From NCBI GenBank assembly GCA_024404915.1, contig JAKSPJ010000004.1, forward strand, positions 62,001-126,000: 64,000 nucleotides of DNA. Reading direction: 5' to 3'. This document shows, piece by piece, positions 1-64,000 of this stretch (its first letter is position 1; each line of letters starts with the position of its first letter). The stretch is from Oscillospiraceae bacterium (GTDB lineage Bacteria > Bacillota > Clostridia > Oscillospirales > Ruminococcaceae). Below the pieces are notes generated by a model. The model made no database searches. It was not told the origin of the DNA and saw only the letters and a program-made list of their open reading frames with translations. The position numbers were made by a program, and so were the translations under genes.

Positions 1-676
1 TCAGATTCAGGTTTATGAGGTGGAAGCGCCTGCGGTCTCCCGTGACCTTCAGACAGTTCACAGTGTCATTGCAGTGAATTTCCGTGTGCTGTCCTCTAAA
101 TCCGCAGAAATCTACCATGAAATCGGCAACGACTACCAAGCCGTTGTTCTGACACCTGCTGTACAGGAAAGCGTCAAGTCCATTACAGCGAAATACACCG
201 CAGAAGAACTGATTACCGAGCGTTCCACAGTAGGTGAACAGATTAAAGAACAGCTGAATAACAAGGTAATGGAATACGGCATTCAGATTGAGAAATTCAA
301 TATTGTGAATTTTGATTTCTCCTCTGAATTCAATTCTGCCATTGAACAGAAGCAGGTTGCGGAGCAGAACCTTCTGAAAACGGAAACAGAGCAGAAAGAG
401 GCACTTGTGATTGCAGAAGCTGAAGCAAAAAAGAAGGTCATTGCAGCAGAAGCTGAGGCAGATGCCATTCTGAAGAAGGCAGAAGCAGAAGCAGATGCAA
501 ACCAGATGCTGAATGATTCCCTGACAGAAAAGGTATTGAAGAAAAAGATGCTGGATGTCTGGGATGGCGCATTGCCGAAGGTGACCAGCGGTGACAGCAG
601 CTCCTATATGTTTGACCTGGGCGATGTTGCCGGTACTGCCGCAGGCACAGGTACCATCACAAATGAAATTGGCTGA
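1..676 (+). CDS. SPFH/band-7 (prohibitin-like) protein, 5' partial
   Basis: The gene enters from the left edge, open in frame from base 2, and stops at the TGA at 674-676. The visible part holds the end of an SPFH/band-7 domain (SVIAVNFRVLSS, then ELITERSTVGEQI) followed by a long Ala/Glu/Lys-rich helix (EAEAKKKVIAAEAEADAIL) typical of the flotillin/prohibitin coiled coil. These proteins form ring-like membrane scaffolds. The N-terminal membrane anchor lies outside the window. The C-terminus is short and Ser/Gly-rich. It is convergent with the GH5 gene and shares a bidirectional terminator with it. Family assignment is firm; the substrate or partner is unknown. Confidence 0.85.
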   Translation, partial: QIQVYEVEAPAVSRDLQTVHSVIAVNFRVLSSKSAEIYHEIGNDYQAVVLTPAVQESVKSITAKYTAEELITERSTVGEQIKEQLNNKVMEYGIQIEKFNIVNFDFSSEFNSAIEQKQVAEQNLLKTETEQKEALVIAEAEAKKKVIAAEAEADAILKKAEAEADANQMLNDSLTEKVLKKKMLDVWDGALPKVTSGDSSSYMFDLGDVAGTAAGTGTITNEIG

Positions 677-711
677 TGCGGTAATACCACACAGTCATAC
701 AGAATCCAAAA

Positions 712-742
712 ACAGCCCACTGAAATCAGTGGGCTGTCCTTA
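712..742. terminator. Bidirectional terminator between SPFH and GH5 genes
   Basis: A perfect 12-bp inverted repeat (712-723 with 726-737) lies between two convergent genes. On the reverse strand it is followed by TTTTTGG, a proper U-tract for the GH5 transcript; on the forward strand the tail CCTTAT is weak. Confidence 0.8.
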
Positions 743-749
743 TACAGAA

Positions 750-1700
750 TTACAAATACCGGAGCAGTTCGTCACGCACAGCATCCAGACGAGTGTCTGC
801 AATACCGAAATGCATGCCCTTCCAGGTCCATACGGCACGAGGAATATCATACTGCTCGAAGACAGCGTGGATGACCTTGAACCATGCCACAGTATCTTCC
901 GGGGAGATATACTGGATAATGCCGTACTCACCACAGTACAAAGAAGTATTTTCAGCCTTCGCCTTTTCCAGCGCAGCTGCAAACATCTCTGTAAAATACT
1001 CAACTGTAGTGCCGCTTTCGGAAAAGGGCATACGGTCATCCGGATTAATCTCTGCTGCCCAGGTTGCACCCTGATGTGTGAATACCAGCGGTTCATAGCA
1101 ATGGAAATTATACATAACCTTTGCATCCTTCGGCGGATTCAGTGCAGGAACAGTTTTTACGCTGTTGTTGAAGTAGCTGCCCACCAGAATAATGGTATCC
1201 GGTGCATAGACACGAATCCGTGCAATACAGATATCTGCAATGCGGTTCCATGCATCAATGAATTCTGCATCTGTAACTTCATTGAGAAGCTCAAAAACAA
1301 TCTGCCCGGGACGGCTGCCATAGCGTTTTGCAAATGCCTCCCACAGCTGATAAAACATATTCTGATACTTTTCATTGTCGAAAAAACCGCTTTCGTTTTC
1401 TCCGCTGTCAAATGAGAAACCAGCGGTTTTGTGCAGGTCCAGAATGACTCTCATATTGTATTTTTCAGAAAGGGCAAATGCATTGTCCAGTCTTGAAAAA
1501 CCATCTTCAATGAGAGTGCCGTCATTATTCTGAAACAGATTGAAATCTACAGGAATGCGGATATGGTCAAAACCTAATCCGGCAATCTCTGCAAAATCCT
1601 GCTCTGTGATGAATGTGTCCAGATGCTCTTTGGTATAATCGCACTGAGACAGCCAGCCACCCAGATTGACACCTTTATGGATATTTAAACTTTTCAGCAT
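750..1700 (-). CDS. Glycoside hydrolase family 5, no signal peptide (intracellular endoglucanase/glucosidase type)
   Basis: The 316-residue protein has the GH5 (beta/alpha)8 signatures: GVNLGGWL near residue 10, HIRIPVDF around 47-54, FELLNEV with the acid/base Glu at about 141, NFHCYEP near 198, CGEYG with the nucleophile Glu at about 258 and a WTWKG motif near 291. It covers a whole catalytic domain with no signal peptide, carbohydrate-binding module or dockerin. A cytoplasmic role on imported beta-glucan or mannan oligosaccharides is therefore inferred; the subfamily and substrate cannot be read from sequence alone. A GGGAGG SD lies just upstream of the ATG at 1700. The promoter region carries a repeated palindrome, suggesting dedicated regulation. 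Confidence 0.9.
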   Translation of the reverse strand: MLKSLNIHKGVNLGGWLSQCDYTKEHLDTFITEQDFAEIAGLGFDHIRIPVDFNLFQNNDGTLIEDGFSRLDNAFALSEKYNMRVILDLHKTAGFSFDSGENESGFFDNEKYQNMFYQLWEAFAKRYGSRPGQIVFELLNEVTDAEFIDAWNRIADICIARIRVYAPDTIILVGSYFNNSVKTVPALNPPKDAKVMYNFHCYEPLVFTHQGATWAAEINPDDRMPFSESGTTVEYFTEMFAAALEKAKAENTSLYCGEYGIIQYISPEDTVAWFKVIHAVFEQYDIPRAVWTWKGMHFGIADTRLDAVRDELLRYL

Positions 1701-1723
1701 AGCGGAAATCCTCCCTTATTTCG

Positions 1724-1788
1724 ATATCATGATTGTATCATAACTTGCGGTTATGAACAATCAGCTGTATATCCTTCATATCATGATT
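1724..1788 (-). promoter_or_regulatory. GH5 promoter with two ATATCATGATT operator-like repeats
   Basis: Reading the reverse strand, TTGTTC (1760-1755), a 17-bp spacer and TACAAT (1737-1732) with an upstream TGA (extended -10) make a plausible sigma-A promoter. The identical 11-mer ATATCATGATT, built on the palindrome ATCATGAT, occurs at 1724-1734, overlapping the -10, and again at 1778-1788, upstream of the -35. The pair looks like operators for a carbohydrate-responsive repressor; the regulator is not identifiable. Confidence 0.55.
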
Positions 1789-1884
1789 TTAACTCAAACT
1801 GCCGAAGATCACAAATTCTTCATAAAAAGCGGCAATCCCATCTTTTTCTTGCCGCATACTCTATACGATATCACATGCCAAAAC

Positions 1885-1915
1885 AAACGCCATCACCGAA
1901 AGTGATGGCGTTTTC
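1885..1915. terminator. Terminator downstream of GH43 gene
   Basis: A perfect 12-bp stem (1885-1896 with 1902-1913, loop CGAAA) is followed on the reverse strand by TGTTTTGG, placing it about 110 bases after the GH43 stop codon. On the forward strand it is followed by TCTCAT. Confidence 0.7.
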
Positions 1916-2021
1916 TCATACTGCAGCCTGCTATGATTATCCTTGTACTGATTATCAAGCTTCAGATGATCGTTCTTTGGGTATCGGGAAGGGGTTGTTT
2001 TTTTATTAGGATGGGGTTGTA

Positions 2022-5000
2022 TCAGTCGTTCTGATGCTCGTGGAAGAAAGAGGGCAGACCAGCATATACATAGTGTCTGACAAATCCCCACCAGTGTGTT
2101 TTTGAAGGACCTTCCAGGAAGTAGAAGTTACCCTGAGAGAAGTCACTGGTATAAATGAAGTGGCTGTCATTCTTCATCTGGTTAATCTGCGGAACCATAT
2201 TGCCGTATGCGATATCTTCCGTACCTGTTGCAGCGAAGATAAAGTACTCATCCGGCTTCAGACCCAGCTTGTCGATGGCACCTGTCAGAGCGCTTACACC
2301 GCCCCAGCAGTGACCGGACAACGGCATAAAGTAAGCGAAGATATCCAGGTCATTGATAAAGGTATTCCATGTAGAACCGCCGCCCATGGAGAATCCGCCG
2401 TATCCGCGGTGGTATCTGGTTTTCTGGAGATTAGAAATAGAAGTGTTCTTATTGGCATAAGTGGAGTATTTGCCTTCCACATAAGGAACGATGGTTTCAC
2501 GCATTTCCTTCCAGACATCGCCTGCGCCGTCCGGGCAGTTATTAAATGTAGGAGTTACAACAATCAGCGGTTCCAGCTCACCGGCTGCAATCATATGGTC
2601 AAAGATGTTCTGGAACTGTGTGGAGCTGTCAAAGAAACAGGTCTTTTCATTTTCTCCGCCGCCGTGCATCAGATAGAAAACATTGTATTTCTTGCTTGCG
2701 TCATACTCAGGCGGGAGGTAAACATACATTGTTTTTGCACCGTTGATGCCGGTGTAGTTTTCCTGAACAACCTTGCCCGCCTTGCTTGCAGCAGAGGTGT
2801 AGTTGCCCGGAAATTCGTGATATGTGACTGAAGGATTGTATTCATAGCTGCTCGGTGTTCTGATCGGCTCTGCCTTCTCCGGATACTCATCTGTGACGCC
2901 AAGGACATACTGCTGGATCCAGAGAATATCTGCTTCTGTTACAGTGCCATTCTGGTCCACATCAGCTGCCAGCTCTGCAATCTTGCTGCTGAATGCCTCT
3001 TTTCTGAAGCCAATCTTTGCGAGAGAAAGGTCAATTGCATTGATAACGCCGTCGGAGTTTACATCACCCAGCCTGAAGGAGGACACACCCGGACCATCAA
3101 TTTCCTGTCCCTTTGGAGCAGCAATCATATCGTCAACATAGAAACTGTGTGTACCGGAATCTGTTTCCACATAAATCTGCATTTCAGATGCGCCAGCCGG
3201 AATGGTGTATGCTGTGTTGGAAAGCTGCACCCATTCGCCCTTCACTGCGTTTTCAGTGGAAATCTTGTCGTAGTGCACTTCACCATCAGAACCGGTATAC
3301 TGGAGTGTGAAGTGGAATGTTGTGGTATCGGGGCCGTCGGTGTATTTTACAGCTGTGCTGAAACTGTAGGCCTCACCCGGCTTGAATGTGAAGCTGCTCA
3401 GGTTATGAACTGCACCATTCCAGGAAGCCTCACGGCCGCTGCAAAGCAGGGATTTGCTTCCTTCATATGCTTCAGCGGAAGTCGCTGCAACGGATGCAGA
3501 GCCACGTCCTGTAAAGCTTTCAGCATTCTTCTCGAATGTATAGTGGAACAGGTATCCGTTGGGATCCGGCTCAGTATAGGTCGGCACATTCCAATCCGCA
3601 CGCTCATAGTAGAATGCATCGAAATCTGCATATCCGCCGGTGGATTTGGTCGGATAGCTGTACAATGCGTTCCTGTAGCCTGTGAAGAGCTTCAGGTCAT
3701 AGGTCATAGAAAGGGTATCGCCGATTTTCTTCCAGTCACTGCCATTATAGGAATAGTAGAAGTTTGCCTTGTCAATATTATTGGAGACGTTGAAATTGCT
3801 GTCCACTGTGTTGTAGTTGTAATCAATCTTGAGATAAATCTCATCGCCGGAGAGATTCACCTCTTCGATAATCTTATTGCTGCTGTTGGCAACTTCGTTT
3901 CCGCCGTTCTTTGCCATATAGATTTTCTTTGCGCCGCTGTCAGTAACATAAACACCCACATTGCCGTAGTTCAGCTGGAATGCTGACAAGCCTGCATAGT
4001 CACCGGCTTTCATGTGAGATGTATCCAGCTTCGCAATACCGGAACAGGAAGGACCTTCTGTACGCATGGTCAGTGTGTTTCGTGCATGAAGTAGCTCATT
4101 TGCCGTCGACTTATTATAGAGTCGGAGATAACCCGGGCGGTCAGTTACGGACCATGCACTGTTATCCGGATTATGGTTCCACTGCCATTCCAGCTGAAGC
4201 TTGTTGGAGCTGTAATCGAACTCGTCATCCTTCGCCAGAGAAGTTCCCTTGTAGCCGTCCGGCACTTCCAGGGTTACAGGAGCTTTTCCGTTCACGCCGA
4301 GAACAGGCCAGTCGTTCTGCCATGTCATGGGAACCAATACCGGGATACGGCCCACAGAGCCGTGATCCTGGAAAAGCAGTGCGTACCAGTCGCCGTCGGT
4401 GGTCTGAATAACACCGCCCTGTGCAACACCGCTGCCGTAGGTACCCAGACCGGATTCCAGAACAGTTTTTCCCTCATATGTGCCAAGGAGGCTCTTGCTG
4501 CGGTAGCAAAGTTCCAGTCTGCCGTGACCATTTGGCCATGCAATCACGAATACATAATAGTAATCGCCGATTTTGTGAACGTGAGAACCTTCACCTGCCA
4601 GGCCGCTGAGCCCTGTTTTGAAAAGGGTTTTATCAGCGCCGCCGGACTTGAAGCCGGTCATGTCGCTGTTGAATTCCTTGATTTTGATTTCACCGCCGCC
4701 GCCGTAGACAAGATATTTTCTGCCGTCTGTGTCAAACAGCATAGAAGCATCATGATACATACCGTTCAGCTCTGTTCTGGTCCAGGAGCCGCTTTCAATA
4801 TCCTTTGTCTTATAAATATACGACTTTCCGGTGCCGTAGCTTCCGAAGAAGACGTAGAAGGTACCGTTGTCATAGCGAAGGCTGGTTGCCCATTGACCGT
4901 GGGCATAATCATTCTTTCCGTTTGTCAGATTCTGAACATCGCCGTCTGCATAGGTGTCGTACACATAGCCGCAGATTTCCCAGGAAAACAAATCTGTGGA

Positions 5001-5225
5001 TTTCATAATGGGAACGCCCGGTGTAAAGAACATGGTGGTGCTGACCATATAATAGGTATCTCCCACACGGATGATATCGTCATCCGGCACATCAGACCAG
5101 ATGAACGGATTGGCAATGGTCTCGGTTGCGGAAGCCTGCAGTGCCGGCAGCTGCGGCATGGCAGAAACTACTCCTGCGCAGCATGCTGCTGCCGTGACTG
5201 CACTCAGGACTTGTCTGAATTTCAT
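2022..5225 (-). CDS. Secreted GH43 - CBM - type I dockerin - CE1 feruloyl-esterase-like enzyme
   Basis: This 1067-residue protein begins with a signal peptide (about 1-33). The GH43 beta-propeller (about 38-325) has the NPFIWSDVPDDD start (catalytic-base region), HDASMLFD near 158 and GEGSH with the likely acid Glu at 212. A GH43-associated beta-sandwich follows (about 333-540). Next come a CBM22/CBM4_9-like module (about 557-705) and a type I dockerin (about 718-780) with two Ca-binding repeats, GDVNSDGVINAIDL and ADVDQNGTVTEADI. The C-terminal CE1-type alpha/beta hydrolase (about 800-1067) has GFSMGG (nucleophile Ser 946) and a likely catalytic His at 1044. The architecture fits a cellulosomal enzyme that trims arabinose or xylose and cleaves feruloyl or acetyl esters from xylan. 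It stands alone, divergent from the surface operon. Confidence 0.93.
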   Translation of the reverse strand: MKFRQVLSAVTAAACCAGVVSAMPQLPALQASATETIANPFIWSDVPDDDIIRVGDTYYMVSTTMFFTPGVPIMKSTDLFSWEICGYVYDTYADGDVQNLTNGKNDYAHGQWATSLRYDNGTFYVFFGSYGTGKSYIYKTKDIESGSWTRTELNGMYHDASMLFDTDGRKYLVYGGGGEIKIKEFNSDMTGFKSGGADKTLFKTGLSGLAGEGSHVHKIGDYYYVFVIAWPNGHGRLELCYRSKSLLGTYEGKTVLESGLGTYGSGVAQGGVIQTTDGDWYALLFQDHGSVGRIPVLVPMTWQNDWPVLGVNGKAPVTLEVPDGYKGTSLAKDDEFDYSSNKLQLEWQWNHNPDNSAWSVTDRPGYLRLYNKSTANELLHARNTLTMRTEGPSCSGIAKLDTSHMKAGDYAGLSAFQLNYGNVGVYVTDSGAKKIYMAKNGGNEVANSSNKIIEEVNLSGDEIYLKIDYNYNTVDSNFNVSNNIDKANFYYSYNGSDWKKIGDTLSMTYDLKLFTGYRNALYSYPTKSTGGYADFDAFYYERADWNVPTYTEPDPNGYLFHYTFEKNAESFTGRGSASVAATSAEAYEGSKSLLCSGREASWNGAVHNLSSFTFKPGEAYSFSTAVKYTDGPDTTTFHFTLQYTGSDGEVHYDKISTENAVKGEWVQLSNTAYTIPAGASEMQIYVETDSGTHSFYVDDMIAAPKGQEIDGPGVSSFRLGDVNSDGVINAIDLSLAKIGFRKEAFSSKIAELAADVDQNGTVTEADILWIQQYVLGVTDEYPEKAEPIRTPSSYEYNPSVTYHEFPGNYTSAASKAGKVVQENYTGINGAKTMYVYLPPEYDASKKYNVFYLMHGGGENEKTCFFDSSTQFQNIFDHMIAAGELEPLIVVTPTFNNCPDGAGDVWKEMRETIVPYVEGKYSTYANKNTSISNLQKTRYHRGYGGFSMGGGSTWNTFINDLDIFAYFMPLSGHCWGGVSALTGAIDKLGLKPDEYFIFAATGTEDIAYGNMVPQINQMKNDSHFIYTSDFSQGNFYFLEGPSKTHWWGFVRHYVYAGLPSFFHEHQND

Positions 5226-5420
5226 AACATATTCCCCCTAAAATACTGTTTCAATATTTCTTTCTATGAAGCTTGTATTACTTCTGTATTTATCATAATA
5301 CCAATTACATACAATTGCAATGAAAAATATGCAGAAATCATAGACAAAATGAAGAAAAAAACAACTTTCAAGCCAAAGCCCCCGCAACTTGTATATTAGA
5401 TTTGTTCATTTCGGTGCAAC

Positions 5421-5449
5421 TTGACAAATTATATATCTAATGATATAAT
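5421..5449 (+). promoter_or_regulatory. Consensus promoter of the surface operon
   Basis: TTGACA at 5421-5426, a 17-bp spacer and TATAAT at 5444-5449 with TGA directly before it (extended -10) form a near-ideal sigma-A promoter about 110 bases before the first gene. The 8-mer GCAACTTG occurs at 5384-5391 and 5416-5423, 32 bp apart and overlapping the -35, a possible binding site. The remainder of the 5226-5559 divergent region holds an AT-rich stretch in which the GH43 promoter must lie, but no clear match was found. Confidence 0.85.
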
Positions 5450-5559
5450 GTGTACGATAGAAAAGCCGCACATGCAAAACAGAATGCATTCATGGGATTT
5501 TTTGCAGTATTCTGAACCAGGACTATTGGGCGGCCAGGAGGATAAAGGAGGTTTTGCAT

Positions 5560-7386
5560 ATGAGACGAAAGCACATGCTTCGCTGGGCAGTGGGAATCGG
5601 TGTATTTCTTGCAGCGGCGATGCAGGCCGGATTTACAGCTGCAGCGAATACAGCAGACAACGGCTGGTATATCGGTGACAACCACAGAATCTATTATGCT
5701 GCTGATGGCAGGAATCTGACCGGTGAGCAGATGATTGATGATACCCCATATCTGTTTGCCCCCAACGGCGTATTACAGACGGGATGGCAGACTGTATTTG
5801 GTAAACGGTATTATTATGACCGAGATGGTAAGGCACAGTTTGGCTGGGTAGAATGGCGTGGAGAAACCTATTATGTCACCCTTGAAGGCGGAAAGCAGAC
5901 AACTTCTTTTATAGATGATGCACAAGAAGAATACAACTTCGATGCATGTGGTGTACTGCTGGAGCCATCCGCAGAGGCCTGGACGCAGAATGCAGAAGGA
6001 CTCTGGCGGTATGGTGATGCCGTCGGCGAAACGGAAATTGACGGCATCGTATATCTGTTTGATGAGAATCACCGTCTGATGACAGGATTTCAGACCCTCT
6101 CTGACGGCACAATCCGTTATTACGACGGGGAGACACACAACAGCGTCATCGGCTGGCTGACGACTGATGAAAAGACATATTATCTTTCTTCAGAACAGGG
6201 TTTGCTGAAGGGCAGACAGTCTGTGGTGGACACATACTATTATTTTTCTGCGGAAGACGGCAGCTTGCAGTATGGCTGGATTACAAACGAAGAAACCTGC
6301 TTTGCAGATGAAAACGGCAGATTGGTCACGGGTGCCCGGGAAATAGAGGGCACGCTGTATCATTTCCGTGAAGACGGTACGCTGGGCAGCGGTGCTGCAT
6401 TGTGGAACGATAGGGTTTATGTGTTCTCTGACAGCGGCCTGCTGCAAAGCGGCTGGGTGACAGATGATGCCGGGAACAAATATTATGGCGATGAAAACGG
6501 TGCGGCTCTGACAGGCAGACAGTCAATGGATGACAGCATCTATTTCTTTGATGCGCAGGGTGTGATGCAGAAGGGTTGGATTGAGACGGATGGCGCATAC
6601 TGTTATGCGGATCCGGAGACAGGTGTTCTTGCGGTGAATTTCACCCGTGTAGACGGCATCATCTATTATTTTGATGCTGAAGGTGAAAGAGGCAGAGGCG
6701 TCACTGACATTGACGGCACCATTTTTCTGCTGAATGACAAGGGCATTCCCCAGGTTGGCTGGTATACTGCGGCGGATGGCAGCAAGTATTACGGCAGCGG
6801 TAATGCATCTGCGGTCATTGGCTGGCAGGTAATCGGCGATGTGTATTATTACTTCCACGAAGACGGAAAAATGGCAGTATCTGAAACCATTGAGAATTAT
6901 GTGATTGGCGCTGACGGTGTGGCACGCTGCCAGATGGCGGTGACAGTGGATAATCTGCTGAAAAACACCAACGGCACACCAACAGGCATTTTCTCTTATT
7001 GCACTTCCCGATATCGCTATTCTCATATTGAGGCAACCAGAACTGTAAACCAGCTGATGAATGCCGGATGGGATACACTGGTGCAGTATACACTGTCACA
7101 TCGTTCCGGCGTATGCTACTATCTTGCAGCAACATATGAATATTTCTGTAAGCGTGCAGGCTACACCACAAGAATGATTCATGCAACCCACAGCACAGGA
7201 AATCATTATTGGGTTCAGGTTTTGCAGGATGGCGTATGGCACACCTATGATCCGACCTACTCAGCCCGTAATGATATTTCATGGAATTATCAGATTTCCC
7301 TTGGCAACTATACGGTTCTGGGTATTGTGGAAACAGAATATGATGCAAGAGGCAAGTATGTCGGCTGCACATATACAAGATGGTAA
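5560..7386 (+). CDS. Secreted cell-wall/glucan-binding repeat protein with transglutaminase-like domain
   Basis: The chosen ATG at 5560 sits 8 bases after AGGAGG; a TTG at 5554 is too close. The 608-residue product has a signal peptide (about 1-29). Residues 30-450 are choline/glucan-binding-type repeats, with recurring G-W-x-x-x-x-G-x-x-Y-Y-Y/F and D-x-x-G units (for example GWQTVFGKRYYYDRDGKAQF). The C-terminal domain (about 460-600) is transglutaminase-like, with Cys 519 in SGVCYYLA, His 549 in GNHYWVQV and Asp 564 in YDPTYS as the expected triad. The repeats probably anchor it to surface glycan, while the Cys-His-Asp domain could crosslink or hydrolyse amide bonds. The ligand is unknown. 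It leads an operon with a lipoprotein and an acylation pair. Confidence 0.88.
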   Translation: MRRKHMLRWAVGIGVFLAAAMQAGFTAAANTADNGWYIGDNHRIYYAADGRNLTGEQMIDDTPYLFAPNGVLQTGWQTVFGKRYYYDRDGKAQFGWVEWRGETYYVTLEGGKQTTSFIDDAQEEYNFDACGVLLEPSAEAWTQNAEGLWRYGDAVGETEIDGIVYLFDENHRLMTGFQTLSDGTIRYYDGETHNSVIGWLTTDEKTYYLSSEQGLLKGRQSVVDTYYYFSAEDGSLQYGWITNEETCFADENGRLVTGAREIEGTLYHFREDGTLGSGAALWNDRVYVFSDSGLLQSGWVTDDAGNKYYGDENGAALTGRQSMDDSIYFFDAQGVMQKGWIETDGAYCYADPETGVLAVNFTRVDGIIYYFDAEGERGRGVTDIDGTIFLLNDKGIPQVGWYTAADGSKYYGSGNASAVIGWQVIGDVYYYFHEDGKMAVSETIENYVIGADGVARCQMAVTVDNLLKNTNGTPTGIFSYCTSRYRYSHIEATRTVNQLMNAGWDTLVQYTLSHRSGVCYYLAATYEYFCKRAGYTTRMIHATHSTGNHYWVQVLQDGVWHTYDPTYSARNDISWNYQISLGNYTVLGIVETEYDARGKYVGCTYTRW

Positions 7387-7406
7387 TAATGAAAGGAAAA
7401 GGTACT

Positions 7407-8123
7407 ATGAAAAAGAAGGGCATGTTTTTAACCGCAATGCTGCTTTGCGGCATATTGAGCGCCTGCGGCACTGATGCCGTGGAGGAAAGTTCCGGTACAG
7501 CAGAGGAAACCACTGCAGTGACAACAGAAACAACCGCAGAGGAAGAAGCAGAAACTACAACTACAGCAGAGGAATCCGAAGAAGCTGACACAACCTCAGA
7601 GACAACAGCAACGGAAGAGGCAGACACCACAGAGGAAACCACAGCAGCTGCGCCTGAGGATGCATCCCAGGCTGAAGGTGCAAACGGCGGAGAACCGCAG
7701 AATGATACCCCACAGCAGAACACAGTCACAGAAGCGCCGCAGCAGTCCGCTGAGCCCTATCTGCTGGATGCCATCCGTGTGGAAACAGAATGTTCCGCCT
7801 ATCTTGCAGCACATCCCTCCAATCGCTTTGAAGAAGCAATCAGCTGCATCGGCGAAGGAAAAGACCGCACATATACCTATGATACATTCAAACTGATTAC
7901 CTATTTTGAGAATGGTACAGAAACGCTGAAGGAAATCAATCTGACTGCCCCCGGTATTGCTACCAGAAAGGGCATTTCCGTCGGCAGTTCCGCAGAGGAA
8001 GTGGTGCAGGCCTATGGCGCACCGGAAGACGCTGAGTATTATGGTTATCAGACAGAGGACGGCACCGTGGAATTCTCCATAGAAGGCGGCCGTGTGGTCA
8101 TGATTCTGTTCTACGTGTTCTGA
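7407..8123 (+). CDS. Lipoprotein with Thr/Glu-rich linker
   Basis: The ATG at 7407 follows AAAGGAAAAGG and is preferred over the ATG at 7389, because it starts directly with a lipoprotein signal (MKKKGMFLTAMLL, lipobox LSAC). The 238-residue product then has about 90 residues rich in Thr, Glu, Ala and Ser, a typical extended surface linker. A small C-terminal domain (about 120-238) contains GISVGSSAEEVVQAYG, resembling the BamE/SmpA-type fold often found in Firmicute lipoproteins. No enzymatic motif is visible. It lies 20 bases after the transglutaminase-like gene and 15 before the MBOAT gene, so it belongs to the same operon. Function unknown. Confidence 0.8.
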   Translation: MKKKGMFLTAMLLCGILSACGTDAVEESSGTAEETTAVTTETTAEEEAETTTTAEESEEADTTSETTATEEADTTEETTAAAPEDASQAEGANGGEPQNDTPQQNTVTEAPQQSAEPYLLDAIRVETECSAYLAAHPSNRFEEAISCIGEGKDRTYTYDTFKLITYFENGTETLKEINLTAPGIATRKGISVGSSAEEVVQAYGAPEDAEYYGYQTEDGTVEFSIEGGRVVMILFYVF

Positions 8124-8138
8124 TTCGGAGATACAGAT

Positions 8139-9551
8139 ATGTTATTCAGCAGTCCGATATTTTTATTTTTGTTTTTTCCGCTGGTACTGATTTGTTATTT
8201 TCTGATTCCATCCAGATTTCTGAAAGTGCGAAATGCCTTTCTGACCATCGCCAGCCTGGTGTTTTATGGCTTCGGGGAACCCTTTGCCATGCTTCTGATG
8301 CTGGCGGTGGTGGGATGGAGCTGGGGCGCAGCTCTTCTGATGCAGAAAATACAACCGTTTCGGCGGTATTTTCTTATCCTGGGAATCCTGGGAAACCTGG
8401 GAGCACTTTGTGTTTATAAATACACCAATTTCCTGATTGAAACCCTCAATGCCTGTCTGCATCTGGAGATTGCTGCCGTTGAGATCCGTCTGCCCATTGG
8501 CATATCCTTTTTCATTTTCCAGGCAATATCATACATCATGGATGTGTCACGGAATGAAGCAAAGACACAGCGCAGTTATTGGAAACTACTGCTCTATATC
8601 TCATTCTTCCCCCAGCTGATTGCAGGCCCCATTGTTCGTTATCAGACCATAGAAGATGCCATCAGCAGCCGCACTTCCACGCCGGAAATGGTGGCAGAGG
8701 GCATGCGCAATATGATTTTCGGCTTGTCAAAAAAGCTGTTGATTGCGGATGTTGCAGGAAAAATTGCAGATACGGTTTTTCAGATGGATGATGCCCTGCT
8801 GCTGCCGGCTGCATGGATTGGCGCACTGTGCTATACCCTTCAGATCTACTATGATTTTTCCGGCTACAGCGATATGGCCGTAGGCATGGGAAAGATATTC
8901 GGTTTTGTATTTCCTGAGAATTTCTGCTATCCCTACAGTGCCGCTTCCATCACGGATTTCTGGAAGAGATGGCATATTTCCCTGACCACATGGTTCCGTC
9001 AGTATCTGTACATTCCTCTTGGCGGCAACCGCAAGGGCACTGCCAGAACAATTCTGAACAAATGGATTGTCTTTTTATGCACCGGCCTATGGCATGGCGC
9101 AAGCTGGACATTTGTCCTCTGGGGTGCCATGAACGGCTTGCTGATGACCATAGAACAGCTGCTCCGTGGCGGGAAGAAAAAGGCTTCCTCCGGCAAATGG
9201 TATATGCATGTGTATACCATTCTTGCAGTGATGCTTGCATTTGTGATGTTCCGTGCAGATACAGTGACACAGGCCTGTCATTTCTATCAGGCTATGTTTT
9301 CAGTGTCGGGATTGTCCCGCAGGGGCTTTGCTGCAATAATGCCTTTGCTTTCGCCCATGACAGTGACAGTATTAATTGCAGCATGTATTCTTGCATGGCC
9401 GATTCCGAAAAAACTATATGCGGCGGCGAAAAAGAAATCTGCTGCGGCCGCTGAAATCGGCTGTGATATTCTGTGCGTATTGCTGCTGCTGCTCTGTATT
9501 ACGAATGCAGCTGCCACATCCTATCACCCGTTTATCTATTTCCGATTCTGA
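8139..9551 (+). CDS. MBOAT family O-acyltransferase (AlgI/DltB-like)
   Basis: The 470-residue polytopic membrane protein starts with the AlgI-type MLFSSPIFLFLFFPLVL segment and carries the conserved ITDFWKRWHISLTTW region (His 279) and LWHGASWTF with the catalytic His at 319. MBOAT proteins of this branch move acyl, usually acetyl, groups across the membrane for O-acylation of extracellular polysaccharides or teichoic acids. The next gene encodes the DHHW/AlgJ-type partner that normally completes the reaction outside the cell, so the pair probably acetylates a surface glycan. The acceptor is unknown. The start has GGAG 9 bases upstream. Confidence 0.93.
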   Translation: MLFSSPIFLFLFFPLVLICYFLIPSRFLKVRNAFLTIASLVFYGFGEPFAMLLMLAVVGWSWGAALLMQKIQPFRRYFLILGILGNLGALCVYKYTNFLIETLNACLHLEIAAVEIRLPIGISFFIFQAISYIMDVSRNEAKTQRSYWKLLLYISFFPQLIAGPIVRYQTIEDAISSRTSTPEMVAEGMRNMIFGLSKKLLIADVAGKIADTVFQMDDALLLPAAWIGALCYTLQIYYDFSGYSDMAVGMGKIFGFVFPENFCYPYSAASITDFWKRWHISLTTWFRQYLYIPLGGNRKGTARTILNKWIVFLCTGLWHGASWTFVLWGAMNGLLMTIEQLLRGGKKKASSGKWYMHVYTILAVMLAFVMFRADTVTQACHFYQAMFSVSGLSRRGFAAIMPLLSPMTVTVLIAACILAWPIPKKLYAAAKKKSAAAAEIGCDILCVLLLLLCITNAAATSYHPFIYFRF

Positions 9552-9567
9552 AGAAGGAGGGAAAAAC

Positions 9568-11019
9568 ATGAAATCATGGATACAAACAGTGAGAATCGGC
9601 TTTGCCGCAGGCTGTGCAGTCATTCTGGCAGTGCCTTCTGTGATGATGTTGGTTCCCCAGATACGGGAGCGCAACGCAGAGAATTCAGAAAATCGGGAAC
9701 TGGTTTCTTTCCCATCATTCCGCAGGGATGATGGCACACTGGACATATCATGTTTACCTGTGACGGGAGATTGGTTCTCAGACCATTTTGCATTCCGCAC
9801 AGACCTGATCCGGGCATATGGTGCACTGACAAAGTTTATTTTTTCCGAATCTTCCCAACCTGATGTCATTCTTGGAAAGAATGACTGGCTCTATTACACC
9901 CCCACAATCAACGATGTCTCAGGAGTTTCGACCATCAGTGAAGCAGGAATTCAGCACATGGTACAGAATCTGCATCTGATGCAGCAATATGCGGAATCCA
10001 ATGGCGCAAAGCTGGTTCTGGCGGTGGCTCCCAATAAGGGCAGTATCTATCCGGAATATCTGCCGTCCCGCTATCTGCATACGGGTGAAATGAATCACCT
10101 GGATATGCTGATGCAGGCATTGGAGAACACAGATATTGCCGTCTGCGACTGGAGAACCTATCTGCGGAACGAGAAGGAAAAAGGAGGAGAACAGCTGTAT
10201 CATAAGCTGGATACCCACTGGAATGGCGCAGGTGCTATGGCGGCATATGAAGCCATGATGCAGACACTGGAACTGGATGATGCAGGTTTTTCCGCATATC
10301 CGAAAAGAGAGACAAATGACTGGGAAGGAGATTTGTGGGGTATGCTCTCACCCGGCAGAAAAAATCCCGATACAAATTATGTCTATGACATTCCTCAGAC
10401 CTATCGTGCTGTAGGAAGAATGCGCTCAACTGACGATATGACCATTCGCACAAAAAATGCCCAGGGAAGCGGCAGCTGTCTTATGTTCCGTGATTCCTTC
10501 GGCCGTGCTATGATACCTCTGTTTTCCCAGCGTTTTCAAAGCTGTACCTATTCCAGGGCAACGGAAGTGCCGCTGAATGAAACTGCGGAATCAGATGTGG
10601 ATTATGTCATCTATGAAGTTGTGGAGCGCAATCTGGAAAATCTGATACTGTATTCTCCTTATATACCTGCTCCTATGGCAGATGCACCTGCTGCGGCATC
10701 AGAAACCGCTGACATCAATTTGCTGAATCTGAAAACGGAAACAGATGGTACGTTTATGCGGATTTACGGCAGCTATGATATTGCCTATACGGATTGTGAG
10801 CGCATTATCTGCGGTGTGGAATGTGATGGCGGAATGCAGTATTACGATGCTTTTCTGACCTGTTCTTCAGATGAAACAAACGCAGACACCGTGAATGAAA
10901 ACGGTTTTTCCCTTCGCCTTCCTGTATCTCAGGTACAGGGAAACTGCAATGTGCAGATTTTCGGCATGCGCAGCGGAGAAATCATTTTTCTTGGCAGCAC
11001 CAGTCTGCAGGGTGCGTAA
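9568..11019 (+). CDS. DHHW-family (AlgJ/AlgX-like) extracellular acetyltransferase partner
   Basis: The ATG at 9568, preceded by AAGGAGG, gives 483 residues. An N-terminal membrane anchor (about 8-30) is followed by an SGNH-hydrolase-like domain with LGKNDWLYY near 102, the Asp-x-His motif in KLDTHWNGAGA (Asp 215, His 217) and the Ser region MFRDSFGRAM near 305. These match the catalytic Ser-Asp-His set of AlgJ/AlgX proteins, which transfer acetyl from the MBOAT protein to a polysaccharide. The last 130 residues appear to form an extra beta-rich domain. It is 16 bases after the MBOAT gene and surely co-transcribed. Confidence 0.88.
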   Translation: MKSWIQTVRIGFAAGCAVILAVPSVMMLVPQIRERNAENSENRELVSFPSFRRDDGTLDISCLPVTGDWFSDHFAFRTDLIRAYGALTKFIFSESSQPDVILGKNDWLYYTPTINDVSGVSTISEAGIQHMVQNLHLMQQYAESNGAKLVLAVAPNKGSIYPEYLPSRYLHTGEMNHLDMLMQALENTDIAVCDWRTYLRNEKEKGGEQLYHKLDTHWNGAGAMAAYEAMMQTLELDDAGFSAYPKRETNDWEGDLWGMLSPGRKNPDTNYVYDIPQTYRAVGRMRSTDDMTIRTKNAQGSGSCLMFRDSFGRAMIPLFSQRFQSCTYSRATEVPLNETAESDVDYVIYEVVERNLENLILYSPYIPAPMADAPAAASETADINLLNLKTETDGTFMRIYGSYDIAYTDCERIICGVECDGGMQYYDAFLTCSSDETNADTVNENGFSLRLPVSQVQGNCNVQIFGMRSGEIIFLGSTSLQGA

Positions 11020-11037
11020 TCATACAGCGGAGGCCTT

Positions 11038-11562
11038 ATGAAGCAATTTGCAAAATATCTGAGCCAATGTCTGTTATGCCTGCTTTTGGCGGAGATTCTG
11101 TGTCTGGTGCTGGCATTTTCTCTGGCACTGTTTCCGTCAGCGGCTGTATTCCGTATACTGCGTCTGATTCTGTGTCCTGCTGCCTCTGCCCTGATGATTA
11201 TGAACTGCGCCGGCAGTATCCGGCATGAAGAGGCAGCCCGCTGGAGAACCGCACAGCAAAAGATGAACAAATGTCACATACTTCTGTTGTCTCTTAGCTG
11301 TGGCATTCCATCCATTCTTACATATGCTCTGTTGTATTGCAATGCAGACAGTGTCTTTTATCTGAATGCCTTTCTGCTGTTGAATGCGCCTTATATTGAA
11401 TTTCATCATTTGCTGATTGCAGGAATGGAACCTTTTTCTGCCATACCGTTTTGGCAGAAAGCAGCCATGAGTCTGCCTTCCTTTCTGAATATGATTCTGT
11501 TTCTTGTGTGTTATCAGGCGAATCTGCCCTTTCACAATGAAAAAAAAGCACCATCTGCGTAA
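11038..11562 (+). CDS. Small integral membrane protein, unknown function
   Basis: This 174-residue product has about four hydrophobic segments (about 8-32, 38-58, 80-105 and 140-160) separated by a short charged loop (SIRHEEAARWRTAQQK). It is preceded by GGAGG and lies 18 bases after the DHHW gene, making it the last gene of the surface operon. No family is recognised. Its position suggests an accessory role in surface-glycan acylation. The stop codon falls inside the loop of the terminator hairpin. Confidence 0.7.
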   Translation: MKQFAKYLSQCLLCLLLAEILCLVLAFSLALFPSAAVFRILRLILCPAASALMIMNCAGSIRHEEAARWRTAQQKMNKCHILLLSLSCGIPSILTYALLYCNADSVFYLNAFLLLNAPYIEFHHLLIAGMEPFSAIPFWQKAAMSLPSFLNMILFLVCYQANLPFHNEKKAPSA

Positions 11563-11579
11563 TACAGATGGTGCTTTTG
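11545..11579 (+). terminator. Terminator of the surface operon, overlapping the last stop codon
   Basis: A perfect 13-bp stem (11545-11557 with 11565-11577, loop CGTAATA) runs into TTTTGC. The last codons of the preceding gene encode the 5' arm, and the TAA lies in the loop. Confidence 0.85.
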
Positions 11580-11638
11580 CTTGGAGCGCAGCGAAATGTG
11601 GTGCTGCTTGTTTTCTGAATGCTGTGCAGCTTCCTGAT

Positions 11639-12112
11639 TCATGATGGAAACAGAACCGAGAAAAACGATATCGCAAAGGGCAGAAGAAACGCAAATCCGA
11701 TGGAGAATACAGAGCCGATGGCAACAATCATCAGGCTGTGGGAATCCAGAACTGACATTCCTTTCCCCAAACGGGGAATCAGCAGCGTGTATTCGGTGTT
11801 TTCTTTGTAAATGCGGTTTCTTCCCAATGTTTCCGCAGGGAACATACAGGTATATTCCTGCTGATTGACAGCATATACGGCTTTGTCGAATCTGCCTGTA
11901 TCATCGACATACTTGAAAATGCCCTTCACTTTTTTGCTGAACAGAAGCGAAAGATCCATTATAAGGAAAAACAGGATAAAGCCGATGATGGTGACAAACA
12001 GAAGAATCATAACAATGGCAGTGACCAGGGAAAGAACAGAGGCAAAGGGAACCCCTACAAACAGAAGCAGTGCAATAATAATGACAGCACTGAGCAGTAT
12101 TTCCAAAACCAT
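11639..12112 (-). CDS. Conserved-looking membrane protein, unknown function
   Basis: The 157-residue protein has two N-terminal transmembrane helices (about 5-28 and 30-52), a soluble middle of about 75 residues (VKGIFKYVDDTGRFDKAVYAV onward, rich in beta-type residues) and a C-terminal hydrophobic helix pair (about 127-155). No family is recognised. It starts 10 bases after the histidine phosphatase gene on the same strand, so the two are probably co-transcribed. Confidence 0.65.
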   Translation of the reverse strand: MVLEILLSAVIIIALLLFVGVPFASVLSLVTAIVMILLFVTIIGFILFFLIMDLSLLFSKKVKGIFKYVDDTGRFDKAVYAVNQQEYTCMFPAETLGRNRIYKENTEYTLLIPRLGKGMSVLDSHSLMIVAIGSVFSIGFAFLLPFAISFFSVLFPS

Positions 12113-12122
12113 GCCATTGCCC

Positions 12123-12758
12123 TCAGAAGGTATCTGTTTCTTCCGGCAGGAATGGTGTGACTCTCAGAATCTCAAATGCCTGGGACTGCTGCCACATCTG
12201 CGGATTTATCATAATTTCAAATCCCTCTCCCGCATTGATATGAATCTGTTTCGGGTCCAGCTTCGGAATGCCAAAACATGCCAGTGCGTTGGCAATAACG
12301 CCGGTATGTGTTACCAGTGCAACGTGCTGGAAGTTTTCCTGCATCATTTCCAGGAGAATACGGTAAAAGCCCTGATAGGTACGGATACACAATTCCGAGA
12401 CGCTTTCGCCCTCCGGCGGCTTTGCATCCATGCCGCCCCGGATCCATTCCAGATATTCTTTGTCCTGCAGCAGCTCTTCTGCGGAACGGCCTTCAAACTT
12501 TCCGAAATGCAGCTCACGAAAATCCTCCGCAATGACAATTTCACGATTCGGGAACAGTATTTCAGCAGTTTCGGTGCATCTCTGCAGGGGGCTGGTATAT
12601 ACACGTTCGACACGGGGATAAGTATATGCATCCAGTTTGTCGTACAATTCGCTTCTGCCTGCATCATTCAGGGCATAGTCTGTTGAACCGATGTACAGAC
12701 CCTTATCATTGGCATCTGTTTTTCCATGACGATAAAGGGAAATATGATAATTTTTCAT
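12123..12758 (-). CDS. Histidine phosphatase (phosphoglycerate mutase-like)
   Basis: The 211-residue protein belongs to the histidine phosphatase superfamily. It has SLYRHGKTDAN with the phospho-accepting His near residue 11, SPLQRCTETAEI near 56, a Glu-containing FGKFEGRS near 88 and the second catalytic His in LVTHTGVI near 151. Length and motifs fit the CobC/GpmB-like phosphatase branch, whose members act on varied small phosphoesters such as alpha-ribazole phosphate; no cobalamin genes are nearby, so the substrate is open. It is divergent from the Xre regulator and leads a two-gene unit with a membrane protein. Confidence 0.88.
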   Translation of the reverse strand: MKNYHISLYRHGKTDANDKGLYIGSTDYALNDAGRSELYDKLDAYTYPRVERVYTSPLQRCTETAEILFPNREIVIAEDFRELHFGKFEGRSAEELLQDKEYLEWIRGGMDAKPPEGESVSELCIRTYQGFYRILLEMMQENFQHVALVTHTGVIANALACFGIPKLDPKQIHINAGEGFEIMINPQMWQQSQAFEILRVTPFLPEETDTF

Positions 12759-12841
12759 TGTGGGTCATCCTTTCCAAAAGAATAGTAATTATAAACAAAA
12801 AAAGAATTGAAAATTTGTGAGATATTTTTCTTCCAATGCCC

Positions 12842-12870
12842 TTTACAAATTATACTATTTGTTATATAAT
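12842..12870 (+). promoter_or_regulatory. Promoter of the Xre-type regulator
   Basis: TTTACA at 12842-12847, a 17-bp spacer and TATAAT at 12865-12870 form a good sigma-A promoter. It stands 45 bases before the regulator start, within the divergent region shared with the histidine phosphatase. Confidence 0.8.
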
Positions 12871-12914
12871 TGTAGGGTATTCATTTGCAAAAAAAATGAT
12901 TGGAGGCAGCAAAA

Positions 12915-13628
12915 ATGAATGAAGATTTTCCCCGCATCATTACTCTGCAGCGAAAAGAAAGAAAAATCAGTCAGAAAAAAGCCGCAACAGACCTTGGTAT
13001 TTCTCAGGCTCTGCTCTCACACTATGAAAAAGGCATCCGTGAATGCGGACTGGATTTCCTGGTGAGAATCGCTGACTACTACAATGTGTCCTGCGATTAT
13101 CTTCTGGGCAGAACGCCGGAGCCGGGCGGAAAAACCCTGACCATTGAGGAGATTCCGGACGATGACGGAAACAACGAGATGCCCTCCAACGAAGCCATTC
13201 GCTTCTATCGGAAGATTATCAACAATTCCATCAGTCTGCTGTTTTCTTTCTCCCAGCGTGCCAATTCTGTTACATTGATTCGTGAGGTATCGTCCTATCT
13301 GATGCTTTCCGTTTACAAGCTGTTCCGCATTATCTACAATGCGTGCCCCCACAATGACCAGAAACTGTTCCGTGTCCCGAAGGTGGTGGCAAACGACAGC
13401 TCCAATGCCATCATTTCCCTGAACGAGTCCAATATCAAGGCTGCATCCAGCGGCATTACCATTGGAACAAATGATGCAGTTGAGGACGCAGAGTCATTGT
13501 ATGTTACAACCGCAACGCTGTCCAAGGATTTCTCGGAGTACGCATCTTCCCTGCTGAACCTGATTAAGATCAGCGAGGACAGCATTGCAAAAACCAGAGA
13601 CACCTTGCAGACACAGCATCGCCCGTAA
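12915..13628 (+). CDS. Xre-family helix-turn-helix regulator
   Basis: The ATG at 12915 lies 8 bases after GGAGG; an upstream TTG overlaps that SD and is rejected. Residues 5-65 form a Cro/C1-type HTH (RKERKISQKKAATDLGISQ, then LLSHYEKG and ADYYNVSCDYLLGR). The remaining 170 residues are helical, without a recognised sensor domain. The 237-residue protein is larger than a simple Xre repressor. It has its own promoter and lies before rnfC, which could be a target; that link is inference only. Confidence 0.88.
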   Translation: MNEDFPRIITLQRKERKISQKKAATDLGISQALLSHYEKGIRECGLDFLVRIADYYNVSCDYLLGRTPEPGGKTLTIEEIPDDDGNNEMPSNEAIRFYRKIINNSISLLFSFSQRANSVTLIREVSSYLMLSVYKLFRIIYNACPHNDQKLFRVPKVVANDSSNAIISLNESNIKAASSGITIGTNDAVEDAESLYVTTATLSKDFSEYASSLLNLIKISEDSIAKTRDTLQTQHRP

Positions 13629-13752
13629 CTGCGGAAAAATCATGCATATATCAGAGATTGAATACTGCTGACAGGATGATGCTCTTTATTATACCATAAA
13701 ATTCAAAAAAAAGAAAGCCCTTTTTTTCTGAAAAAGAAAGGAAGTTGTTAGA

Positions 13753-15027
13753 TTGAACCGTTTGAACGGTATCGTTCTTCCAAAGAAAAAATCAGCTGCA
13801 AATCTTGAGACTGCCGCAATTGAAATACCGGAACTTGTACGAATTCCCATGCTGATGCATCAGGGAACTCCCTGCACTCCTGTTGTACAGCCCGGAGACA
13901 CTGTGAAAGTGGGTCAGCTCATTGGCAGTGCTGATGCAGAGGATGCAGTACCGATACACGCCAGTGTATCCGGAACTGTTTCTGCAATCAGCCAATATCA
14001 GATTGGCAGGGATTCTGTGCCGTGTATCGAAATCGAGCCCGACGGCATGCAGATTCTCTCAGAAACCTGCCAGCCCCCCCTGCTGAAAAAACGGGAAGAC
14101 CTGATTGCCGCCGCAAAAAATGCAGGATGCGTCGGCCTTGGCGGCTCCGGAAAACCGACACATCTGAAACTGGCCGCATCCTCCGGGTTTGATATGCTGA
14201 TTCTGAACGGCGCAGAATGTGAGACAGATTTGTCTTCCGATATGCGCATGATGCTGGAGCACGGCGAGGATATTGTAAGCGGTGCCGAAATGATTATGAA
14301 GCTGATGAAAATCAAGGAGACCCGTATCAGCATTCTTTCCAATCAGACAGAAATAATACGGCACATGATGGATTTGTGCGAAGGGAAGAAGGGAATTTCC
14401 ATATGCCCTCTGCCTGTGCAGTATCCCCAGGGTGCAGAAAAAGTGGCGGTGTATCATACCTGCGGCCGCCTGATAACAGAAAAGCAGACCGCTGCAGATG
14501 TGGGTGTCCTGCTGCTGAATGTCAGCACATGTGCCTTTTTGTATCAATACAGTCAGAGCGGTATGCCGCTGGTGGAACGTGTGGTAACTGTCAGCGGAGA
14601 CTGCGTCGAGCACCCCTGCAATCTGCGTGTTCCTGTAGGAACGCCTGCAAAAGTTCTTCTGGAATATGCATCCTGCAGTTTTTCTGCCCTGTCCGAATTG
14701 TACCGGGGCGGAAGAATGATGGGGGCATGTCTGGAATCTTCTGAAGAGCCGATTCTCCGGCAGCAGAACGGACTTACCGCTGTCAGAAAACAGAAAAAGA
14801 CAACGCCGTCCACATGCATCCGCTGCGGACAATGTATGCGTGCATGTCCCATGCATCTGATGCCGATGGAACTGGAACATGCCTATCGTGTGCAGAATAT
14901 CCGTATGCTTCAGAAATACCATGTTTCCCTGTGTCTGAACTGCGGAAGCTGCTCTTATGTATGTCCCGCCAAAAGACCATTGTGTGAGACAAATCAGCTT
15001 GCCATTGCACTGCTGCCCAAAGAGTGA
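13753..15027 (+). CDS. rnfC: RnfC-like electron-transport complex subunit with altered flavin motif
   Basis: The TTG start at 13753 follows AAAGGAAG and gives 424 residues. Family motifs include the NuoF-like VGLGGSGKPTHLK (about 128-139), LILNGAECETDL (about 149-160), YPQGAEK, and two C-terminal [4Fe-4S] motifs, CIRCGQCMRACP and CLNCGSCSYVCP. RnfC is the peripheral NADH-oxidising subunit of the Rnf ferredoxin:NAD oxidoreductase. The usual aromatic residue before PT in the flavin/NADH loop is Lys here, and the Pro of the usual ECEP segment is Thr. Only rnfD follows. Identity is good; whether it still works in a canonical Rnf complex is doubtful. Confidence 0.85.
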   Translation: MNRLNGIVLPKKKSAANLETAAIEIPELVRIPMLMHQGTPCTPVVQPGDTVKVGQLIGSADAEDAVPIHASVSGTVSAISQYQIGRDSVPCIEIEPDGMQILSETCQPPLLKKREDLIAAAKNAGCVGLGGSGKPTHLKLAASSGFDMLILNGAECETDLSSDMRMMLEHGEDIVSGAEMIMKLMKIKETRISILSNQTEIIRHMMDLCEGKKGISICPLPVQYPQGAEKVAVYHTCGRLITEKQTAADVGVLLLNVSTCAFLYQYSQSGMPLVERVVTVSGDCVEHPCNLRVPVGTPAKVLLEYASCSFSALSELYRGGRMMGACLESSEEPILRQQNGLTAVRKQKKTTPSTCIRCGQCMRACPMHLMPMELEHAYRVQNIRMLQKYHVSLCLNCGSCSYVCPAKRPLCETNQLAIALLPKE

Positions 15028-15038
15028 AAGGAGATATT

Positions 15039-15962
15039 TTGGAGAAACTACATATCAGTGCATCACCCCATATCCGTCAGCGCTGTACGGTCACTTCCCT
15101 GCTGTTCCATGTGATTGCGGCATTGCTGCCCACGGTATCAGCAGGCTGTCTGGTATATGGCACTTCCGGCGTGATGGTACTGTGTTCCACCGTATGTGCG
15201 GCGGTTGCTGCCGATTTGCTTTGCAGCCTGGCAGTACATCAGCCCAAAGCGGCCTTGAACGGCAGTTCTGTAATTACAGGTTTGCTGCTGGGTCTTTCTC
15301 TGCCGGCTGACATACCCATATGGCATGCAGCCCTTGGCAGTGTCATTGCGATTGTGCTTGTCAAGCAGCTGTTTGGCGGCATTGGAAAAAATTTTGCTAA
15401 TCCTGCAATGACTGCAAAAATTGTTCTGATGGTTCTGTATGCCTCCGAAATGAAAATCTGGCATATGACTGCAGCACAGACAGCAGCAGAAAAATGGACA
15501 TCTTCCGGCGCCGTTATCCGCATGCTTCTGGAACAGAACAACGGCATGATTGGTGAAAGCTGCGGCATTGCAATTATTCTCGGCGGACTGTATCTGGTGA
15601 TAAAGAAAATCATCTCGCCGGTGACGCCTCTTTCCTATTTTATCAGTTATGCCGTATTAAATCTGGTGTTCCGGATGGATGTGCCTGCAGAACTGACTTC
15701 CGGCAGTTTGCTGCTGGGATGTTTCTTCCTGTCCGCAGATTACACCACAACGCCATTGACCGTACCGGGCAAGTGTCTGTTCGGCATTGGCTGCGGCTGT
15801 CTCACCTTCCTGATTCGCTATCTTGGCGGTTTCGGTGACAGCGTCGCATTGGCTGTGGTCATCATGAACCTGTTTACGCCGCTGCTGGATTCCCTCACAA
15901 GAACAAAGCCCTTCGGAACAATTCTGAAGCTGCCTTCGGAACCAGCAGAAAGCAAATCATAA
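15039..15962 (+). CDS. rnfD: RnfD-like membrane subunit lacking the covalent-flavin Thr
   Basis: The TTG at 15039 follows AAAGGAG by 5 bases and is preferred over a GTG at 15024 that overlaps that SD. The 307-residue protein has about eight to ten transmembrane segments and RnfD/NqrB-like blocks such as NPAMTAKIVLM, GESCGIAIILGGLYL and FFLSADYTTTPLT. The position matching the family's S/T-G-A-T flavinylation motif reads SSGAV, with Val 159 where Thr normally carries FMN. No rnfG, E, A or B follows; a terminator ends the unit. RnfD normally sits in the membrane and passes electrons between the flavin-bearing subunits. Confidence 0.85.
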   Translation: MEKLHISASPHIRQRCTVTSLLFHVIAALLPTVSAGCLVYGTSGVMVLCSTVCAAVAADLLCSLAVHQPKAALNGSSVITGLLLGLSLPADIPIWHAALGSVIAIVLVKQLFGGIGKNFANPAMTAKIVLMVLYASEMKIWHMTAAQTAAEKWTSSGAVIRMLLEQNNGMIGESCGIAIILGGLYLVIKKIISPVTPLSYFISYAVLNLVFRMDVPAELTSGSLLLGCFFLSADYTTTPLTVPGKCLFGIGCGCLTFLIRYLGGFGDSVALAVVIMNLFTPLLDSLTRTKPFGTILKLPSEPAESKS

Positions 15963-16014
15963 TAAAGAAAAGAAAACGCTGCTGCAATAAGACGAATACC
16001 CATATAGAAGTTTT

Positions 16015-16053
16015 GCCCCCAAGCGTTTATGCGCTTAGGGGCATTATATTTTA
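16015..16053 (+). terminator. Terminator after rnfD
   Basis: An 11-position stem with one mismatch (16015-16025 with 16032-16042) is followed by ATTATATTTT. It closes the rnfCD unit after only two genes. Confidence 0.8.
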
Positions 16054-16078
16054 TACGGTTGCTAAGATAAATCATAAT

Positions 16079-16534
16079 TTATCTTTCCAATACAAATCGA
16101 GCAAGTTCTACATTGCCGTCTCTTTCAGTTGATTCGATATGGAATCCGCATTTTTCAGTATAAAACTTCACATTTTGTTTTTTGCTTATGGGTGTTACTA
16201 AAGTGAGCATCTTCCAATCTTCATAAGATGTCTTTACAAATTGAATTGCTTGTGTCCCTATCCCTTTTCCTTGATACTCCGGAATAACGCACAAACAACT
16301 AATCTCATAAGTTCCGTTTTCCAGTTTTATACATGAAACACAGCCGACAGATTCATTATCGCATAGTATGATATATTTTATATATTTGCTGATCGACTCT
16401 TCCATCATTTCTTTTGTTTTCCCATATCCCGGGCACGAACCATATCGCATATAATCATCATAAAAAGACGCATTATAGATATTTACCAATAGTTCTGCGT
16501 CTTCTAAAACAGCCTGCCTGTATTCTATCGTCAT
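16079..16534 (-). CDS. GNAT-family N-acetyltransferase
   Basis: The 151-residue protein has the GNAT fold: an N-terminal EYRQAVLEDAELLVNIY helix, the acetyl-CoA loop motif YQGKGIGTQAI near 93-103, and a C-terminal KFYTEKCGFHIE block. Substrate cannot be inferred. Its codons are visibly more AT-rich than those of its neighbours, and it lies alone between the rnfCD terminator and a perfect-looking inverted repeat, so recent acquisition is plausible. Confidence 0.85.
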   Translation of the reverse strand: MTIEYRQAVLEDAELLVNIYNASFYDDYMRYGSCPGYGKTKEMMEESISKYIKYIILCDNESVGCVSCIKLENGTYEISCLCVIPEYQGKGIGTQAIQFVKTSYEDWKMLTLVTPISKKQNVKFYTEKCGFHIESTERDGNVELARFVLER

Positions 16535-16610
16535 AATATGTTACCTCTGCAAATTCCGATTTATGTTCGTTACAATTATAGCATAGCATTGCTGCATTGT
16601 CAATAAAAAC

Positions 16611-16649
16611 GCCATAGTACTTCTGACTGTAAATCAGAAATACTATGGC
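16611..16649. repeat. Inverted repeat hairpin upstream of the GNAT gene
   Basis: GCCATAGTA-C-TTCTGA (16611-16626) pairs with TCAGAA-A-TACTATGGC (16634-16649), giving 15 paired positions around one mismatch and a 7-base loop. On the forward strand it is followed by TTAAAATTT. With no forward gene upstream to terminate, it may be a remnant of a mobile element or an orphan terminator. Confidence 0.6.
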
Positions 16650-16763
16650 TTAAAATTTCTATTTGAGTATCTTTCTTACAGTGTTTTCTTTTTTGGCGGG
16701 TGAACCAGGCTTCACGATGTGTTGTTTCTTTCAAATATTACAAATTAGTTACAAAAGTACTAA

Positions 16764-16829
16764 ATTGCAAAATTGCAATTGACAAAATTGCAATTGCGTG
16801 TTATACTGAATACATCGAATAATTGCAAT
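16764..16829 (+). promoter_or_regulatory. Promoter surrounded by ATTGCAAT repeats (probable auto-operator)
   Basis: TTGACA (16779-16784), a 17-bp spacer and TATACT (16802-16807) form a strong promoter. The palindrome ATTGCAAT occurs at 16772-16779, 16787-16794 and 16822-16829, with a seven-base copy (ATTGCAA) at 16764-16770. The copies overlap the -35, fill the spacer and follow the start site, as repressor operators do. The gene that follows encodes a ribbon-helix-helix-like N-terminus, so self-repression is a reasonable inference. Confidence 0.75.
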
Positions 16830-16852
16830 CATAAATCTGATGGAGGTATATT

Positions 16853-17452
16853 ATGAAAGAACTTGTATTTCAGCTGCCGGATGAATTGGTGGATAAATTT
16901 GAGCTGACAGTTCAGCTGACTGGCAGCAATCGTAATGCACTGGCAGAAGGCATGGTGCGAAATTATCTCGCAGCTGCACTGCAAAATGCAGCGGATTCTT
17001 TCCGTACACCGGAACAGGCAGGCGCACAGACTGCACCCCCTGTTCAGCCTGCTGCACCGCAGCAGCCCCGTACCAATGCATTTCAGTCAACAGAGCGCAC
17101 GGAAAATCGTGCTTTTCCCCGTACAGACTTTTTCCAGGAGTGGGGCAAGGCGAATAAGCGAATTCCCCGCTGGGCACGGAATCCGCAGCAGAATAACCAC
17201 AAGATTCTGCGTGCCTTTTTTGAACTGAAGCAGGAACTTGGCAACGTCACACTGGATGCGCTTCGCCGCCGCTGCTCTGATCCTACCGGTCATCCCAATA
17301 CGTTTGTTCCCCATTTCGACAACAATTTTTCCCAGATGAAATTTGACAACGGCAATTCCCACGGAAAGGTTTTTGAAGAGAGAAACGGCATGATTACCAT
17401 CTGGGATACCATCAGTGATACTCTCCAGAAATACCGTGATTACTTTGAGTAA
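16853..17452 (+). CDS. Ribbon-helix-helix-like protein with novel C-terminal domain
   Basis: The 199-residue protein starts 5 bases after GGAGGTAT. Residues 1-45 (MKELVFQLPDELVDKFELT onward, then NALAEGMVRNYLAAAL) fit a CopG/Arc-type ribbon-helix-helix: a short beta strand followed by two helices. A Pro/Ala/Gln-rich linker (about 50-85) leads to a C-terminal domain (about 100-199) with helices and a DNNFSQMKFDNGN segment that I do not recognise. The repeated palindrome in its promoter supports DNA binding. The lipoprotein gene next to it begins 7 bases after its stop. Confidence 0.7.
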   Translation: MKELVFQLPDELVDKFELTVQLTGSNRNALAEGMVRNYLAAALQNAADSFRTPEQAGAQTAPPVQPAAPQQPRTNAFQSTERTENRAFPRTDFFQEWGKANKRIPRWARNPQQNNHKILRAFFELKQELGNVTLDALRRRCSDPTGHPNTFVPHFDNNFSQMKFDNGNSHGKVFEERNGMITIWDTISDTLQKYRDYFE

Positions 17453-17459
17453 TACGGCA

Positions 17460-18290
17460 ATGAAACCATGCCGTCTTCTTTGGAAAACGGCCCATGCCGC
17501 TGGTCTTTCAGGGATAGTCAGCACAGTCTTATTCTGTACTGCCTGCGGAAAAGCGGAAAGTATCCCGGAGCCGCAGCCGATTCCGGAGATTTCCGTATTA
17601 ACATCTGAACCAGCCGTCACAGAATGGCAGACGGCACCTGTTCAGATGCCTGCAGAAACAGCACCCATGACTGCTCCGGCCTTTCCGGCAGAGATTGCTG
17701 AAACGCTGTATACAGAACCTGTCCTGATGGATGCGCTTTATCAGGGGGGCGAAGGAGAGGAACAGTATGCGGAAACCCCCATGCCGCAATTTTTCACATT
17801 CCGCTTCTTTCCAGAGGGCGTTTCTGCACGTCTGGCAGGCGGTACCTATCAGAGATTGTCCTGCGATCTGACACAGCTTTCCCCTGCGGATATTGAGAGC
17901 CATTATTGCCTTCAGGACTGCAATTTTGACGGCATTACGGACTTGTTTGTGCCTGTACATATGATGGGCGCAGATATTCAGTATGCGGTATTTCTCTGGA
18001 ATGACAGGGACAAGGCGTTTTCACAGCATCCTTTTTATCTGTCAAATCCCAGATGCAGTACGGAAACGCAGAATGTGGTTTGTCTGGAGCAGAAAGACGA
18101 TGTAACAGCCCATATTACCGCATACCGCTGTAGCAATGAGCAAATGGCGGAACAGTGGCAGAGAACCGCTCATTATGACACACTGACACTGACATATACA
18201 CATGACGAAGCTGCGGAGGACACTTCTTTTTCCGACAGGAATGCAATGGAACAGGCATTCCTGTCATACTATTACGATGGAAAGGAATAA
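17460..18290 (+). CDS. Lipoprotein, unknown function
   Basis: The 276-residue reading frame begins at an ATG 7 bases after the preceding stop, without a clear SD; an ATG at 17415 in the same frame is possible but would overlap the upstream gene. The N-terminus is hydrophobic, with a lipobox-like LFCTAC near residues 25-30, followed by a Pro/Thr/Ala-rich linker and a C-terminal domain (about 95-270) with the segment LQDCNFDGITDLFVP, resembling Asp-rich calcium-binding loops of FG-GAP/VCBS-type repeats. It is followed by an SGNH lipoprotein in the same direction. No specific function can be assigned. Confidence 0.7.
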   Translation: MKPCRLLWKTAHAAGLSGIVSTVLFCTACGKAESIPEPQPIPEISVLTSEPAVTEWQTAPVQMPAETAPMTAPAFPAEIAETLYTEPVLMDALYQGGEGEEQYAETPMPQFFTFRFFPEGVSARLAGGTYQRLSCDLTQLSPADIESHYCLQDCNFDGITDLFVPVHMMGADIQYAVFLWNDRDKAFSQHPFYLSNPRCSTETQNVVCLEQKDDVTAHITAYRCSNEQMAEQWQRTAHYDTLTLTYTHDEAAEDTSFSDRNAMEQAFLSYYYDGKE

Positions 18291-18295
18291 TCGGA

Positions 18296-19234
18296 ATGTA
18301 TTTTATGAGAAAAAGCGTTTGCTGTATCCTGGCGTTATGCTGTCTGGCAGGCTGCGGCACAGTCGGTCAGTCTCAGGAAACGTCCCAAACGGAGGAATCC
18401 GTTCCTGCGGTTACGGAGAAGAATCTGGTCACACTGGGAGACTCCATTTCCTTTGGCTATGGCCTTGAGGATCCGGGACAGGAGCGTTATTCTGTATTAC
18501 TGCGGTCCATGCTGGAACAGCGGGATAATCTTGCATGGAAAGATTATAATTATGCTTTGAGCGGAGATGACTCATCTGATTTGCTGATGCGCCTCCAGAA
18601 CGGCCGTGCAGTACGCCTTCCTTCTGCGGATACCATCATTCTCTATATCGGAGCCAATAATATTCTGGGTGTGTATGAGGATTATGCAATGGAAATCGCA
18701 GATGCCCACGATATTCACCCTTCGGAGATGACAGATGAACAGCTGGAAGAACTGGCACAGGAAATACAAGAGGAAATGCAGGACAAGGAAAAACTGCTGG
18801 AAGAAGTCGAAACAAGGGTAGAAGAAAACCTTGTGCGCATGGAATCCGATATGGAAGCCATTTATAACTGGATACGCCAGCGGAATTCCACAGCAGATAT
18901 CTATGTTCTGAATGTGTACAACCCCTATACGGAACTGATTGAAGCAAATTTGCCTGTGGAGGATCAGGAATTCTATGAATATGCACAGGAGAAAATTGAC
19001 TGCGTCAATGAGATTCTGCGAAATCTGACCACGGAACACACAGACCTGGTTTATGTGGATATTGCATCTGTATTTGCTGCATGTGATACACCGCCGATTC
19101 TTGGTTCCGTATCTTCGGAGGAATCCGAACAAATGATGGCAGAGTATCTGGATCCGCACCCCAATGCAGAGGGACAGCGCATGATTGCAGAAACCTTGTA
19201 TCAGTATATGAGTGAGAAGAAAAATGATGAATAA
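18296..19234 (+). CDS. SGNH/GDSL-hydrolase lipoprotein
   Basis: The ATG at 18296 follows AAAGGAA; ATG 18305 is an alternative. The 312-residue product has a lipoprotein signal (lipobox CLAGC) and then SGNH blocks: LGDSISFGYG (Ser nucleophile), ALSGDDSSDLL (block II Gly), YIGANNIL (block III Asn) and the catalytic Asp/His in DPHPNAEGQ. A Glu-rich helical insertion (about 140-190) interrupts the domain. Such lipoproteins hydrolyse acyl esters on surface glycans or lipids; the substrate is unknown. It overlaps the start of the HAD gene. Confidence 0.87.
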   Translation: MYFMRKSVCCILALCCLAGCGTVGQSQETSQTEESVPAVTEKNLVTLGDSISFGYGLEDPGQERYSVLLRSMLEQRDNLAWKDYNYALSGDDSSDLLMRLQNGRAVRLPSADTIILYIGANNILGVYEDYAMEIADAHDIHPSEMTDEQLEELAQEIQEEMQDKEKLLEEVETRVEENLVRMESDMEAIYNWIRQRNSTADIYVLNVYNPYTELIEANLPVEDQEFYEYAQEKIDCVNEILRNLTTEHTDLVYVDIASVFAACDTPPILGSVSSEESEQMMAEYLDPHPNAEGQRMIAETLYQYMSEKKNDE

Positions 19235-19907
19235 GAATCAAAACGGAATGCCGCCTGCTGCCATATTTGACCTGGATGGCACCCTTCTGGATACGCTTCT
19301 GGATTTAAAAAACAGTGTGAATCAGGCATTGGCGGAAAACGGATTTCCGGAGCGTACCACAGAAGAGGTACGGCAGTTTGTAGGCAATGGTATTGCCAGG
19401 CTGGTGCACAGGGCACTTGGCGCTGAACAGCCCCCAGAGGTGTTTGAAAAAGTACTGGCAGATACAAAACGGATTTATAATGCACGCTGCCGTGAGCATA
19501 CGGCACCCTATCCCGGCATTACGGCCATGCTGGAACAGCTCCGGAAGGATGGCATACGGGTTGCAGTGGTTTCCAACAAACCGGATCCGCAGGTAAAAAA
19601 ACTTTGCGAAGAATTTTTCGGGGAAGCAGTGCAGTCTTCTGTAGGGCAGCGGCAGGGCATACCGCTGAAGCCCTCGCCGGAATCGCTGCTTGCGGCAGTT
19701 CAGACATTGGGCACCTGCACAGAAAACGCCGTATATATCGGTGATTCCGATGTGGATGTTCTGACGGCAAAGCGTGGAAATATGCCCTGTATCAGCGTGC
19801 TGTGGGGCTTTCGGGACAGAAATGTGATGGAAGCTGCGGGAGGACAGTATTTCGCAGAGGATGCGGAAGGTCTTTACAAACTGATTCTGAAATTACTCCG
19901 CCGATGA
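19224..19907 (+). CDS. HAD hydrolase, phosphoglycolate phosphatase-like
   Basis: The start overlaps the SGNH gene by 11 bases, showing coupling. The ATG at 19224 was chosen over a GTG at 19212; a second ATG follows at 19227. The 227-residue protein has HAD motif I FDLDGTLLDT, a helical cap (about 25-95), motif II VVSNKPD, the motif III Lys in PLKPSPE and motif IV YIGDSDVD. It most resembles phosphoglycolate phosphatase (Gph), which salvages 2-phosphoglycolate, but HAD family members are promiscuous. Its cytosolic role appears unrelated to the two lipoproteins. Confidence 0.88.
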   Translation: MMNKNQNGMPPAAIFDLDGTLLDTLLDLKNSVNQALAENGFPERTTEEVRQFVGNGIARLVHRALGAEQPPEVFEKVLADTKRIYNARCREHTAPYPGITAMLEQLRKDGIRVAVVSNKPDPQVKKLCEEFFGEAVQSSVGQRQGIPLKPSPESLLAAVQTLGTCTENAVYIGDSDVDVLTAKRGNMPCISVLWGFRDRNVMEAAGGQYFAEDAEGLYKLILKLLRR

Positions 19908-19971
19908 AAAACAGGCAGAAATGCAGGATTTTCTGTTTTTCAGATTCTTAAAAATGCATATCTCTGAAATT

Positions 19972-20016
19972 AATCAGCTGTAGATACTTGACTTTCTACA
20001 GCTGATTTGCTATAAT
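19972..20016 (+). promoter_or_regulatory. Promoter embedded in a perfect 13-bp inverted repeat
   Basis: AATCAGCTGTAGA (19972-19984) pairs perfectly with 19995-20007. The -35 TTGACT (19988-19993) lies in the loop, the 3' arm lies in the 17-bp spacer, and TATAAT is at 20011-20016. It may act both as an operator and, in the transcript from upstream, as a terminator-like hairpin for the HAD gene, though no U-tract follows. Confidence 0.65.
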
Positions 20017-20089
20017 AAAAGATATTTTAAGATGAGATTAAGAATAATTTAAGAATACAGTCGATTACGGCGGAATGGAGGATATGAAT

Positions 20090-23000
20090 ATGTGGAATCA
20101 GCAAACAGACATGATGTTTCTGGAACTTCGGGAAGATGCGGTGTTGATCTTTGAGAAGGAAAACCGCAAGCTGCTGTATTGCAATACTTCTGCAAAAAAA
20201 ATATTTGCGGATGCAGACAGCAATACTGTTTTTTCCGATTTGTTTTCCAATCCGGCGATTGAGAATCTGGTTCAGAGCACCATTTCCTCCGGCAAAATAT
20301 CTACTTTGACACTGGATGAACCAATCTGGTTTCCCCAGAGTGCAGTGATGCATGCCGTGGAACTGGAATGGGAGCAGAAATCTGCATTTGCAGTGACCAT
20401 TGACAAACGCTCTTACGGACCACCTCCGGAAGCAATGCAGATGATGAAGGCTGTACTGACTTCTGCGTATTTTACGGCACTCCGTGTCAATCTGGAAAAT
20501 GGTTCTGCATCTGTCATCAGCGAAACCCATGTGCTGATGAATACACAGGCAAATTTCTCCTCCTTTGCGGAATATATCCGCCTGTATGCAGAAGCCGTTA
20601 TTCACCCGGAGGATCGTGCACAGTTTCTGGCTGCATTCTCTGAGGAGCAGCTGAATCTGTTTGTAGAGGCCAATACAACCCCTGCATGTACTGTGCGCCG
20701 CCAGTCAGAGGAAGAATACCGTTGGGCAAGCTTTTCACTTTCTGTGGTAAATTCCGGTATAGTGCTGTTGTTTGGCAAGGACAGCAATGAACAGCATGTT
20801 CAGCAGGAAACCTCTGCACGGTATTGTTCCGAGCTGAAAGAGCTTTCTTTGCGGAATCAGTATATCGTATCCGGTGTATCAGATATCTTCCGCCTGATGC
20901 TGCATATTGACCTGCGGACAGGAGAAACCATTGTCTGTTCCCTGCATCCGGAGCTGATGTCCTATTATTCTCTGGATATGGTATATCAGTTTGAAGATAT
21001 TTCCAAACGGCTGATGGAGCATGTTCACCCGGATGACAGGAGTACCCTTGCATCCTATTCTACTGTTTCCAGGCTGAAGAATGCCGATAATGAGGAAGAC
21101 CATCGTGTGATTCTGGAATATCGCCGTGTTGCACCGCAGCAGGATCCGAATATCAATGCCAGATGGACACGCTCCATTATCACAAAGGTGGCCTTTGAAA
21201 ACGATGCAGCCACAGAAGCCATCTATGTTGTACAGGATGTAGATGCCCAGAAGCGAAAGGAAATCGAGGCAAAAAAGCGCAATGATTCCCTGTCTTCCCG
21301 GTTCCATACCCTGATCCGGAATCGCTATGTGTGGTTTATCGAATCCAATTATGAAAGAAAGGTAGCAACCTGTTACCACATTACCAATCATATGATTATG
21401 CAGCCCATGGAATGTCCCTTCGGTCAGTTCTTCGAGCGCATGATTATGCCACATTGTCACCCGGAGGATTTCAAGAAAGCAGCTATGGTGATGCTGCCCC
21501 AGGTGGCAGAAGCAGAATACCTCAAAGGAAAGCGGCAGCTGTCAACAGAATACCGCCACAAAACAGAGGACGGCTGGCGGTATGTCTGTGCTGAAATTTA
21601 TCTGGAAAAGGATGAGGAAGGCGTACTCCATGCCCTGACTTATATTTCCGATATCCATGATGAGGTGCAGAAAAAGGATGACCTGATCAATTCAGAGCAT
21701 GAGCAGCTGGTGCTGCGCCGGAAATTCGGCATGATGATTCAGGATTCCTTCCTTTCCGTCAGTGAAGTTGATCTGGATGCGGATACCATTTCTTTTTATA
21801 AAGTTCAGCAAAATGATTTTGTACTGAAACAGTCGGATATTACCTTCAGCGAATACTGCGAACAGTACCCGGAAAAGTATGTGCATCCCGGATATCATGA
21901 TTCTTTCCGTGAGATTTTTTCACATGCTGCGATTCTTCGTGCTGCCAGAGAAAACAAAGGTTTCCTGAAGCATCTGTTCCCCATTGATATTGACGGACAG
22001 CAGAATTATCATTGGTGCAGCGTAGGCGTCAAATTCTTCTGCGATGCCAATGGAAGACGCTATGCAATGACCTATATTGAAGATGTGAATGACGAAATCA
22101 CGGAAAAGGATACGATGCTGAAGGCACTTTCCAAAGCCAAACAGGAACTCCAGGCAAATATCCGTGAACAGGAGCAGGCAAGAATCCAAAAAGCGCATGT
22201 ATTCCTGAATATTGCCTCCACCTTCCAGCTTTCACTGAATCAGATTTACGGCACGCTGGATAAGCTCGAACATGATCTGCCGGAGAATGAGGAGCTGAGA
22301 AAAAGCTTCCGCACCATGTATACGGCATATGACCATCTTTCCACCATGTGCTCCTGCTCCAAGGATGTTTTACTGCTGGAAAACAATCAGCTGACGCTTA
22401 TGAAGGAGCCGACAAGTCTTTTCCATCTTCTGGAAAAAATCAGGATGTCCTCCGGAAATCTGTTTACGGAGAAAGGCATAAAGCTTTATTCCTATGTCAC
22501 CAATGTGACAGATGAATATGTAATCTGCGACTCCAGCAGAATCACTTTCCTGCTGGATAATATCTTCTTTAATCTGATTCGCTCCATGCCCGATAATGCC
22601 GAGATTTCATTGCAGCTGGCAGAATCCAGAATGTCAAATGAAAAAGGCAAGGCTATGTATGAGTTTTCGCTGATTACGAAAGGGGACAGCTTTTCACAGG
22701 ATGTGCAGAGCAGCATGATGCGCCCCATTCCGAAAAATGACCCCATGCGCTCTATCGAGGATGCCTTTGTATTGCATCAGCCGGATTATCAACAGCCGAA
22801 TATCTACCTCAGCAAACGTCTGGTTGCCCTGATGCACGGCGAACTGAAATATGTTCCCATGCCGGATCACATGACGGGCATCAGACTCTGCCTGCCCCTG
22901 GAATATCTGGAAAAGCCGGTGATTTATCCTGTTTCCCAGACTTTCGGCAAGCGGGCAATCGTATGGGACTCCAAACAATCCGCAGCCATTTCCACCATGG

Positions 23001-23326
23001 AAATGCTGCGTGAATCCGGTTTCCGCATGGATTGTCAGTCACAGTTTGCAAATATTTGTGCTGTCATGCAGCTGAGTGTCAATGAAAACGACCCCTATTG
23101 CCTGCTGATTCTGCGTCAGTCTGACCTGAATGCTGCTGATGTGAATGCACTGGAAAAAATCAGTACACTGCTGCCGGATATTACTGTGTTCAGCATACGG
23201 GACGAAATCCCGTCTCCGGAAATTACAATTCCGGAGCAGATGCATTTCCACTATCTGAAAACGCCGCTGTTCCGTTCTGTTCTGGCTTCGCAGCTGCAGG
23301 ATGTGTTTGGAAAAAATGCGGAATAA
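20090..23326 (+). CDS. Multi-PAS histidine-kinase-like protein with degenerate kinase and receiver parts
   Basis: The ATG at 20090 lies 8 bases after GGAGG; ATGs at 20075 and 20084 overlap that SD. The 1078-residue cytoplasmic protein has about four PAS-like units (roughly 10-105, 125-230, 265-390 and 410-530, then 545-675), several ending in YVVQDVD, YISDIHDE or YIEDVNDE. A coiled coil and a helical segment (about 675-760) stand where a HisKA domain would be, but read HVFLNIASTFQLSLNQI, with no S-H-E-L-R-T motif. The following ATPase-like region keeps an N-box-like LLDNIFFNL but no Gly-rich G1/G2 boxes. The last 130 residues resemble a receiver without a clear Asp acceptor. It is probably a non-catalytic sensor or scaffold. 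Confidence 0.8.
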   Translation: MWNQQTDMMFLELREDAVLIFEKENRKLLYCNTSAKKIFADADSNTVFSDLFSNPAIENLVQSTISSGKISTLTLDEPIWFPQSAVMHAVELEWEQKSAFAVTIDKRSYGPPPEAMQMMKAVLTSAYFTALRVNLENGSASVISETHVLMNTQANFSSFAEYIRLYAEAVIHPEDRAQFLAAFSEEQLNLFVEANTTPACTVRRQSEEEYRWASFSLSVVNSGIVLLFGKDSNEQHVQQETSARYCSELKELSLRNQYIVSGVSDIFRLMLHIDLRTGETIVCSLHPELMSYYSLDMVYQFEDISKRLMEHVHPDDRSTLASYSTVSRLKNADNEEDHRVILEYRRVAPQQDPNINARWTRSIITKVAFENDAATEAIYVVQDVDAQKRKEIEAKKRNDSLSSRFHTLIRNRYVWFIESNYERKVATCYHITNHMIMQPMECPFGQFFERMIMPHCHPEDFKKAAMVMLPQVAEAEYLKGKRQLSTEYRHKTEDGWRYVCAEIYLEKDEEGVLHALTYISDIHDEVQKKDDLINSEHEQLVLRRKFGMMIQDSFLSVSEVDLDADTISFYKVQQNDFVLKQSDITFSEYCEQYPEKYVHPGYHDSFREIFSHAAILRAARENKGFLKHLFPIDIDGQQNYHWCSVGVKFFCDANGRRYAMTYIEDVNDEITEKDTMLKALSKAKQELQANIREQEQARIQKAHVFLNIASTFQLSLNQIYGTLDKLEHDLPENEELRKSFRTMYTAYDHLSTMCSCSKDVLLLENNQLTLMKEPTSLFHLLEKIRMSSGNLFTEKGIKLYSYVTNVTDEYVICDSSRITFLLDNIFFNLIRSMPDNAEISLQLAESRMSNEKGKAMYEFSLITKGDSFSQDVQSSMMRPIPKNDPMRSIEDAFVLHQPDYQQPNIYLSKRLVALMHGELKYVPMPDHMTGIRLCLPLEYLEKPVIYPVSQTFGKRAIVWDSKQSAAISTMEMLRESGFRMDCQSQFANICAVMQLSVNENDPYCLLILRQSDLNAADVNALEKISTLLPDITVFSIRDEIPSPEITIPEQMHFHYLKTPLFRSVLASQLQDVFGKNAE

Positions 23327-23416
23327 AAATACATGGAAGGCCGGAGCGCACTGCACTTCGGCGGTTCCTTGTCCTGCAGTGAAAACCAAGGATGACAAAA
23401 GGAGGATGCCGCTGAA

Positions 23417-23758
23417 ATGGATATGAATATGACGACAATGGTATCCCGTGTGGTGACAATGATTTCCACCACAACCACCAGTGTCACAGAAACGACAACA
23501 ACTGCTGTCGTCAATGATTCTGCAACATTTACTTCTATTCTGATTGGATTTCTGATTCTGGCAATTATTATTATATGTCTGGTTCTGCTGAATCCGGTTG
23601 TGCCGAACTATGACTGCTCCTTCTGCAATCGCAGCGGCAGTATATTCGGCTTATGGAAAAGCGGTGACGGAGAGACAGAACAGAAAAAAGCGAAATACTG
23701 TCCCATTTGCGGCAAATCGTTCAGTGAGGATCCAGGCAAGAAAAAGAAAAAGAAGTGA
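23417..23758 (+). CDS. Small membrane protein with Thr-rich N-terminus and zinc-ribbon tail
   Basis: The 113-residue product starts 11 bases after AAAGGAGG. It has an extracellular Thr/Val-rich segment (about 1-37), one transmembrane helix (about 40-60) and a cytoplasmic tail with two CxxC pairs, CSFC near 67 and CPIC near 94, forming a probable zinc ribbon, then a Lys-rich end. It follows the PAS protein by 90 bases and could be a membrane partner of it. No named family is recognised. Confidence 0.7.
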   Translation: MDMNMTTMVSRVVTMISTTTTSVTETTTTAVVNDSATFTSILIGFLILAIIIICLVLLNPVVPNYDCSFCNRSGSIFGLWKSGDGETEQKKAKYCPICGKSFSEDPGKKKKKK

Positions 23759-23792
23759 CTCTGCCCCTTCGTCAGAGGAACTTTGCAGAAAA

Positions 23793-23825
23793 AAATCACC
23801 TTTCGTCAGAAAGGTGATTTTTTTG
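23793..23825. terminator. Strong bidirectional terminator
   Basis: A perfect 12-bp stem (23793-23804 with 23809-23820, loop GTCA) ends in TTTT on the forward strand and in a run of T on the reverse strand. It separates the convergent zinc-ribbon and PLP-enzyme genes. Confidence 0.92.
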
Positions 23826-23863
23826 ACATGGTTTTTAATATAATAACACCTGACAGGATATAC

Positions 23864-25057
23864 TCAGCCGACTGCAATTTCACGGAGAAATGCAGCCAGA
23901 CACTCTGTGATTTTCTCAATCTGTTCCGGCTCCTCGTCGCCGAATGCCACTCGGATCTGATTGGATTGTGTGCAGTTGTCAAAGTACATATCTACAACTG
24001 TCTCATCAAATCCGAATCCGGAAGCCATGCGGAAGGGTACACCCAGAGCATTGTTCTGCTCCAGCATTACCCTCAGACGACGCTTGATGTCGATGGGAAC
24101 CACAGGCAAATCCTTGCGCAGGCGCAGCAAAAGAAATAATCTGTGTGCAGGCACCATCACCATATCATACTGCTTCTGCAGCAGCTCTGCGCCATAGCTG
24201 TTAGACTTTCGTATGGCGGCAGTCCGAGCATCAGTAACAGCACGGAACGCCGGATCCGCCCAGAACACGGGAATTGCGCCGGGATCCGCCCAGATGCCCA
24301 TGTGACCAATCATTTCTTTGTGGCGTGCTACAATCTGCTTCATCATTTCCAGCTTGTCTTTGGGCAGAGACTTCGGAAAGTAATAGGTAATCGCACCGAG
24401 TTTTGAGAATTCTGTGCCCAGCATTTCCAGCTTTGACATACTCTTTACCACAATACAGATGTGTCCCTGCTTCAGCACCCGCTTGACTGCTGCCTGACTC
24501 TCTTCATAATTCCAGCAGCTTGTATCCAGAATGACGATTTCCCGTCCGGGCATAGTACATACACGCTCCAGGGATTCCTCCGGTGTCAGCTGAATGGAAT
24601 CCACATAATATACCGGTGTGCCCGTATCACAATTCAGCATTTCCAGAATCTGATGGCTCTCAAAGTATATATCATGGGCATACTGAACGGAAAAAGTCCG
24701 GAAGGAATATAATGCCGTCAGCAGCGACATAACAGCACCACTGCCGCAGTTTACAAACATGGTCTTGGAGGCAATCATAATATCATCTGTGCAGGGCACA
24801 ACATGAGACAGATGAGATACCGAAAGGTCACAGTCGAAGCGATGATATTCATAACTGAAGCTGGTAAGAAAAAAAGAATGCTCCTTCGGTGCGGTATAAT
24901 CTATATTATGACAGCACAGGAACCGCAGTGCCTGACGTATTGCCCGTTTGTCCGGCTGTTCCATATCGGATACAGAAAATTCCGACGCCTGTCGTTCCAG
25001 CGGTCTGCACAGGATTTCACATTCCTGATATCTGCGCTGTAATCTCTCTTTATTCAT
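23864..25057 (-). CDS. Fold-type I PLP-dependent transferase-like protein
   Basis: The 397-residue protein has the order of motifs of fold-type I PLP enzymes: a phosphate-cup-like VNCGSGAVMSLLTAL near 102-116, an Asp in VILDTSCW (Asp 178) that would hold the pyridine nitrogen, and VVKSMSKLEMLG with the likely Schiff-base Lys at 209, followed by a C-terminal small domain. Overall similarity to standard aminotransferases is low, and the first 100 residues are unusual. It stands alone between a terminator and the pfkA promoter region, so the substrate cannot be guessed. Family assignment rests on motifs only. Confidence 0.7.
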   Translation of the reverse strand: MNKERLQRRYQECEILCRPLERQASEFSVSDMEQPDKRAIRQALRFLCCHNIDYTAPKEHSFFLTSFSYEYHRFDCDLSVSHLSHVVPCTDDIMIASKTMFVNCGSGAVMSLLTALYSFRTFSVQYAHDIYFESHQILEMLNCDTGTPVYYVDSIQLTPEESLERVCTMPGREIVILDTSCWNYEESQAAVKRVLKQGHICIVVKSMSKLEMLGTEFSKLGAITYYFPKSLPKDKLEMMKQIVARHKEMIGHMGIWADPGAIPVFWADPAFRAVTDARTAAIRKSNSYGAELLQKQYDMVMVPAHRLFLLLRLRKDLPVVPIDIKRRLRVMLEQNNALGVPFRMASGFGFDETVVDMYFDNCTQSNQIRVAFGDEEPEQIEKITECLAAFLREIAVG

Positions 25058-25257
25058 GATTGTTTCGCTCTCTTTATATCGTATTTGGAAAATGCCGATT
25101 TCATCATATCATATTTTGTTTGTTTTGTCAATAGAAAAGCATTTTCAGCCAAAAGCCGGTTTCAGTGAAAGAATGAAAAAAATCACGCAGAATCAGACTT
25201 TTCAGGACTATGTTTTGAAAAAACTGCAAAAAGTCAAAAAAATCATGGATTACCCCC

Positions 25258-25286
25258 TTGACGAAATAAAAAAAAAGTAGTAAAAT
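25258..25286 (+). promoter_or_regulatory. pfkA promoter
   Basis: TTGACG (25258-25263), a 17-bp spacer and TAAAAT (25281-25286) stand about 80 bases before the pfkA start. The rest of the divergent 25058-25368 region is AT-rich and shows no other recognisable site. Confidence 0.7.
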
Positions 25287-25368
25287 ATAGAGGTATAATG
25301 CAACTTAAATAATAGATTTATGCCGCGTCCTTTCATTACACGGCATGAATCCGGAGGAGGAAATAAAA

Positions 25369-26328
25369 ATGAAACGAATCGGTGTTCTGACAAGCGGCGG
25401 CGACGCACCGGGTATGAACGCAGCAATCCGTTCTGTTGTCCGTACTGCCATCTACAAGGGTATGACCGTAATCGGCATCAACAGAGGATATAACGGTCTC
25501 CTGAAAAGAGATATGTATGAAATGGATCTTCGCTCCGTTTCTTCCATCATTCAGCGAGGCGGCACAAAGCTGTTTTCTGCACGCTGCCTTGAATTCAAGG
25601 AAGAAGCAGGTGTTCTGAAGGGCGTTGAAGCCTGTAAGGAAATGGGCATCGAAGGTCTGGTTGTCATTGGCGGCGACGGTTCCTACCGCGGCGCAGGCGA
25701 TCTTTCCCGTCACGGCATTCCCACAATCGGTCTGCCCGGCACAATTGACAACGATATTTCCAGCACCGATTTCACTATTGGATATGATACTGCGATGAAC
25801 ACTGTTATGGAGCTGGTTGATAAGCTTCGTGACACAAGCCACAGCCATGACCGCTGCTCCGTTGTTGAGGTTATGGGCAGAGGCGCAGGCTATATTGCTG
25901 TTAATACTGCTGTTGCATGCGGTGCAGTTGAAGTACTGTGCCCTGAGAAGTCCTATGATCTGGATGCAATCATCAAGAAGATGGAAGCAAGCCGCAAAAT
26001 CGGCAAGCAGAACTTCATCATCATCGTTGCTGAGGGTGTAGGCCACTCTGTTGAAATTGCTGAGAAGATTCAGAAGGCAACCGGCATTGAGTCCAGAGCT
26101 ACCATTCTGGGCCACGTTCAGCGCGGCGGTTCTCCTACAGTCCGTGACAGAGTTCTGGCAAGCCAGATGGGTAACTATGCTGTAAACCTGCTGGAGCAGG
26201 GCATCGGCAACCGTGTTGTCGGTATCCGCGGCACCAAGCTGGTTGACTACGATATCCAGGAAGCACTTCAGATGTCCAAGCCTTTCGACGATGACATCTA
26301 TGATCTTTCCAGGATCATCAGCATCTGA
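25369..26328 (+). CDS. pfkA: ATP-dependent 6-phosphofructokinase
   Basis: The ATG at 25369 follows GGAGGAGG. The 319-residue protein matches bacterial PfkA length and motifs: TSGGDAPGMNAA (about 8-19), VIGGDGSYRGA (about 99-109), LPGTIDNDI with the catalytic Asp near 127, GYDTAMNT, and EVMGRGAGYIA. The Gly in GGDGS and in PGTIDND points to ATP rather than pyrophosphate as phosphoryl donor. It makes fructose-1,6-bisphosphate, the committed step of glycolysis. It is transcribed from its own promoter; readthrough into the riboswitch-controlled operon is possible because no strong terminator separates them. Confidence 0.97.
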   Translation: MKRIGVLTSGGDAPGMNAAIRSVVRTAIYKGMTVIGINRGYNGLLKRDMYEMDLRSVSSIIQRGGTKLFSARCLEFKEEAGVLKGVEACKEMGIEGLVVIGGDGSYRGAGDLSRHGIPTIGLPGTIDNDISSTDFTIGYDTAMNTVMELVDKLRDTSHSHDRCSVVEVMGRGAGYIAVNTAVACGAVEVLCPEKSYDLDAIIKKMEASRKIGKQNFIIIVAEGVGHSVEIAEKIQKATGIESRATILGHVQRGGSPTVRDRVLASQMGNYAVNLLEQGIGNRVVGIRGTKLVDYDIQEALQMSKPFDDDIYDLSRIISI

Positions 26329-26369
26329 TTATAACTAAAATTTGTATGCCGCGCAGATTGATTTCTGCG

Positions 26370-26469
26370 TCAGAGTAGAAAACTTTGCGTAAAGTGCTAT
26401 GTGAACGGGGAGTTGTCACATGGACGAAAAACACTTGTTGTTTGCGGTAAAGTTTTCGCATCCCGCTGA
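26370..26469 (+). ncRNA. Tetrahydrofolate (THF) riboswitch
   Basis: The segment matches the THF (folT) riboswitch consensus block by block: GAGTAG after the P1 strand TCAG; P2 AAAACTTT (26379-26386) pairing with AAAGTTTT (26449-26456); the GCGTAAAGTG junction; P3 TATGTGAACGGGGAGTTGTC with CACATGGACGAAAA; then GCGGTAAAG and GCATCCCGCTGA, whose CTGA closes P1. It lies directly upstream of an ECF folate transporter gene, the usual location of this class. A short CGCAGA/TCTGCG hairpin (26352-26369) stands just before it. Confidence 0.92.
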
Positions 26470-26488
26470 GGCATAAGGGAATTTGCAT

Positions 26489-26532
26489 CACTCCTTTGTG
26501 CATTCAGTAACTGTACAAAGGAGTGTATTTTT
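26489..26532 (+). promoter_or_regulatory. SD-sequestering hairpin (riboswitch expression platform)
   Basis: CACTCCTTTGT (26489-26499) pairs perfectly over 11 bp with ACAAAGGAGTG (26515-26525), which contains the only SD (AAGGAG, 26518-26523) of the downstream start at 26533. The hairpin is followed by TATTTTT, so it could also terminate transcription. Folate binding presumably favours this closed form. Confidence 0.82.
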
Positions 26533-27132
26533 ATGAAGATAATCCGTACTTTTCGTGAATCAGCAGCTGAACTGAAAAGCACACGCTGCCTGACTGTCAC
26601 AGGCCTCATGATTGCCATTTATGTGGCGCTGGAGTTCCTCACCATTCAGCCGTCTGAGTCCTTGAAAATCAATTTTGCCTATCTGGCAATCGCTGTCATC
26701 GGCAGTCTGTATGGTCCCTTTGTGGGATTCTTTGCTGCCGGCATCTGCGATGTGGTTGGTTTTCTGGTAAAGCCCTCCGGTGCATTCGTGCCGATTTTCA
26801 CTTTGATTGCAATGGTAGAAGGTCTGATTTATGGTCTGGTTGCTTATCGGAAACTGGTTCGCAATACCGGAAAGAAGCAGTGGATTGAAACCTCAGTCCG
26901 TCTGGTGGCTGCCAGAATACTGGACATTGTAATTGTCAATCTCTGCCTGAATACACTGGCAATTTCCATGATGTATTCCAAGGCGTTTTCCGTGCTGTTC
27001 CTTTCCCGTCTCACGAAAAATGTAATTGAACTGCCGATTGACATTGCAGCAATTCTGATTCTGCTTCCGGCGGTTCTGAAGGCATTTGAAACCGTCTTCG
27101 GAAATCAGAAAAACAAACAGAATCTCACATAA
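26533..27132 (+). CDS. folT: ECF transporter S component, folate-type
   Basis: The 199-residue membrane protein has six hydrophobic segments and the FolT/ECF S-component pattern: TVTGLMIAIYVALEFL, then LKINFAYLAIAVIGSLYGP, and GFFAAGICDVVGFLVKP. S components bind the vitamin and dock onto a shared EcfA-A'-T module encoded elsewhere. Folate specificity is supported by the THF riboswitch directly upstream, which is stronger evidence than the protein motifs. Translation starts at the ATG at 26533, 9 bases after an SD held in a hairpin. Confidence 0.92.
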   Translation: MKIIRTFRESAAELKSTRCLTVTGLMIAIYVALEFLTIQPSESLKINFAYLAIAVIGSLYGPFVGFFAAGICDVVGFLVKPSGAFVPIFTLIAMVEGLIYGLVAYRKLVRNTGKKQWIETSVRLVAARILDIVIVNLCLNTLAISMMYSKAFSVLFLSRLTKNVIELPIDIAAILILLPAVLKAFETVFGNQKNKQNLT

Positions 27133-27187
27133 CACACATCAGATAGATGTTGCTGTGTGGGAACGACAATGAAAACAGGAGAATAAA

Positions 27188-28000
27188 ATGAAGCTTGGTT
27201 TTCTTGGTGCCGGCAATATGGGCACTGCTATGATGCGCGGCATTTCTGCTTCTTCCCTTTGCAGGGACGGCGAAATCGAAACTATTTTCGCCTATGACAC
27301 AGATGCAGAAAAGCTTTCTAAATTGTCTGATGCCGGGGTTGTTCCGGCAGATTCCGCTCAGCAGCTGGCTGACAATGCAGACTTCCTGGTACTTGCTGTA
27401 AAACCGCAGGTTCTGGGCAGCGTTCTGGATGCTGTTTCTCTGCGAAAAGAGCAGGTCATTATTTCCATTTGTGCAGGTATCTCTGCTGATTTTATCCGCA
27501 GTCATACAATCCCCGATGCACGACTGATTCTCTGTATGCCCAATACGCCGCTGATGCTTGGACTGGGTGCAACTGCCCTTGCAAAATGCGCCGGTATCAC
27601 GGATGCAGAATTCGACCTGACAAAGCGCATGTTTTCCACATGCGGTATCGCAGAAGAAATACCTGAAAATAAGATGCGTGAAATCATCGCTGTGAACAGT
27701 TCCAGCCCTGCATTCCTGTATCTCTTTGCAAAGGGCTTCCTTGATTTCGCAAAAAAGGAAGGCCTTGAGGATGGCGCCGCACTTCGCCTGTTTACCCAGG
27801 CAATGATCGGCTCTGCAAAAATGATGTCAGACTCCGGCTATTCCATTGATGAGCTGATTAAAATGGTTTCCTCTCCGGGAGGCACAACTCTTGCAGGTCT
27901 GGATCGCCTGTACGCAAATCATCTGACGGATGCGGTTTCAGAATGCTGTGAACAGTGCACCAATCGTGCATATGAGCTTTCCAATACAGAACGGAAATAA
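27188..28000 (+). CDS. proC: Pyrroline-5-carboxylate reductase
   Basis: The 270-residue protein begins with the Rossmann motif MKLGFLGAGNMGTAMMRG and has VLAVKPQVLGSVL, ISICAGISADFI, MPNTPLMLGLGATAL and the signature SSPGGTTLAGLDRL near the end. It reduces 1-pyrroline-5-carboxylate to proline using NAD(P)H. The SD is AGGAGAAT just upstream. It is 55 bases after folT and may be in the same transcript. Confidence 0.97.
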   Translation: MKLGFLGAGNMGTAMMRGISASSLCRDGEIETIFAYDTDAEKLSKLSDAGVVPADSAQQLADNADFLVLAVKPQVLGSVLDAVSLRKEQVIISICAGISADFIRSHTIPDARLILCMPNTPLMLGLGATALAKCAGITDAEFDLTKRMFSTCGIAEEIPENKMREIIAVNSSSPAFLYLFAKGFLDFAKKEGLEDGAALRLFTQAMIGSAKMMSDSGYSIDELIKMVSSPGGTTLAGLDRLYANHLTDAVSECCEQCTNRAYELSNTERK

Positions 28001-28039
28001 TCCCGCTGTATCTTCAGCTATCAGAAAGGTAGGATGCAG

Positions 28040-28948
28040 ATGAAATTCTTTCGCAGCTGGGAAGCAACCGGTCGCGGCATCAATCCGAATGCGCCAAAGA
28101 AAACACCGTTTTTCCGTTTCTGGGATGTTATGTGGCACAATCTGGGCAAACTGGTCACTCTGAATACCATTTATACCCTGCTGCATGCCCCGCTGTTGCT
28201 TTCGCTCATCATTTATATTGACACAAACAACAAATTCACAAACCTGATGGTTCTTCTTCTTCTGGTGATTCAGTTTATTCTGGAAGGTCCCATTATGACC
28301 GGCTGCACAAGAGTACTGCGGCTGATTGTACTGGACAAGGCTTTTTTCCTGTGGGAAGAATTCAAAAAAGGCTTCACGTCTAATTTTGGCTCTGGTCTGC
28401 TTTACTGGACCATTGATGCCTTTGTCATTGCTTCTGCTGTTGCAGGCTATTATGTTTATCCGAAAATTGCTCTGGAAAGCGGAAACAATGCAATCTATAT
28501 CCCCTATGGCATTTCCCTGGCAGTTTCCCTGATTCTGCTGTTTATGAATTACTATATCATGCCGCTGCAGGCTGCCACAACCCTGAATAAAAGCAGTGTG
28601 CTGAAGAATTCATTTATGCTGGTGGGTCTCTCCCTCAAGCAGTGTGTGATTACTACCCTGGGCGCAGCCGCCATGCTGGGACTGATGGCACTGCTGATTA
28701 TGCTGAGCAGTTACTTTATGTTTCTGCTGCCCTTCTTCCCTGCCGCTTTCATCGGCTATCTGGTGCTGTTTGTAAACTACCCTGTAATTCAGAGGTATGT
28801 GATTAATCCCTACTACGAAGCAAAGGGTGAAGCAAACCCGGAGGATGAACCTGTGGTGAGCGAAGAGGACCGTGTATTCACAGACCGGGGCGGTTATGAA
28901 GAGCCCAAAGAGCAGAAGTCTTCCAAAAAAGGTAAAACGATTTCGTAA
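28040..28948 (+). CDS. DUF624 (YesL-like) membrane protein
   Basis: The 302-residue protein opens with KFFRSWEATGRGINPN and PFFRFWDVMWHNLGKLVTLN, the DUF624/YesL pattern, followed by about five to six transmembrane segments, then a charged Glu/Lys tail (about 265-302). The ATG at 28040 is 6 bases after the TAGG of AAAGGTAGG; an ATG at 28034 is too close. YesL-type proteins often accompany sugar ABC transporters, but none is here. The molecular function is unknown. Confidence 0.85.
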   Translation: MKFFRSWEATGRGINPNAPKKTPFFRFWDVMWHNLGKLVTLNTIYTLLHAPLLLSLIIYIDTNNKFTNLMVLLLLVIQFILEGPIMTGCTRVLRLIVLDKAFFLWEEFKKGFTSNFGSGLLYWTIDAFVIASAVAGYYVYPKIALESGNNAIYIPYGISLAVSLILLFMNYYIMPLQAATTLNKSSVLKNSFMLVGLSLKQCVITTLGAAAMLGLMALLIMLSSYFMFLLPFFPAAFIGYLVLFVNYPVIQRYVINPYYEAKGEANPEDEPVVSEEDRVFTDRGGYEEPKEQKSSKKGKTIS

Positions 28949-28953
28949 TGATG

Positions 28954-28986
28954 AATCGGGCACAGCAAATGTGTCCGATTCTTTTT
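28954..28986 (+). terminator. Terminator of the folT-proC-DUF624 operon
   Basis: An 11-bp stem with one G-U pair (28954-28964 with 28970-28980) is followed by CTTTTTG. Confidence 0.85.
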
Positions 28987-29002
28987 GCCGGATACACAAA
29001 AA

Positions 29003-29030
29003 CTGCCATGAATCCCCTGCCATGAATCCC
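29003..29030. repeat. Perfect 14-bp tandem duplication upstream of the flippase promoter
   Basis: CTGCCATGAATCCC occurs at 29003-29016 and again, without a gap, at 29017-29030. It ends 17 bases before the -35 of the next promoter and may be an activator site or a slippage product. Confidence 0.8.
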
Positions 29031-29047
29031 GAATATGCATGAAACTC

Positions 29048-29076
29048 TTGACATTGTGCGCATTATGTGATAGAAT
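29048..29076 (+). promoter_or_regulatory. Promoter of the flippase-phosphonate operon
   Basis: TTGACA (29048-29053), a 17-bp spacer and TAGAAT (29071-29076) preceded by TGA (extended -10) form a strong sigma-A promoter. The leader contains two copies of the palindrome TGCCGGCA (29113-29120 and 29139-29146) enclosing a GAAT-AGG-ATTC hairpin, so the transcript starts with a structured segment. Confidence 0.82.
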
Positions 29077-29164
29077 AAATATGACAGCTTATCATTTTAG
29101 AAACATTGAATATGCCGGCACTGAATAGGATTCTTTTATGCCGGCAGAAAAAGAGGTCTGAATT

Positions 29165-30601
29165 TTGAAAAAAGAAAGCAGAGAAAAATATCTTGTAAAA
29201 AACACCACCTTATTTGCTTTGGACAGCCTCGGTACCAAGCTGATTGCACTGTTCCTGGTGCCGCTTTATACAGAAGCGATGTCCACAGAAGATTTTGGTA
29301 TTGCAGATATCGTTACCACCATTGCTATGATTGTTGTGCCGCTGATCACATTGAATATTGGCGAATCCGTTATGCGTTTTGCACTGGATAAAGATGCTGA
29401 TCACAACAAAATCATGAGCATCGGCGTTACCATGGCAGGTATTTCTGTCACGGTGGGTACCTTGATTATGCCCATCTGCATGATGTTCCCCAAACTCAGG
29501 CATCTGGCGGTTTACGTTTATGTCTACTGTATCTCCCAGGGCCTGCATACCATCGGCACATGCTATCTCCGTGGAAAGGAGAAACTGCTGAATTTTGCCA
29601 TCTGCAATATTCTGATGTCGGTGAGTGCCGCTGTTCTGAATATCATTTTCCTACTCGGCTTCAAAATGGGCATGGAGGGTTACTTCCTTGCATTTATCCT
29701 TTCCCATTTCATCGGTGCTTTGTATTCCTGTATCGCCGGAGAGGTGTTCCAGTCCCTCAAATATTTCTCCCTGGACAAGCAGCTGCTGAAGGAAATGGTT
29801 AAATTTTCCATCGTTCTGGTTCCGAATTCCCTGATGTGGTGGATTATGAATGTATCAGACCGTATTATGGTCATTGCCATGGTAGGCGCTGCCGCAAACG
29901 GCATCTATGCCATTTCCTATAAAATTCCTTCCATGCTTTCCACCATCTCCAGAATATTTGTGCAGGCATGGTCCTATTCTGCAATCCATGAAAATGAAAG
30001 CGAAGACCGGGATGCCTTCAATAATAATATGTTTGACCGCATGGTAAACTTCCTTCTGATTGTAACCAGCGGACTGCTTCTCATTATGAAGCCTTTTCTA
30101 AAGATCTATGTTGCTGCGGATTTCTACCCTGCATGGAGATATACCGCACCGCTGTTGATTGGCTTCTTCTTTATGTCCCTGGGCTCCTTCCTTTCCACCT
30201 GCTATACGGTACATAAAGACAGCAAGGGCTTTCTCTATTCCGGAATGGCAGGTGCCATCATCAACGTCACATTCAATTTTGCTCTGATTCCGATTATCGG
30301 CGTACAAGGTGCGGCAATCGCTACATGTTTCAGTTATTTTGCTGTATTTGCTTATCGGGTCCGTGACACCAGAAAATATATTGTATTCCATGTTTTCCGC
30401 AAAAATTACATTATCGGTGTAATCACCATGATTCTCATGGGCTTTTCCATGTTTATCGAAAGCTGGTACAGCTATCTCATCGGTGGTGTGCTGTTTGTCT
30501 TTATCCTTTTCATCACCAGAGACTTTTTGAAGGATTTGCTTAAAACCGGTACTTCAATCCTGAAAAAATTAAAATCCAGAAAGACAGGAAGTGCACAATA
30601 A
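29165..30601 (+). CDS. Wzx/MurJ-type polysaccharide flippase (MATE-like superfamily)
   Basis: The TTG start at 29165 follows GAGGT by 8 bases. The 478-residue protein has 12-14 transmembrane segments and the PST/Wzx-type opening KNTTLFALDSLGTKLIALFLVPLYTEAMSTEDFGIADI. Such flippases carry undecaprenyl-linked glycans outward. It is the first gene of a four-gene unit with an FrhB-like protein, a PEP-mutase fusion and an alcohol dehydrogenase, so its cargo is probably a phosphonate-decorated glycan or glycolipid. Its stop overlaps the next start by one base. Confidence 0.92.
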   Translation: MKKESREKYLVKNTTLFALDSLGTKLIALFLVPLYTEAMSTEDFGIADIVTTIAMIVVPLITLNIGESVMRFALDKDADHNKIMSIGVTMAGISVTVGTLIMPICMMFPKLRHLAVYVYVYCISQGLHTIGTCYLRGKEKLLNFAICNILMSVSAAVLNIIFLLGFKMGMEGYFLAFILSHFIGALYSCIAGEVFQSLKYFSLDKQLLKEMVKFSIVLVPNSLMWWIMNVSDRIMVIAMVGAAANGIYAISYKIPSMLSTISRIFVQAWSYSAIHENESEDRDAFNNNMFDRMVNFLLIVTSGLLLIMKPFLKIYVAADFYPAWRYTAPLLIGFFFMSLGSFLSTCYTVHKDSKGFLYSGMAGAIINVTFNFALIPIIGVQGAAIATCFSYFAVFAYRVRDTRKYIVFHVFRKNYIIGVITMILMGFSMFIESWYSYLIGGVLFVFILFITRDFLKDLLKTGTSILKKLKSRKTGSAQ

Positions 30602-31707
30602 TGTCAAATACTGTATGCAGTCTGAATCAATGTGCCGGTTGTATGGCATGTGTGGAGGCGTGTGCTGTGCATGCAATCACTGTGAAGGATTCCGTTTCTG
30701 CCATGAATGCAGAGATTGATGAAAGCAAGTGCGTAAATTGTCAGCGCTGCCATAAAGTCTGTCCACAGAATCATCAGCCCGCTTTTGCTGCCCCCAAAAA
30801 ATGGTATGAGGGATATGCAAAGGAGGAAATCCGTCAGAACAGTTCCTCCGGCGGTTTCGCTGCACAGCTGATGTATGCTTTTATCGAAAAAGGCGGAATT
30901 GTCTGCACTTGTGCAGCCGCCGGAACCAGTTTCCGCTTCCGCTTTCTGGAACAACCGGAAGAAGTACCTTCCGCTGTCGGTTCCAAATATGTCAAGAGTA
31001 ACCCCACCGGTATTTATGCCAGACTGAAACAATATCTGAAAGACGGCAAAGAGATACTGTTTATCGGGCTGCCCTGCCAGTGTGCCGGCGTTCTGAATTT
31101 CGTTGGAAGCGCACTTTCAGAGAAGCTGTACACAGTAGATTTAATTTGCCACGGCTCCCCCTCCCCGAAGATTCTGCGGCGTTTTCTGAATGAAAACAAA
31201 TTGGAGCCTGCAGCACATCAGACCATTTCATTCCGTAAAAACAATAAGTTCAGCCTATATGTGGATGGCATAAAAGTCAAGCCCAATGGCGTCCGTGATA
31301 AGTATACCATTGGATTTCTGAATGGTTTATTCTATACCGAAAACTGCTACTCCTGCCGCTATGCAAAAACGGAGCGCATCAGCGATATTACCATTGGTGA
31401 TTCCTGGGGCACAGCACGGGTGGACGAGAAAAAGAAGGGCATTTCCCTTGCGCTGTGCCAGACAGAAAAGGGTATTGCGCTGCTGGAAAGCTGCGGCCTG
31501 AATCTGTTGGATGTGGATGCTGAGGAGGCAGTGAAGGCCAATCAGCAGCTGGACCACCCCATGAAACAGTCTGATTTGCGGCAGAAATTCTTTTCTGCCC
31601 TGGAATCCGGGAAAAGCGTCGGCACTGCCGTTACGCTCTGCTATCCCAAAATCTGTGTAAAGCAGGACATCAAAGCTGTATTAAGTAAATTTATTGCTTT
31701 TTCATAA
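30601..31707 (+). CDS. FrhB-family (coenzyme F420 hydrogenase beta-like) iron-sulfur protein
   Basis: The 368-residue protein starts within the flippase stop codon (ATG overlapping TAA by one base), showing tight coupling. It has two N-terminal [4Fe-4S] motifs, CAGCMACVEAC and CVNCQRCHKVCP, then the FrhB/FdhB-type N-terminal domain with SSSGGFAAQLMYAFI and the C-terminal domain with SCRYAKTERISDITIGDSWG. In Firmicute and Bacteroidete glycan loci, such proteins often accompany pyruvyl transferases. Here it presumably carries out a flavin-linked reduction or oxidation of a glycan or phosphonate intermediate. Function is inferred from context. Confidence 0.85.
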   Translation: MSNTVCSLNQCAGCMACVEACAVHAITVKDSVSAMNAEIDESKCVNCQRCHKVCPQNHQPAFAAPKKWYEGYAKEEIRQNSSSGGFAAQLMYAFIEKGGIVCTCAAAGTSFRFRFLEQPEEVPSAVGSKYVKSNPTGIYARLKQYLKDGKEILFIGLPCQCAGVLNFVGSALSEKLYTVDLICHGSPSPKILRRFLNENKLEPAAHQTISFRKNNKFSLYVDGIKVKPNGVRDKYTIGFLNGLFYTENCYSCRYAKTERISDITIGDSWGTARVDEKKKGISLALCQTEKGIALLESCGLNLLDVDAEEAVKANQQLDHPMKQSDLRQKFFSALESGKSVGTAVTLCYPKICVKQDIKAVLSKFIAFS

Positions 31708-31734
31708 TCTAAAGCAAGCAATAGGAGGAAAAAA

Positions 31735-33753
31735 ATGAAAGCTCTTATCTTGAATTCCGGACTTGGAAGCCGAATGGGTGTTCTTACAAGCGAACATCCG
31801 AAGTGTATGACAGAGATTTCTGCAAAGGATACCATTCTGAGCAGACAGCTCCGTCTTCTGGCTGAAGCTGGCATTACCGAAGTGGTAATGACCACAGGCG
31901 CATTTGACAGCGTTCTCGTGCAGTACTGCAAGAGCCTGGACCTGCCCCTGAACATCGCATTTGTGAAAAATCCTGTGTATGCAGAAACCAATTATATCTA
32001 CTCTATCTACTGTGCAAGAGAGTATCTGAAGGATGAGGATATCATCCTGATGCACGGCGATCTGGTATTTGAAAATACCGTTTTTGACGATGTACTGGCA
32101 TCTGAAAACAGCTGCATGACTGTCAGCTCTACACTTTCTCTGCCGGAAAAAGACTTCAAGGCTGTCATTGCTGACGGCAAAGTGCAGAAAGTGGGCATCG
32201 AATTCTTCAATGACGCTATGGCTGCTCAGCCTCTGTATAAGCTGCTGAAGGCAGAATGGAATCAGTGGCTGAATGGCATCATCGCATTCTGCGAAAGCGG
32301 CGATGAGGCAAAGAAGAAGTGCTATGCTGAAAATGCATTGAACGAAATCGCTGACAAAAACATTTCCATTCTGGATGTGAAGAACAGACTCTGCGCTGAA
32401 ATTGACAACCCGGAGGATTTGTCTGTGGTTTCTTCCAAGCTCAATGAGATTGAGAACCGCACTGTTTATATGTGCTTCTCCACAGATATGATTCACAGCG
32501 GTCATATCGCAATCATTAAGAAGGCAAAGCGTCTGGGCAAGCTGATCATTGGCGTGCTTTCTGATGCTGCTGTCATCAGCTATAAGCGTTTTCCTCTGCT
32601 TCCCTTTGCAGAGCGCAAGGCCATGTTTGAAAACATTGCAGGCGTATGGAAGGTCGTTCCTCAGGAGGAACTGAGCTATCAGGAAAACCTGCTGAAGTAT
32701 CAGCCGAACTATGTAGTTCACGGCGATGACTGGCAGACAGGTTTCCAGAAGTCCATTCGTGATGAGGTGACTTCTGTTCTGGCATCCTACGGCGGCCAGC
32801 TGGTAGAATTCCCCTACTCCAAGGATGAAAAGTATCAGGAGCTGGAAAACCGTGCAAGAGCTGATATGTCCATGCCGGACATCCGCCGTGCAAGACTGAA
32901 GAAAGCCATTGCAATGAAGGGCACTATCTCTGCAATTGAAGCGCACAGCGGACTCACAGGTCTGATTGCAGAAAACACAGTGGTATACCAGGATGGCGGC
33001 GCACGTCAGTTTGATGCAATGTGGGTTTCCTCCCTCTGCGATTCTACCGCAAAGGGTAAGCCGGATATCGAGCTGGTTGACATGACTTCCCGTTTCCGTA
33101 CCATTGATGATATTATGGAAGTTACCACAAAGCCGATTATCTTTGACGGCGATACAGGCGGACTGACAGAGCACTTTGTTTACACTGTTCGTACACTGGA
33201 GCGTATGGGCGTTTCCATGGTTATTATCGAGGATAAAACAGGTCTGAAGAAGAATTCACTCTTCGGCACTGAAGTACAGCAGACACAGGCTACCATCCCG
33301 GATTTCTGCGAAAAAATCAGAACCGGTAAAAAAGCACAGAAGACCAAGGACTTCATGATTTGTGCTCGTATTGAGAGCCTGATTCTGGAGCAGGGCATGG
33401 ATGATGCGCTGGAGCGTGCATTTGCTTTTGCAGATGCCGGTGCAGATGCTATCATGATTCACTCCCGTAAGAAGGACCCGGCTGAAATCTTTGAATTCGT
33501 TGAGAAGTTCCGTGCAAAGGATACTGCTACTCCGATTGTTGTTGTTCCGACTTCCTTCAATATGGTTACAGAAGAAGAGTTCAAGGAGCGTGGTGTCAAT
33601 GTGGTTATCTATGCAAACCAGCTCACCAGAACCGGATTCCCGGCTATGCAGAACGCAGCAAAGATGATTCTGGAGAACCACAGAGCAAAGGAATGTGACG
33701 ATATCTGCATGCCGTTTAAGGAGATTATCACCCTGATTCCGGAGGATGTCTGA
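31735..33753 (+). CDS. pepM: Triple-domain protein: NTP transferase - cytidylyltransferase-like - PEP mutase
   Basis: The 672-residue protein follows AGGAGG. Residues 1-235 are a LicC/PntC-like nucleotidyltransferase (ALILNSGLGSRMG, HPKCMTEI, ILMHGDLVF). Residues 242-360 resemble a glycerol-3-phosphate cytidylyltransferase, with HSGH (254-257) in STDMIHSGHIAII. Residues 385-672 are phosphoenolpyruvate mutase, with DGDTGG (471-476) and the diagnostic EDKTGLKKNS (499-508). PEP mutase makes phosphonopyruvate, the entry point of nearly all C-P bond synthesis; the nucleotidyltransferase could activate a phosphonate as a CMP derivative, as described for PntC. Neighbours (flippase, alcohol dehydrogenase) fit phosphonate decoration of the cell surface. 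The three-domain order is unusual. Confidence 0.92.
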   Translation: MKALILNSGLGSRMGVLTSEHPKCMTEISAKDTILSRQLRLLAEAGITEVVMTTGAFDSVLVQYCKSLDLPLNIAFVKNPVYAETNYIYSIYCAREYLKDEDIILMHGDLVFENTVFDDVLASENSCMTVSSTLSLPEKDFKAVIADGKVQKVGIEFFNDAMAAQPLYKLLKAEWNQWLNGIIAFCESGDEAKKKCYAENALNEIADKNISILDVKNRLCAEIDNPEDLSVVSSKLNEIENRTVYMCFSTDMIHSGHIAIIKKAKRLGKLIIGVLSDAAVISYKRFPLLPFAERKAMFENIAGVWKVVPQEELSYQENLLKYQPNYVVHGDDWQTGFQKSIRDEVTSVLASYGGQLVEFPYSKDEKYQELENRARADMSMPDIRRARLKKAIAMKGTISAIEAHSGLTGLIAENTVVYQDGGARQFDAMWVSSLCDSTAKGKPDIELVDMTSRFRTIDDIMEVTTKPIIFDGDTGGLTEHFVYTVRTLERMGVSMVIIEDKTGLKKNSLFGTEVQQTQATIPDFCEKIRTGKKAQKTKDFMICARIESLILEQGMDDALERAFAFADAGADAIMIHSRKKDPAEIFEFVEKFRAKDTATPIVVVPTSFNMVTEEEFKERGVNVVIYANQLTRTGFPAMQNAAKMILENHRAKECDDICMPFKEIITLIPEDV

Positions 33754-33754
33754 T

Positions 33755-34870
33755 ATGCAGACCATTCTGATTGCAAGCGAAACTTATGATGAACTGAATC
33801 AATGCTTTACAAATACCAATACCAGAAGTATACTGTTGGTTTGTGATGCTGCATACCCCTTTCTTCGTGTAAAACAGTATTTTGATGCACTGGAAGAAAA
33901 AACAGGAATTCATGTTGTTCCTTTTTCCGATTTTCAGCCGAATCCGCTGTATGAATCCGTTGTGAAAGGCGTGGAGCTGTTCCACCAGTCCCAGTGCGAC
34001 ACCATCGTTGCAGTGGGCGGCGGCAGTGCTATGGATGTAGCAAAATGCATCAAGCTGTATGCCAATATGGATAGCAGTGAGAACTACCTAAAGCAAACCA
34101 TCGCTGCAAATGATATTCCGCTGCTGGCAATTCCCACAACGGCCGGCACAGGCAGCGAGGCCACTCGTTATGCTGTCATCTATTACAATGGAGAGAAGCA
34201 ATCTGTGGCAGATTACAGCTGTATTCCTTCCGTTGTGCTGTTCGATGCCAGTGCACTAAAAACATTGCCTCTCTACCAAAAGAAGGCAACTATGATGGAT
34301 GCCTTCTGTCACGCTATAGAATCTTTCTGGTCTGTGAATTCCAATGCGGAAAGCATGGAATATTCCGCTAAGGCTATTCAGTCAATCATTTCCAATATGG
34401 AAGGCTATCTGAATAATGAAGATACTGCCAATGCCAACATGCTGGAGGCTGCTAATCTTGCTGGAAAGGCCATCAATATTACACAGACCACCGCAGGACA
34501 CGCCATGTGCTACAAGCTTACAAGCCTGTATGGTATTGCACACGGCCACGCTGCAGCCCTCTGTGACGCTGTTCTGATGCCATATATGCTGGCAAACCCG
34601 GAACAGTGTATTGACAAAAGAGGCTGTGCACATCTCCAAACAGTATTTGAGAAGCTGGCTGCTGCAATGGGCTGCGATACCCCGCAGAGTATGATTGCTA
34701 AATTCCAGAGTATTGTCAACCAACTGGAATTGTCTGCTCCGCAAATGAAATCAGAAACAGACATTGATGTATTGAAAACTTCTGTGAACCCTGTTCGCCT
34801 GAAAAATCATCCTGTTGGACTTTCGGTAGAAGTCATCGAGCATCTGTATCGTCAGATTCTGAACGCATAA
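33755..34870 (+). CDS. Iron-type alcohol dehydrogenase, probable phosphonoacetaldehyde reductase
   Basis: The ATG at 33755 lies 9 bases after GGAGG, which itself is inside the end of the preceding gene; an ATG at 33746 has no SD spacing. The 371-residue protein has GGGSAMDVAKCIK (NAD(P) site), PTTAGTGSEATRYAV, DAFCHAIESF and GIAHGHAAALCDAV, carrying the metal-binding His residues of group III alcohol dehydrogenases. In phosphonate pathways, such enzymes (PhpC type) reduce phosphonoacetaldehyde to 2-hydroxyethylphosphonate. Only one base separates it from the PEP mutase stop. Specificity is inferred from context. Confidence 0.87.
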   Translation: MQTILIASETYDELNQCFTNTNTRSILLVCDAAYPFLRVKQYFDALEEKTGIHVVPFSDFQPNPLYESVVKGVELFHQSQCDTIVAVGGGSAMDVAKCIKLYANMDSSENYLKQTIAANDIPLLAIPTTAGTGSEATRYAVIYYNGEKQSVADYSCIPSVVLFDASALKTLPLYQKKATMMDAFCHAIESFWSVNSNAESMEYSAKAIQSIISNMEGYLNNEDTANANMLEAANLAGKAINITQTTAGHAMCYKLTSLYGIAHGHAAALCDAVLMPYMLANPEQCIDKRGCAHLQTVFEKLAAAMGCDTPQSMIAKFQSIVNQLELSAPQMKSETDIDVLKTSVNPVRLKNHPVGLSVEVIEHLYRQILNA

Positions 34871-34882
34871 CATACAAATATT

Positions 34883-34919
34883 AAAACGGCTGTGCAAAAT
34901 TCGCACAGCCGTTTTTTTA
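34883..34919. terminator. Bidirectional terminator after the phosphonate operon
   Basis: A 13-bp stem (34883-34895 with 34903-34915) ends in TTTTTTTAT forward. It also serves the convergent DUF4317 gene, whose stop lies at its edge. Confidence 0.93.
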
Positions 34920-36086
34920 TGTCTCAGAAAAAGGAATTGCGTCAGGTTCCAGTACGCCGGGCACCTTCAAATCAAATCCATTGACTTCAATCATAGCCTC
35001 ATCCAGCTCAATTACCATGCAGTGACGGCCATTGATTTTATCCAAACGCACTTTATCCTTCGCCTGATTCTTCACATTTACAACAATATCAGGGGTTTTA
35101 ATCACCGTTTTCGGCGTAATCAAACGCTCCGGCTTTAAAGTGTTCTCAACATGCTCCTCAAACACTTTCTCTGTATCTACGAGTTTTTCCTCCGGGACAC
35201 CTGCCTCTGCGAGCAATCTGTGAAGCACACGGCCTGTAACCTCCGTGGGGGAATCATCTGTCTTGTTTTTGGCAACAATATTTGTCAGTTTTTCGTTTAC
35301 AGCCGTCACCGTCTCATAGGTCAGATCATCACCCAGCAGCGTATCCAGAACCTCTTTCATACCAGCCTGATCTTCTTCCACAGTGGTGTCAATATCACAT
35401 TCAAGAAAAGCATCAATCAGTTTTTCATTCGGTGTATTCGGCGTTTTCGTATAATAAAGAACATGGTGAACATCTGTGGCACGATCAGAGAATACCGGAA
35501 AAAAGAAGCCATCCATTGGGGCTTTGCTGATTACAGCATTCGGATTCTCCTGGCGCAGAATCTCATCGTCGAACTGGTTATATACCAATGCTCCTTCTGT
35601 TTTGGCAATTGGACACATCGCAGCCAGAATATAACGAAATACCTGGTCACTGCCTTCCACATCCAACTCATCCATCTTGTTTTTCCGCGGCGGATTATAC
35701 TGACAATAGCAAGCCAGAACTGCATAGGGAATATCCGAATCCACCTGCTCGGCTAATTTTCCCAGGAATTGCAGAGCAACGTCCTCCTGCTTGAATTCCG
35801 ATTTCAAAACACTGGAAAGAAATGTCTGTGCACCATCATCGCCATATGCGTGATTACGAAATGCCAGTTCTGTGCTCTGTTTCCCAATATTCACATTCAG
35901 CACTTTCTTCATTGTATCATACAAAATCTGACTTTCCGGTGAAGGAATAGCACCGGCATTGCGCAGACAAACACCTCTCACGGTGCGCTGACTATCAATA
36001 AAAGCAGTCAAAACACGATCCATAGTAAAATATTTTGCCTCAGGATTAAAATGATTCCTGATTTCGCTTAACTCTTTACGATTCAT
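34917..36086 (-). CDS. DUF4317 family protein
   Basis: The 389-residue soluble protein opens with NRKELSEIRNHFNPEAKYF, the start pattern of DUF4317 proteins common in Lachnospiraceae and Ruminococcaceae. The middle contains GSDQVFRYILAAMCPI and FFFPVFSDRATDVHHVLYY. No transmembrane segment, signal or catalytic motif is apparent. The C-terminal 80 residues (TLKPERLITPKTVIKTPDI onward) look beta-rich. It is the last gene before a bidirectional terminator. Function unknown. Confidence 0.85.
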   Translation of the reverse strand: MNRKELSEIRNHFNPEAKYFTMDRVLTAFIDSQRTVRGVCLRNAGAIPSPESQILYDTMKKVLNVNIGKQSTELAFRNHAYGDDGAQTFLSSVLKSEFKQEDVALQFLGKLAEQVDSDIPYAVLACYCQYNPPRKNKMDELDVEGSDQVFRYILAAMCPIAKTEGALVYNQFDDEILRQENPNAVISKAPMDGFFFPVFSDRATDVHHVLYYTKTPNTPNEKLIDAFLECDIDTTVEEDQAGMKEVLDTLLGDDLTYETVTAVNEKLTNIVAKNKTDDSPTEVTGRVLHRLLAEAGVPEEKLVDTEKVFEEHVENTLKPERLITPKTVIKTPDIVVNVKNQAKDKVRLDKINGRHCMVIELDEAMIEVNGFDLKVPGVLEPDAIPFSET

Positions 36087-36106
36087 TGTATCCTTCCTTT
36101 GCTACA

Positions 36107-36137
36107 GAAAAAGACGCCGTCGAGTCCACTCGACGGC
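36107..36137 (-). terminator. Terminator after the DUF1858 gene
   Basis: GCCGTCGAGT (36116-36125) pairs with ACTCGACGGC (36128-36137). On the reverse strand the stem is followed by GTCTTTTTCTG, so it ends the short redox gene before the DUF4317 gene. Confidence 0.8.
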
Positions 36138-36143
36138 ATCTGC

Positions 36144-36344
36144 TTATTTTGCTGCAAAATGTGCATTCAGCTTTGCAACGAGTTCTTCAGGATCTACGCC
36201 ATGAACAGCGCATGCCTGTTCAATGGATTCACCTCTGGATGCCGGGCAACCCAGACAATGCATACCCATTTCGAGAAAGAACGGAGCTGTTTCCTGATCA
36301 ACATCAAGAATATCGCCGATGATTGTTTCCTTTGTAATTTCCAT
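36144..36344 (-). CDS. DUF1858 small redox-disulfide protein
   Basis: The ATG at 36344 lies 9 bases after GAAAGG and is preferred over the ATG at 36353, which abuts that SD. The 66-residue product (ITKETIIGDILDVDQETA, then MGMHCLGCPASRGESIEQAC) has the DUF1858 helical fold with a CxGC motif, as found in the family associated with hybrid-cluster and other redox proteins. It probably carries a redox-active disulfide or binds a cluster. A partly mismatched hairpin at 36365-36391 separates it from the zinc-ribbon gene upstream. Confidence 0.87.
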   Translation of the reverse strand: MEITKETIIGDILDVDQETAPFFLEMGMHCLGCPASRGESIEQACAVHGVDPEELVAKLNAHFAAK

Positions 36345-36409
36345 TTGAAACATCCTTTCAATACAAAGGGCGCAGCCTTGCTACGCCCTTTCGTTTTCAT
36401 GTAACGGAA

Positions 36410-36688
36410 TCACTGCTGATTCTTCAGCTGAGCATAGCACTCGCTGCAGTATACCGGGCGGTCCTCACGGGGACGGAAAGGAACCTGAGCTTCCTTACCG
36501 CAGTTTGCACATGTTGCGGTGAAATACTCACGCTCTGTCTTACCAGCATTCTTTCTTGCGTCACGGCAAGCCTTGCACTTCTTAGGATCGTTAGCAAAGC
36601 CTTTTTCTGCATAAAACTCCTGCTCACCAGCGGTGAATACGAACTCCTGTCCGCACTCGTTACATACCAAAGTTCTGTCTTCGTACAT
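36410..36688 (-). CDS. Small zinc-ribbon protein
   Basis: The 92-residue product starts at MYEDRTLVCNECGQEF, the standard start of this zinc-ribbon family, 9 bases after GAGG. It has four CxxC pairs: CNEC, CKAC, CANC and CSEC, giving two probable zinc sites. The reading frame stays open for another 49 codons upstream (to 36835), but that part has no SD-supported start typical of the family. Many gut Firmicutes encode such proteins; the molecular role is unknown. Confidence 0.85.
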   Translation of the reverse strand: MYEDRTLVCNECGQEFVFTAGEQEFYAEKGFANDPKKCKACRDARKNAGKTEREYFTATCANCGKEAQVPFRPREDRPVYCSECYAQLKNQQ

Positions 36689-36909
36689 TTGATTTTTCCT
36701 CGATTCTTGAAATTTGGACCTCGACGGAATTACGCCATCACAGATGCGCCAGTACTCCTGCTGTTGTTCGGGGCAGGTGAAATATTGCATGCGTTGGAAG
36801 AATTGCTGCCGGGACCATGTGAAATGATGAGACATGCTGTCTCTTGGATAGTCTCAGTCTGACCGGACTGAATCGGGCTTCTGGCATTGTTCTGAATGCA
36901 AAAAACAAT

Positions 36910-37518
36910 TTACTGCCGACAACTCAACTCAGCACGCAGTTTTCTTCTAGCCCGCTGAATAGCATTGTCAACACTTTTTGTGGAGATATTTTTGCGTTCT
37001 GCAATATCCCGGTAGCTGTCACCGATTACTGCAAAGAGCCAGAAATACTCCAATTCCTGACTGCTGAGTCTGGACGCAAGCCACAGATAAAGTCTATCGA
37101 CTCGTTCCTTCTCAATGATCATTTCCTCCGGATTGAAATTCTTGTCAACCAACTTCTCAATCAATGGAATATCCGGATCATCAATAGAAACAGTCAGTAG
37201 AGACTGTGTATGCCTTTCTGCAAAATTCCTTTTCAGAATATTGCGGGCACAGTTGCGAACACAGACCATCGCGTATGTACGAAATGATGCAATGTAGTCC
37301 TGCCGATACGTCATCGCTGCATTATACAAGCTTATGATTCCTTCATCAACATTATCCTCGTAGTCTTCCCTATTATCCGATATCATTGCAATCGTATTGC
37401 AGACCAACTTTCTATAACGCTTCAGAATTTCATCAAATGTATTTGGCTCCTCCCTCATCAGCAAAACCAACTCTTCGTCGGTCATCTCACCCTTCTTCGT
37501 AACAGAATGAATTCTCAT
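36910..37518 (-). CDS. Sigma-70 family RNA polymerase sigma factor (SigH-like)
   Basis: The 202-residue protein has sigma region 2 (about 12-90: LMREEPNTFDEILKRYRKLV, then ASFRTYAMVCVRNCARN) and region 4 (about 145-198: LSSQELEYFWLFAVIGDS, then YRDIAERKNISTKSVDNAI with a helix-turn-helix). The size and region layout fit SigH/ECF-like alternative sigma factors. The ATG at 37518 has GGGGGAG 8 bases upstream. A consensus promoter sits further upstream. No anti-sigma factor gene is adjacent, so the regulon and signal are unknown. Confidence 0.87.
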   Translation of the reverse strand: MRIHSVTKKGEMTDEELVLLMREEPNTFDEILKRYRKLVCNTIAMISDNREDYEDNVDEGIISLYNAAMTYRQDYIASFRTYAMVCVRNCARNILKRNFAERHTQSLLTVSIDDPDIPLIEKLVDKNFNPEEMIIEKERVDRLYLWLASRLSSQELEYFWLFAVIGDSYRDIAERKNISTKSVDNAIQRARRKLRAELSCRQ

Positions 37519-37630
37519 AAGACAACTCCCCCTATACGAAAGACAGCGTTAAATGAGCTACATTGAAAATTTAGCACCGTCACATTCCCTTGGATGCAGA
37601 ACCATACAAGAGGAATAATAACCACTTATA

Positions 37631-37659
37631 ATGATAACCGAAAGTGTTTCATTTGTCAA
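37631..37659 (-). promoter_or_regulatory. Promoter of the sigma-factor gene
   Basis: On the reverse strand, TTGACA (37659-37654), a 17-bp spacer and TATCAT (37636-37631) form a good sigma-A promoter about 115 bases before the sigma-factor start. Confidence 0.75.
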
Positions 37660-37736
37660 GTGCTATTTGTAAATAAATTGAAATACGGCAAAATAAACAA
37701 CTTTATATCAACAAATTTGTAATGGCAGCCAAAGAA

Positions 37737-38300
37737 TTATTTTACAAACTCTGCTCTGCCATCACGGAACAAATTTCCGCCATGAGAATCGATTGCAACA
37801 ATCAAGGGGAAATCCTGAATCTCCAGCCGCTTCACGGACTCACAACCGAGATCCTCATATGCGATTACCTCACAGCTTGTAATATGAGCCGCTGCCAGGG
37901 CTCCTGCGCCGCCTACGGCACAGAAATATACTGCGTGGTTCCGCTCTATTGCATCACAGACTTCCTGAGTCCGCTCGCCTTTGCCAATCATGGCAATCAA
38001 GCCGGCATCCAGCAATCTGGGAGCATAGGGATCCATTCTGCCTGATGTGGTGGGACCACAGGCACCAATTGGTTTTCCCGGAGGTGCCGCAGTAGGACCT
38101 GCATAATAAATCACAGCATCCTTTAAATCAAACGGCAATGCCGACACGCCCTCTGCATCCATAGCTGCAGTCAGCCGCTTGTGAGCCGCATCTCTGGAGG
38201 TATACACCGTGCCGGACAGAATCACTCTGTCCCCGGCACGAAACACCTGCTTTTCTCTGGCATAAACCGGCAGTTCACTTACATTAATCTGATAATCCAT
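37737..38300 (-). CDS. Fe-S hydro-lyase beta subunit (fumarase/L-tartrate dehydratase type), orphan
   Basis: The 187-residue protein matches the C-terminal (beta) half of class I fumarases and L(+)-tartrate dehydratases: RAGDRVILSGTVYTSRDAAHKR, VIYYAGPTAAPPGKPIGACGPTTSGRMD, and MIGKGERT. In split enzymes, the alpha subunit binds the [4Fe-4S] cluster and is encoded next to beta. Here, the adjacent upstream gene, 3 bases away, is a DivIVA-like coiled coil, and no alpha subunit is in the window. It presumably pairs with an alpha subunit encoded elsewhere for fumarate hydration. Confidence 0.9.
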   Translation of the reverse strand: MDYQINVSELPVYAREKQVFRAGDRVILSGTVYTSRDAAHKRLTAAMDAEGVSALPFDLKDAVIYYAGPTAAPPGKPIGACGPTTSGRMDPYAPRLLDAGLIAMIGKGERTQEVCDAIERNHAVYFCAVGGAGALAAAHITSCEVIAYEDLGCESVKRLEIQDFPLIVAIDSHGGNLFRDGRAEFVK

Positions 38301-38303
38301 GAA

Positions 38304-39773
38304 TCAATTCCAGCCAGAATCTCCTGCGCTCTCTGCCAGGTCATCGAAGTTGAAGTCCATTTTTCCAGCCTTGTTGAAGGACTTGGAAGCCACATCATCA
38401 AAGCTGTCAAAGCTCGGCACATCATCGTCATCGGATACAGTAGAACGTGCATCGGAAATCACATTCTTTGCTTCGGTCAATCTGCTGCCTGCCTGGCTGC
38501 TGAGATTCTCAAGAACCAGAGAAATCTCATTGAACTTCTTGGAAACGCTGTCGATCTCGCTGCGGAGCAATGCACGGACTGTTCTTGCTGTCTCAGAAGA
38601 TGTTTTATTTCTGCGCTCTGCCTCTGCAATAGAATCACGAACGGACTCCTCAGCATCAGCAACAGTCTTAATTGCTTTTGCATCTGCATCATTAATCTTC
38701 TTTTCTGCCTCTGCGTTTGCATTGGTGATTGTTTCATCAGCCTGCTTATTCGCATCTGCAATGGTGCGCTCTGCCTGTGCGTCAGCCTGAGAAATAGTCT
38801 CTTCTGCCTTTGCATTTGCTTCACTAATAATGGCTTCAGCCTGTGCTTTTGCATCATTAATGCGCTTGTCAGCTTCACGTCTTGCCTCTGAAGCAACCTT
38901 CTTTGCAGTCATCTGAGCTTCCATGAACAGAGCGCTCATATCAAAGCTGGAATCGCCGCCGCTTTCCTTCATATCAGCCACCTGCTGTTTCAGATCCTCA
39001 ATCTCACGTTCCTTATCAGCAATAGAAGCTGCCTGCTCAGAAATCTGGGCCTCATATTCAGCAAGCTTTCTCAGATCTGCCTCACTGGAGAGACCAGCCT
39101 GCTCATTAATCATAGCATCCTTGGAGTTGACATCTGCCTGAAGATTTGCAATCTCAATTTCAGACTGCGCAAGCTTTGCCTTCAGTTCAGAAATTTCTGT
39201 TTCGCCGGCAGAAATCTTGGTCTGCAGTTCCATTACCTGTGCTGTCATTTCTTCATTGCCTGCACCAGCAAGAGCCTGTGCAGCAGCTTCTGCAAGATCC
39301 TTACGCAGAGACTCGTTATCCTCATTCAAAGTGGTGAGTCTGCTCTCCAGTTCGATAATCTTCTGATTCTGCTCTGCCTGTTCTTCCTGTGCAATCTCAA
39401 GTTCTGCCTTTACAGAATCCAGATCAGCCTTGGCATCTGTTGCCTCCTGCTGTGCTGCTTCCAAATCAGCCATTGAGAAACTGCCTTCTTCACCGGATTG
39501 AATAACAGGACGATTCTTCAGTTCTTCCTGGGCTGCACGCAGCTGATTCTTTGTGGTACCCAGTTCACCGCGCAAACGGGACAGCTCAGATTCAAACTCT
39601 GCAACCTGCTCATCGCTTACACCGCCGCCGGCTTCTGCTTTTTTCTTCAGTTCGTCACGTTCTTCCTGCAGCTGATAGATTTGTGAATTCAATTCATCAA
39701 CGTAAGCTAAAACATCTTCCTTGACGAAACCACCGCCGATTTTTGTCGTTCTCAATACATTTGGCTGATCCAT
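38304..39773 (-). CDS. DivIVA-like coiled-coil protein
   Basis: The 489-residue protein starts with LRTTKIGGGFVKEDVLAYVDEL, the short DivIVA N-terminal segment that binds curved membrane or polar sites, then continues as an almost unbroken coiled coil. Residues about 300-400 consist of repeated Ala/Glu/Asp units (ANAKAEETISQADAQAERTI) like the ATP-synthase b-subunit stalk. The C-terminus is disordered and acidic. It follows ftsZ on the same strand but has its own promoter after the ftsZ terminator, and overlaps operonically with the hydro-lyase beta gene. A role in division-site or pole organisation is likely. Confidence 0.82.
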   Translation of the reverse strand: MDQPNVLRTTKIGGGFVKEDVLAYVDELNSQIYQLQEERDELKKKAEAGGGVSDEQVAEFESELSRLRGELGTTKNQLRAAQEELKNRPVIQSGEEGSFSMADLEAAQQEATDAKADLDSVKAELEIAQEEQAEQNQKIIELESRLTTLNEDNESLRKDLAEAAAQALAGAGNEEMTAQVMELQTKISAGETEISELKAKLAQSEIEIANLQADVNSKDAMINEQAGLSSEADLRKLAEYEAQISEQAASIADKEREIEDLKQQVADMKESGGDSSFDMSALFMEAQMTAKKVASEARREADKRINDAKAQAEAIISEANAKAEETISQADAQAERTIADANKQADETITNANAEAEKKINDADAKAIKTVADAEESVRDSIAEAERRNKTSSETARTVRALLRSEIDSVSKKFNEISLVLENLSSQAGSRLTEAKNVISDARSTVSDDDDVPSFDSFDDVASKSFNKAGKMDFNFDDLAESAGDSGWN

Positions 39774-39909
39774 AACTAAGCTCCAATCCTCCGCGATATA
39801 AAGATAATGTGCCGGATTTACAGGATAATCAAATCACAAGTGATAAATGTTCGCGGATGCATTTATCTGTATTGTGTTTTTGCCACATACCCTATAATTA
39901 CCTTATAAT

Positions 39910-39938
39910 ATAATAGCATATTTTCCAATTATTTTCAA
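39910..39938 (-). promoter_or_regulatory. Promoter of the DivIVA-like gene
   Basis: On the reverse strand, TTGAAA (39938-39933), a 17-bp spacer and TATTAT (39915-39910) lie about 135 bases before the start. The remaining AT-rich stretch of 39774-40130 shows no gene. Confidence 0.7.
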
Positions 39939-40130
39939 TAGCTTTTCATGTAGAATTATTTGCTTTTTTTTCGTGCACTTTCACTATATATCCATTTTGA
40001 AACCTGTAACAATATGCAAAAATACAGTAAAAAAAGACAATAGCACAGTATCAACTTCCTGACATATGCAGTTTTCAATTGGTTTATATTGCTATTTCAT
40101 ATGCACTGTACGGAATCACTCATTCCGCCG

Positions 40131-40165
40131 TAAAAAACAGCAGACGACAGATTCCTGCCGTCTGC
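40131..40165 (-). terminator. ftsZ terminator
   Basis: On the reverse strand, an 11-bp stem with one G-U pair (40165-40155 with 40150-40140, loop GAAT) runs into TGTTTTTTA, 18 bases after the ftsZ stop codon. Confidence 0.88.
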
Positions 40166-40182
40166 GCTTATTCAATGTTGAA

Positions 40183-41334
40183 TTACTTCTTATCCAGAAT
40201 CTTGAAGATCTCGGATAAATCGTCATCGTCATCCAGACGAGGGATTGCAGAGGTCGGACGCTGCTGAGGTGCCGGTTTACGAACATCCGCAGCTTTCGGT
40301 TCCTCTGCTGCAGGAGCCTTAACTGTCTTCTCAACCGGAGAAGCAATAATCGGAACATCATCAATGGTAGATTCCTTCTCGTCATAGCCGGCAGCGATAA
40401 CGGTAATTACCATCTCGTCGCTCATCTCTTCCTTAAAGGCAGTACCCAGAATAACCTCAACACCAGGTGCTGCGGTCTCTGTAATCTTCTGTGTTGCTGT
40501 ATCCACTTCAGAAGACAGAACATCTTCACTCATTGCAATGTTAATCAACAAACGCTTTGCACCTTTAATGGATGTCTCAAGCAGCGGGCTGGAAATAACA
40601 GTAGTTGCAGCCTCATCAGCCTTGTTCTTGCCAGAGCCGTGACCAATTGCCATGTGTGCATAGCCTGCGCCCTTCATGATGGTGGAAACGTCAGCAAAGT
40701 CAAGGTTAATGTATCCATCTTCCACAATCAGGTCAGAAATGGACTGCACACCGGTTCTCAGGATATCATCAGCCATTGCGAAGCTCTGACGCATTGTCAG
40801 CGGCTTGTCAACGCCAACCAGCAGACGCTCATTCGGAATAACAACCAGAGAATCAACATATTTCTTGAGAGTATCGATACCTCTCTCTGCCTGCTGCATC
40901 TTCTGCTCACGCTCGAAGGCAAAAGGCTTTGTAACAACAGCAACAGTCAGAATGCCCAGCTCCTGTGCAATCTGCGCAACAACCGGTGCAGCTCCTGTGC
41001 CTGTACCGCCGCCCATTCCGGCAGTAATGAAAATCATATCTGCGCCCTTGAGTGCATTGCTGATTTCGTCACGGTTTTCTTCTGCGGACTGTCTGCCCAC
41101 TTCCGGACGATTTCCTGCACCACGGCCCTTGGTCAGCTTTGTGCCGATCTGAATGCGTGTCGGTGCCTTGGAATTCAACAGTGCCTTTGCATCTGTGTTA
41201 ACAGCGATATACTCAATATTCTTCACATCTGCCTGGACCATACAATCCAGAGCGTTTCCGCCGCCGCCGCCAACGCCGACAACCTTTATATTAACCTGCG
41301 GATCAAATGAATCTTCATAAATAAAATCAGTCAT
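40183..41334 (-). CDS. ftsZ: Cell division GTPase FtsZ
   Basis: The 383-residue protein carries the tubulin signature GGGTGTGAAP (about 108-117), the N-terminal VVGVGGGGGNALD and the FtsZ core to about residue 315. It forms the Z-ring that recruits the division machinery. The C-terminal peptide reads DDLSEIFKILDKK, in place of the usual IPxFL-type motif that binds FtsA or SepF, and no ftsA is in this cluster. It is the last gene of the dcw cluster and is followed by a strong terminator. Confidence 0.98.
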   Translation of the reverse strand: MTDFIYEDSFDPQVNIKVVGVGGGGGNALDCMVQADVKNIEYIAVNTDAKALLNSKAPTRIQIGTKLTKGRGAGNRPEVGRQSAEENRDEISNALKGADMIFITAGMGGGTGTGAAPVVAQIAQELGILTVAVVTKPFAFEREQKMQQAERGIDTLKKYVDSLVVIPNERLLVGVDKPLTMRQSFAMADDILRTGVQSISDLIVEDGYINLDFADVSTIMKGAGYAHMAIGHGSGKNKADEAATTVISSPLLETSIKGAKRLLINIAMSEDVLSSEVDTATQKITETAAPGVEVILGTAFKEEMSDEMVITVIAAGYDEKESTIDDVPIIASPVEKTVKAPAAEEPKAADVRKPAPQQRPTSAIPRLDDDDDLSEIFKILDKK

Positions 41335-41486
41335 TTAAGTTCCTCCATTTCGACAGCCCTTACGTCGGGACAAATGAGCCGCCTACAAACATTTACTAAC
41401 ATTTTATCACAGTTTGAGTGTGATTGCAAGCAGTTTATCACAATTTATACATAATGCACATATATTTTTATTTTTCTGTCGCAAAA

Positions 41487-42437
41487 CTATGGCATATATG
41501 TTGATGTTGTTGTACCCTCCATAGGGACTGTAGTGGTGTATGTGGTTCTCACTGCAATATAGGATGTGTCTATGGTTGAGACGGTAGTTTCAATACTTTC
41601 TTCCTCTCTGTCGCTTTCTGAGCGTATTCCCTCTCTTGTAAAACGCAGAAATGCTTCTTCCTTTTCCGGCAGAACGGAAATCTGATTATTTCCAACCATC
41701 ACAAGCCGATACTGCTTTCTCGGATTGATGCATTCAATGGTTTTCGCTGCAAGCTTCAGCTTATATACGGCATCTCCTGCGCTTCCCATGTGAAATATCA
41801 CGTTATCGCCAAAACGCACAAGAATATCACTCTGATCCGTCATGTCAATGCACTGGATTCGCTCATCAGCACATTCGTCTACCGCTGCAGTGATAGTTTT
41901 CAGTACATTGTCACGTTTTTCATCCTCGGATTTCAGATACATACCGATGGTTCCCTGCGCCGGGTTATAGCCGTAGACTACAATCAATCCCTCACAGGGA
42001 CTGCCTTTCAGCTCTTCAAGCACACGGTTTGAGGTGCTTACAAGCAGATATCCGTAACTCTGTGAAATATTCGCAATGGGCTTTGCACGCTCCACCTTGA
42101 TTTTTACAGTGGATGGATAAATGCGGTCCACAGTAACCTTTTCTGCGTAGACCACATTGGCATGAATTCGTTCAGCAGCTATGGCCGTGTCAATTCGCAC
42201 AAGATTATCTCCTGCCTCGATGCCACTGTACTCCACTATGGTTGTGTCAGGTGTATCCGTCTCGTTGACTACAATAATGTCCTGCACGTTAAACATAAGT
42301 GTCATGGAAAGCGTAATTCCGATGCCCACAACCAGCACAAGAACAAGAATCAGATATGCGGAATGCTGTCTCTGACGTCTTCTGCTTCTTCTTGTGCTTT
42401 GCTTGCGTTTCACATTGGTTTTTACAACATCTCGCAC
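41487..42437 (-). CDS. ftsQ: FtsQ/DivIB-like division protein (POTRA)
   Basis: The GTG at 42437 is chosen because AAAGGAGAG lies 5-7 bases upstream; starting 10 codons earlier has no SD. The 316-residue protein has a basic cytoplasmic tail (VKRKQSTRRSRRRQRQHSA), one transmembrane helix (about 30-52), a POTRA domain (MFNVQDIIVVNETDTPDTTI onward) and a beta domain, ending in a Thr-rich tail. In the septal complex it joins FtsL and FtsB. Its position between murG and ftsZ is the usual ftsQ slot. Confidence 0.87.
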   Translation of the reverse strand: MRDVVKTNVKRKQSTRRSRRRQRQHSAYLILVLVLVVGIGITLSMTLMFNVQDIIVVNETDTPDTTIVEYSGIEAGDNLVRIDTAIAAERIHANVVYAEKVTVDRIYPSTVKIKVERAKPIANISQSYGYLLVSTSNRVLEELKGSPCEGLIVVYGYNPAQGTIGMYLKSEDEKRDNVLKTITAAVDECADERIQCIDMTDQSDILVRFGDNVIFHMGSAGDAVYKLKLAAKTIECINPRKQYRLVMVGNNQISVLPEKEEAFLRFTREGIRSESDREEESIETTVSTIDTSYIAVRTTYTTTVPMEGTTTSTYMP

Positions 42438-42472
42438 GATTCTCTCCTTTCTCAGATTTCGCTGCAATACAT

Positions 42473-42697
42473 TGTTGAAAACTTTGAAATCAACCGGGGG
42501 GTTATCCCCACATTTTCCACATAGTTTTCAACACTGTTTTCTTGGCTATAAGCCAATTTTTTCATAATGTTGAACTTGCAGCTCCTTGTTTTCCACATTT
42601 CAACACGGTTTTCAACTGCAATGTTAAGAAAGCTCTTATTTTTTCGTATAAATGGGAAAAATAACGCGTTGAGAGTATTTTTTGCCATTGTTGAAAA
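42473..42697. repeat. Cluster of DnaA-box-like TTTTCMACA motifs
   Basis: In the murG-ftsQ gap, TTTTCCACA occurs at 42513-42521 and 42589-42597. TTTTCAACA occurs at 42525-42533 and, on the other strand, at 42473-42481 and 42689-42697. Near matches lie at 42502-42512 (TTATCCCCACA), 42597-42605 and 42609-42617. These resemble DnaA boxes (TTATCCACA and the common TTTTCCACA variant). No dnaA, dnaN or unwinding element is present, so a binding or titration site is more likely than an origin. Confidence 0.6.
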
Positions 42698-42709
42698 CCT
42701 CAGAAAGAT

Positions 42710-43828
42710 TCACAGCTTCAGAATATCTTTCACCACATTCCAGATACGGTCATTGGTATCCTTTGCATATAGTGCTGCTGCGTTTCTGCCCATCTGTTCT
42801 GCTTCTTCCTGATTCTCATAAATTCTGCGTATATGGTCTTTCAGAATGTCAATGGTCAGATCCTTCTGCACAATGACAATTGCCGCATTCGCATTCCCCA
42901 GAACCATAGCATTGTGATACTGATGGTCTTCTGCTGCAAAGGGGTAAGGAATGAGAATGGATGCTCTTCCCACAGCCTCCAGCTCGCTTAAAGTGGAAGC
43001 ACCGGATCGGCTGATGACGATATCCGCCGCAGCAAGACAAATCTCCATATCATGAATATACTCTGTAACACGCAGCCTCGCGTTATCAGAAATTCCTCTG
43101 CTTTCCAGCTCCTGAGGCACAGAATCCCTGCCGTGAACACCAAATGCATGGATATGATTAATCTGCATATCCGATTCCAGATGCCACTGCATCAGCTCAG
43201 GCATCAGGTCATTCAGGCACTTTGCACCCTGACTGCCGCCAAAGCTCAGGATTGTCATGCCGTCCTTTATGCCAAGCTTTGCTCTTGCTTCCTCACGAGT
43301 ACATCTGGTCATACTGCCCCGCACCGGCAATCCCGTCACACAGGTATTTGTCTGCTCCGGAAAATATTTTTTTGCCGCTTCAAAGGTCAGCATAACGATC
43401 GCTGCTTTCTTTGCCAGCAGTTTATTCGTCACGCCGGGATATGCATTCTGCTCATGAATTACAGTGGGAATCCCCATCTGTTGTGCTGCACGAATCACAG
43501 GACCTGAGGCATATCCACCTGTTCCAATGGCAATCTGAGGCTGAAATCCCCGAATGATATTCTTGGCATGACCTCCCGCAGTTACCAGATAGCGCACAGC
43601 CTTTGCATTTTTGGCAAGGTTTTCCAGGCTGAAGCTTCTCTGAAATCCGGCTGACTGCACAAAATCCATCTCGTAGCCTGCCGCCGGCACAAGTTCTGCC
43701 TCCATGCCGTCGGGGGTACCGATAAACAGGAATTCTGCCTCCGGTAAATGCTCAGAGATAATCTCTGCAATCGCAAGTGCAGGATTAATGTGTCCGCCTG
43801 TTCCGCCGCATGCAATCAGAATTTTCAT
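42710..43828 (-). CDS. murG: MurG, lipid II-forming GlcNAc transferase
   Basis: The 372-residue GT28 enzyme has the N-terminal GGTGGHINPALAIAE loop, GIPTVIHEQNAYPG, SFGGSQGAKCLND near the middle and RSGASTLSELEAVGRASILIP in the UDP-GlcNAc-binding half. It adds GlcNAc to lipid I at the inner face of the membrane to make lipid II. It lies 11 bases after ftsW in the dcw cluster. Confidence 0.98.
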   Translation of the reverse strand: MKILIACGGTGGHINPALAIAEIISEHLPEAEFLFIGTPDGMEAELVPAAGYEMDFVQSAGFQRSFSLENLAKNAKAVRYLVTAGGHAKNIIRGFQPQIAIGTGGYASGPVIRAAQQMGIPTVIHEQNAYPGVTNKLLAKKAAIVMLTFEAAKKYFPEQTNTCVTGLPVRGSMTRCTREEARAKLGIKDGMTILSFGGSQGAKCLNDLMPELMQWHLESDMQINHIHAFGVHGRDSVPQELESRGISDNARLRVTEYIHDMEICLAAADIVISRSGASTLSELEAVGRASILIPYPFAAEDHQYHNAMVLGNANAAIVIVQKDLTIDILKDHIRRIYENQEEAEQMGRNAAALYAKDTNDRIWNVVKDILKL

Positions 43829-43839
43829 AATCTTTCTCC

Positions 43840-45045
43840 TTAGTTCAACTTGGCTCCTCTGGAAATATTGAGAAGCACACCCATCTCTGCAAGCTGCATC
43901 ATCAATGCAGTTCCGCCGTAGGAAAAGAAAGGCAGTGAGATACCCGTATTCGGTATTGCATTACTCACCACGGCGATATTCAGCAGTGCCTGCACACCAA
44001 TGTGCATCGTGAAGCCCACCGCCACCAGCATCCCGAATTTATCCCTCGCCTTTGCTGCGATATAAAAGCCTCGGAATATCAGCAGGCAGAACAGCAGAAT
44101 AATAGTCACTGCGCCAACAAAGCCGAACTCCTCGCACAGAATGGCAAATACAAAGTCGTTTTGCGCCTCCGGCAGATACTGATACTTCTGTCTGGAAGCG
44201 CCCAGCCCAAAGCCGAACATTCCTCCGGAACCTATGGCTATCAAGGACTGACAGGTCTGCCATGTTTCATCCTGCATATATTTCTCGTTAAAGGGATCCA
44301 GCCAGGAAAGAATACGCTCCTGATAATAGCTGAAGCCCTCTCTGTAGATTTTATAGAAAATGATGCCTCCCAGTGCCACTACACCCACAATAATCATAAT
44401 TACAAAGTGGCTGGGACGGGCACCGCCGATAAAAATCAGCGTCAATGCCAATGTGGCGATAATCAGTGTACCCGAAAGATGGGGTTCCTTCATCATCAGT
44501 CCTGCAATGGCGCCCAGCATCAGCAGATAGGGCAGAATGCCGTACATAAACTGATTCATACGGTGCTCATTCCGCACAATCAGCACAGAGAAAAACAGCA
44601 CAACTGTAATTTTCATCAGCTCCGAGGGCTGAAATGTGATGCCGCCGCTGTCGCTGCCAAGCTGAATCCATCTTGTTGCGCCGTTTACGGTTTTTCCGAT
44701 TCCGGGTATCAGAACGGCAATCAGCAGAGCCATTGCCACAACAAAAGAAATTGCAGATACCCAGATATTTTCAAACAGATGGTAGTCAATTGCACTCAGC
44801 ACACCCATCATTATCAGCCCCAGGCCGGCATATTTCAGCTGTCTGACAGCGTAAAATGTACCGCTTTTGCCATCCTGAATTGCAGCCGGATAGGATGCTG
44901 AAAACATCATCAGCAAGCCGATAACCAGCAATGCAATGACTGTACCAAGCAGAACGCCGTCCACTTCACCCGGCAGCAGATGCTTTCCTCTGCCGGCAGG
45001 CTTGACACGGGAATTCCTGCGTACTGTATTTGATTTTGCTGCCAT
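43840..45045 (-). CDS. ftsW: FtsW, SEDS-family septal glycosyltransferase
   Basis: The 401-residue protein has ten transmembrane segments and SEDS signatures such as RWIQLGSDSGGITFQPSE, RILSWLDPF and GISLPFFSYGGTALM near the C-terminus. With the class B transpeptidase of the cluster, it polymerises septal peptidoglycan from lipid II. The N-terminus carries an extra basic stretch (about 1-22). It lies between mraY and murG in the dcw cluster. Confidence 0.97.
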   Translation of the reverse strand: MAAKSNTVRRNSRVKPAGRGKHLLPGEVDGVLLGTVIALLVIGLLMMFSASYPAAIQDGKSGTFYAVRQLKYAGLGLIMMGVLSAIDYHLFENIWVSAISFVVAMALLIAVLIPGIGKTVNGATRWIQLGSDSGGITFQPSELMKITVVLFFSVLIVRNEHRMNQFMYGILPYLLMLGAIAGLMMKEPHLSGTLIIATLALTLIFIGGARPSHFVIMIIVGVVALGGIIFYKIYREGFSYYQERILSWLDPFNEKYMQDETWQTCQSLIAIGSGGMFGFGLGASRQKYQYLPEAQNDFVFAILCEEFGFVGAVTIILLFCLLIFRGFYIAAKARDKFGMLVAVGFTMHIGVQALLNIAVVSNAIPNTGISLPFFSYGGTALMMQLAEMGVLLNISRGAKLN

Positions 45046-45075
45046 TTTGTTTCTGCTCCTTCTGCATTCCGTGAC

Positions 45076-46101
45076 TCAGAGCTGTGTGCAGACTGCGATT
45101 GCTCCGAAAACCAGCCCAACCAAAGAAAACACCATTACAATTTTGTATTCGCTCCATTTGCACATCTCAAAGTGATGATGAATCGGGGACATCTTGAAAA
45201 TGCGTCTGCCCTCGCCGTACTTTTTTCTTGTATATTTGAAATAGAGTGTCTGGATTACAACACTGAGAGCATCCAGCACATAGACAATGCCGATGAGGAC
45301 CAGCAGAAGATGCATTCTGCAGGCTACGCCGATAGCTGCAAATGCACCGCCCAGGTACATGGAACCTGTATCGCCCATGAAGCATTTTGCAGGGTGGAGA
45401 TTCCAGACCAGAAAACCGATGCAGGCACCTGCAATGGTAATGGCGTACAGAGAAAGCTCCATTTCCTTCATCATTGCACATACAATGGTAAGTGCCAGCA
45501 TGGAAACCACTGTTACAGAGCCGCAAAGTCCGTCTACGCCGTCTGTCAGGTTCACTGCATTGATGATATAAATCATAAACAGCATCATAAACGGATAATA
45601 TAAGATACCCAGATTCCACTTCACAAAAATCAGATCCAGTGTTGTATCATGGTCACCAAGACCATACAGCACTGCCAGCAAACCTGCGCAGAAGATAATC
45701 TGAAACAGCACTTTCTGCTTCGGATTCAGACCGAGATTCTGCTTTTTCACTGCCTTGATGTAATCATCTGTGAAACCGCAGGCACCGGAATACATCAGGG
45801 AAAACAGAATCACAGAAAGCAGTCTGACCGCATGAACGGAAGTCTCCGGCGCAGTCACATCCACACCGCCGGACACTCTCCAGATAGTATAACCCAAAGC
45901 TGTTGCCGCCACACTGCCAATCATAAACAGGAAGCCGCCCATAATCGGTGTGCCCTGCTTTGACTTATGCCAGACGGGACCATCCTCCAGAATGGTCTGT
46001 CCAAAGTGAATTCTCCGCAAAAACGGAATCAGCATAAAGCCGCCCAGCGCAGCTATGACTGCTGCTGTCAGTGCTGCACATAATGTCAACCATATCGGCA
46101 T
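45076..46101 (-). CDS. mraY: MraY, phospho-N-acetylmuramoyl-pentapeptide transferase
   Basis: The 341-residue polytopic enzyme has the metal-binding [31 protein letters not shown] and [14 protein letters not shown] motifs, including the catalytic Asp residues. It moves phospho-MurNAc-pentapeptide onto undecaprenyl phosphate to give lipid I. MraY acts at the membrane between MurE/MurF products and MurG. Confidence 0.98.
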
Positions 46102-46135
46102 AGTAATCTCCTTTTCCGCATCTCTGCGGCATTAT

Positions 46136-47593
46136 TTATACTCTCTCCTCACAGATGCGCTTTGCAGCATCTGCAACCAGTTCTCTTTCATCCATATGCA
46201 GGTGCACGCCTCCTGCAATAATCTGATAATCCTCGTGGCCTTTTCCTGCCAGCAAAACCACATCGCCGGTTTTTGCCTGCTTCATTGCCAGATAAATGGC
46301 CTCTGCACGGTCAGGCTCCGTCTGATAATACACATCGGTATTCTCCAGACCTGCCAGGATATCCTGAATGATTGTCATCGGATCCTCATCACGGGGGTTA
46401 TCGGAAGTGACCATAATATAGTCCGCAATACCTGCAGCAGCCTTTGCCATTTTCGGACGCTTCGCCGCATCACGGTTTCCGCCGCATCCGAATACGACAG
46501 CCAGTCTTCCGACGGTGCATTCCCGCAGACTTGCAAGAGCCTTTTCCAGTGCATCCGGTGTATGTGCATAATCACAGATCACCGTAAAATCCAATGCCGT
46601 AGGAATCACTTCGCATCTGCCTCGAACGCCGTGATAATCCAGCAGCAGATTGTTTATGACTTCCTCAGAAACACCAAGGTGCTTTGCAGCGGCAATGGCT
46701 GCAACTGCATTGCTGACATTGAACATGCCTGTCATACGCATCTGCATTTCCTCTGTCCTGCCCTGCAATGACAAGCGGAACTTTGTGCCTTCCGTACTCA
46801 GAACGATATCATCTGCCATGGCATGGAAGCACTGGTTTTCAGACTGCTTGATGCCGTAGCTGATTTTTTCACACTTTGTCTCTTCATAAAGACGGCTGCC
46901 GTATGCATCATTGCCGTTGATAATGGCAAAATCGCAGATGTCAAACAGCATTCTCTTGGCAAGATAATAATTCTCCATCGTGCCGTGCACATCCAGGTGG
47001 TCCTGGGTCAGATTGGTAAAAATGGCGATATCAAAATGTGTCGGTCCGATGCGGTGCTGCTCCAGTCCGAAAGAGGAAACCTCCATAACAACGGTATCCA
47101 CACCCGCATCTGCCATTTTTGCCAACAGCTCAAAATATACTGCCGTCAGCGGTGTGGTATTGGGAGACTCCAGAATCTCATCTCCGATTTCATACCGGAC
47201 TGTACCAATCAGACCAACCTTTTTCCCATCAAGTGTCAGCATTTCCTTAATCAATGTGGCAGTGGTTGTCTTTCCGTTTGTACCGGTCACACCCACAAAA
47301 TGCATTTTCTTTTCAGGGTGTCCATACCATGCCGCGCACAGATTGCCATATGCAGCACGGGTATCCGGCACAATCACCTGGCGGTCACCCAGGCCCAGAT
47401 CTCTTTCCGTTACCACAAGTGCTGCGCCCTGCTGCAGCATTTTTTCTGCCACACTGTGTCCGTCAAATTTCGTACCGCGGATACACACAAACACCATACC
47501 TGGCTTCACTTCACGGGAGTTATCCGTAACCCCCGTAATTTCCATATCCGGCAGTGTCGTCTTTTCATTTTCCAGCAAAGAATGCAGTCTCAT
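46136..47593 (-). CDS. murE: MurE, UDP-MurNAc-tripeptide synthetase (meso-DAP type)
   Basis: The ATG at 47593 lies 6 bases after GAGG. The 485-residue ligase has the ATP loop GVTGTNGKTTTAT (about 101-113), EVSSFGLEQHR near 171 and a Lys in YYLAKRMLF that is normally carbamylated. The specificity motif DNPR (about 398-401) points to meso-diaminopimelate rather than lysine. Phe replaces the usual His in EVSSH. It adds the third stem amino acid in the cytoplasm. Notably, murF, murD and murC are not in this cluster. Confidence 0.97.
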   Translation of the reverse strand: MRLHSLLENEKTTLPDMEITGVTDNSREVKPGMVFVCIRGTKFDGHSVAEKMLQQGAALVVTERDLGLGDRQVIVPDTRAAYGNLCAAWYGHPEKKMHFVGVTGTNGKTTTATLIKEMLTLDGKKVGLIGTVRYEIGDEILESPNTTPLTAVYFELLAKMADAGVDTVVMEVSSFGLEQHRIGPTHFDIAIFTNLTQDHLDVHGTMENYYLAKRMLFDICDFAIINGNDAYGSRLYEETKCEKISYGIKQSENQCFHAMADDIVLSTEGTKFRLSLQGRTEEMQMRMTGMFNVSNAVAAIAAAKHLGVSEEVINNLLLDYHGVRGRCEVIPTALDFTVICDYAHTPDALEKALASLRECTVGRLAVVFGCGGNRDAAKRPKMAKAAAGIADYIMVTSDNPRDEDPMTIIQDILAGLENTDVYYQTEPDRAEAIYLAMKQAKTGDVVLLAGKGHEDYQIIAGGVHLHMDERELVADAAKRICEERV

Positions 47594-47628
47594 TTTGCAC
47601 CTCAAATCTATCTTCCCAATCTTCTCGC

Positions 47629-50043
47629 TTAATCAGCTTCGTCTTCCTCCGTGCCAAGTTCCAGGCTGACTACAGTCCATTTCTCCGCTTCCGTTCCTGC
47701 GGAAATACTCTGCATCAGCACCTTCACATCATCACGTGTGGAACCCTTTGCAACGTAATTAAAACCTGCCTCATCCAAGGCTTCGGCAGCTTCCGACAAG
47801 GTCATGCCCAGAACATCCGGCATATAAACCTTCCCGATGGTTTCATCAGAACCTGTATTCAGCAGCACCGTGCCGTCTCTTGCCACGGCGGTGCCTGTAA
47901 TCGGCTGCTGCAGATTCACATCCTGGCCATCCCCCAGAATTTCATATTTCAGACCGATATCATGCAGTTTTTTCTCTGCGGCAGATACCGTATCGCCAAT
48001 CAGAAGCGGTACTGTCACATCCAGCAATTCGGCCTCCTCATCAGAATACTCCGGATAGAATCCAAGATACGGCAGTGCTTCCTCCATGACAGTTCTGGAA
48101 TAAGGAACAACAACACGGGAACCGTAATAGGAAATATTCTTATCTGGTTCATCCGCCATAATCAGCAGTACAATTTCCGGATTATCTGCCGGTGCAAAGC
48201 AGCAGTAGGATGCCACATATTCTTCCTGGCCCTTCTGCACATTGCCCATCAGCTTCTGGGATGTACCGGACTTACCGCCGATTTTATAGCCCTTGATGTA
48301 GGCGTTGCTGCCGCCGTTGTTGTCAACGACATACTGCAGTGCCTTCCGCATCTGGGCAGATGTCTTTTCAGATACAACCTGACGGCGAACGGTTGTTTCA
48401 TTGGATAATACCACATTGCCTGCAGAATCCACAACCTTGCTCACCACATAGGGCTTCAGCAGATAGCCGCCGTTAATGGTGGCAGCATATCCCACTGCAA
48501 CCTCAATGGGGGAAAGAGAGTTGGTCTGACCATACGCACAGGCAGCCAGTTCCACATCGCCCATGGTATCACGGTGCCGATACAAAGAACTGGTTTCACC
48601 CGGCAGGTCGATACCCGTTTTCTCCGTCAGGCCGAAGGCTTCAAAATAATTGCAGAACAAATCCCTTCCCAGGCGCTGACCCAGCTGAATAAAGGCAGGG
48701 TTGCAGGAATTCTTCACGATTTCCTCAAAGGTCTGGGCTTTATGGCCCCAGGTATTGGAGCAATGAATTTTCAGGCCGTTCACCACAACATGTCCTTCGC
48801 AGTAGAAGCCATCGTTCTCGTAGTTGACCTTGTTTTCCTCCAGTGCAGAGGATGCGGTGAACACCTTGAAGACAGAACCCGGAACATAAGTCTCCGTCAC
48901 GCATTTGTTGCGCCACTGCGTTTCTCTTGCAATTCCCAGTTCCTTGTTTCTCTCATCCTCGTCAATAATGGCTTCAATGCGCTGTTTTTCTGATGGATTG
49001 TATATTTCATAGGGTTCATTCAGGTCAAATCCCCCTACAGACGCCATTGCCAGCACAGCACCTGTTTTGGCATTCAGCATGATACCGCAGGCTCTTTTGC
49101 CTACGTTAAAATCTGAAACCATATCCGTGATTGCATCTTCCAGATAGGTCTGAAGCGTCATGTCAATGGTCATATAGACATCGTCGCCGTCCTGGGCGGC
49201 ATAGGTTTTGGAATAGCGATACGGCATATCATTGCCGTTTGCATCCCTTGCCGTAATCACCTTGCCGTCAATGCCGGAAAGGTAGCTGTCATAGTATGCT
49301 TCCACGCCGTAGATTCCATGGCCCTCCGCATTATTAAAGCCAATGACGGAAGCCGCCAGTTCATTCTGGGGATAATACCGCTTGGTATCCGGTTCACGGC
49401 TGACTGAGCCAATGGAAATGCTGCGGGTACTGCCTGCCACCCGAATATTGCCGATATACTCCATAATGCGGTCTGCCTTATTTTTTTCCACCTGTTTTTT
49501 CAGAACCACATAATGGCTGTCTTTCTCAAATGCCTTCCGTACCGCTGCCTCATCAATTTCCAGTGTCTCCACCAGATATACAATCAGCTGTTCTTTCAAT
49601 TCTTCCACTGACACAATATCTGCCTTCACATTCTGACCGGAGGCTTTCTTTTTTTCAGCAGCTGTAACCAATTCCTTGTTCCGCTTCTCCACCAGTTCCA
49701 TTTCTGTACGGAACAGACCAGGGTCAAGGAAAATCTTATACACCGTGGCACTCTGGGCAAGCACTGCTCCATTGGCATCATAAATCGAGCCGCGCTGTGC
49801 CCGCAGCGTCGAAGTGCCGAACTGACGGGAGTTTGCCATATCCAGGTAATCATCATGCTTCAGCAGCATAATTCTGCCCAGGTTTACTGTCAAAGCGGTT
49901 GCGCTCAACAGAATAACAGATAATATCAACGCATTTGCACGCAGTTTCATACTCTTAGACGGAGCCTTTGAACGGTATCCCCGCTTCCAGGTACGATTTT
50001 TGCTTGCTCTGATTTTCTTCTTTTCTTCGTTTGTTTCCGGCAT
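47629..50043 (-). CDS. ftsI: Class B penicillin-binding protein with two PASTA domains (FtsI/SpoVD type)
   Basis: The ATG at 50043 follows AAGGAGTGAG; upstream codons lack an SD. The 804-residue protein has a short basic tail, one transmembrane anchor (about 36-60), a pedestal domain, and a transpeptidase domain (about 300-660) with SVFK (Ser 390, Lys 393), SCN (446-448) and KSGTS (591-595). Two PASTA domains (about 673-731 and 737-798) end it. It crosslinks septal peptidoglycan in partnership with FtsW. In Clostridia both the FtsI and the sporulation SpoVD version occupy this locus; sequence alone does not decide. Confidence 0.94.
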   Translation of the reverse strand: MPETNEEKKKIRASKNRTWKRGYRSKAPSKSMKLRANALILSVILLSATALTVNLGRIMLLKHDDYLDMANSRQFGTSTLRAQRGSIYDANGAVLAQSATVYKIFLDPGLFRTEMELVEKRNKELVTAAEKKKASGQNVKADIVSVEELKEQLIVYLVETLEIDEAAVRKAFEKDSHYVVLKKQVEKNKADRIMEYIGNIRVAGSTRSISIGSVSREPDTKRYYPQNELAASVIGFNNAEGHGIYGVEAYYDSYLSGIDGKVITARDANGNDMPYRYSKTYAAQDGDDVYMTIDMTLQTYLEDAITDMVSDFNVGKRACGIMLNAKTGAVLAMASVGGFDLNEPYEIYNPSEKQRIEAIIDEDERNKELGIARETQWRNKCVTETYVPGSVFKVFTASSALEENKVNYENDGFYCEGHVVVNGLKIHCSNTWGHKAQTFEEIVKNSCNPAFIQLGQRLGRDLFCNYFEAFGLTEKTGIDLPGETSSLYRHRDTMGDVELAACAYGQTNSLSPIEVAVGYAATINGGYLLKPYVVSKVVDSAGNVVLSNETTVRRQVVSEKTSAQMRKALQYVVDNNGGSNAYIKGYKIGGKSGTSQKLMGNVQKGQEEYVASYCCFAPADNPEIVLLIMADEPDKNISYYGSRVVVPYSRTVMEEALPYLGFYPEYSDEEAELLDVTVPLLIGDTVSAAEKKLHDIGLKYEILGDGQDVNLQQPITGTAVARDGTVLLNTGSDETIGKVYMPDVLGMTLSEAAEALDEAGFNYVAKGSTRDDVKVLMQSISAGTEAEKWTVVSLELGTEEDEAD

Positions 50044-50080
50044 TTTCTCACTCCTTCCGTACACAAACATGCCATATGGC

Positions 50081-50112
50081 AAAAGGCGAAAGCATTATTC
50101 CATGCTTCCGCC
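50081..50112 (-). terminator. Hairpin in the ftsL-ftsI gap (possible weak terminator)
   Basis: On the reverse strand an 11-bp stem with one G-U pair (50112-50102 with 50095-50085) is followed by TTTT, then by the palindrome GCCATATGGC. The U-tract is short, so it may cause partial termination or pausing between ftsL and ftsI rather than a stop. Confidence 0.5.
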
Positions 50113-50331
50113 TCGTTTTCAGGCGGTATGTACTATGCTGCCGCATATACAGGAACACCGCAGACCAGAGTACAATTCTCCTTGCACTGCAATCTGCGTT
50201 TTCTTTTGTACGAACGATAACTCGCCGCATACCCGCCTATTCTTTTGTTCTACACACTTTATTTTCTCATTTTATCTATAATACCGCCGTGGCCGCAATA
50301 TGTGAAATGCTGCATGGAGACAAAATGCCGC

Positions 50332-51243
50332 TCATTTTCCCTGCAGATATTCCCACATGTCCACCAGATAGTCATTGATTGCCACAAATATATTCTCTTC
50401 CGGTTCGGTAATTATGACGTCGTCCTCTGTCTGCAGCTGCACATACTCAATCTGGGACTGATCAAGCGGCTTGAGGCCCAGCACATTTTCTGCATAATCC
50501 TCAATTTTCTTGACGGTCATTTTTCCTTCCATTTCAGAGCGCATACTGACATTCTTTTCGACCAGATCGTCATATTCTTCCTGCTTAGCCGAAATAATGG
50601 TATAAAGCTCATTTGTCTGCACTCTGCCGTAGATTACCATGCCGATCAAAGCACAGGATAAGACACCCAGACACACCGCACCCCCTGTGGAAACATGGGA
50701 AAGTCTTCCGCTTTGTTCCTTCCGGGTGCCTTCGAGTTCTGCACTGCCCATCTCAACAGCACCTGCACGATGCTTGATTTTCTGTTTCTTGTGCTTGAAT
50801 TTTGTTTTTTTCTTCGGCTGTTTTTCCAGTGTCTCTTCCGGAATATCAATTTCTATCTGACTGAACTCCACCGGTGTCGGATTGGATTTTTCTGTTTTCT
50901 TCTTTTGTTCTTTTTCTATAGGTTTCTGCGGCTGGGACGGTGGAACAGATGCTTCCGGCGTATCCGTCTGCATTCCTGCTTCCCGTCGGTTTTCCGCTGA
51001 TTGTTCGCTGCGTTTTACCCGCTCTTCACGGATTCTTTTCTCTTCTTTTGCTCTGCGCTCTGCTTCCGAAATCTTTCGCTCTGCATTTTTCTGCTGTCTG
51101 CGTTTTTTCTTCTTTGCCTTTTCTGCTTTGCTCATTGCAAGATTCCGAAGGGACATCTCACGACGTTCCTCAGACGACAGACCGCCGGTCCACTCGCCTG
51201 AAATCGTCATGTTCTGCGCAGGCATTCTGTAAGGATCTGCCAT
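50332..51243 (-). CDS. ftsL: FtsL-like division protein with long charged N-terminus
   Basis: The 303-residue protein occupies the ftsL slot between rsmH and ftsI. The C-terminal third has one transmembrane helix (about 188-208, AVCLGVLSCALIGMVIYG) and an FtsL/DivIC-type extracellular coiled coil (ELYTIISAKQEEYDDLVEKN) ending in the VKKIEDYAENVLGLKP motif. The first 185 residues are an unusually long, Lys/Glu/Arg-rich cytoplasmic region (SKAEKAKKKKRRQQKN). Ordinary FtsL proteins have only a short tail. FtsL links FtsQ and FtsB to the septal synthase. Confidence 0.85.
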   Translation of the reverse strand: MADPYRMPAQNMTISGEWTGGLSSEERREMSLRNLAMSKAEKAKKKKRRQQKNAERKISEAERRAKEEKRIREERVKRSEQSAENRREAGMQTDTPEASVPPSQPQKPIEKEQKKKTEKSNPTPVEFSQIEIDIPEETLEKQPKKKTKFKHKKQKIKHRAGAVEMGSAELEGTRKEQSGRLSHVSTGGAVCLGVLSCALIGMVIYGRVQTNELYTIISAKQEEYDDLVEKNVSMRSEMEGKMTVKKIEDYAENVLGLKPLDQSQIEYVQLQTEDDVIITEPEENIFVAINDYLVDMWEYLQGK

Positions 51244-51300
51244 ATTAGGTACCTCCTGCGCCGCAGTCTGCTGTACTGCATGATGACGTATCCGTGCTTT

Positions 51301-51336
51301 TGCAGATGACCATTTTCTGTTTTTTGGTCATCTGCA
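51301..51336 (-). repeat. Perfect 12-bp hairpin in the rsmH-ftsL gap
   Basis: TGCAGATGACCA (51301-51312) pairs with TGGTCATCTGCA (51325-51336) around a 12-base loop. On the coding (reverse) strand no U-tract follows, so an mRNA-processing or stability element fits better than a terminator. Confidence 0.7.
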
Positions 51337-51382
51337 TACACACTCTGACTCGCTTTGTCTTCCTTTGCTTTGCTGTATACTC

Positions 51383-52312
51383 TTATCTCTTTTCTATGCT
51401 TCTTATCTTTGCGCTGTGGCTTCTGGAATTGCGCTGCAATTCCTCCTCGGATGCAGTAATCGGCTTACGATGCACAAGCACACCCTCCGGCTGACGTCCG
51501 CATATGCACACAGGGAATTCCGGCGGACATACACACCCCTGGCAGCGTTTTGCGAATGCCTGTTTGACCATTCTGTCCTCCAGGCTATGGAACGTCAGAA
51601 TCACCAGTCTGCCGCCGGGCTTCAAGGATTCAAAGGCGGTATCCAGTGCAGATGCCAGACAATCCAGTTCCGCATTGACGGCAATTCGCAGTGCCTGAAA
51701 GGTTTTCTTGCATGGATTTTTCTCCCGGCGCACCTTGGCAGGAACACCCTTTTTGATCAGTTCCGCCAGCTCCAGTGTGGTCTCAATGGGTTTCTGTGCC
51801 CTTGCCTCCAGAATCTGCGCAGCAATCTGACGGGCATATTTCTCTTCGCCGTAGCGAAACAGAATATCTGCCAGTTCCTTTGCAGGCAGCGTATTCACCA
51901 GATCAGCGGCTGTTGTGCCCACCTGGGACATCCGCATATCCAAAGGCGCATCCTGATGAAAGGAAAAGCCCCTGGAGCCCTCGTCCAGCTCATGACTGCT
52001 GACACCCAGATCCAGCAAAATACCATCTGCCAGTGTGCCATGCTGTTTCAGCACATTGCCAAGCTCAGTGAAATTCGCATGTACCATTTCGGCAGGCATG
52101 CCTGCCAGTCTGGCACCGGCTTCCGCAATAGCATCAGGATCCTGGTCCATAGAAAACAATCTGCCGCCTTTCGTGAGACGCTCTGCAATTGCATAGGAAT
52201 GACCGCCGCCGCCGGCAGTACCATCCAGATAGATGCCATCGGGTTTGACTGCCAGATCTGCCAGCACTTCCTCCAGCATGACAGGCACATGATAAACACT
52301 GCTCTTTTCCAT
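51383..52312 (-). CDS. rsmH: RsmH, 16S rRNA m4C1402 methyltransferase
   Basis: The 309-residue protein has the N-terminal VYHVPVMLEEVL, the SAM-binding DGTAGGGGHSYAI, LLDLGVSSHELDEGSRGFSF and FHSLEDRMVKQAF motifs of RsmH/MraW. It methylates N4 of cytidine 1402 in the ribosomal decoding centre. It is four bases after mraZ, in the standard order of the dcw cluster. Confidence 0.98.
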   Translation of the reverse strand: MEKSSVYHVPVMLEEVLADLAVKPDGIYLDGTAGGGGHSYAIAERLTKGGRLFSMDQDPDAIAEAGARLAGMPAEMVHANFTELGNVLKQHGTLADGILLDLGVSSHELDEGSRGFSFHQDAPLDMRMSQVGTTAADLVNTLPAKELADILFRYGEEKYARQIAAQILEARAQKPIETTLELAELIKKGVPAKVRREKNPCKKTFQALRIAVNAELDCLASALDTAFESLKPGGRLVILTFHSLEDRMVKQAFAKRCQGCVCPPEFPVCICGRQPEGVLVHRKPITASEEELQRNSRSHSAKIRSIEKR

Positions 52313-52316
52313 AATC

Positions 52317-52817
52317 TTATGCCTCTTCCGGGGTGAGTGCCTTCAGCTCTGCTTTCTTTCTGGCATCCTTCATGGCACGCTTGCGCTTTTTCAGCTCTGC
52401 TCTCTCCTTCTCGTATGCGGCAAGACGTTCCTCGCTCCAGATTTCCACCACTTCGCCAAAGCCGATGACAACAACCTTTTCCTGAAGATCTGCATACTCC
52501 AGCAATTCGGCTGTCAGTGTAATACGGCCGTTTTTGTCATGGGCAATTGTGACTGTATCCTTTGCGAAATCCATCTGCTCATCATGGGCATCGTCTTCAT
52601 CCAGACCATCTTCTTCGCACTTTCTGCGGATGCGCTCCAGTTCCTGCTGATAGCCATCCTTGGAACGAACCACCAGATAGCCGCGCTGATTGGAATCCGG
52701 TGAAACATACAGTATCTCTCCGATACCGGAGCGATAGGCTGAAGGGAAACTGATTCGGCCACGCTGATCCTTCAGAACAACCTGCTTGCCTGACAGGCTC
52801 ACAATATTCTGTTCCAT
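52317..52817 (-). CDS. mraZ: MraZ transcriptional regulator
   Basis: The 166-residue protein has two MraZ/AbrB-type half domains (KDQRGRISFPSAYRSGI, then HDKNGRITLTAELLEYADL) and a Lys/Glu-rich C-terminal helix that makes it longer than the usual 140-150 residues. MraZ binds repeats upstream of the dcw operon and represses it. Four matching boxes are found 240 bases upstream. The SD is the GGGGGC-type run upstream of the ATG at 52817. Confidence 0.96.
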   Translation of the reverse strand: MEQNIVSLSGKQVVLKDQRGRISFPSAYRSGIGEILYVSPDSNQRGYLVVRSKDGYQQELERIRRKCEEDGLDEDDAHDEQMDFAKDTVTIAHDKNGRITLTAELLEYADLQEKVVVIGFGEVVEIWSEERLAAYEKERAELKKRKRAMKDARKKAELKALTPEEA

Positions 52818-53053
52818 GCACCAGCGCCCCCTTCATCCAAAAATTCTTTACAGACGCCAAAGACCGCCCTTCATTCTTTCGGACGGTGCAGAAGCGTATG
52901 CAATCGGCCGGACGGAATTTTCCCCGCCGGTTCTGTCCCGGATGTCTGCCGATGTTTTTCCAATCGGAATTCCAACGGCATCACCCTTTTTCTTCTCTTC
53001 TACAAATTTTTATTTTTCTTTCTCTCTCAGGCATAAAATACCGTAACAAAGCT

Positions 53054-53088
53054 GCCCATCGATGCCCAAACGGTTCCATTCATGCCCT
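53054..53088 (-). promoter_or_regulatory. Four MraZ boxes at 10-bp spacing
   Basis: Read on the reverse strand, four pentamers lie exactly 10 bp apart: AGGGC, TGGAA, TGGGC and TGGGC (starting at 53088, 53078, 53068 and 53058). This matches the TGGGN-N5 repeats bound by MraZ in other bacteria. They begin about 10 bases after the -10 of the dcw promoter, so bound MraZ would cover the transcription start. Confidence 0.85.
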
Positions 53089-53098
53089 GACCGTTATT

Positions 53099-53127
53099 AT
53101 TATAGCTTAAAACACTCGAATTGTCAA
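53099..53127 (-). promoter_or_regulatory. dcw cluster promoter
   Basis: On the reverse strand TTGACA (53127-53122), a 17-bp spacer and TATAAT (53104-53099) form a perfect consensus promoter, followed at once by the MraZ boxes. The transcript would have a leader of about 270 bases before mraZ. Confidence 0.93.
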
Positions 53128-53743
53128 TAGTTTAAGAGCAAGAAAATGAATAACACACAGAAATAGAAATTTCACGAAAATACGTTGTTTTTGCCGTATC
53201 CGGCCAACATTGGCAAGCGAACATAATTTCTTTCCGTGGTGTTCAGTCAGCAGAAAACAATCGTATCTACGAAAAAATCAACTGTTTTTTCTATGTGTTG
53301 AAAAAAATATGCCGATTTTTTTTGGCTTTTTTTCTTCATTTTTTCAATTTTCACTGTTTCTGACTATTTATCGTTTCACTCAACTCAATATCATGTTGAA
53401 GCAGCACAGAGAATATACTATATATTGTGGTAATGTCCCAAAATCCGTTATTGTGCACTATATCTATGCATGATTTCAATGCCGTTTTCCGGTATTCCAC
53501 ACTGTCCTTCACATAGTTTTTTTATTATTCTGCACTAAAATTCTATTTTCTCTCCGCCGTCCGGGAAGCTGCGTTCCAATGCACCTTCTATTTCGGCAGA
53601 TTGTATAATTCAGGTTATGGTTGTGCCGCATTCAGCACACCATATTTGTGCAATATAACGAACAATAGCGGATTCATTCAGCGCAATCAGCTGTTTCTAT
53701 GCCGTATACAGCTGTAAAATAATGTTTTTTTTTTCGTTTCCTC
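53128..53743. other. Long intergenic region, no gene seen
   Basis: This 616-base stretch between the divergent dcw and pyrH promoters is AT-rich with T-runs (for example around 53325-53345). I found no protein-coding frame with an SD, no recognised RNA family and no convincing repeat. A TGTTGAAAA match at 53296 resembles the motif clustered upstream of ftsQ. Confidence 0.6.
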
Positions 53744-53772
53744 TTTACAATACTTCAAAAATCGTGTATAAT
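53744..53772 (+). promoter_or_regulatory. pyrH operon promoter
   Basis: TTTACA (53744-53749), a 17-bp spacer and TATAAT (53767-53772) precede the pyrH SD (GGAGG, 53792-53796) by 20 bases, leaving only a short leader. Confidence 0.87.
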
Positions 53773-53804
53773 AGTTATATATTTATTAATCGGAGGTTTT
53801 TCTT

Positions 53805-54515
53805 ATGGAACTGAAATATAAACGCATTCTGCTGAAGCTCAGCGGAGAGGCTCTTGCCGGCGAGAAGAAAACCGGTCTGAATTACGATGTCATCACCCCG
53901 ATTTGCCAGGCAATCAAAAAATGTGTGGATGCAGGCGCAGAGATGGGCATTGTTGTTGGCGGCGGTAACTTCTGGCGCGGCCGTTCTTCCGGTGCAATGG
54001 ACCGTACCCGTGCTGACCACATCGGCATGCTGGCAACTGCCATGAATGCACTGGCACTGGCAGATGTTCTGGAGAGTCTTGGCTGTGAGGTTCGTGTGCA
54101 GACTGCACTGCCCATGATTAACGTGGCAGAGCCCTATATCCGGAACCGTGCTATCCGCCATTACGAAAAAGGCAGAATTGTTATTTTCGGATGTGGTACA
54201 GGTAACCCCTTCTTCTCCACAGATACCGCTGCTGCACTCCGTGCTGCTGAAAGTGAAGCAAATGTTCTGATGAAAGCTACTATGGTAGACGGCGTATATG
54301 ACAAGGATCCGAACAAATATGCAGATGCAAAGAAATATGATGTACTGACCTTCTCAGAGGTTGTGAATAATCAGCTTGCTGTTATGGATGCAACTGCTGC
54401 CGCACTCTGCCGTGACAATCACACCACCATGCTGGTATTTGATCTGAGCAGACCGGATAACATCTACGATGCATGCATCGGCGAAAGCATCGGCACACTG
54501 ATTAAGCCGGAATAA
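53805..54515 (+). CDS. pyrH: UMP kinase
   Basis: The 236-residue protein matches bacterial UMP kinase: [62 protein letters not shown] and [10 protein letters not shown]. It phosphorylates UMP to UDP for nucleotide and cell-wall precursor supply. The start is 8 bases after GGAGG. It opens the conserved pyrH-frr-uppS-cdsA-dxr-rseP-ispG-polC block and has its own promoter. Confidence 0.98.
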
Positions 54516-54550
54516 TTACAGCGACTGATTTTATAAGGAGATGAATAGAT

Positions 54551-55117
54551 ATGAACGAACTTATTAAGGATAAGATGAACTCCGCTGAAAAGCATATGAG
54601 AAAAGCTGTGGACCATTTGCAGAATGAGTTTGCAAGCCTCCGTGCAGGCCGTGCAAATCCCTCTGTTCTGGACAAGCTCACCGTGGAATACTATGGTACT
54701 CCCACACCGGTGAACCAGGTGGCTGCTGTTTCTGTTTCAGAAGGCCGCAATCTGCTGATTACCCCTTGGGATGCACAGATGATCCGCCCGATTTCCAAGG
54801 CAATTCTTGCTTCCGATATCGGCATCACACCCATTGATGACGGCAAAACCATTCGTCTTGTATTCCCGCAGCCCACAGAAGACCGCCGCCGTGAGCTGGC
54901 AAAAACTGTAAAAAAATACGGTGATGATGCAAAGGTCACTGTCCGTAATGAGCGCAGAGACCTTCTGGACAAGGTTAAGAAAATGAAGAAGGATTCTGAA
55001 ATCACAGAAGACGATCAGAAGGAGGCTGAAAAGAAGGTTCAGACTCTGACAGACCGCTTTACCGACGAAATCGATAAGATGGTTGCAGAGAAGGAAAAGG
55101 AAATCATGAGCATCTGA
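54551..55117 (+). CDS. frr: Ribosome recycling factor
   Basis: The 188-residue protein (typical length 185) has KHMRKAVDHLQNEFASLRAGRANPS and the C-terminal EDDQKEAEKKVQTLTDRF block. With EF-G it splits post-termination ribosomes. It is preceded by AAGGAG and follows pyrH by 35 bases, the standard arrangement. Confidence 0.98.
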   Translation: MNELIKDKMNSAEKHMRKAVDHLQNEFASLRAGRANPSVLDKLTVEYYGTPTPVNQVAAVSVSEGRNLLITPWDAQMIRPISKAILASDIGITPIDDGKTIRLVFPQPTEDRRRELAKTVKKYGDDAKVTVRNERRDLLDKVKKMKKDSEITEDDQKEAEKKVQTLTDRFTDEIDKMVAEKEKEIMSI

Positions 55118-55162
55118 TGCCCCGTCTCCCCATGATATTATTGAAATAGGAGTCCGAATAAT

Positions 55163-55891
55163 ATGGCTAAAAAATTTGTTGCACCTGTTCCGGCAGATAT
55201 GATGCCCCGCCATATCGCCATCATTATGGATGGAAACGGCAGATGGGCAACCCAGCGTAACCGTCCCCGTACCTACGGACATGTGCGTGGTGCGCTGAAT
55301 TTCCGTAAGCTGCTGCGTTACGCAAGAGAAATCGGTGTAGAATACATCTCCTTCTACGCTTTTTCCACAGAAAACTGGAAACGGCCGGATGATGAAGTCC
55401 ACGCATTGATGGACTTGATGAGAAAATATCTCAAAGATGCATATGATTATTTTGACGACCGTGTCCGTGTCATTCTTCTGGGAGACCGTGAAGACTTTGA
55501 GGCTGATCTCCGTCAGCAGTTCACAGATATCGAAAAGGATACCGGTGACTTTGAGAAGATGACAACCGGCATCGCTGCAAACTATGGTTCCCGTCATGAA
55601 ATCACCGGTGCCATGAAAGAAATTGCACAGCTGGTGAAAGAAGGAAAGGTACAGCCCGAAGACATCACAGAAGAAATGATTTCCGATCACCTCTATACAA
55701 GAGAAATGCCGGATGTTGATCTGATGATCCGCCCCGGCGGTGAACAGCGCATTTCCAACTTTTTGCTTTGGCAATGTGCATATGCAGAGTTCTACTTCTG
55801 TGATACACTCTGGCCTGATTTCGATTCTAAGGAACTGGATAAGGCAATCGTGGAATACGCCAGACGTACCAGACGATTTGGAGGACTTTAA
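55163..55891 (+). CDS. uppS: Undecaprenyl diphosphate synthase
   Basis: The 242-residue cis-prenyltransferase has HIAIIMDGNGRWAT (catalytic Asp-Gly-Asn-Gly-Arg), GVEYISFYAFSTENWKRP, and the C-terminal PDVDLMIRPGGEQRISNFLLWQ and YAEFYF motifs. It makes the C55 carrier for peptidoglycan and surface-glycan synthesis. The start is preceded by AGGAGT. A short leader of about 45 bases separates it from frr. Confidence 0.98.
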   Translation: MAKKFVAPVPADMMPRHIAIIMDGNGRWATQRNRPRTYGHVRGALNFRKLLRYAREIGVEYISFYAFSTENWKRPDDEVHALMDLMRKYLKDAYDYFDDRVRVILLGDREDFEADLRQQFTDIEKDTGDFEKMTTGIAANYGSRHEITGAMKEIAQLVKEGKVQPEDITEEMISDHLYTREMPDVDLMIRPGGEQRISNFLLWQCAYAEFYFCDTLWPDFDSKELDKAIVEYARRTRRFGGL

Positions 55892-55998
55892 TTTATCACG
55901 GCTGCCAGGCCTGATATGACTATGAGACAGCATCCGACAGAACAGTCCTGCCGTCAGGCAGGCTTTGTGCAGGGCTGCCTTGAGAATCGAATGAGATT

Positions 55999-56032
55999 GG
56001 AGGCTGCGGCATCAACGCCGCAATAAAATATG
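55999..56032 (+). promoter_or_regulatory. Split RBS of cdsA with hairpin between SD and start
   Basis: The only SD, GGAGG (55999-56003), is 26 bases from the ATG at 56030. In between, TGCGGC (56005-56010) pairs with GCCGCA (56017-56022). Looping out this 18-base hairpin leaves an effective spacing of 8 bases. An in-frame TAA at 56024 excludes an upstream start. Confidence 0.65.
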
Positions 56033-56863
56033 GTCACACGTTTGATAACTGCTGCGGTCGGTATCGTGATCGCACTTTTGGTCTTTGCACTGCATAACAC
56101 AGTGGTTCTGCCGATCATGGCCGGTGTGGTTGCTGCATTGATTCTTGTGGAATATCTGCGAGCCAACGATCTGATGCGGTATCATCTCTCATCTATTGCA
56201 TCACTTCTGTTTGCATTTTTGCTGCCGCAGCTTCAGATAGGCATGATTGCGAGATATCGCTCTATGCTCTATGTTGCTGCTATCAGCTGTATTCTGTTTG
56301 ACTATATCCGTCACAAGAAAAAGATGTCTGAAAAAATCGTATTTACGTTCCTTGTGGGCATTCTGCTGTTTCCGCCGGCAATTGCAACTGCAGTTACACT
56401 GAATAACGCACACGAGCAGCACGGCATCGCTTATCTGACACTTGCCCTTGGCGGTGCATGGATTGCAGACAGCGGCGCATATTTTGTGGGAAGCTTTTTC
56501 GGCAAGGCAAAGCTTTGTCCGGAAATCAGCCCCAAAAAGACAGTTGCCGGCTTTATCGGCGGCATCGTGTCCAATATCGTTTTCTTTATCGTATTCTGTG
56601 CTATTTACGGTTCAGTGATGCAGGGAAAAGGCATTGCAGTCAGTGTCAACTGGTTTATCACCGTTCTCGTTGCAATGGTCTGTGCCGTTCTTGGTACATT
56701 GGGTGATCTGGCCGCTTCCACATTGAAGCGTCAGCTGGACATCAAGGATTATGGAAAACTGATGCCGGGACACGGCGGCGTTCTGGACCGTTTTGACAGC
56801 GTTCTTCTGGTTCTGCCTTTCTTCGCTGCATTTGCCCAGGCAACTACATTCTTTGAGCTTTAA
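56030..56863 (+). CDS. cdsA: Phosphatidate cytidylyltransferase
   Basis: The 277-residue protein has about seven to eight transmembrane segments and the CdsA signature near the C-terminus, LKRQLDIKDYGKLMPGHGG with VLDRFDSVL. It makes CDP-diacylglycerol for phospholipid synthesis. The start ATG cannot move upstream because of an in-frame stop at 56024, and the SD is linked through a hairpin. It lies 138 bases after uppS and 15 before dxr. Confidence 0.97.
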   Translation: MVTRLITAAVGIVIALLVFALHNTVVLPIMAGVVAALILVEYLRANDLMRYHLSSIASLLFAFLLPQLQIGMIARYRSMLYVAAISCILFDYIRHKKKMSEKIVFTFLVGILLFPPAIATAVTLNNAHEQHGIAYLTLALGGAWIADSGAYFVGSFFGKAKLCPEISPKKTVAGFIGGIVSNIVFFIVFCAIYGSVMQGKGIAVSVNWFITVLVAMVCAVLGTLGDLAASTLKRQLDIKDYGKLMPGHGGVLDRFDSVLLVLPFFAAFAQATTFFEL

Positions 56864-56878
56864 AAAGGAGATTCGGCT

Positions 56879-58021
56879 ATGACAAACAGCATTGCTATTC
56901 TCGGCTCAACCGGCAGTATCGGCACCCAGGCTATTGAGGTGGCAAAGAAGCACAATATTCGTGTTACCGCACTGGCTGCCAATACAAATGTCAATGAGCT
57001 GGTTTCCCAGGCACGGGAACTTCACCCGGAACTGCTGTGCATCGCTGACGAATCCAAATATTCCGCATTAAAAGAAGCGGCAGCCGGTCTAGGCTGCCGC
57101 CTTTTGGCAGGAATGGATGGATTGTGCGAAATTGCGCAGCACACTACTACCGGTACACTGCTGAATTCTGTGGTCGGAATGGTGGGCCTTCTGCCGACTC
57201 TGACTGCAATTCAGGCAAACAAACCCATTGCACTTGCCAACAAGGAAACACTGGTTGCAGGCGGCGCACTGGTAATGGATTCTGCTGCACAGCACGGCGT
57301 GCCCATTTACCCCATTGACAGTGAACATTCAGCGATTTTCCAGTGCCTTCAGGGCAATGACCGGAAACAGCTGAAAAAGATCATTCTTACGGCTTCCGGC
57401 GGTCCCTTCTTCGGGAAAACAAAAGCAGATTTGCAGAATACCACCGTGGCAGAGGCACTGAATCATCCGAACTGGAGTATGGGAAGCAAGATTACCATTG
57501 ACTCCGCAACCCTTATGAATAAAGGCCTGGAATTCATTGAGGCAAGATGGCTGTTTGACCTGAAACCGGAGCAGATTGAAATTGTGGTCCATCGTCAGAG
57601 CGTACTGCATTCTGCGGTGGTATATGATGATGAATCCGTCATCGGACAAATGGGTGTTCCTGATATGAAGATTCCGATTCAATATGCACTGCTGTACCCG
57701 GAGCGTATGCCTTGCCCCACAAAGCCCCTTTCCCTGACTGATTATGGCACGCTGACTTTCGCAAAGCCGGACTATGATACCTTTGACTGTCTGACCACCT
57801 GTATCCGTTCCAGTCAGATAGGCGGCACAGCACCGGTCATTGCCAATGGTGCAAATGAAGCAGCTGTTGCTGCGTTCCTCGCAGGAAAAATCTCTTTCCT
57901 GCGCATTGGTGAACTGGTTTCTGCTTCCGTGGACAGTCTGCCGATTCAGGCCCTGACCTGCTACGAAGATGTCACAAAGGCAGATGCTGCTGCAAGACAA
58001 TTCGTGGCGGATAATATCTGA
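56879..58021 (+). CDS. dxr: 1-deoxy-D-xylulose-5-phosphate reductoisomerase
   Basis: The 380-residue protein has the NADPH-binding ILGSTGSIGTQAIEV, ALANKETLVAGGALV, PIDSEHSAIFQCL with catalytic Asp/Glu, and the C-terminal NGANEAAVAAFL motif. It converts DXP to MEP, the committed step of the MEP isoprenoid pathway, feeding UppS. The SD AAAAAGGAG precedes the start. Confidence 0.98.
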   Translation: MTNSIAILGSTGSIGTQAIEVAKKHNIRVTALAANTNVNELVSQARELHPELLCIADESKYSALKEAAAGLGCRLLAGMDGLCEIAQHTTTGTLLNSVVGMVGLLPTLTAIQANKPIALANKETLVAGGALVMDSAAQHGVPIYPIDSEHSAIFQCLQGNDRKQLKKIILTASGGPFFGKTKADLQNTTVAEALNHPNWSMGSKITIDSATLMNKGLEFIEARWLFDLKPEQIEIVVHRQSVLHSAVVYDDESVIGQMGVPDMKIPIQYALLYPERMPCPTKPLSLTDYGTLTFAKPDYDTFDCLTTCIRSSQIGGTAPVIANGANEAAVAAFLAGKISFLRIGELVSASVDSLPIQALTCYEDVTKADAAARQFVADNI

Positions 58022-58174
58022 TGATTCTTTTGCGGATTAATTCTGCGCACAAGCTGCTCCCCTGATTCAGAAAGCAGTTGCATTTCTCAAAACGAACACA
58101 TATTTTCTGAATATTCATCATAAAACTATGCTATCATTGATAGTATCCTGATGATTTGGAAAGGAGCAAATATT

Positions 58175-59224
58175 ATGACTATTCTTACAATCCTTGCAAC
58201 CCTGCTTTGTTTTGGCGTTATCATCTTCATTCATGAGGCAGGGCATTTCTTTGTCGCAAAAAAATGCGGTGTCCGTGTACTGGAATTCTCCATGGGCATG
58301 GGACCAATACTGTTCTCCAAAAAGAAGGGTGAAACACGCTATTCCATCCGTGCATTTCCCATTGGCGGATTCTGTGCCATGGAGGGAGAGGACAAAAACA
58401 GCAGCGACCCCCGTGCATTCCGCAACCAGGCTGTCTGGAAGCGGATGCTGGTCATCGTGGCAGGTGCTGTCATGAATCTGATTCTGGGATTTCTGCTGAT
58501 TATTGCAGTTACATGCATAGACGGACAGATTACGACCACCACCATTTCCGATTTTCATACAGATGCAGAGGGTGTCAGCACTTCCACATCTGAAAAGTGG
58601 CTGAAGCCGGATGACCGCTTCATTAAAATCAACGGTCTCAGCATCTATACTGCCAGCGATATTTCCTATGCGCTGCAAAATACCGACAGCGAACTGTATG
58701 AAGTTGTAGTGGAGCGTGAGGGTGAACTGATTACGCTGGAGGACGTAAAATTCAAGGATCGGGAGACACAGGGCATTCTGGACTTTTATGTTTATGGCCA
58801 GCGTCTTTCTCCAATGGCGGTTTTGTCCTACAGCTGCAAAAGTTTTGCCACGACTGCCCGTTTAATCTGGATTTCCTTTGCAGATTTGCTCCGTGGCAGA
58901 TATGGTTTCCGTGACATGTCCGGTGTGGTAGGCATCATTGATGCAACCACCGAAGTAGTATCCATGCGTGAAACGCTGCGTGACAAGATTCTGACAATGC
59001 TGGACCTGATGTCCTTCATCACCATCAATATTGGTATTTTCAACCTGATTCCCTTCCCTGCACTGGACGGCGGCCGAATGGTGTTTCTCATTGCAGAAGC
59101 CATACTCCGCAAGCCTGTGCCCGCTAAAGTGGAAGGTGCCATTCATCTTGTGGGATTGTCTGCGCTGATGCTTCTGATGATTGCAGTCACCTGCCAGGAT
59201 ATATTCAAGATTTTCACTCAGTAA
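58175..59224 (+). CDS. rseP: Site-2 protease RseP/RasP family
   Basis: The ATG at 58175 lies 8 bases after AAGGAG. The 349-residue M50 protease has the zinc motif HEAGHFFVAKK (about 18-28), a PDZ domain in the middle (GLSIYTASDI onward) and the second metal motif NLIPFPALDGGR near the C-terminus, with four transmembrane segments. It cleaves within membrane helices of substrates such as anti-sigma factors or leftover signal peptides. It follows dxr by 153 bases, a gap in which I see no clear element. Confidence 0.96.
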   Translation: MTILTILATLLCFGVIIFIHEAGHFFVAKKCGVRVLEFSMGMGPILFSKKKGETRYSIRAFPIGGFCAMEGEDKNSSDPRAFRNQAVWKRMLVIVAGAVMNLILGFLLIIAVTCIDGQITTTTISDFHTDAEGVSTSTSEKWLKPDDRFIKINGLSIYTASDISYALQNTDSELYEVVVEREGELITLEDVKFKDRETQGILDFYVYGQRLSPMAVLSYSCKSFATTARLIWISFADLLRGRYGFRDMSGVVGIIDATTEVVSMRETLRDKILTMLDLMSFITINIGIFNLIPFPALDGGRMVFLIAEAILRKPVPAKVEGAIHLVGLSALMLLMIAVTCQDIFKIFTQ

Positions 59225-59307
59225 CCTGAAAGACGGATCGGAATAAACAGATGGTTCCGAGAAGCTATCCTATCGCATTTTAAATATCATGGAAAGGACA
59301 TATTATC

Positions 59308-60345
59308 ATGAGAAATCTGCATCCTGTCAAAGTCGGGCAATGCGTGCTCGACGGCAAGCATATCTATATTCAGTCTATGCTGAACACCCGTTCAGATGAT
59401 ATCCCCGGCTCTGTGGAACAGGCAAAGCAGCTGGAAGCCGCAGGCTGTGAAATCGTTCGTGCTGCCATCCCCAATATGGATGCTGTTGCCTTGATTCCTG
59501 CAATCAAGGAGGCTGTTTCCATTCCTCTGGTGGCAGATATTCACTTTGATTATAAACTGGCTTTAGCCGCAGCAGATGCAGGCGTGGATAAAATCCGTAT
59601 TAATCCCGGCAATATCGGCTCCATGGACCGTGTAAAGGCTGTGGCTGACAAGTGCCGTGAGAAGGGCATTCCGATCCGGATCGGTGTCAACTCCGGTTCT
59701 CTGGAAAAGGAACTGCTGGCGAAATACGGTGGTCCCACACCACAGGCAATGGTTGAAAGTGCGCTGAATCACGCCAGATGCCTGGAACAGTTCGATTTCA
59801 ATGATATTGTCATTTCCATCAAATCCTCCAATGTGCAGAATATGATTGCCTGCTATCGCCTTGCAGCTGAATCCTGTGCATATCCGCTGCATCTTGGCGT
59901 CACTGAGGCAGGCACAGAACATATGGGCATTATCAAGTCCGCTGCCGGTATCGGCGCTTTGCTGTGCGATGGCATCGGCGAAACCATTCGTGTTTCCCTG
60001 ACAGCAGACCCTGTACGTGAAATTGCAGCAGCACAGGATATCCTCAAGGCACTGAATCTTCGTGAAGGTGTGGAATTTGTTTCCTGCCCCACCTGCGGCA
60101 GAACAAGAATTGATTTAATCAGTACTGCCAAAACCGTGGAAGATGCACTTCGTGGCTGCAAAAAAAATATTAAAGTGGCCGTTATGGGCTGCGTTGTAAA
60201 CGGACCGGGAGAAGCAAGAGAGGCAGACATCGGCATTGCCGGCGGAGATGGCTGCGCTGTCATTTTCAAAGGAGATCAGATTCTGCGCAAAGTTCCTGAA
60301 AATGAGATTGTCCCGGCACTGCTGGCAGAAATTGAAAAATTATAA
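59308..60345 (+). CDS. ispG: 4-hydroxy-3-methylbut-2-enyl diphosphate synthase
   Basis: The 345-residue protein has PVKVGQCVLDGKHIYIQSMLN at the start and, near the C-terminus, the [4Fe-4S] ligand sites CPTCGRTRIDL and MGCVVNGPGEARE. It carries out the second-to-last step of the MEP pathway, so dxr and ispG here are linked to uppS in isoprenoid and undecaprenyl supply. The start follows GGAAAGGAC. Confidence 0.98.
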   Translation: MRNLHPVKVGQCVLDGKHIYIQSMLNTRSDDIPGSVEQAKQLEAAGCEIVRAAIPNMDAVALIPAIKEAVSIPLVADIHFDYKLALAAADAGVDKIRINPGNIGSMDRVKAVADKCREKGIPIRIGVNSGSLEKELLAKYGGPTPQAMVESALNHARCLEQFDFNDIVISIKSSNVQNMIACYRLAAESCAYPLHLGVTEAGTEHMGIIKSAAGIGALLCDGIGETIRVSLTADPVREIAAAQDILKALNLREGVEFVSCPTCGRTRIDLISTAKTVEDALRGCKKNIKVAVMGCVVNGPGEAREADIGIAGGDGCAVIFKGDQILRKVPENEIVPALLAEIEKL

Positions 60346-60372
60346 TATCACGCTGCAGAAAGGATAATGCCA

Positions 60373-63300
60373 ATGTCACAGACACTGCGTGAATTCTTGC
60401 GAGAATATAGTGCTAAGCTGCATGAGGATGTGCTGAAGGGTAAGATCCTCCGCATCCTCTCCAACCGCACACGTTCTCGCTTATTTTTTGAAACAGAATT
60501 TGAACAGCCCATTCCGCTGGAAGTTCTGAGCGGATTTGAAACAGAACTGGCAGAACGGCTGCAGCTGGAAGGTGTCCGCATTCTTTGCCGCTATCCTTCA
60601 GAAACCTTTTCCCAGGAAATTCTCCCCGAGCTTTTTCAGCTTCTCAAACGGGAAATTCCCATGATCAACGGTTTTCTTGAAGATGCAGAACTGATGCTGG
60701 ATCACCAGGTTCTGACCATCTCCCTAGCACACGGCGGTATTGATATCCTGGAGAAAACCAAATTCCGTGATGAGCTTGCGAGAGCGGTACAAACCATGTT
60801 CCATGTGCCCCTGCAGGTACAGTTTGCAGGAGAGCATCTGCATTGTTCCGCAGATGAGCATGAGCAGATGAAAGAAGATATTCTTGCGTCTCTGCCTGCT
60901 GATCGTTTTATGCCGCCCCCGGAACAAACGGCACCGGAAGAAAAGCCCGCATTTTCTTCTCTTTCTGTTCTGCATCCCGATGCAGAACCGGTACAGCCGG
61001 AGCGGCCTGACAAGGAGACGATCTCTGTTCTGTATGGACGTGCTGTAAAAGAACAGCCTGCTTCCATCTCCTCTGTGATTGCACAGATCAATGCCGGCAT
61101 GGAAGGACAGGCAAAGAAATTTGCTATCGCCTGCGAAATTTTTGCAAAACCGGAATCCCGCACACTGAAAAACGAAAAAACATTGGTAACATTTCCCGTT
61201 ACAGACTACACAGGCAGTTTGCTGGTAAAGCTGTTTCTGGATGAACAGAAGCTGGCAGATTTTCCTATGGATAAATGCAAAAAGGGTGCATCCCTGCTGA
61301 TTTACGGCAGTGTGGCATACGATACTTACGATCATGATATCGTCATTAAGCCCCTGGCAATTAACAGCTATGTGCCGGACCGCCGCACCGATGATGCGCC
61401 TGTAAAACGTGTGGAACTGCATATGCATACCAATATGTCTGCTATGGATGCAGTCAACTCTGTGGAACAGCTGTGTGAACGTGCGCATAACTGGGGACAC
61501 CGTGCCATGGCCATAACGGATCATGGTGTGGTACAGTCCTTCCCGGAAGCCATGAATATGACGGCAAAATGGAAGGATTTTCGTGTCATTTACGGCTGTG
61601 AGGCGTATGTGGTGAATGACCTGGATACGCTGAAAGTCATTGATCAGCCGGATGACCGTTCCATTATGGAAGAAGTTATCGTGTTCGATGTAGAAACCAC
61701 TGGTCTTTCTCCTGCCAATGACAGACTCACGGAAATCGGTGCAGTAAAAATCCGTGATATGCGGATTATCGACAGTTTTGATACCTTTGTCAATCCGGAA
61801 CGGGATATTCCCCTGAACATTCAGGAACTGACACATATTTCACAGGATATGGTAGCAGATGCACCAAAGGAAAAAGAAGCTGTAGAATCCTTCCTGGCAT
61901 TCTGCGGCAATCACCCGATTCTGATTGCCCACAATGCTGAATTTGATACGTCTTTTCTCCGTGCGGTTTTTGCCCGCCACAAGATAGACTACACCTTCGT
62001 AACCATCGATACACTGATTATGTCCAGAGCCGTTCTGCCGGAACTGGGACGGCATAAACTGGATACCATTGCAAAGCACCTGAAGCTGGGGAAATTTGAA
62101 CACCACAGAGCAGCAGATGATGCCTATATGCTTGCAAAAATCTATACCACGCTGATGGAACGCATGCAGAAGCAGTACAATCTCTCTGTCTTCGCAGAGC
62201 TGAACAGCGTTCTGCCGGGCATTGATCCCAAAAAGCTGAAATCCTATCACCAGATTATTCTGGCAAAGAATCAGACAGGTATCAAAAATCTCTATCGTCT
62301 GGTTTCTTACTCCCAGCTGGACTATTTCTATAAAAAGCCCCTGATTCCCAAATCGCTGCTGCTCAAGCACCACGAAGGTCTGCTTTACGGCAGTGCCTGT
62401 GAAGCAGGTGAATTGTTCACCGCCATTGTGGAGGGCAAATCTGATAAACAGCTGGATGCCCTGGCAAAATTCTATGACTATCTGGAAATTCAGCCCATTG
62501 CAAACAATATGTTCATGCTGCGCAGTGACCGTTTTCCCGCACAGACTGAGGAAGATCTGCGGAATTATAACCGCAAGGTACTGGAAATCGGTGACCGCCT
62601 TGGCATTCCTGTGGTAGCAACCTGCGACGTGCATTTTATGGACGAAAAAGACGGCATTTACCGCCAGATACTGCAGTCCGGTTCCGGATTTGATGACACA
62701 GCTAATCAGGCACCGCTGTATTTCCGTACCACAGATGAGATGCTGGAAGAATTTGACTATCTCGGTGCAGACCGTGCCTATGAAGTGGTCGTAGCCAACA
62801 CCAATCTGATTGCAGATAAAATTGACCGCTGTCACGCCATCCCCAAGGGCACATTCACACCATCCATTCCGGGGGCAGAAGAAGACCTGATCCGCATTAC
62901 CACGGAGAAGGCAAAGAGTATTTACGGTGACCCCCTGCCGGAACTGGTGAAAAAACGTCTGGACCGGGAACTGGATTCCATTTGCAGACACGGTTTCTCT
63001 GTACTGTATATGATTGCCCAGAAACTGGTTGCCAATTCGGAAAAGCACGGCTATCTGGTTGGTTCCAGAGGTTCTGTCGGTTCCTCCTTTGTGGCGAGTA
63101 TGGCAGGCATCTCGGAAGTCAATCCTCTGATGCCACACTATGCCTGCCCGAAGTGCAAGTATTCTGAATTTATTACCGATGGTTCCGTTGGCTCCGGATT
63201 TGACCTGCCCCAAAAGAATTGTCCCAGATGCAATACGGATATGAAACGTGATGGACACGACATCCCCTTTGAAACATTCCTGGGATTTGACGGTGATAAA

Positions 63301-64000
63301 GCCCCTGATATTGACCAGAATTTCTCCAGTGAATATCAGTCTGAATCCCACAGATATACAGAAGAACTGTTCGGAAGAGCTAATGTGTTCAAGGCAGGTA
63401 CCATCTCCGGTGTGCAGGATAAAATTGCATACGGATATGTAAAGCATTATCTGGAAGACTGCGGTATTTCCGTCAATAACAGCGAAATCAACCGACTGGT
63501 TGCAGGCTGTGTCGGTGTCAAAAAAACAACAGGTCAGCACCCCGGCGGCATGGTGGTTGTGCCGGAAGATTTTGATATTTTCGATTTCACCCCGGTACAG
63601 CAGCCCGGTGACCCGGATGATTCGGATGACTCGGAAATGATTATCACAACGCACTTCGATTTCCATAAGCTGCATGATACGATTCTGAAGCTGGATGAAC
63701 TGGGCCATGTTGTTCCCACACTGTATAAGCATCTGGAAGACCTGACGGGTATCAAAATTATTGATGTTCCTACGACGGATCCGAAAGTATTTCAGATGTG
63801 CACGGATTGTTCCGTTCTGGGCGTCACCGAAAATGATATTTTCTGCAAAACCGGTTCTCTTGGCATTCCGGAAATGGGCACAAACTTTACCATCGGCATG
63901 CTGCTGGATGCAAAGCCCAGACTGTTCTCTGATTTTCTGCAGATTTCAGGCTTGTCCCACGGCACCGACGTCTGGCTCGGAAACGCACAGGAACTGATTG
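60373..64000 (+). CDS. polC: DNA polymerase III subunit alpha, PolC type, 3' partial
   Basis: The frame opens at ATG 60373 (or 60367) after AAAGG and stays open to the right edge, giving 1209 codons so far of about 1450. Domains in order: N-terminal domain (about 1-230), OB fold (about 230-330), PHP domain part 1 (RVELHMHTNMSAMDAV near 350, AITDHGVV), an inserted DEDD proofreading exonuclease (VFDVETTGLSP near 437; HNAEFDTSFLR; HRAADDAYM), PHP part 2, the palm (LVGSRGSVGSSFVASMAG; CPKC and CPRC zinc site; DIDQNFSSEYQ with active-site Asp residues) and the HPGGMVVVP region. It is the main replicative polymerase of low-GC Gram-positives. No frameshift is seen. Confidence 0.97.
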   Translation, partial: MSQTLREFLREYSAKLHEDVLKGKILRILSNRTRSRLFFETEFEQPIPLEVLSGFETELAERLQLEGVRILCRYPSETFSQEILPELFQLLKREIPMINGFLEDAELMLDHQVLTISLAHGGIDILEKTKFRDELARAVQTMFHVPLQVQFAGEHLHCSADEHEQMKEDILASLPADRFMPPPEQTAPEEKPAFSSLSVLHPDAEPVQPERPDKETISVLYGRAVKEQPASISSVIAQINAGMEGQAKKFAIACEIFAKPESRTLKNEKTLVTFPVTDYTGSLLVKLFLDEQKLADFPMDKCKKGASLLIYGSVAYDTYDHDIVIKPLAINSYVPDRRTDDAPVKRVELHMHTNMSAMDAVNSVEQLCERAHNWGHRAMAITDHGVVQSFPEAMNMTAKWKDFRVIYGCEAYVVNDLDTLKVIDQPDDRSIMEEVIVFDVETTGLSPANDRLTEIGAVKIRDMRIIDSFDTFVNPERDIPLNIQELTHISQDMVADAPKEKEAVESFLAFCGNHPILIAHNAEFDTSFLRAVFARHKIDYTFVTIDTLIMSRAVLPELGRHKLDTIAKHLKLGKFEHHRAADDAYMLAKIYTTLMERMQKQYNLSVFAELNSVLPGIDPKKLKSYHQIILAKNQTGIKNLYRLVSYSQLDYFYKKPLIPKSLLLKHHEGLLYGSACEAGELFTAIVEGKSDKQLDALAKFYDYLEIQPIANNMFMLRSDRFPAQTEEDLRNYNRKVLEIGDRLGIPVVATCDVHFMDEKDGIYRQILQSGSGFDDTANQAPLYFRTTDEMLEEFDYLGADRAYEVVVANTNLIADKIDRCHAIPKGTFTPSIPGAEEDLIRITTEKAKSIYGDPLPELVKKRLDRELDSICRHGFSVLYMIAQKLVANSEKHGYLVGSRGSVGSSFVASMAGISEVNPLMPHYACPKCKYSEFITDGSVGSGFDLPQKNCPRCNTDMKRDGHDIPFETFLGFDGDKAPDIDQNFSSEYQSESHRYTEELFGRANVFKAGTISGVQDKIAYGYVKHYLEDCGISVNNSEINRLVAGCVGVKKTTGQHPGGMVVVPEDFDIFDFTPVQQPGDPDDSDDSEMIITTHFDFHKLHDTILKLDELGHVVPTLYKHLEDLTGIKIIDVPTTDPKVFQMCTDCSVLGVTENDIFCKTGSLGIPEMGTNFTIGMLLDAKPRLFSDFLQISGLSHGTDVWLGNAQELI

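Follow-up and report, generated by a model that had tools for sequence, protein, structure and literature searches.

Rnf is regarded as a six-subunit machine with mutually dependent parts, and an rnfC and an rnfD that stand without the remaining genes raise the question of what such a pair could still do, and whether it is a working unit or the remnant of a lost operon. We analysed a pair of this kind in a 64,000-nt stretch of DNA (the window) from the genome of an Oscillospiraceae bacterium. In the complete complex, the electron path runs from RnfB to the cluster of RnfA/E, then to the FMN of RnfG and the FMN and riboflavin of RnfD, and it ends with the two Fe-S clusters and the FMN of RnfC, from which NAD+ is reached (PMC9588780, PMC11889175).

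An ORF and profile search of the window found rnfC and rnfD intact and the other Rnf genes absent (Table 1). The locus lies in the middle of its contig (C29, 197 kb), and an assembly edge as the cause was therefore rejected. Both genes begin with TTG, as the preliminary description had stated; that of rnfD is 12 nt past the rnfC stop and is preceded by an AAAGGAG ribosome site, and translation could also begin at a GTG at 15024 that overlaps the rnfC stop. For rnfC, relatives use ATG, and within the genus the TTG start is found in the window only. Since several relatives also start rnfD with TTG, such starts carry little meaning, and we rejected them as a sign of decay. The closing terminator proposed in the same description is plausible: no shuffled sequence folded as well as the hairpin 3' of rnfD, and ATTATATTTT comes next. 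A simple terminator scan did not pick up this hairpin.

Table 1. Features of the rnfC-rnfD locus, in window coordinates
Feature	Position	Strand	Evidence
XRE-family (HTH_3) regulator, 5' of rnfC	12900..13628	+	Pfam HTH_3, 5.8e-13
rnfC-like gene, 424 aa, TTG start	13753..15027	+	TIGR01945, Pfam domains, AlphaFold model, residue table
RnfC loop VGLGGSGKPTHLK, residues 127-139, Phe134 of GGAGFPT replaced by Lys	14131..14169	+	
RnfC 4Fe-4S motifs CIRCGQCMRACP and CLNCGSCSYVCP	14815..14970	+	Eight Cys, residue table
rnfD-like gene, 307 aa from TTG	15039..15962	+	PF03116, AlphaFold model, residue table
Terminator-like hairpin 3' of rnfD	~16014..16043	+	RNA fold -22.4 kcal/mol, z -4.45

Both proteins belong to the families after which they are named. 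RnfC scores 362 bits with TIGR01945 (cut-off 246), and RnfD scores 275 bits with PF03116 (cut-off 27.7) and 210 with TIGR01946 (cut-off 207). The Pfam domains of RnfC comprise a barrel-sandwich domain, a NuoF-like FMN domain, an SLBB domain and two intact [4Fe-4S] motifs. AlphaFold models built from homologue alignments reached a pLDDT of 94.2 for RnfC and 83.7 for RnfD, and their best matches were the corresponding subunits of Acetobacterium woodii, 9eri_C (Z 50.7, 1.7 Å over 424 residues) and 9eri_D (Z 36.5, 3.3 Å over 288 residues). The RnfD model has the 10-helix NqrB/RnfD fold.

The remainder of the complex was sought throughout the genome of the window (2.33 Mb in 34 contigs, 96.5% complete and 0.2% contaminated); the analysis is based on MAG data. 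Genome-wide searches returned a single PF03116 match, namely the RnfD of the window, and a single true RnfC, with no second copy of either. No match to PF02508 (RnfA/E) or to PF04205 (RnfG-type FMN_bind) was found anywhere in this genome, and no ApbE. A search with PF04060 found no RnfB-like protein in it; the two matches both lie in open frames of 565-581 aa, and the one of them that was scanned is of the [FeFe]-hydrogenase type (Fe_hyd_lg_C) and not RnfB, which in relatives with complete operons has 270-302 aa and adjoins rnfA. The positive controls (E. coli, Bacteroides, Thermotoga and Methanosarcina) behaved as expected. The window genome thus lacks the six-subunit Rnf set (C, D, G, E, A, B), and with PF04205 and PF02508 absent it also lacks the NqrC/D/E-type subunits of Na+-NQR. 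Nor is the pair an NQR/RNF-like flavinylated system, RnfD being unfused and ApbE and FMN_bind absent. The family searches therefore confirm over the whole genome what had been noted in the window, an isolated rnfC-rnfD without rnfG, E, A or B.

Subunits encoded elsewhere could complete the complex if the operon were split, and many relatives do carry a second, divergent rnfDEA cluster. However, the window genome and the genome G189 have no PF02508 match at all, RnfB was not found in the window genome, and in the E' and A' proteins of the second cluster the cysteines that ligate the RnfA/E [2Fe-2S] cluster are missing. A split operon is refuted in the window genome unless the missing 3.5% carries all four genes, and we regard it as practically excluded. 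Complementation by this cluster was likewise rejected: the window genome does not have it, and its A' and E' are without the [2Fe-2S] cysteines, which makes an electron-transferring Rnf unlikely for it. It was seen in many family members (L121:5020-7116, minus strand, and also L088-L093, L124 and L226) and adjoins a ribulose-phosphate epimerase gene in the genus of the window. A cluster annotated rnfDEA has been reported in Faecalibacterium duncaniae (PMC10781979).

A comparison of 30 genomes of the Ruminococcus-like genus revealed both states of the locus: 17 genomes have rnfCD only (CD-only), seven have the complete rnfCDGEAB (in three of these a contig ends inside or near the operon), and six, most of them incomplete, gave no rnfCD match. 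The order of genes is the same in both states, and reads NfeD-like, histidine phosphatase, XRE, apbE where present, rnfC, rnfD, then rnfG, E, A and B where present, and common downstream genes. In 16 of the 17 CD-only genomes rnfD runs directly into these downstream genes on one contig; in the other, G272, the contig ends first. Since complete and reduced loci occupy the same slot, we conclude that GEAB was deleted and CD retained. In a tree of RnfC+RnfD the 17 CD-only species form one clade (SH-aLRT 100) nested among complete-operon lineages, and a tree of the flanking genes agrees with it except for one unresolved fork with G255. This comparison shows that the locus was reduced from a complete XRE-(apbE)-rnfCDGEAB arrangement: an ancestor within the genus, from which one clade descends, lost rnfG, E, A and B at that site, with apbE where this was linked, and retained rnfC and rnfD as a two-gene unit.

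Reduced loci also occur in two other genera of the family, as XRE-rnfC-rnfD in G159 (with complete congeners G065 and G227) and as XRE-apbE-rnfC-rnfD in G193 (with the complete congener G113). The RnfC+RnfD tree puts both with G113, probably by long-branch attraction, and outside the genus the branches of the flank tree are very long, the count of independent reductions there being based on taxonomy plus placement. Two further CD-only candidates, G214 and G059, were rejected as contig-edge truncations. Among the best 80 RnfC loci of named genomes, judged only where the contig was long enough, GEAB is missing only in the genus of the window (L125, L127, L201). The named near neighbours are the MAGs Ruminococcus sp. 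UBA4275, UBA4350 and uncultured Ruminococcus, and the complete-operon Oscillospiraceae bacterium Tb.RUG.516. G036 has no PF02508 match, yet its RnfD match is of canonical strength. Several family genomes of 0.7-0.9 Mb (L119 from G087, L120 from G068, and G161, G175 and G228) have a single divergent RnfD-like protein with no more than one weak match of the RnfA/E type, and are possibly further reductions; no RnfC was found near the divergent RnfD-like gene in the two small-genome loci inspected.

Is the reduced pair maintained, or is it on its way out? The preliminary description had allowed for both possibilities: a simplified module in its own right, or a locus in decay. Both ORFs are open, in the same slot, in at least 17 CD-only species, with none of the stop codons that decay could have left in relatives, and dN/dS by Nei-Gojobori for the closest CD-only pairs is 0.04-0.11 for RnfC and 0.06-0.10 for RnfD, which indicates purifying selection; for wider CD-only pairs it is 0.09-0.25, against 0.13-0.19 for rnfC/rnfD of complete operons. 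A pseudogene was rejected by ORF integrity and dN/dS. The proteins have nonetheless changed faster than their flanks: at equal flank distance, the p-distance of RnfC+RnfD to those of the complete-operon G254 is 0.39-0.51 for CD-only members versus 0.32-0.34 for complete sisters, and the window lineage is the longest branch within the genus. This faster change fits repurposing with partly changed constraint, and it also fits partly relaxed constraint. It would be expected, together with the loss of motif residues (see below), of a leftover of the deleted operon that is slowly decaying and awaiting loss. We nevertheless hold slow decay to be rather improbable and already largely refuted, given the open frames, the low dN/dS of the closest pairs, the invariance of the cofactor ligands and the same outcome in two further genera. 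The simplified module, conserved as a clade of its own, is what stands of the two earlier possibilities.

To see what had been kept, residues were tabulated in 80 complete-operon homologues and in 19 CD-only members (the 17 of the genus, G193 and G159). In RnfC, Phe134 of GGAGFPT, which we take to stack on NADH by homology to NuoF/Nqo1 of complex I, is found in 80/80 complete and 0/19 CD-only sequences: the window has Lys, G193 has Leu in a milder variant of the loop (GQSGAGLPT), and in G159 the loop is gone. The Rnf NAD(H) loop, GGA(G/T)FPT with its Phe, is accordingly not present in the RnfC of the window. Pro158 of ECEPY is likewise found in all 80 complete homologues, and in 7/19 CD-only members, the window having Thr. 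The changes flagged at first sight in the window (GSGKPT and ECETD, that is, GGAGFPT to GGSGKPT and ECEPY to ECETD) are thus real and part of a clade-wide pattern. The eight Cys of the two [4Fe-4S] clusters are invariant in both sets (19/19 and 80/80), and Lys139, Asn152 and Glu155, which presumably hold the FMN by the same homology to NuoF/Nqo1, are kept in 19/19 CD-only members and in the complete homologues.

RnfD is divided in a similar way. Three residues present in 80/80 complete homologues, Asn87, Thr233 and Arg127, are found in 0/19, 3/19 and 4/19 CD-only members, respectively, and all three are lost in the window. Asn87 and Glu173 correspond to Asn90 and Glu185 of Clostridium tetanomorphum, near the outer FMN, and Asn87 has been proposed as a residue of the Na+ path (PMC9588780). 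The SGAT-type motif, whose Thr carries the covalent FMN described on RnfD (PMC11889175, PMC9588780), is gone in the window, where TAAEKWTSSGAV stands in its place without the flavinylation Thr, and in most CD-only members. It is kept as SSATP, SGATP or TGATP in G251, G256 and G193, so that not every CD-only member is predicted to have lost the outer FMN. Asn121 and Asp234 are kept in 19/19 CD-only and 80/80 complete sequences, and are the equivalents of A. woodii N123 and D249, which hold the riboflavin and are indispensable to Rnf activity (PMC11889175). The window pair has therefore kept the residues for the inner end of the chain (riboflavin, two Fe-S clusters and probably FMN) and lost those for the outer end and the NADH contact. 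Among the reduced loci of other genera, G193 (L115), with apbE and TGATP still present, might represent an early stage of reduction, and G159 (L116), with most of the FMN/NADH loop of RnfC gone, a late one.

These patterns limit what the pair can be doing. RnfB and the [2Fe-2S] cluster of RnfA/E are missing from every CD-only member, and the window also lacks RnfG and, by prediction, the outer FMN of RnfD, so neither a U-shaped electron path nor Na+/H+ pumping is expected; RnfA/E is the ion-translocating unit proposed in A. woodii, and without RnfG, E, A, B and a linked ApbE, and with the loop and FMN site changed, there should be no ferredoxin input either. With its NADH-stacking loop rewritten, RnfC would probably no longer have NAD(H) as its normal substrate. 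From the conserved cofactor residues we infer that RnfCD continues to transfer electrons, pointing to a smaller redox device with a different task. RnfC would still dock on RnfD from the cytoplasmic side, and the two would form a flavin/iron-sulfur oxidoreductase that is anchored in the membrane and faces the cytoplasm, with a chain consisting of the FMN and two [4Fe-4S] clusters of RnfC and then the riboflavin inside RnfD. The new partner is likely to be either a small electron carrier of the cytosol or some molecule that reaches the riboflavin from the membrane. That RnfCD is a repurposed oxidoreductase of the inner face, without ion pumping or Rnf-style use of NAD(H), has in our judgement an even chance of being correct.

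Three other functions were weighed. The invariance of Asn121 and Asp234 in all 19 CD-only and 80 complete sequences, the retention of every Fe-S Cys and the report that canonical RnfD appears dry and non-conducting (PMC11889175) make it unlikely that RnfD has gone back to acting like a transporter or channel, with RnfC bound to it as an Fe-S sensor that regulates it, although the outer flavin site and the putative Na+ path residue Asn87 are changed in CD-only members and the predicted RnfD fold does resemble urea and ammonium transporters (Z 12-14 to UreT/Amt/Rh folds, versus 29-36 to Rnf/Nqr).

A second possibility concerns the adjoining XRE regulator, whose conservation greatly exceeds that of its neighbours (96% identity to its homologues in the CD-only G247 and G251, dN/dS 0.015-0.019). 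By analogy with E. coli, where Rsx reduces SoxR (PMC12174285), RnfCD might signal the cytosolic redox state to this protein. The extreme conservation and the adjacency of XRE and rnfC in complete and reduced loci of several genera would agree with this, but no Fe-S motif is visible in the regulator, its link to complete operons is just as strong, and there it could simply control rnf; we find redox sensing rather unlikely. Less probable still is a one-way half of Rnf, in which RnfCD would oxidise NADH and hand its electrons on to an outer acceptor. NQR/RNF-like systems that work in one direction have been described (PMC8238504), G193 combines apbE, TGATP and the milder loop, and G251 and G256 retain SSATP/SGATP; yet Phe134 is missing from every CD-only RnfC, the window genome has no RnfG-type protein or ApbE, and its RnfD lacks the flavinylation Thr.

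The repurposed oxidoreductase has to be set against known systems. With the Rnf complex (7zc6, 9eri-9erl, 8ahx) the pair shares full-length homology and predicted folds of RnfC and RnfD, the C-D order and genomic slot of complete sisters, and the Fe-S and riboflavin residues, and it differs in the missing RnfG, E, A and B, the altered NADH loop and outer-FMN site, and the lack of a linked ApbE. In Na+-NQR (NqrA-F), NqrB matches the RnfD model with Z 29-32 and NqrA matches RnfC with Z 27-29, and NqrA exemplifies an RnfC homologue that abandoned its original redox role; however, NqrC/D/E-type subunits are absent from the window genome and its RnfC is predicted to keep the Fe-S clusters that NqrA has lost. 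PrdC, associated with proline reductase, is an RnfC-like protein acting outside a complete Rnf, whereas the RnfC of the window is paired with RnfD and is not a PrdC, scoring 151 bits with the PrdC equivalog TIGR04481 (cut-off 490). The flavinylated one-way NQR/RNF-like systems are also reduced sets on an RnfD/NqrB-type membrane subunit, but in them NqrB is fused to the NAD domain of NqrF, and ApbE and FMN_bind are needed (PMC8238504), while in the window the cytosolic part is RnfC and both of these are absent. NqrA/NqrB, PrdC and the NqrB-NqrF fusions are precedents for rearranged parts and distinct from the CD-only state. A search of open-licence papers turned up no account of RnfCD conserved as a unit by itself, and the matches to 'rnfCD' that we examined used it as the name of the full operon.

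We tentatively propose, with a little less than even confidence, that RnfCD is a new class of two-subunit membrane oxidoreductase that has arisen repeatedly from a collapsed Rnf pump and is kept by selection, having discarded NADH use, pumping and, in most members, covalent flavin, its Fe-S clusters and buried riboflavin serving a new redox partner. A two-subunit lineage in the same slot, under selection and with its cofactor sites so precisely split shows that the RnfC-RnfD arm can stand alone, and it provides a natural experiment for telling the residues that serve NADH and the outer flavin from those of the inner chain. The finding further calls for caution, as rnfC and rnfD annotated in gut genomes of the Ruminococcus type do not amount to Rnf energy conservation.

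Two further features of the window were observed. An ORF of the GNAT acetyltransferase type, identified by visual inspection, separates rnfD from the downstream gene (16079-16534, minus strand); it was not seen at the same spot in G247 or G189 (L094, L095) and looks like a later insertion. Upstream of the pair, an MBOAT acyltransferase gene (8139-9551) is followed by an AlgJ-like ORF (9376-11019), which suggests a pair for cell-surface O-acetylation.
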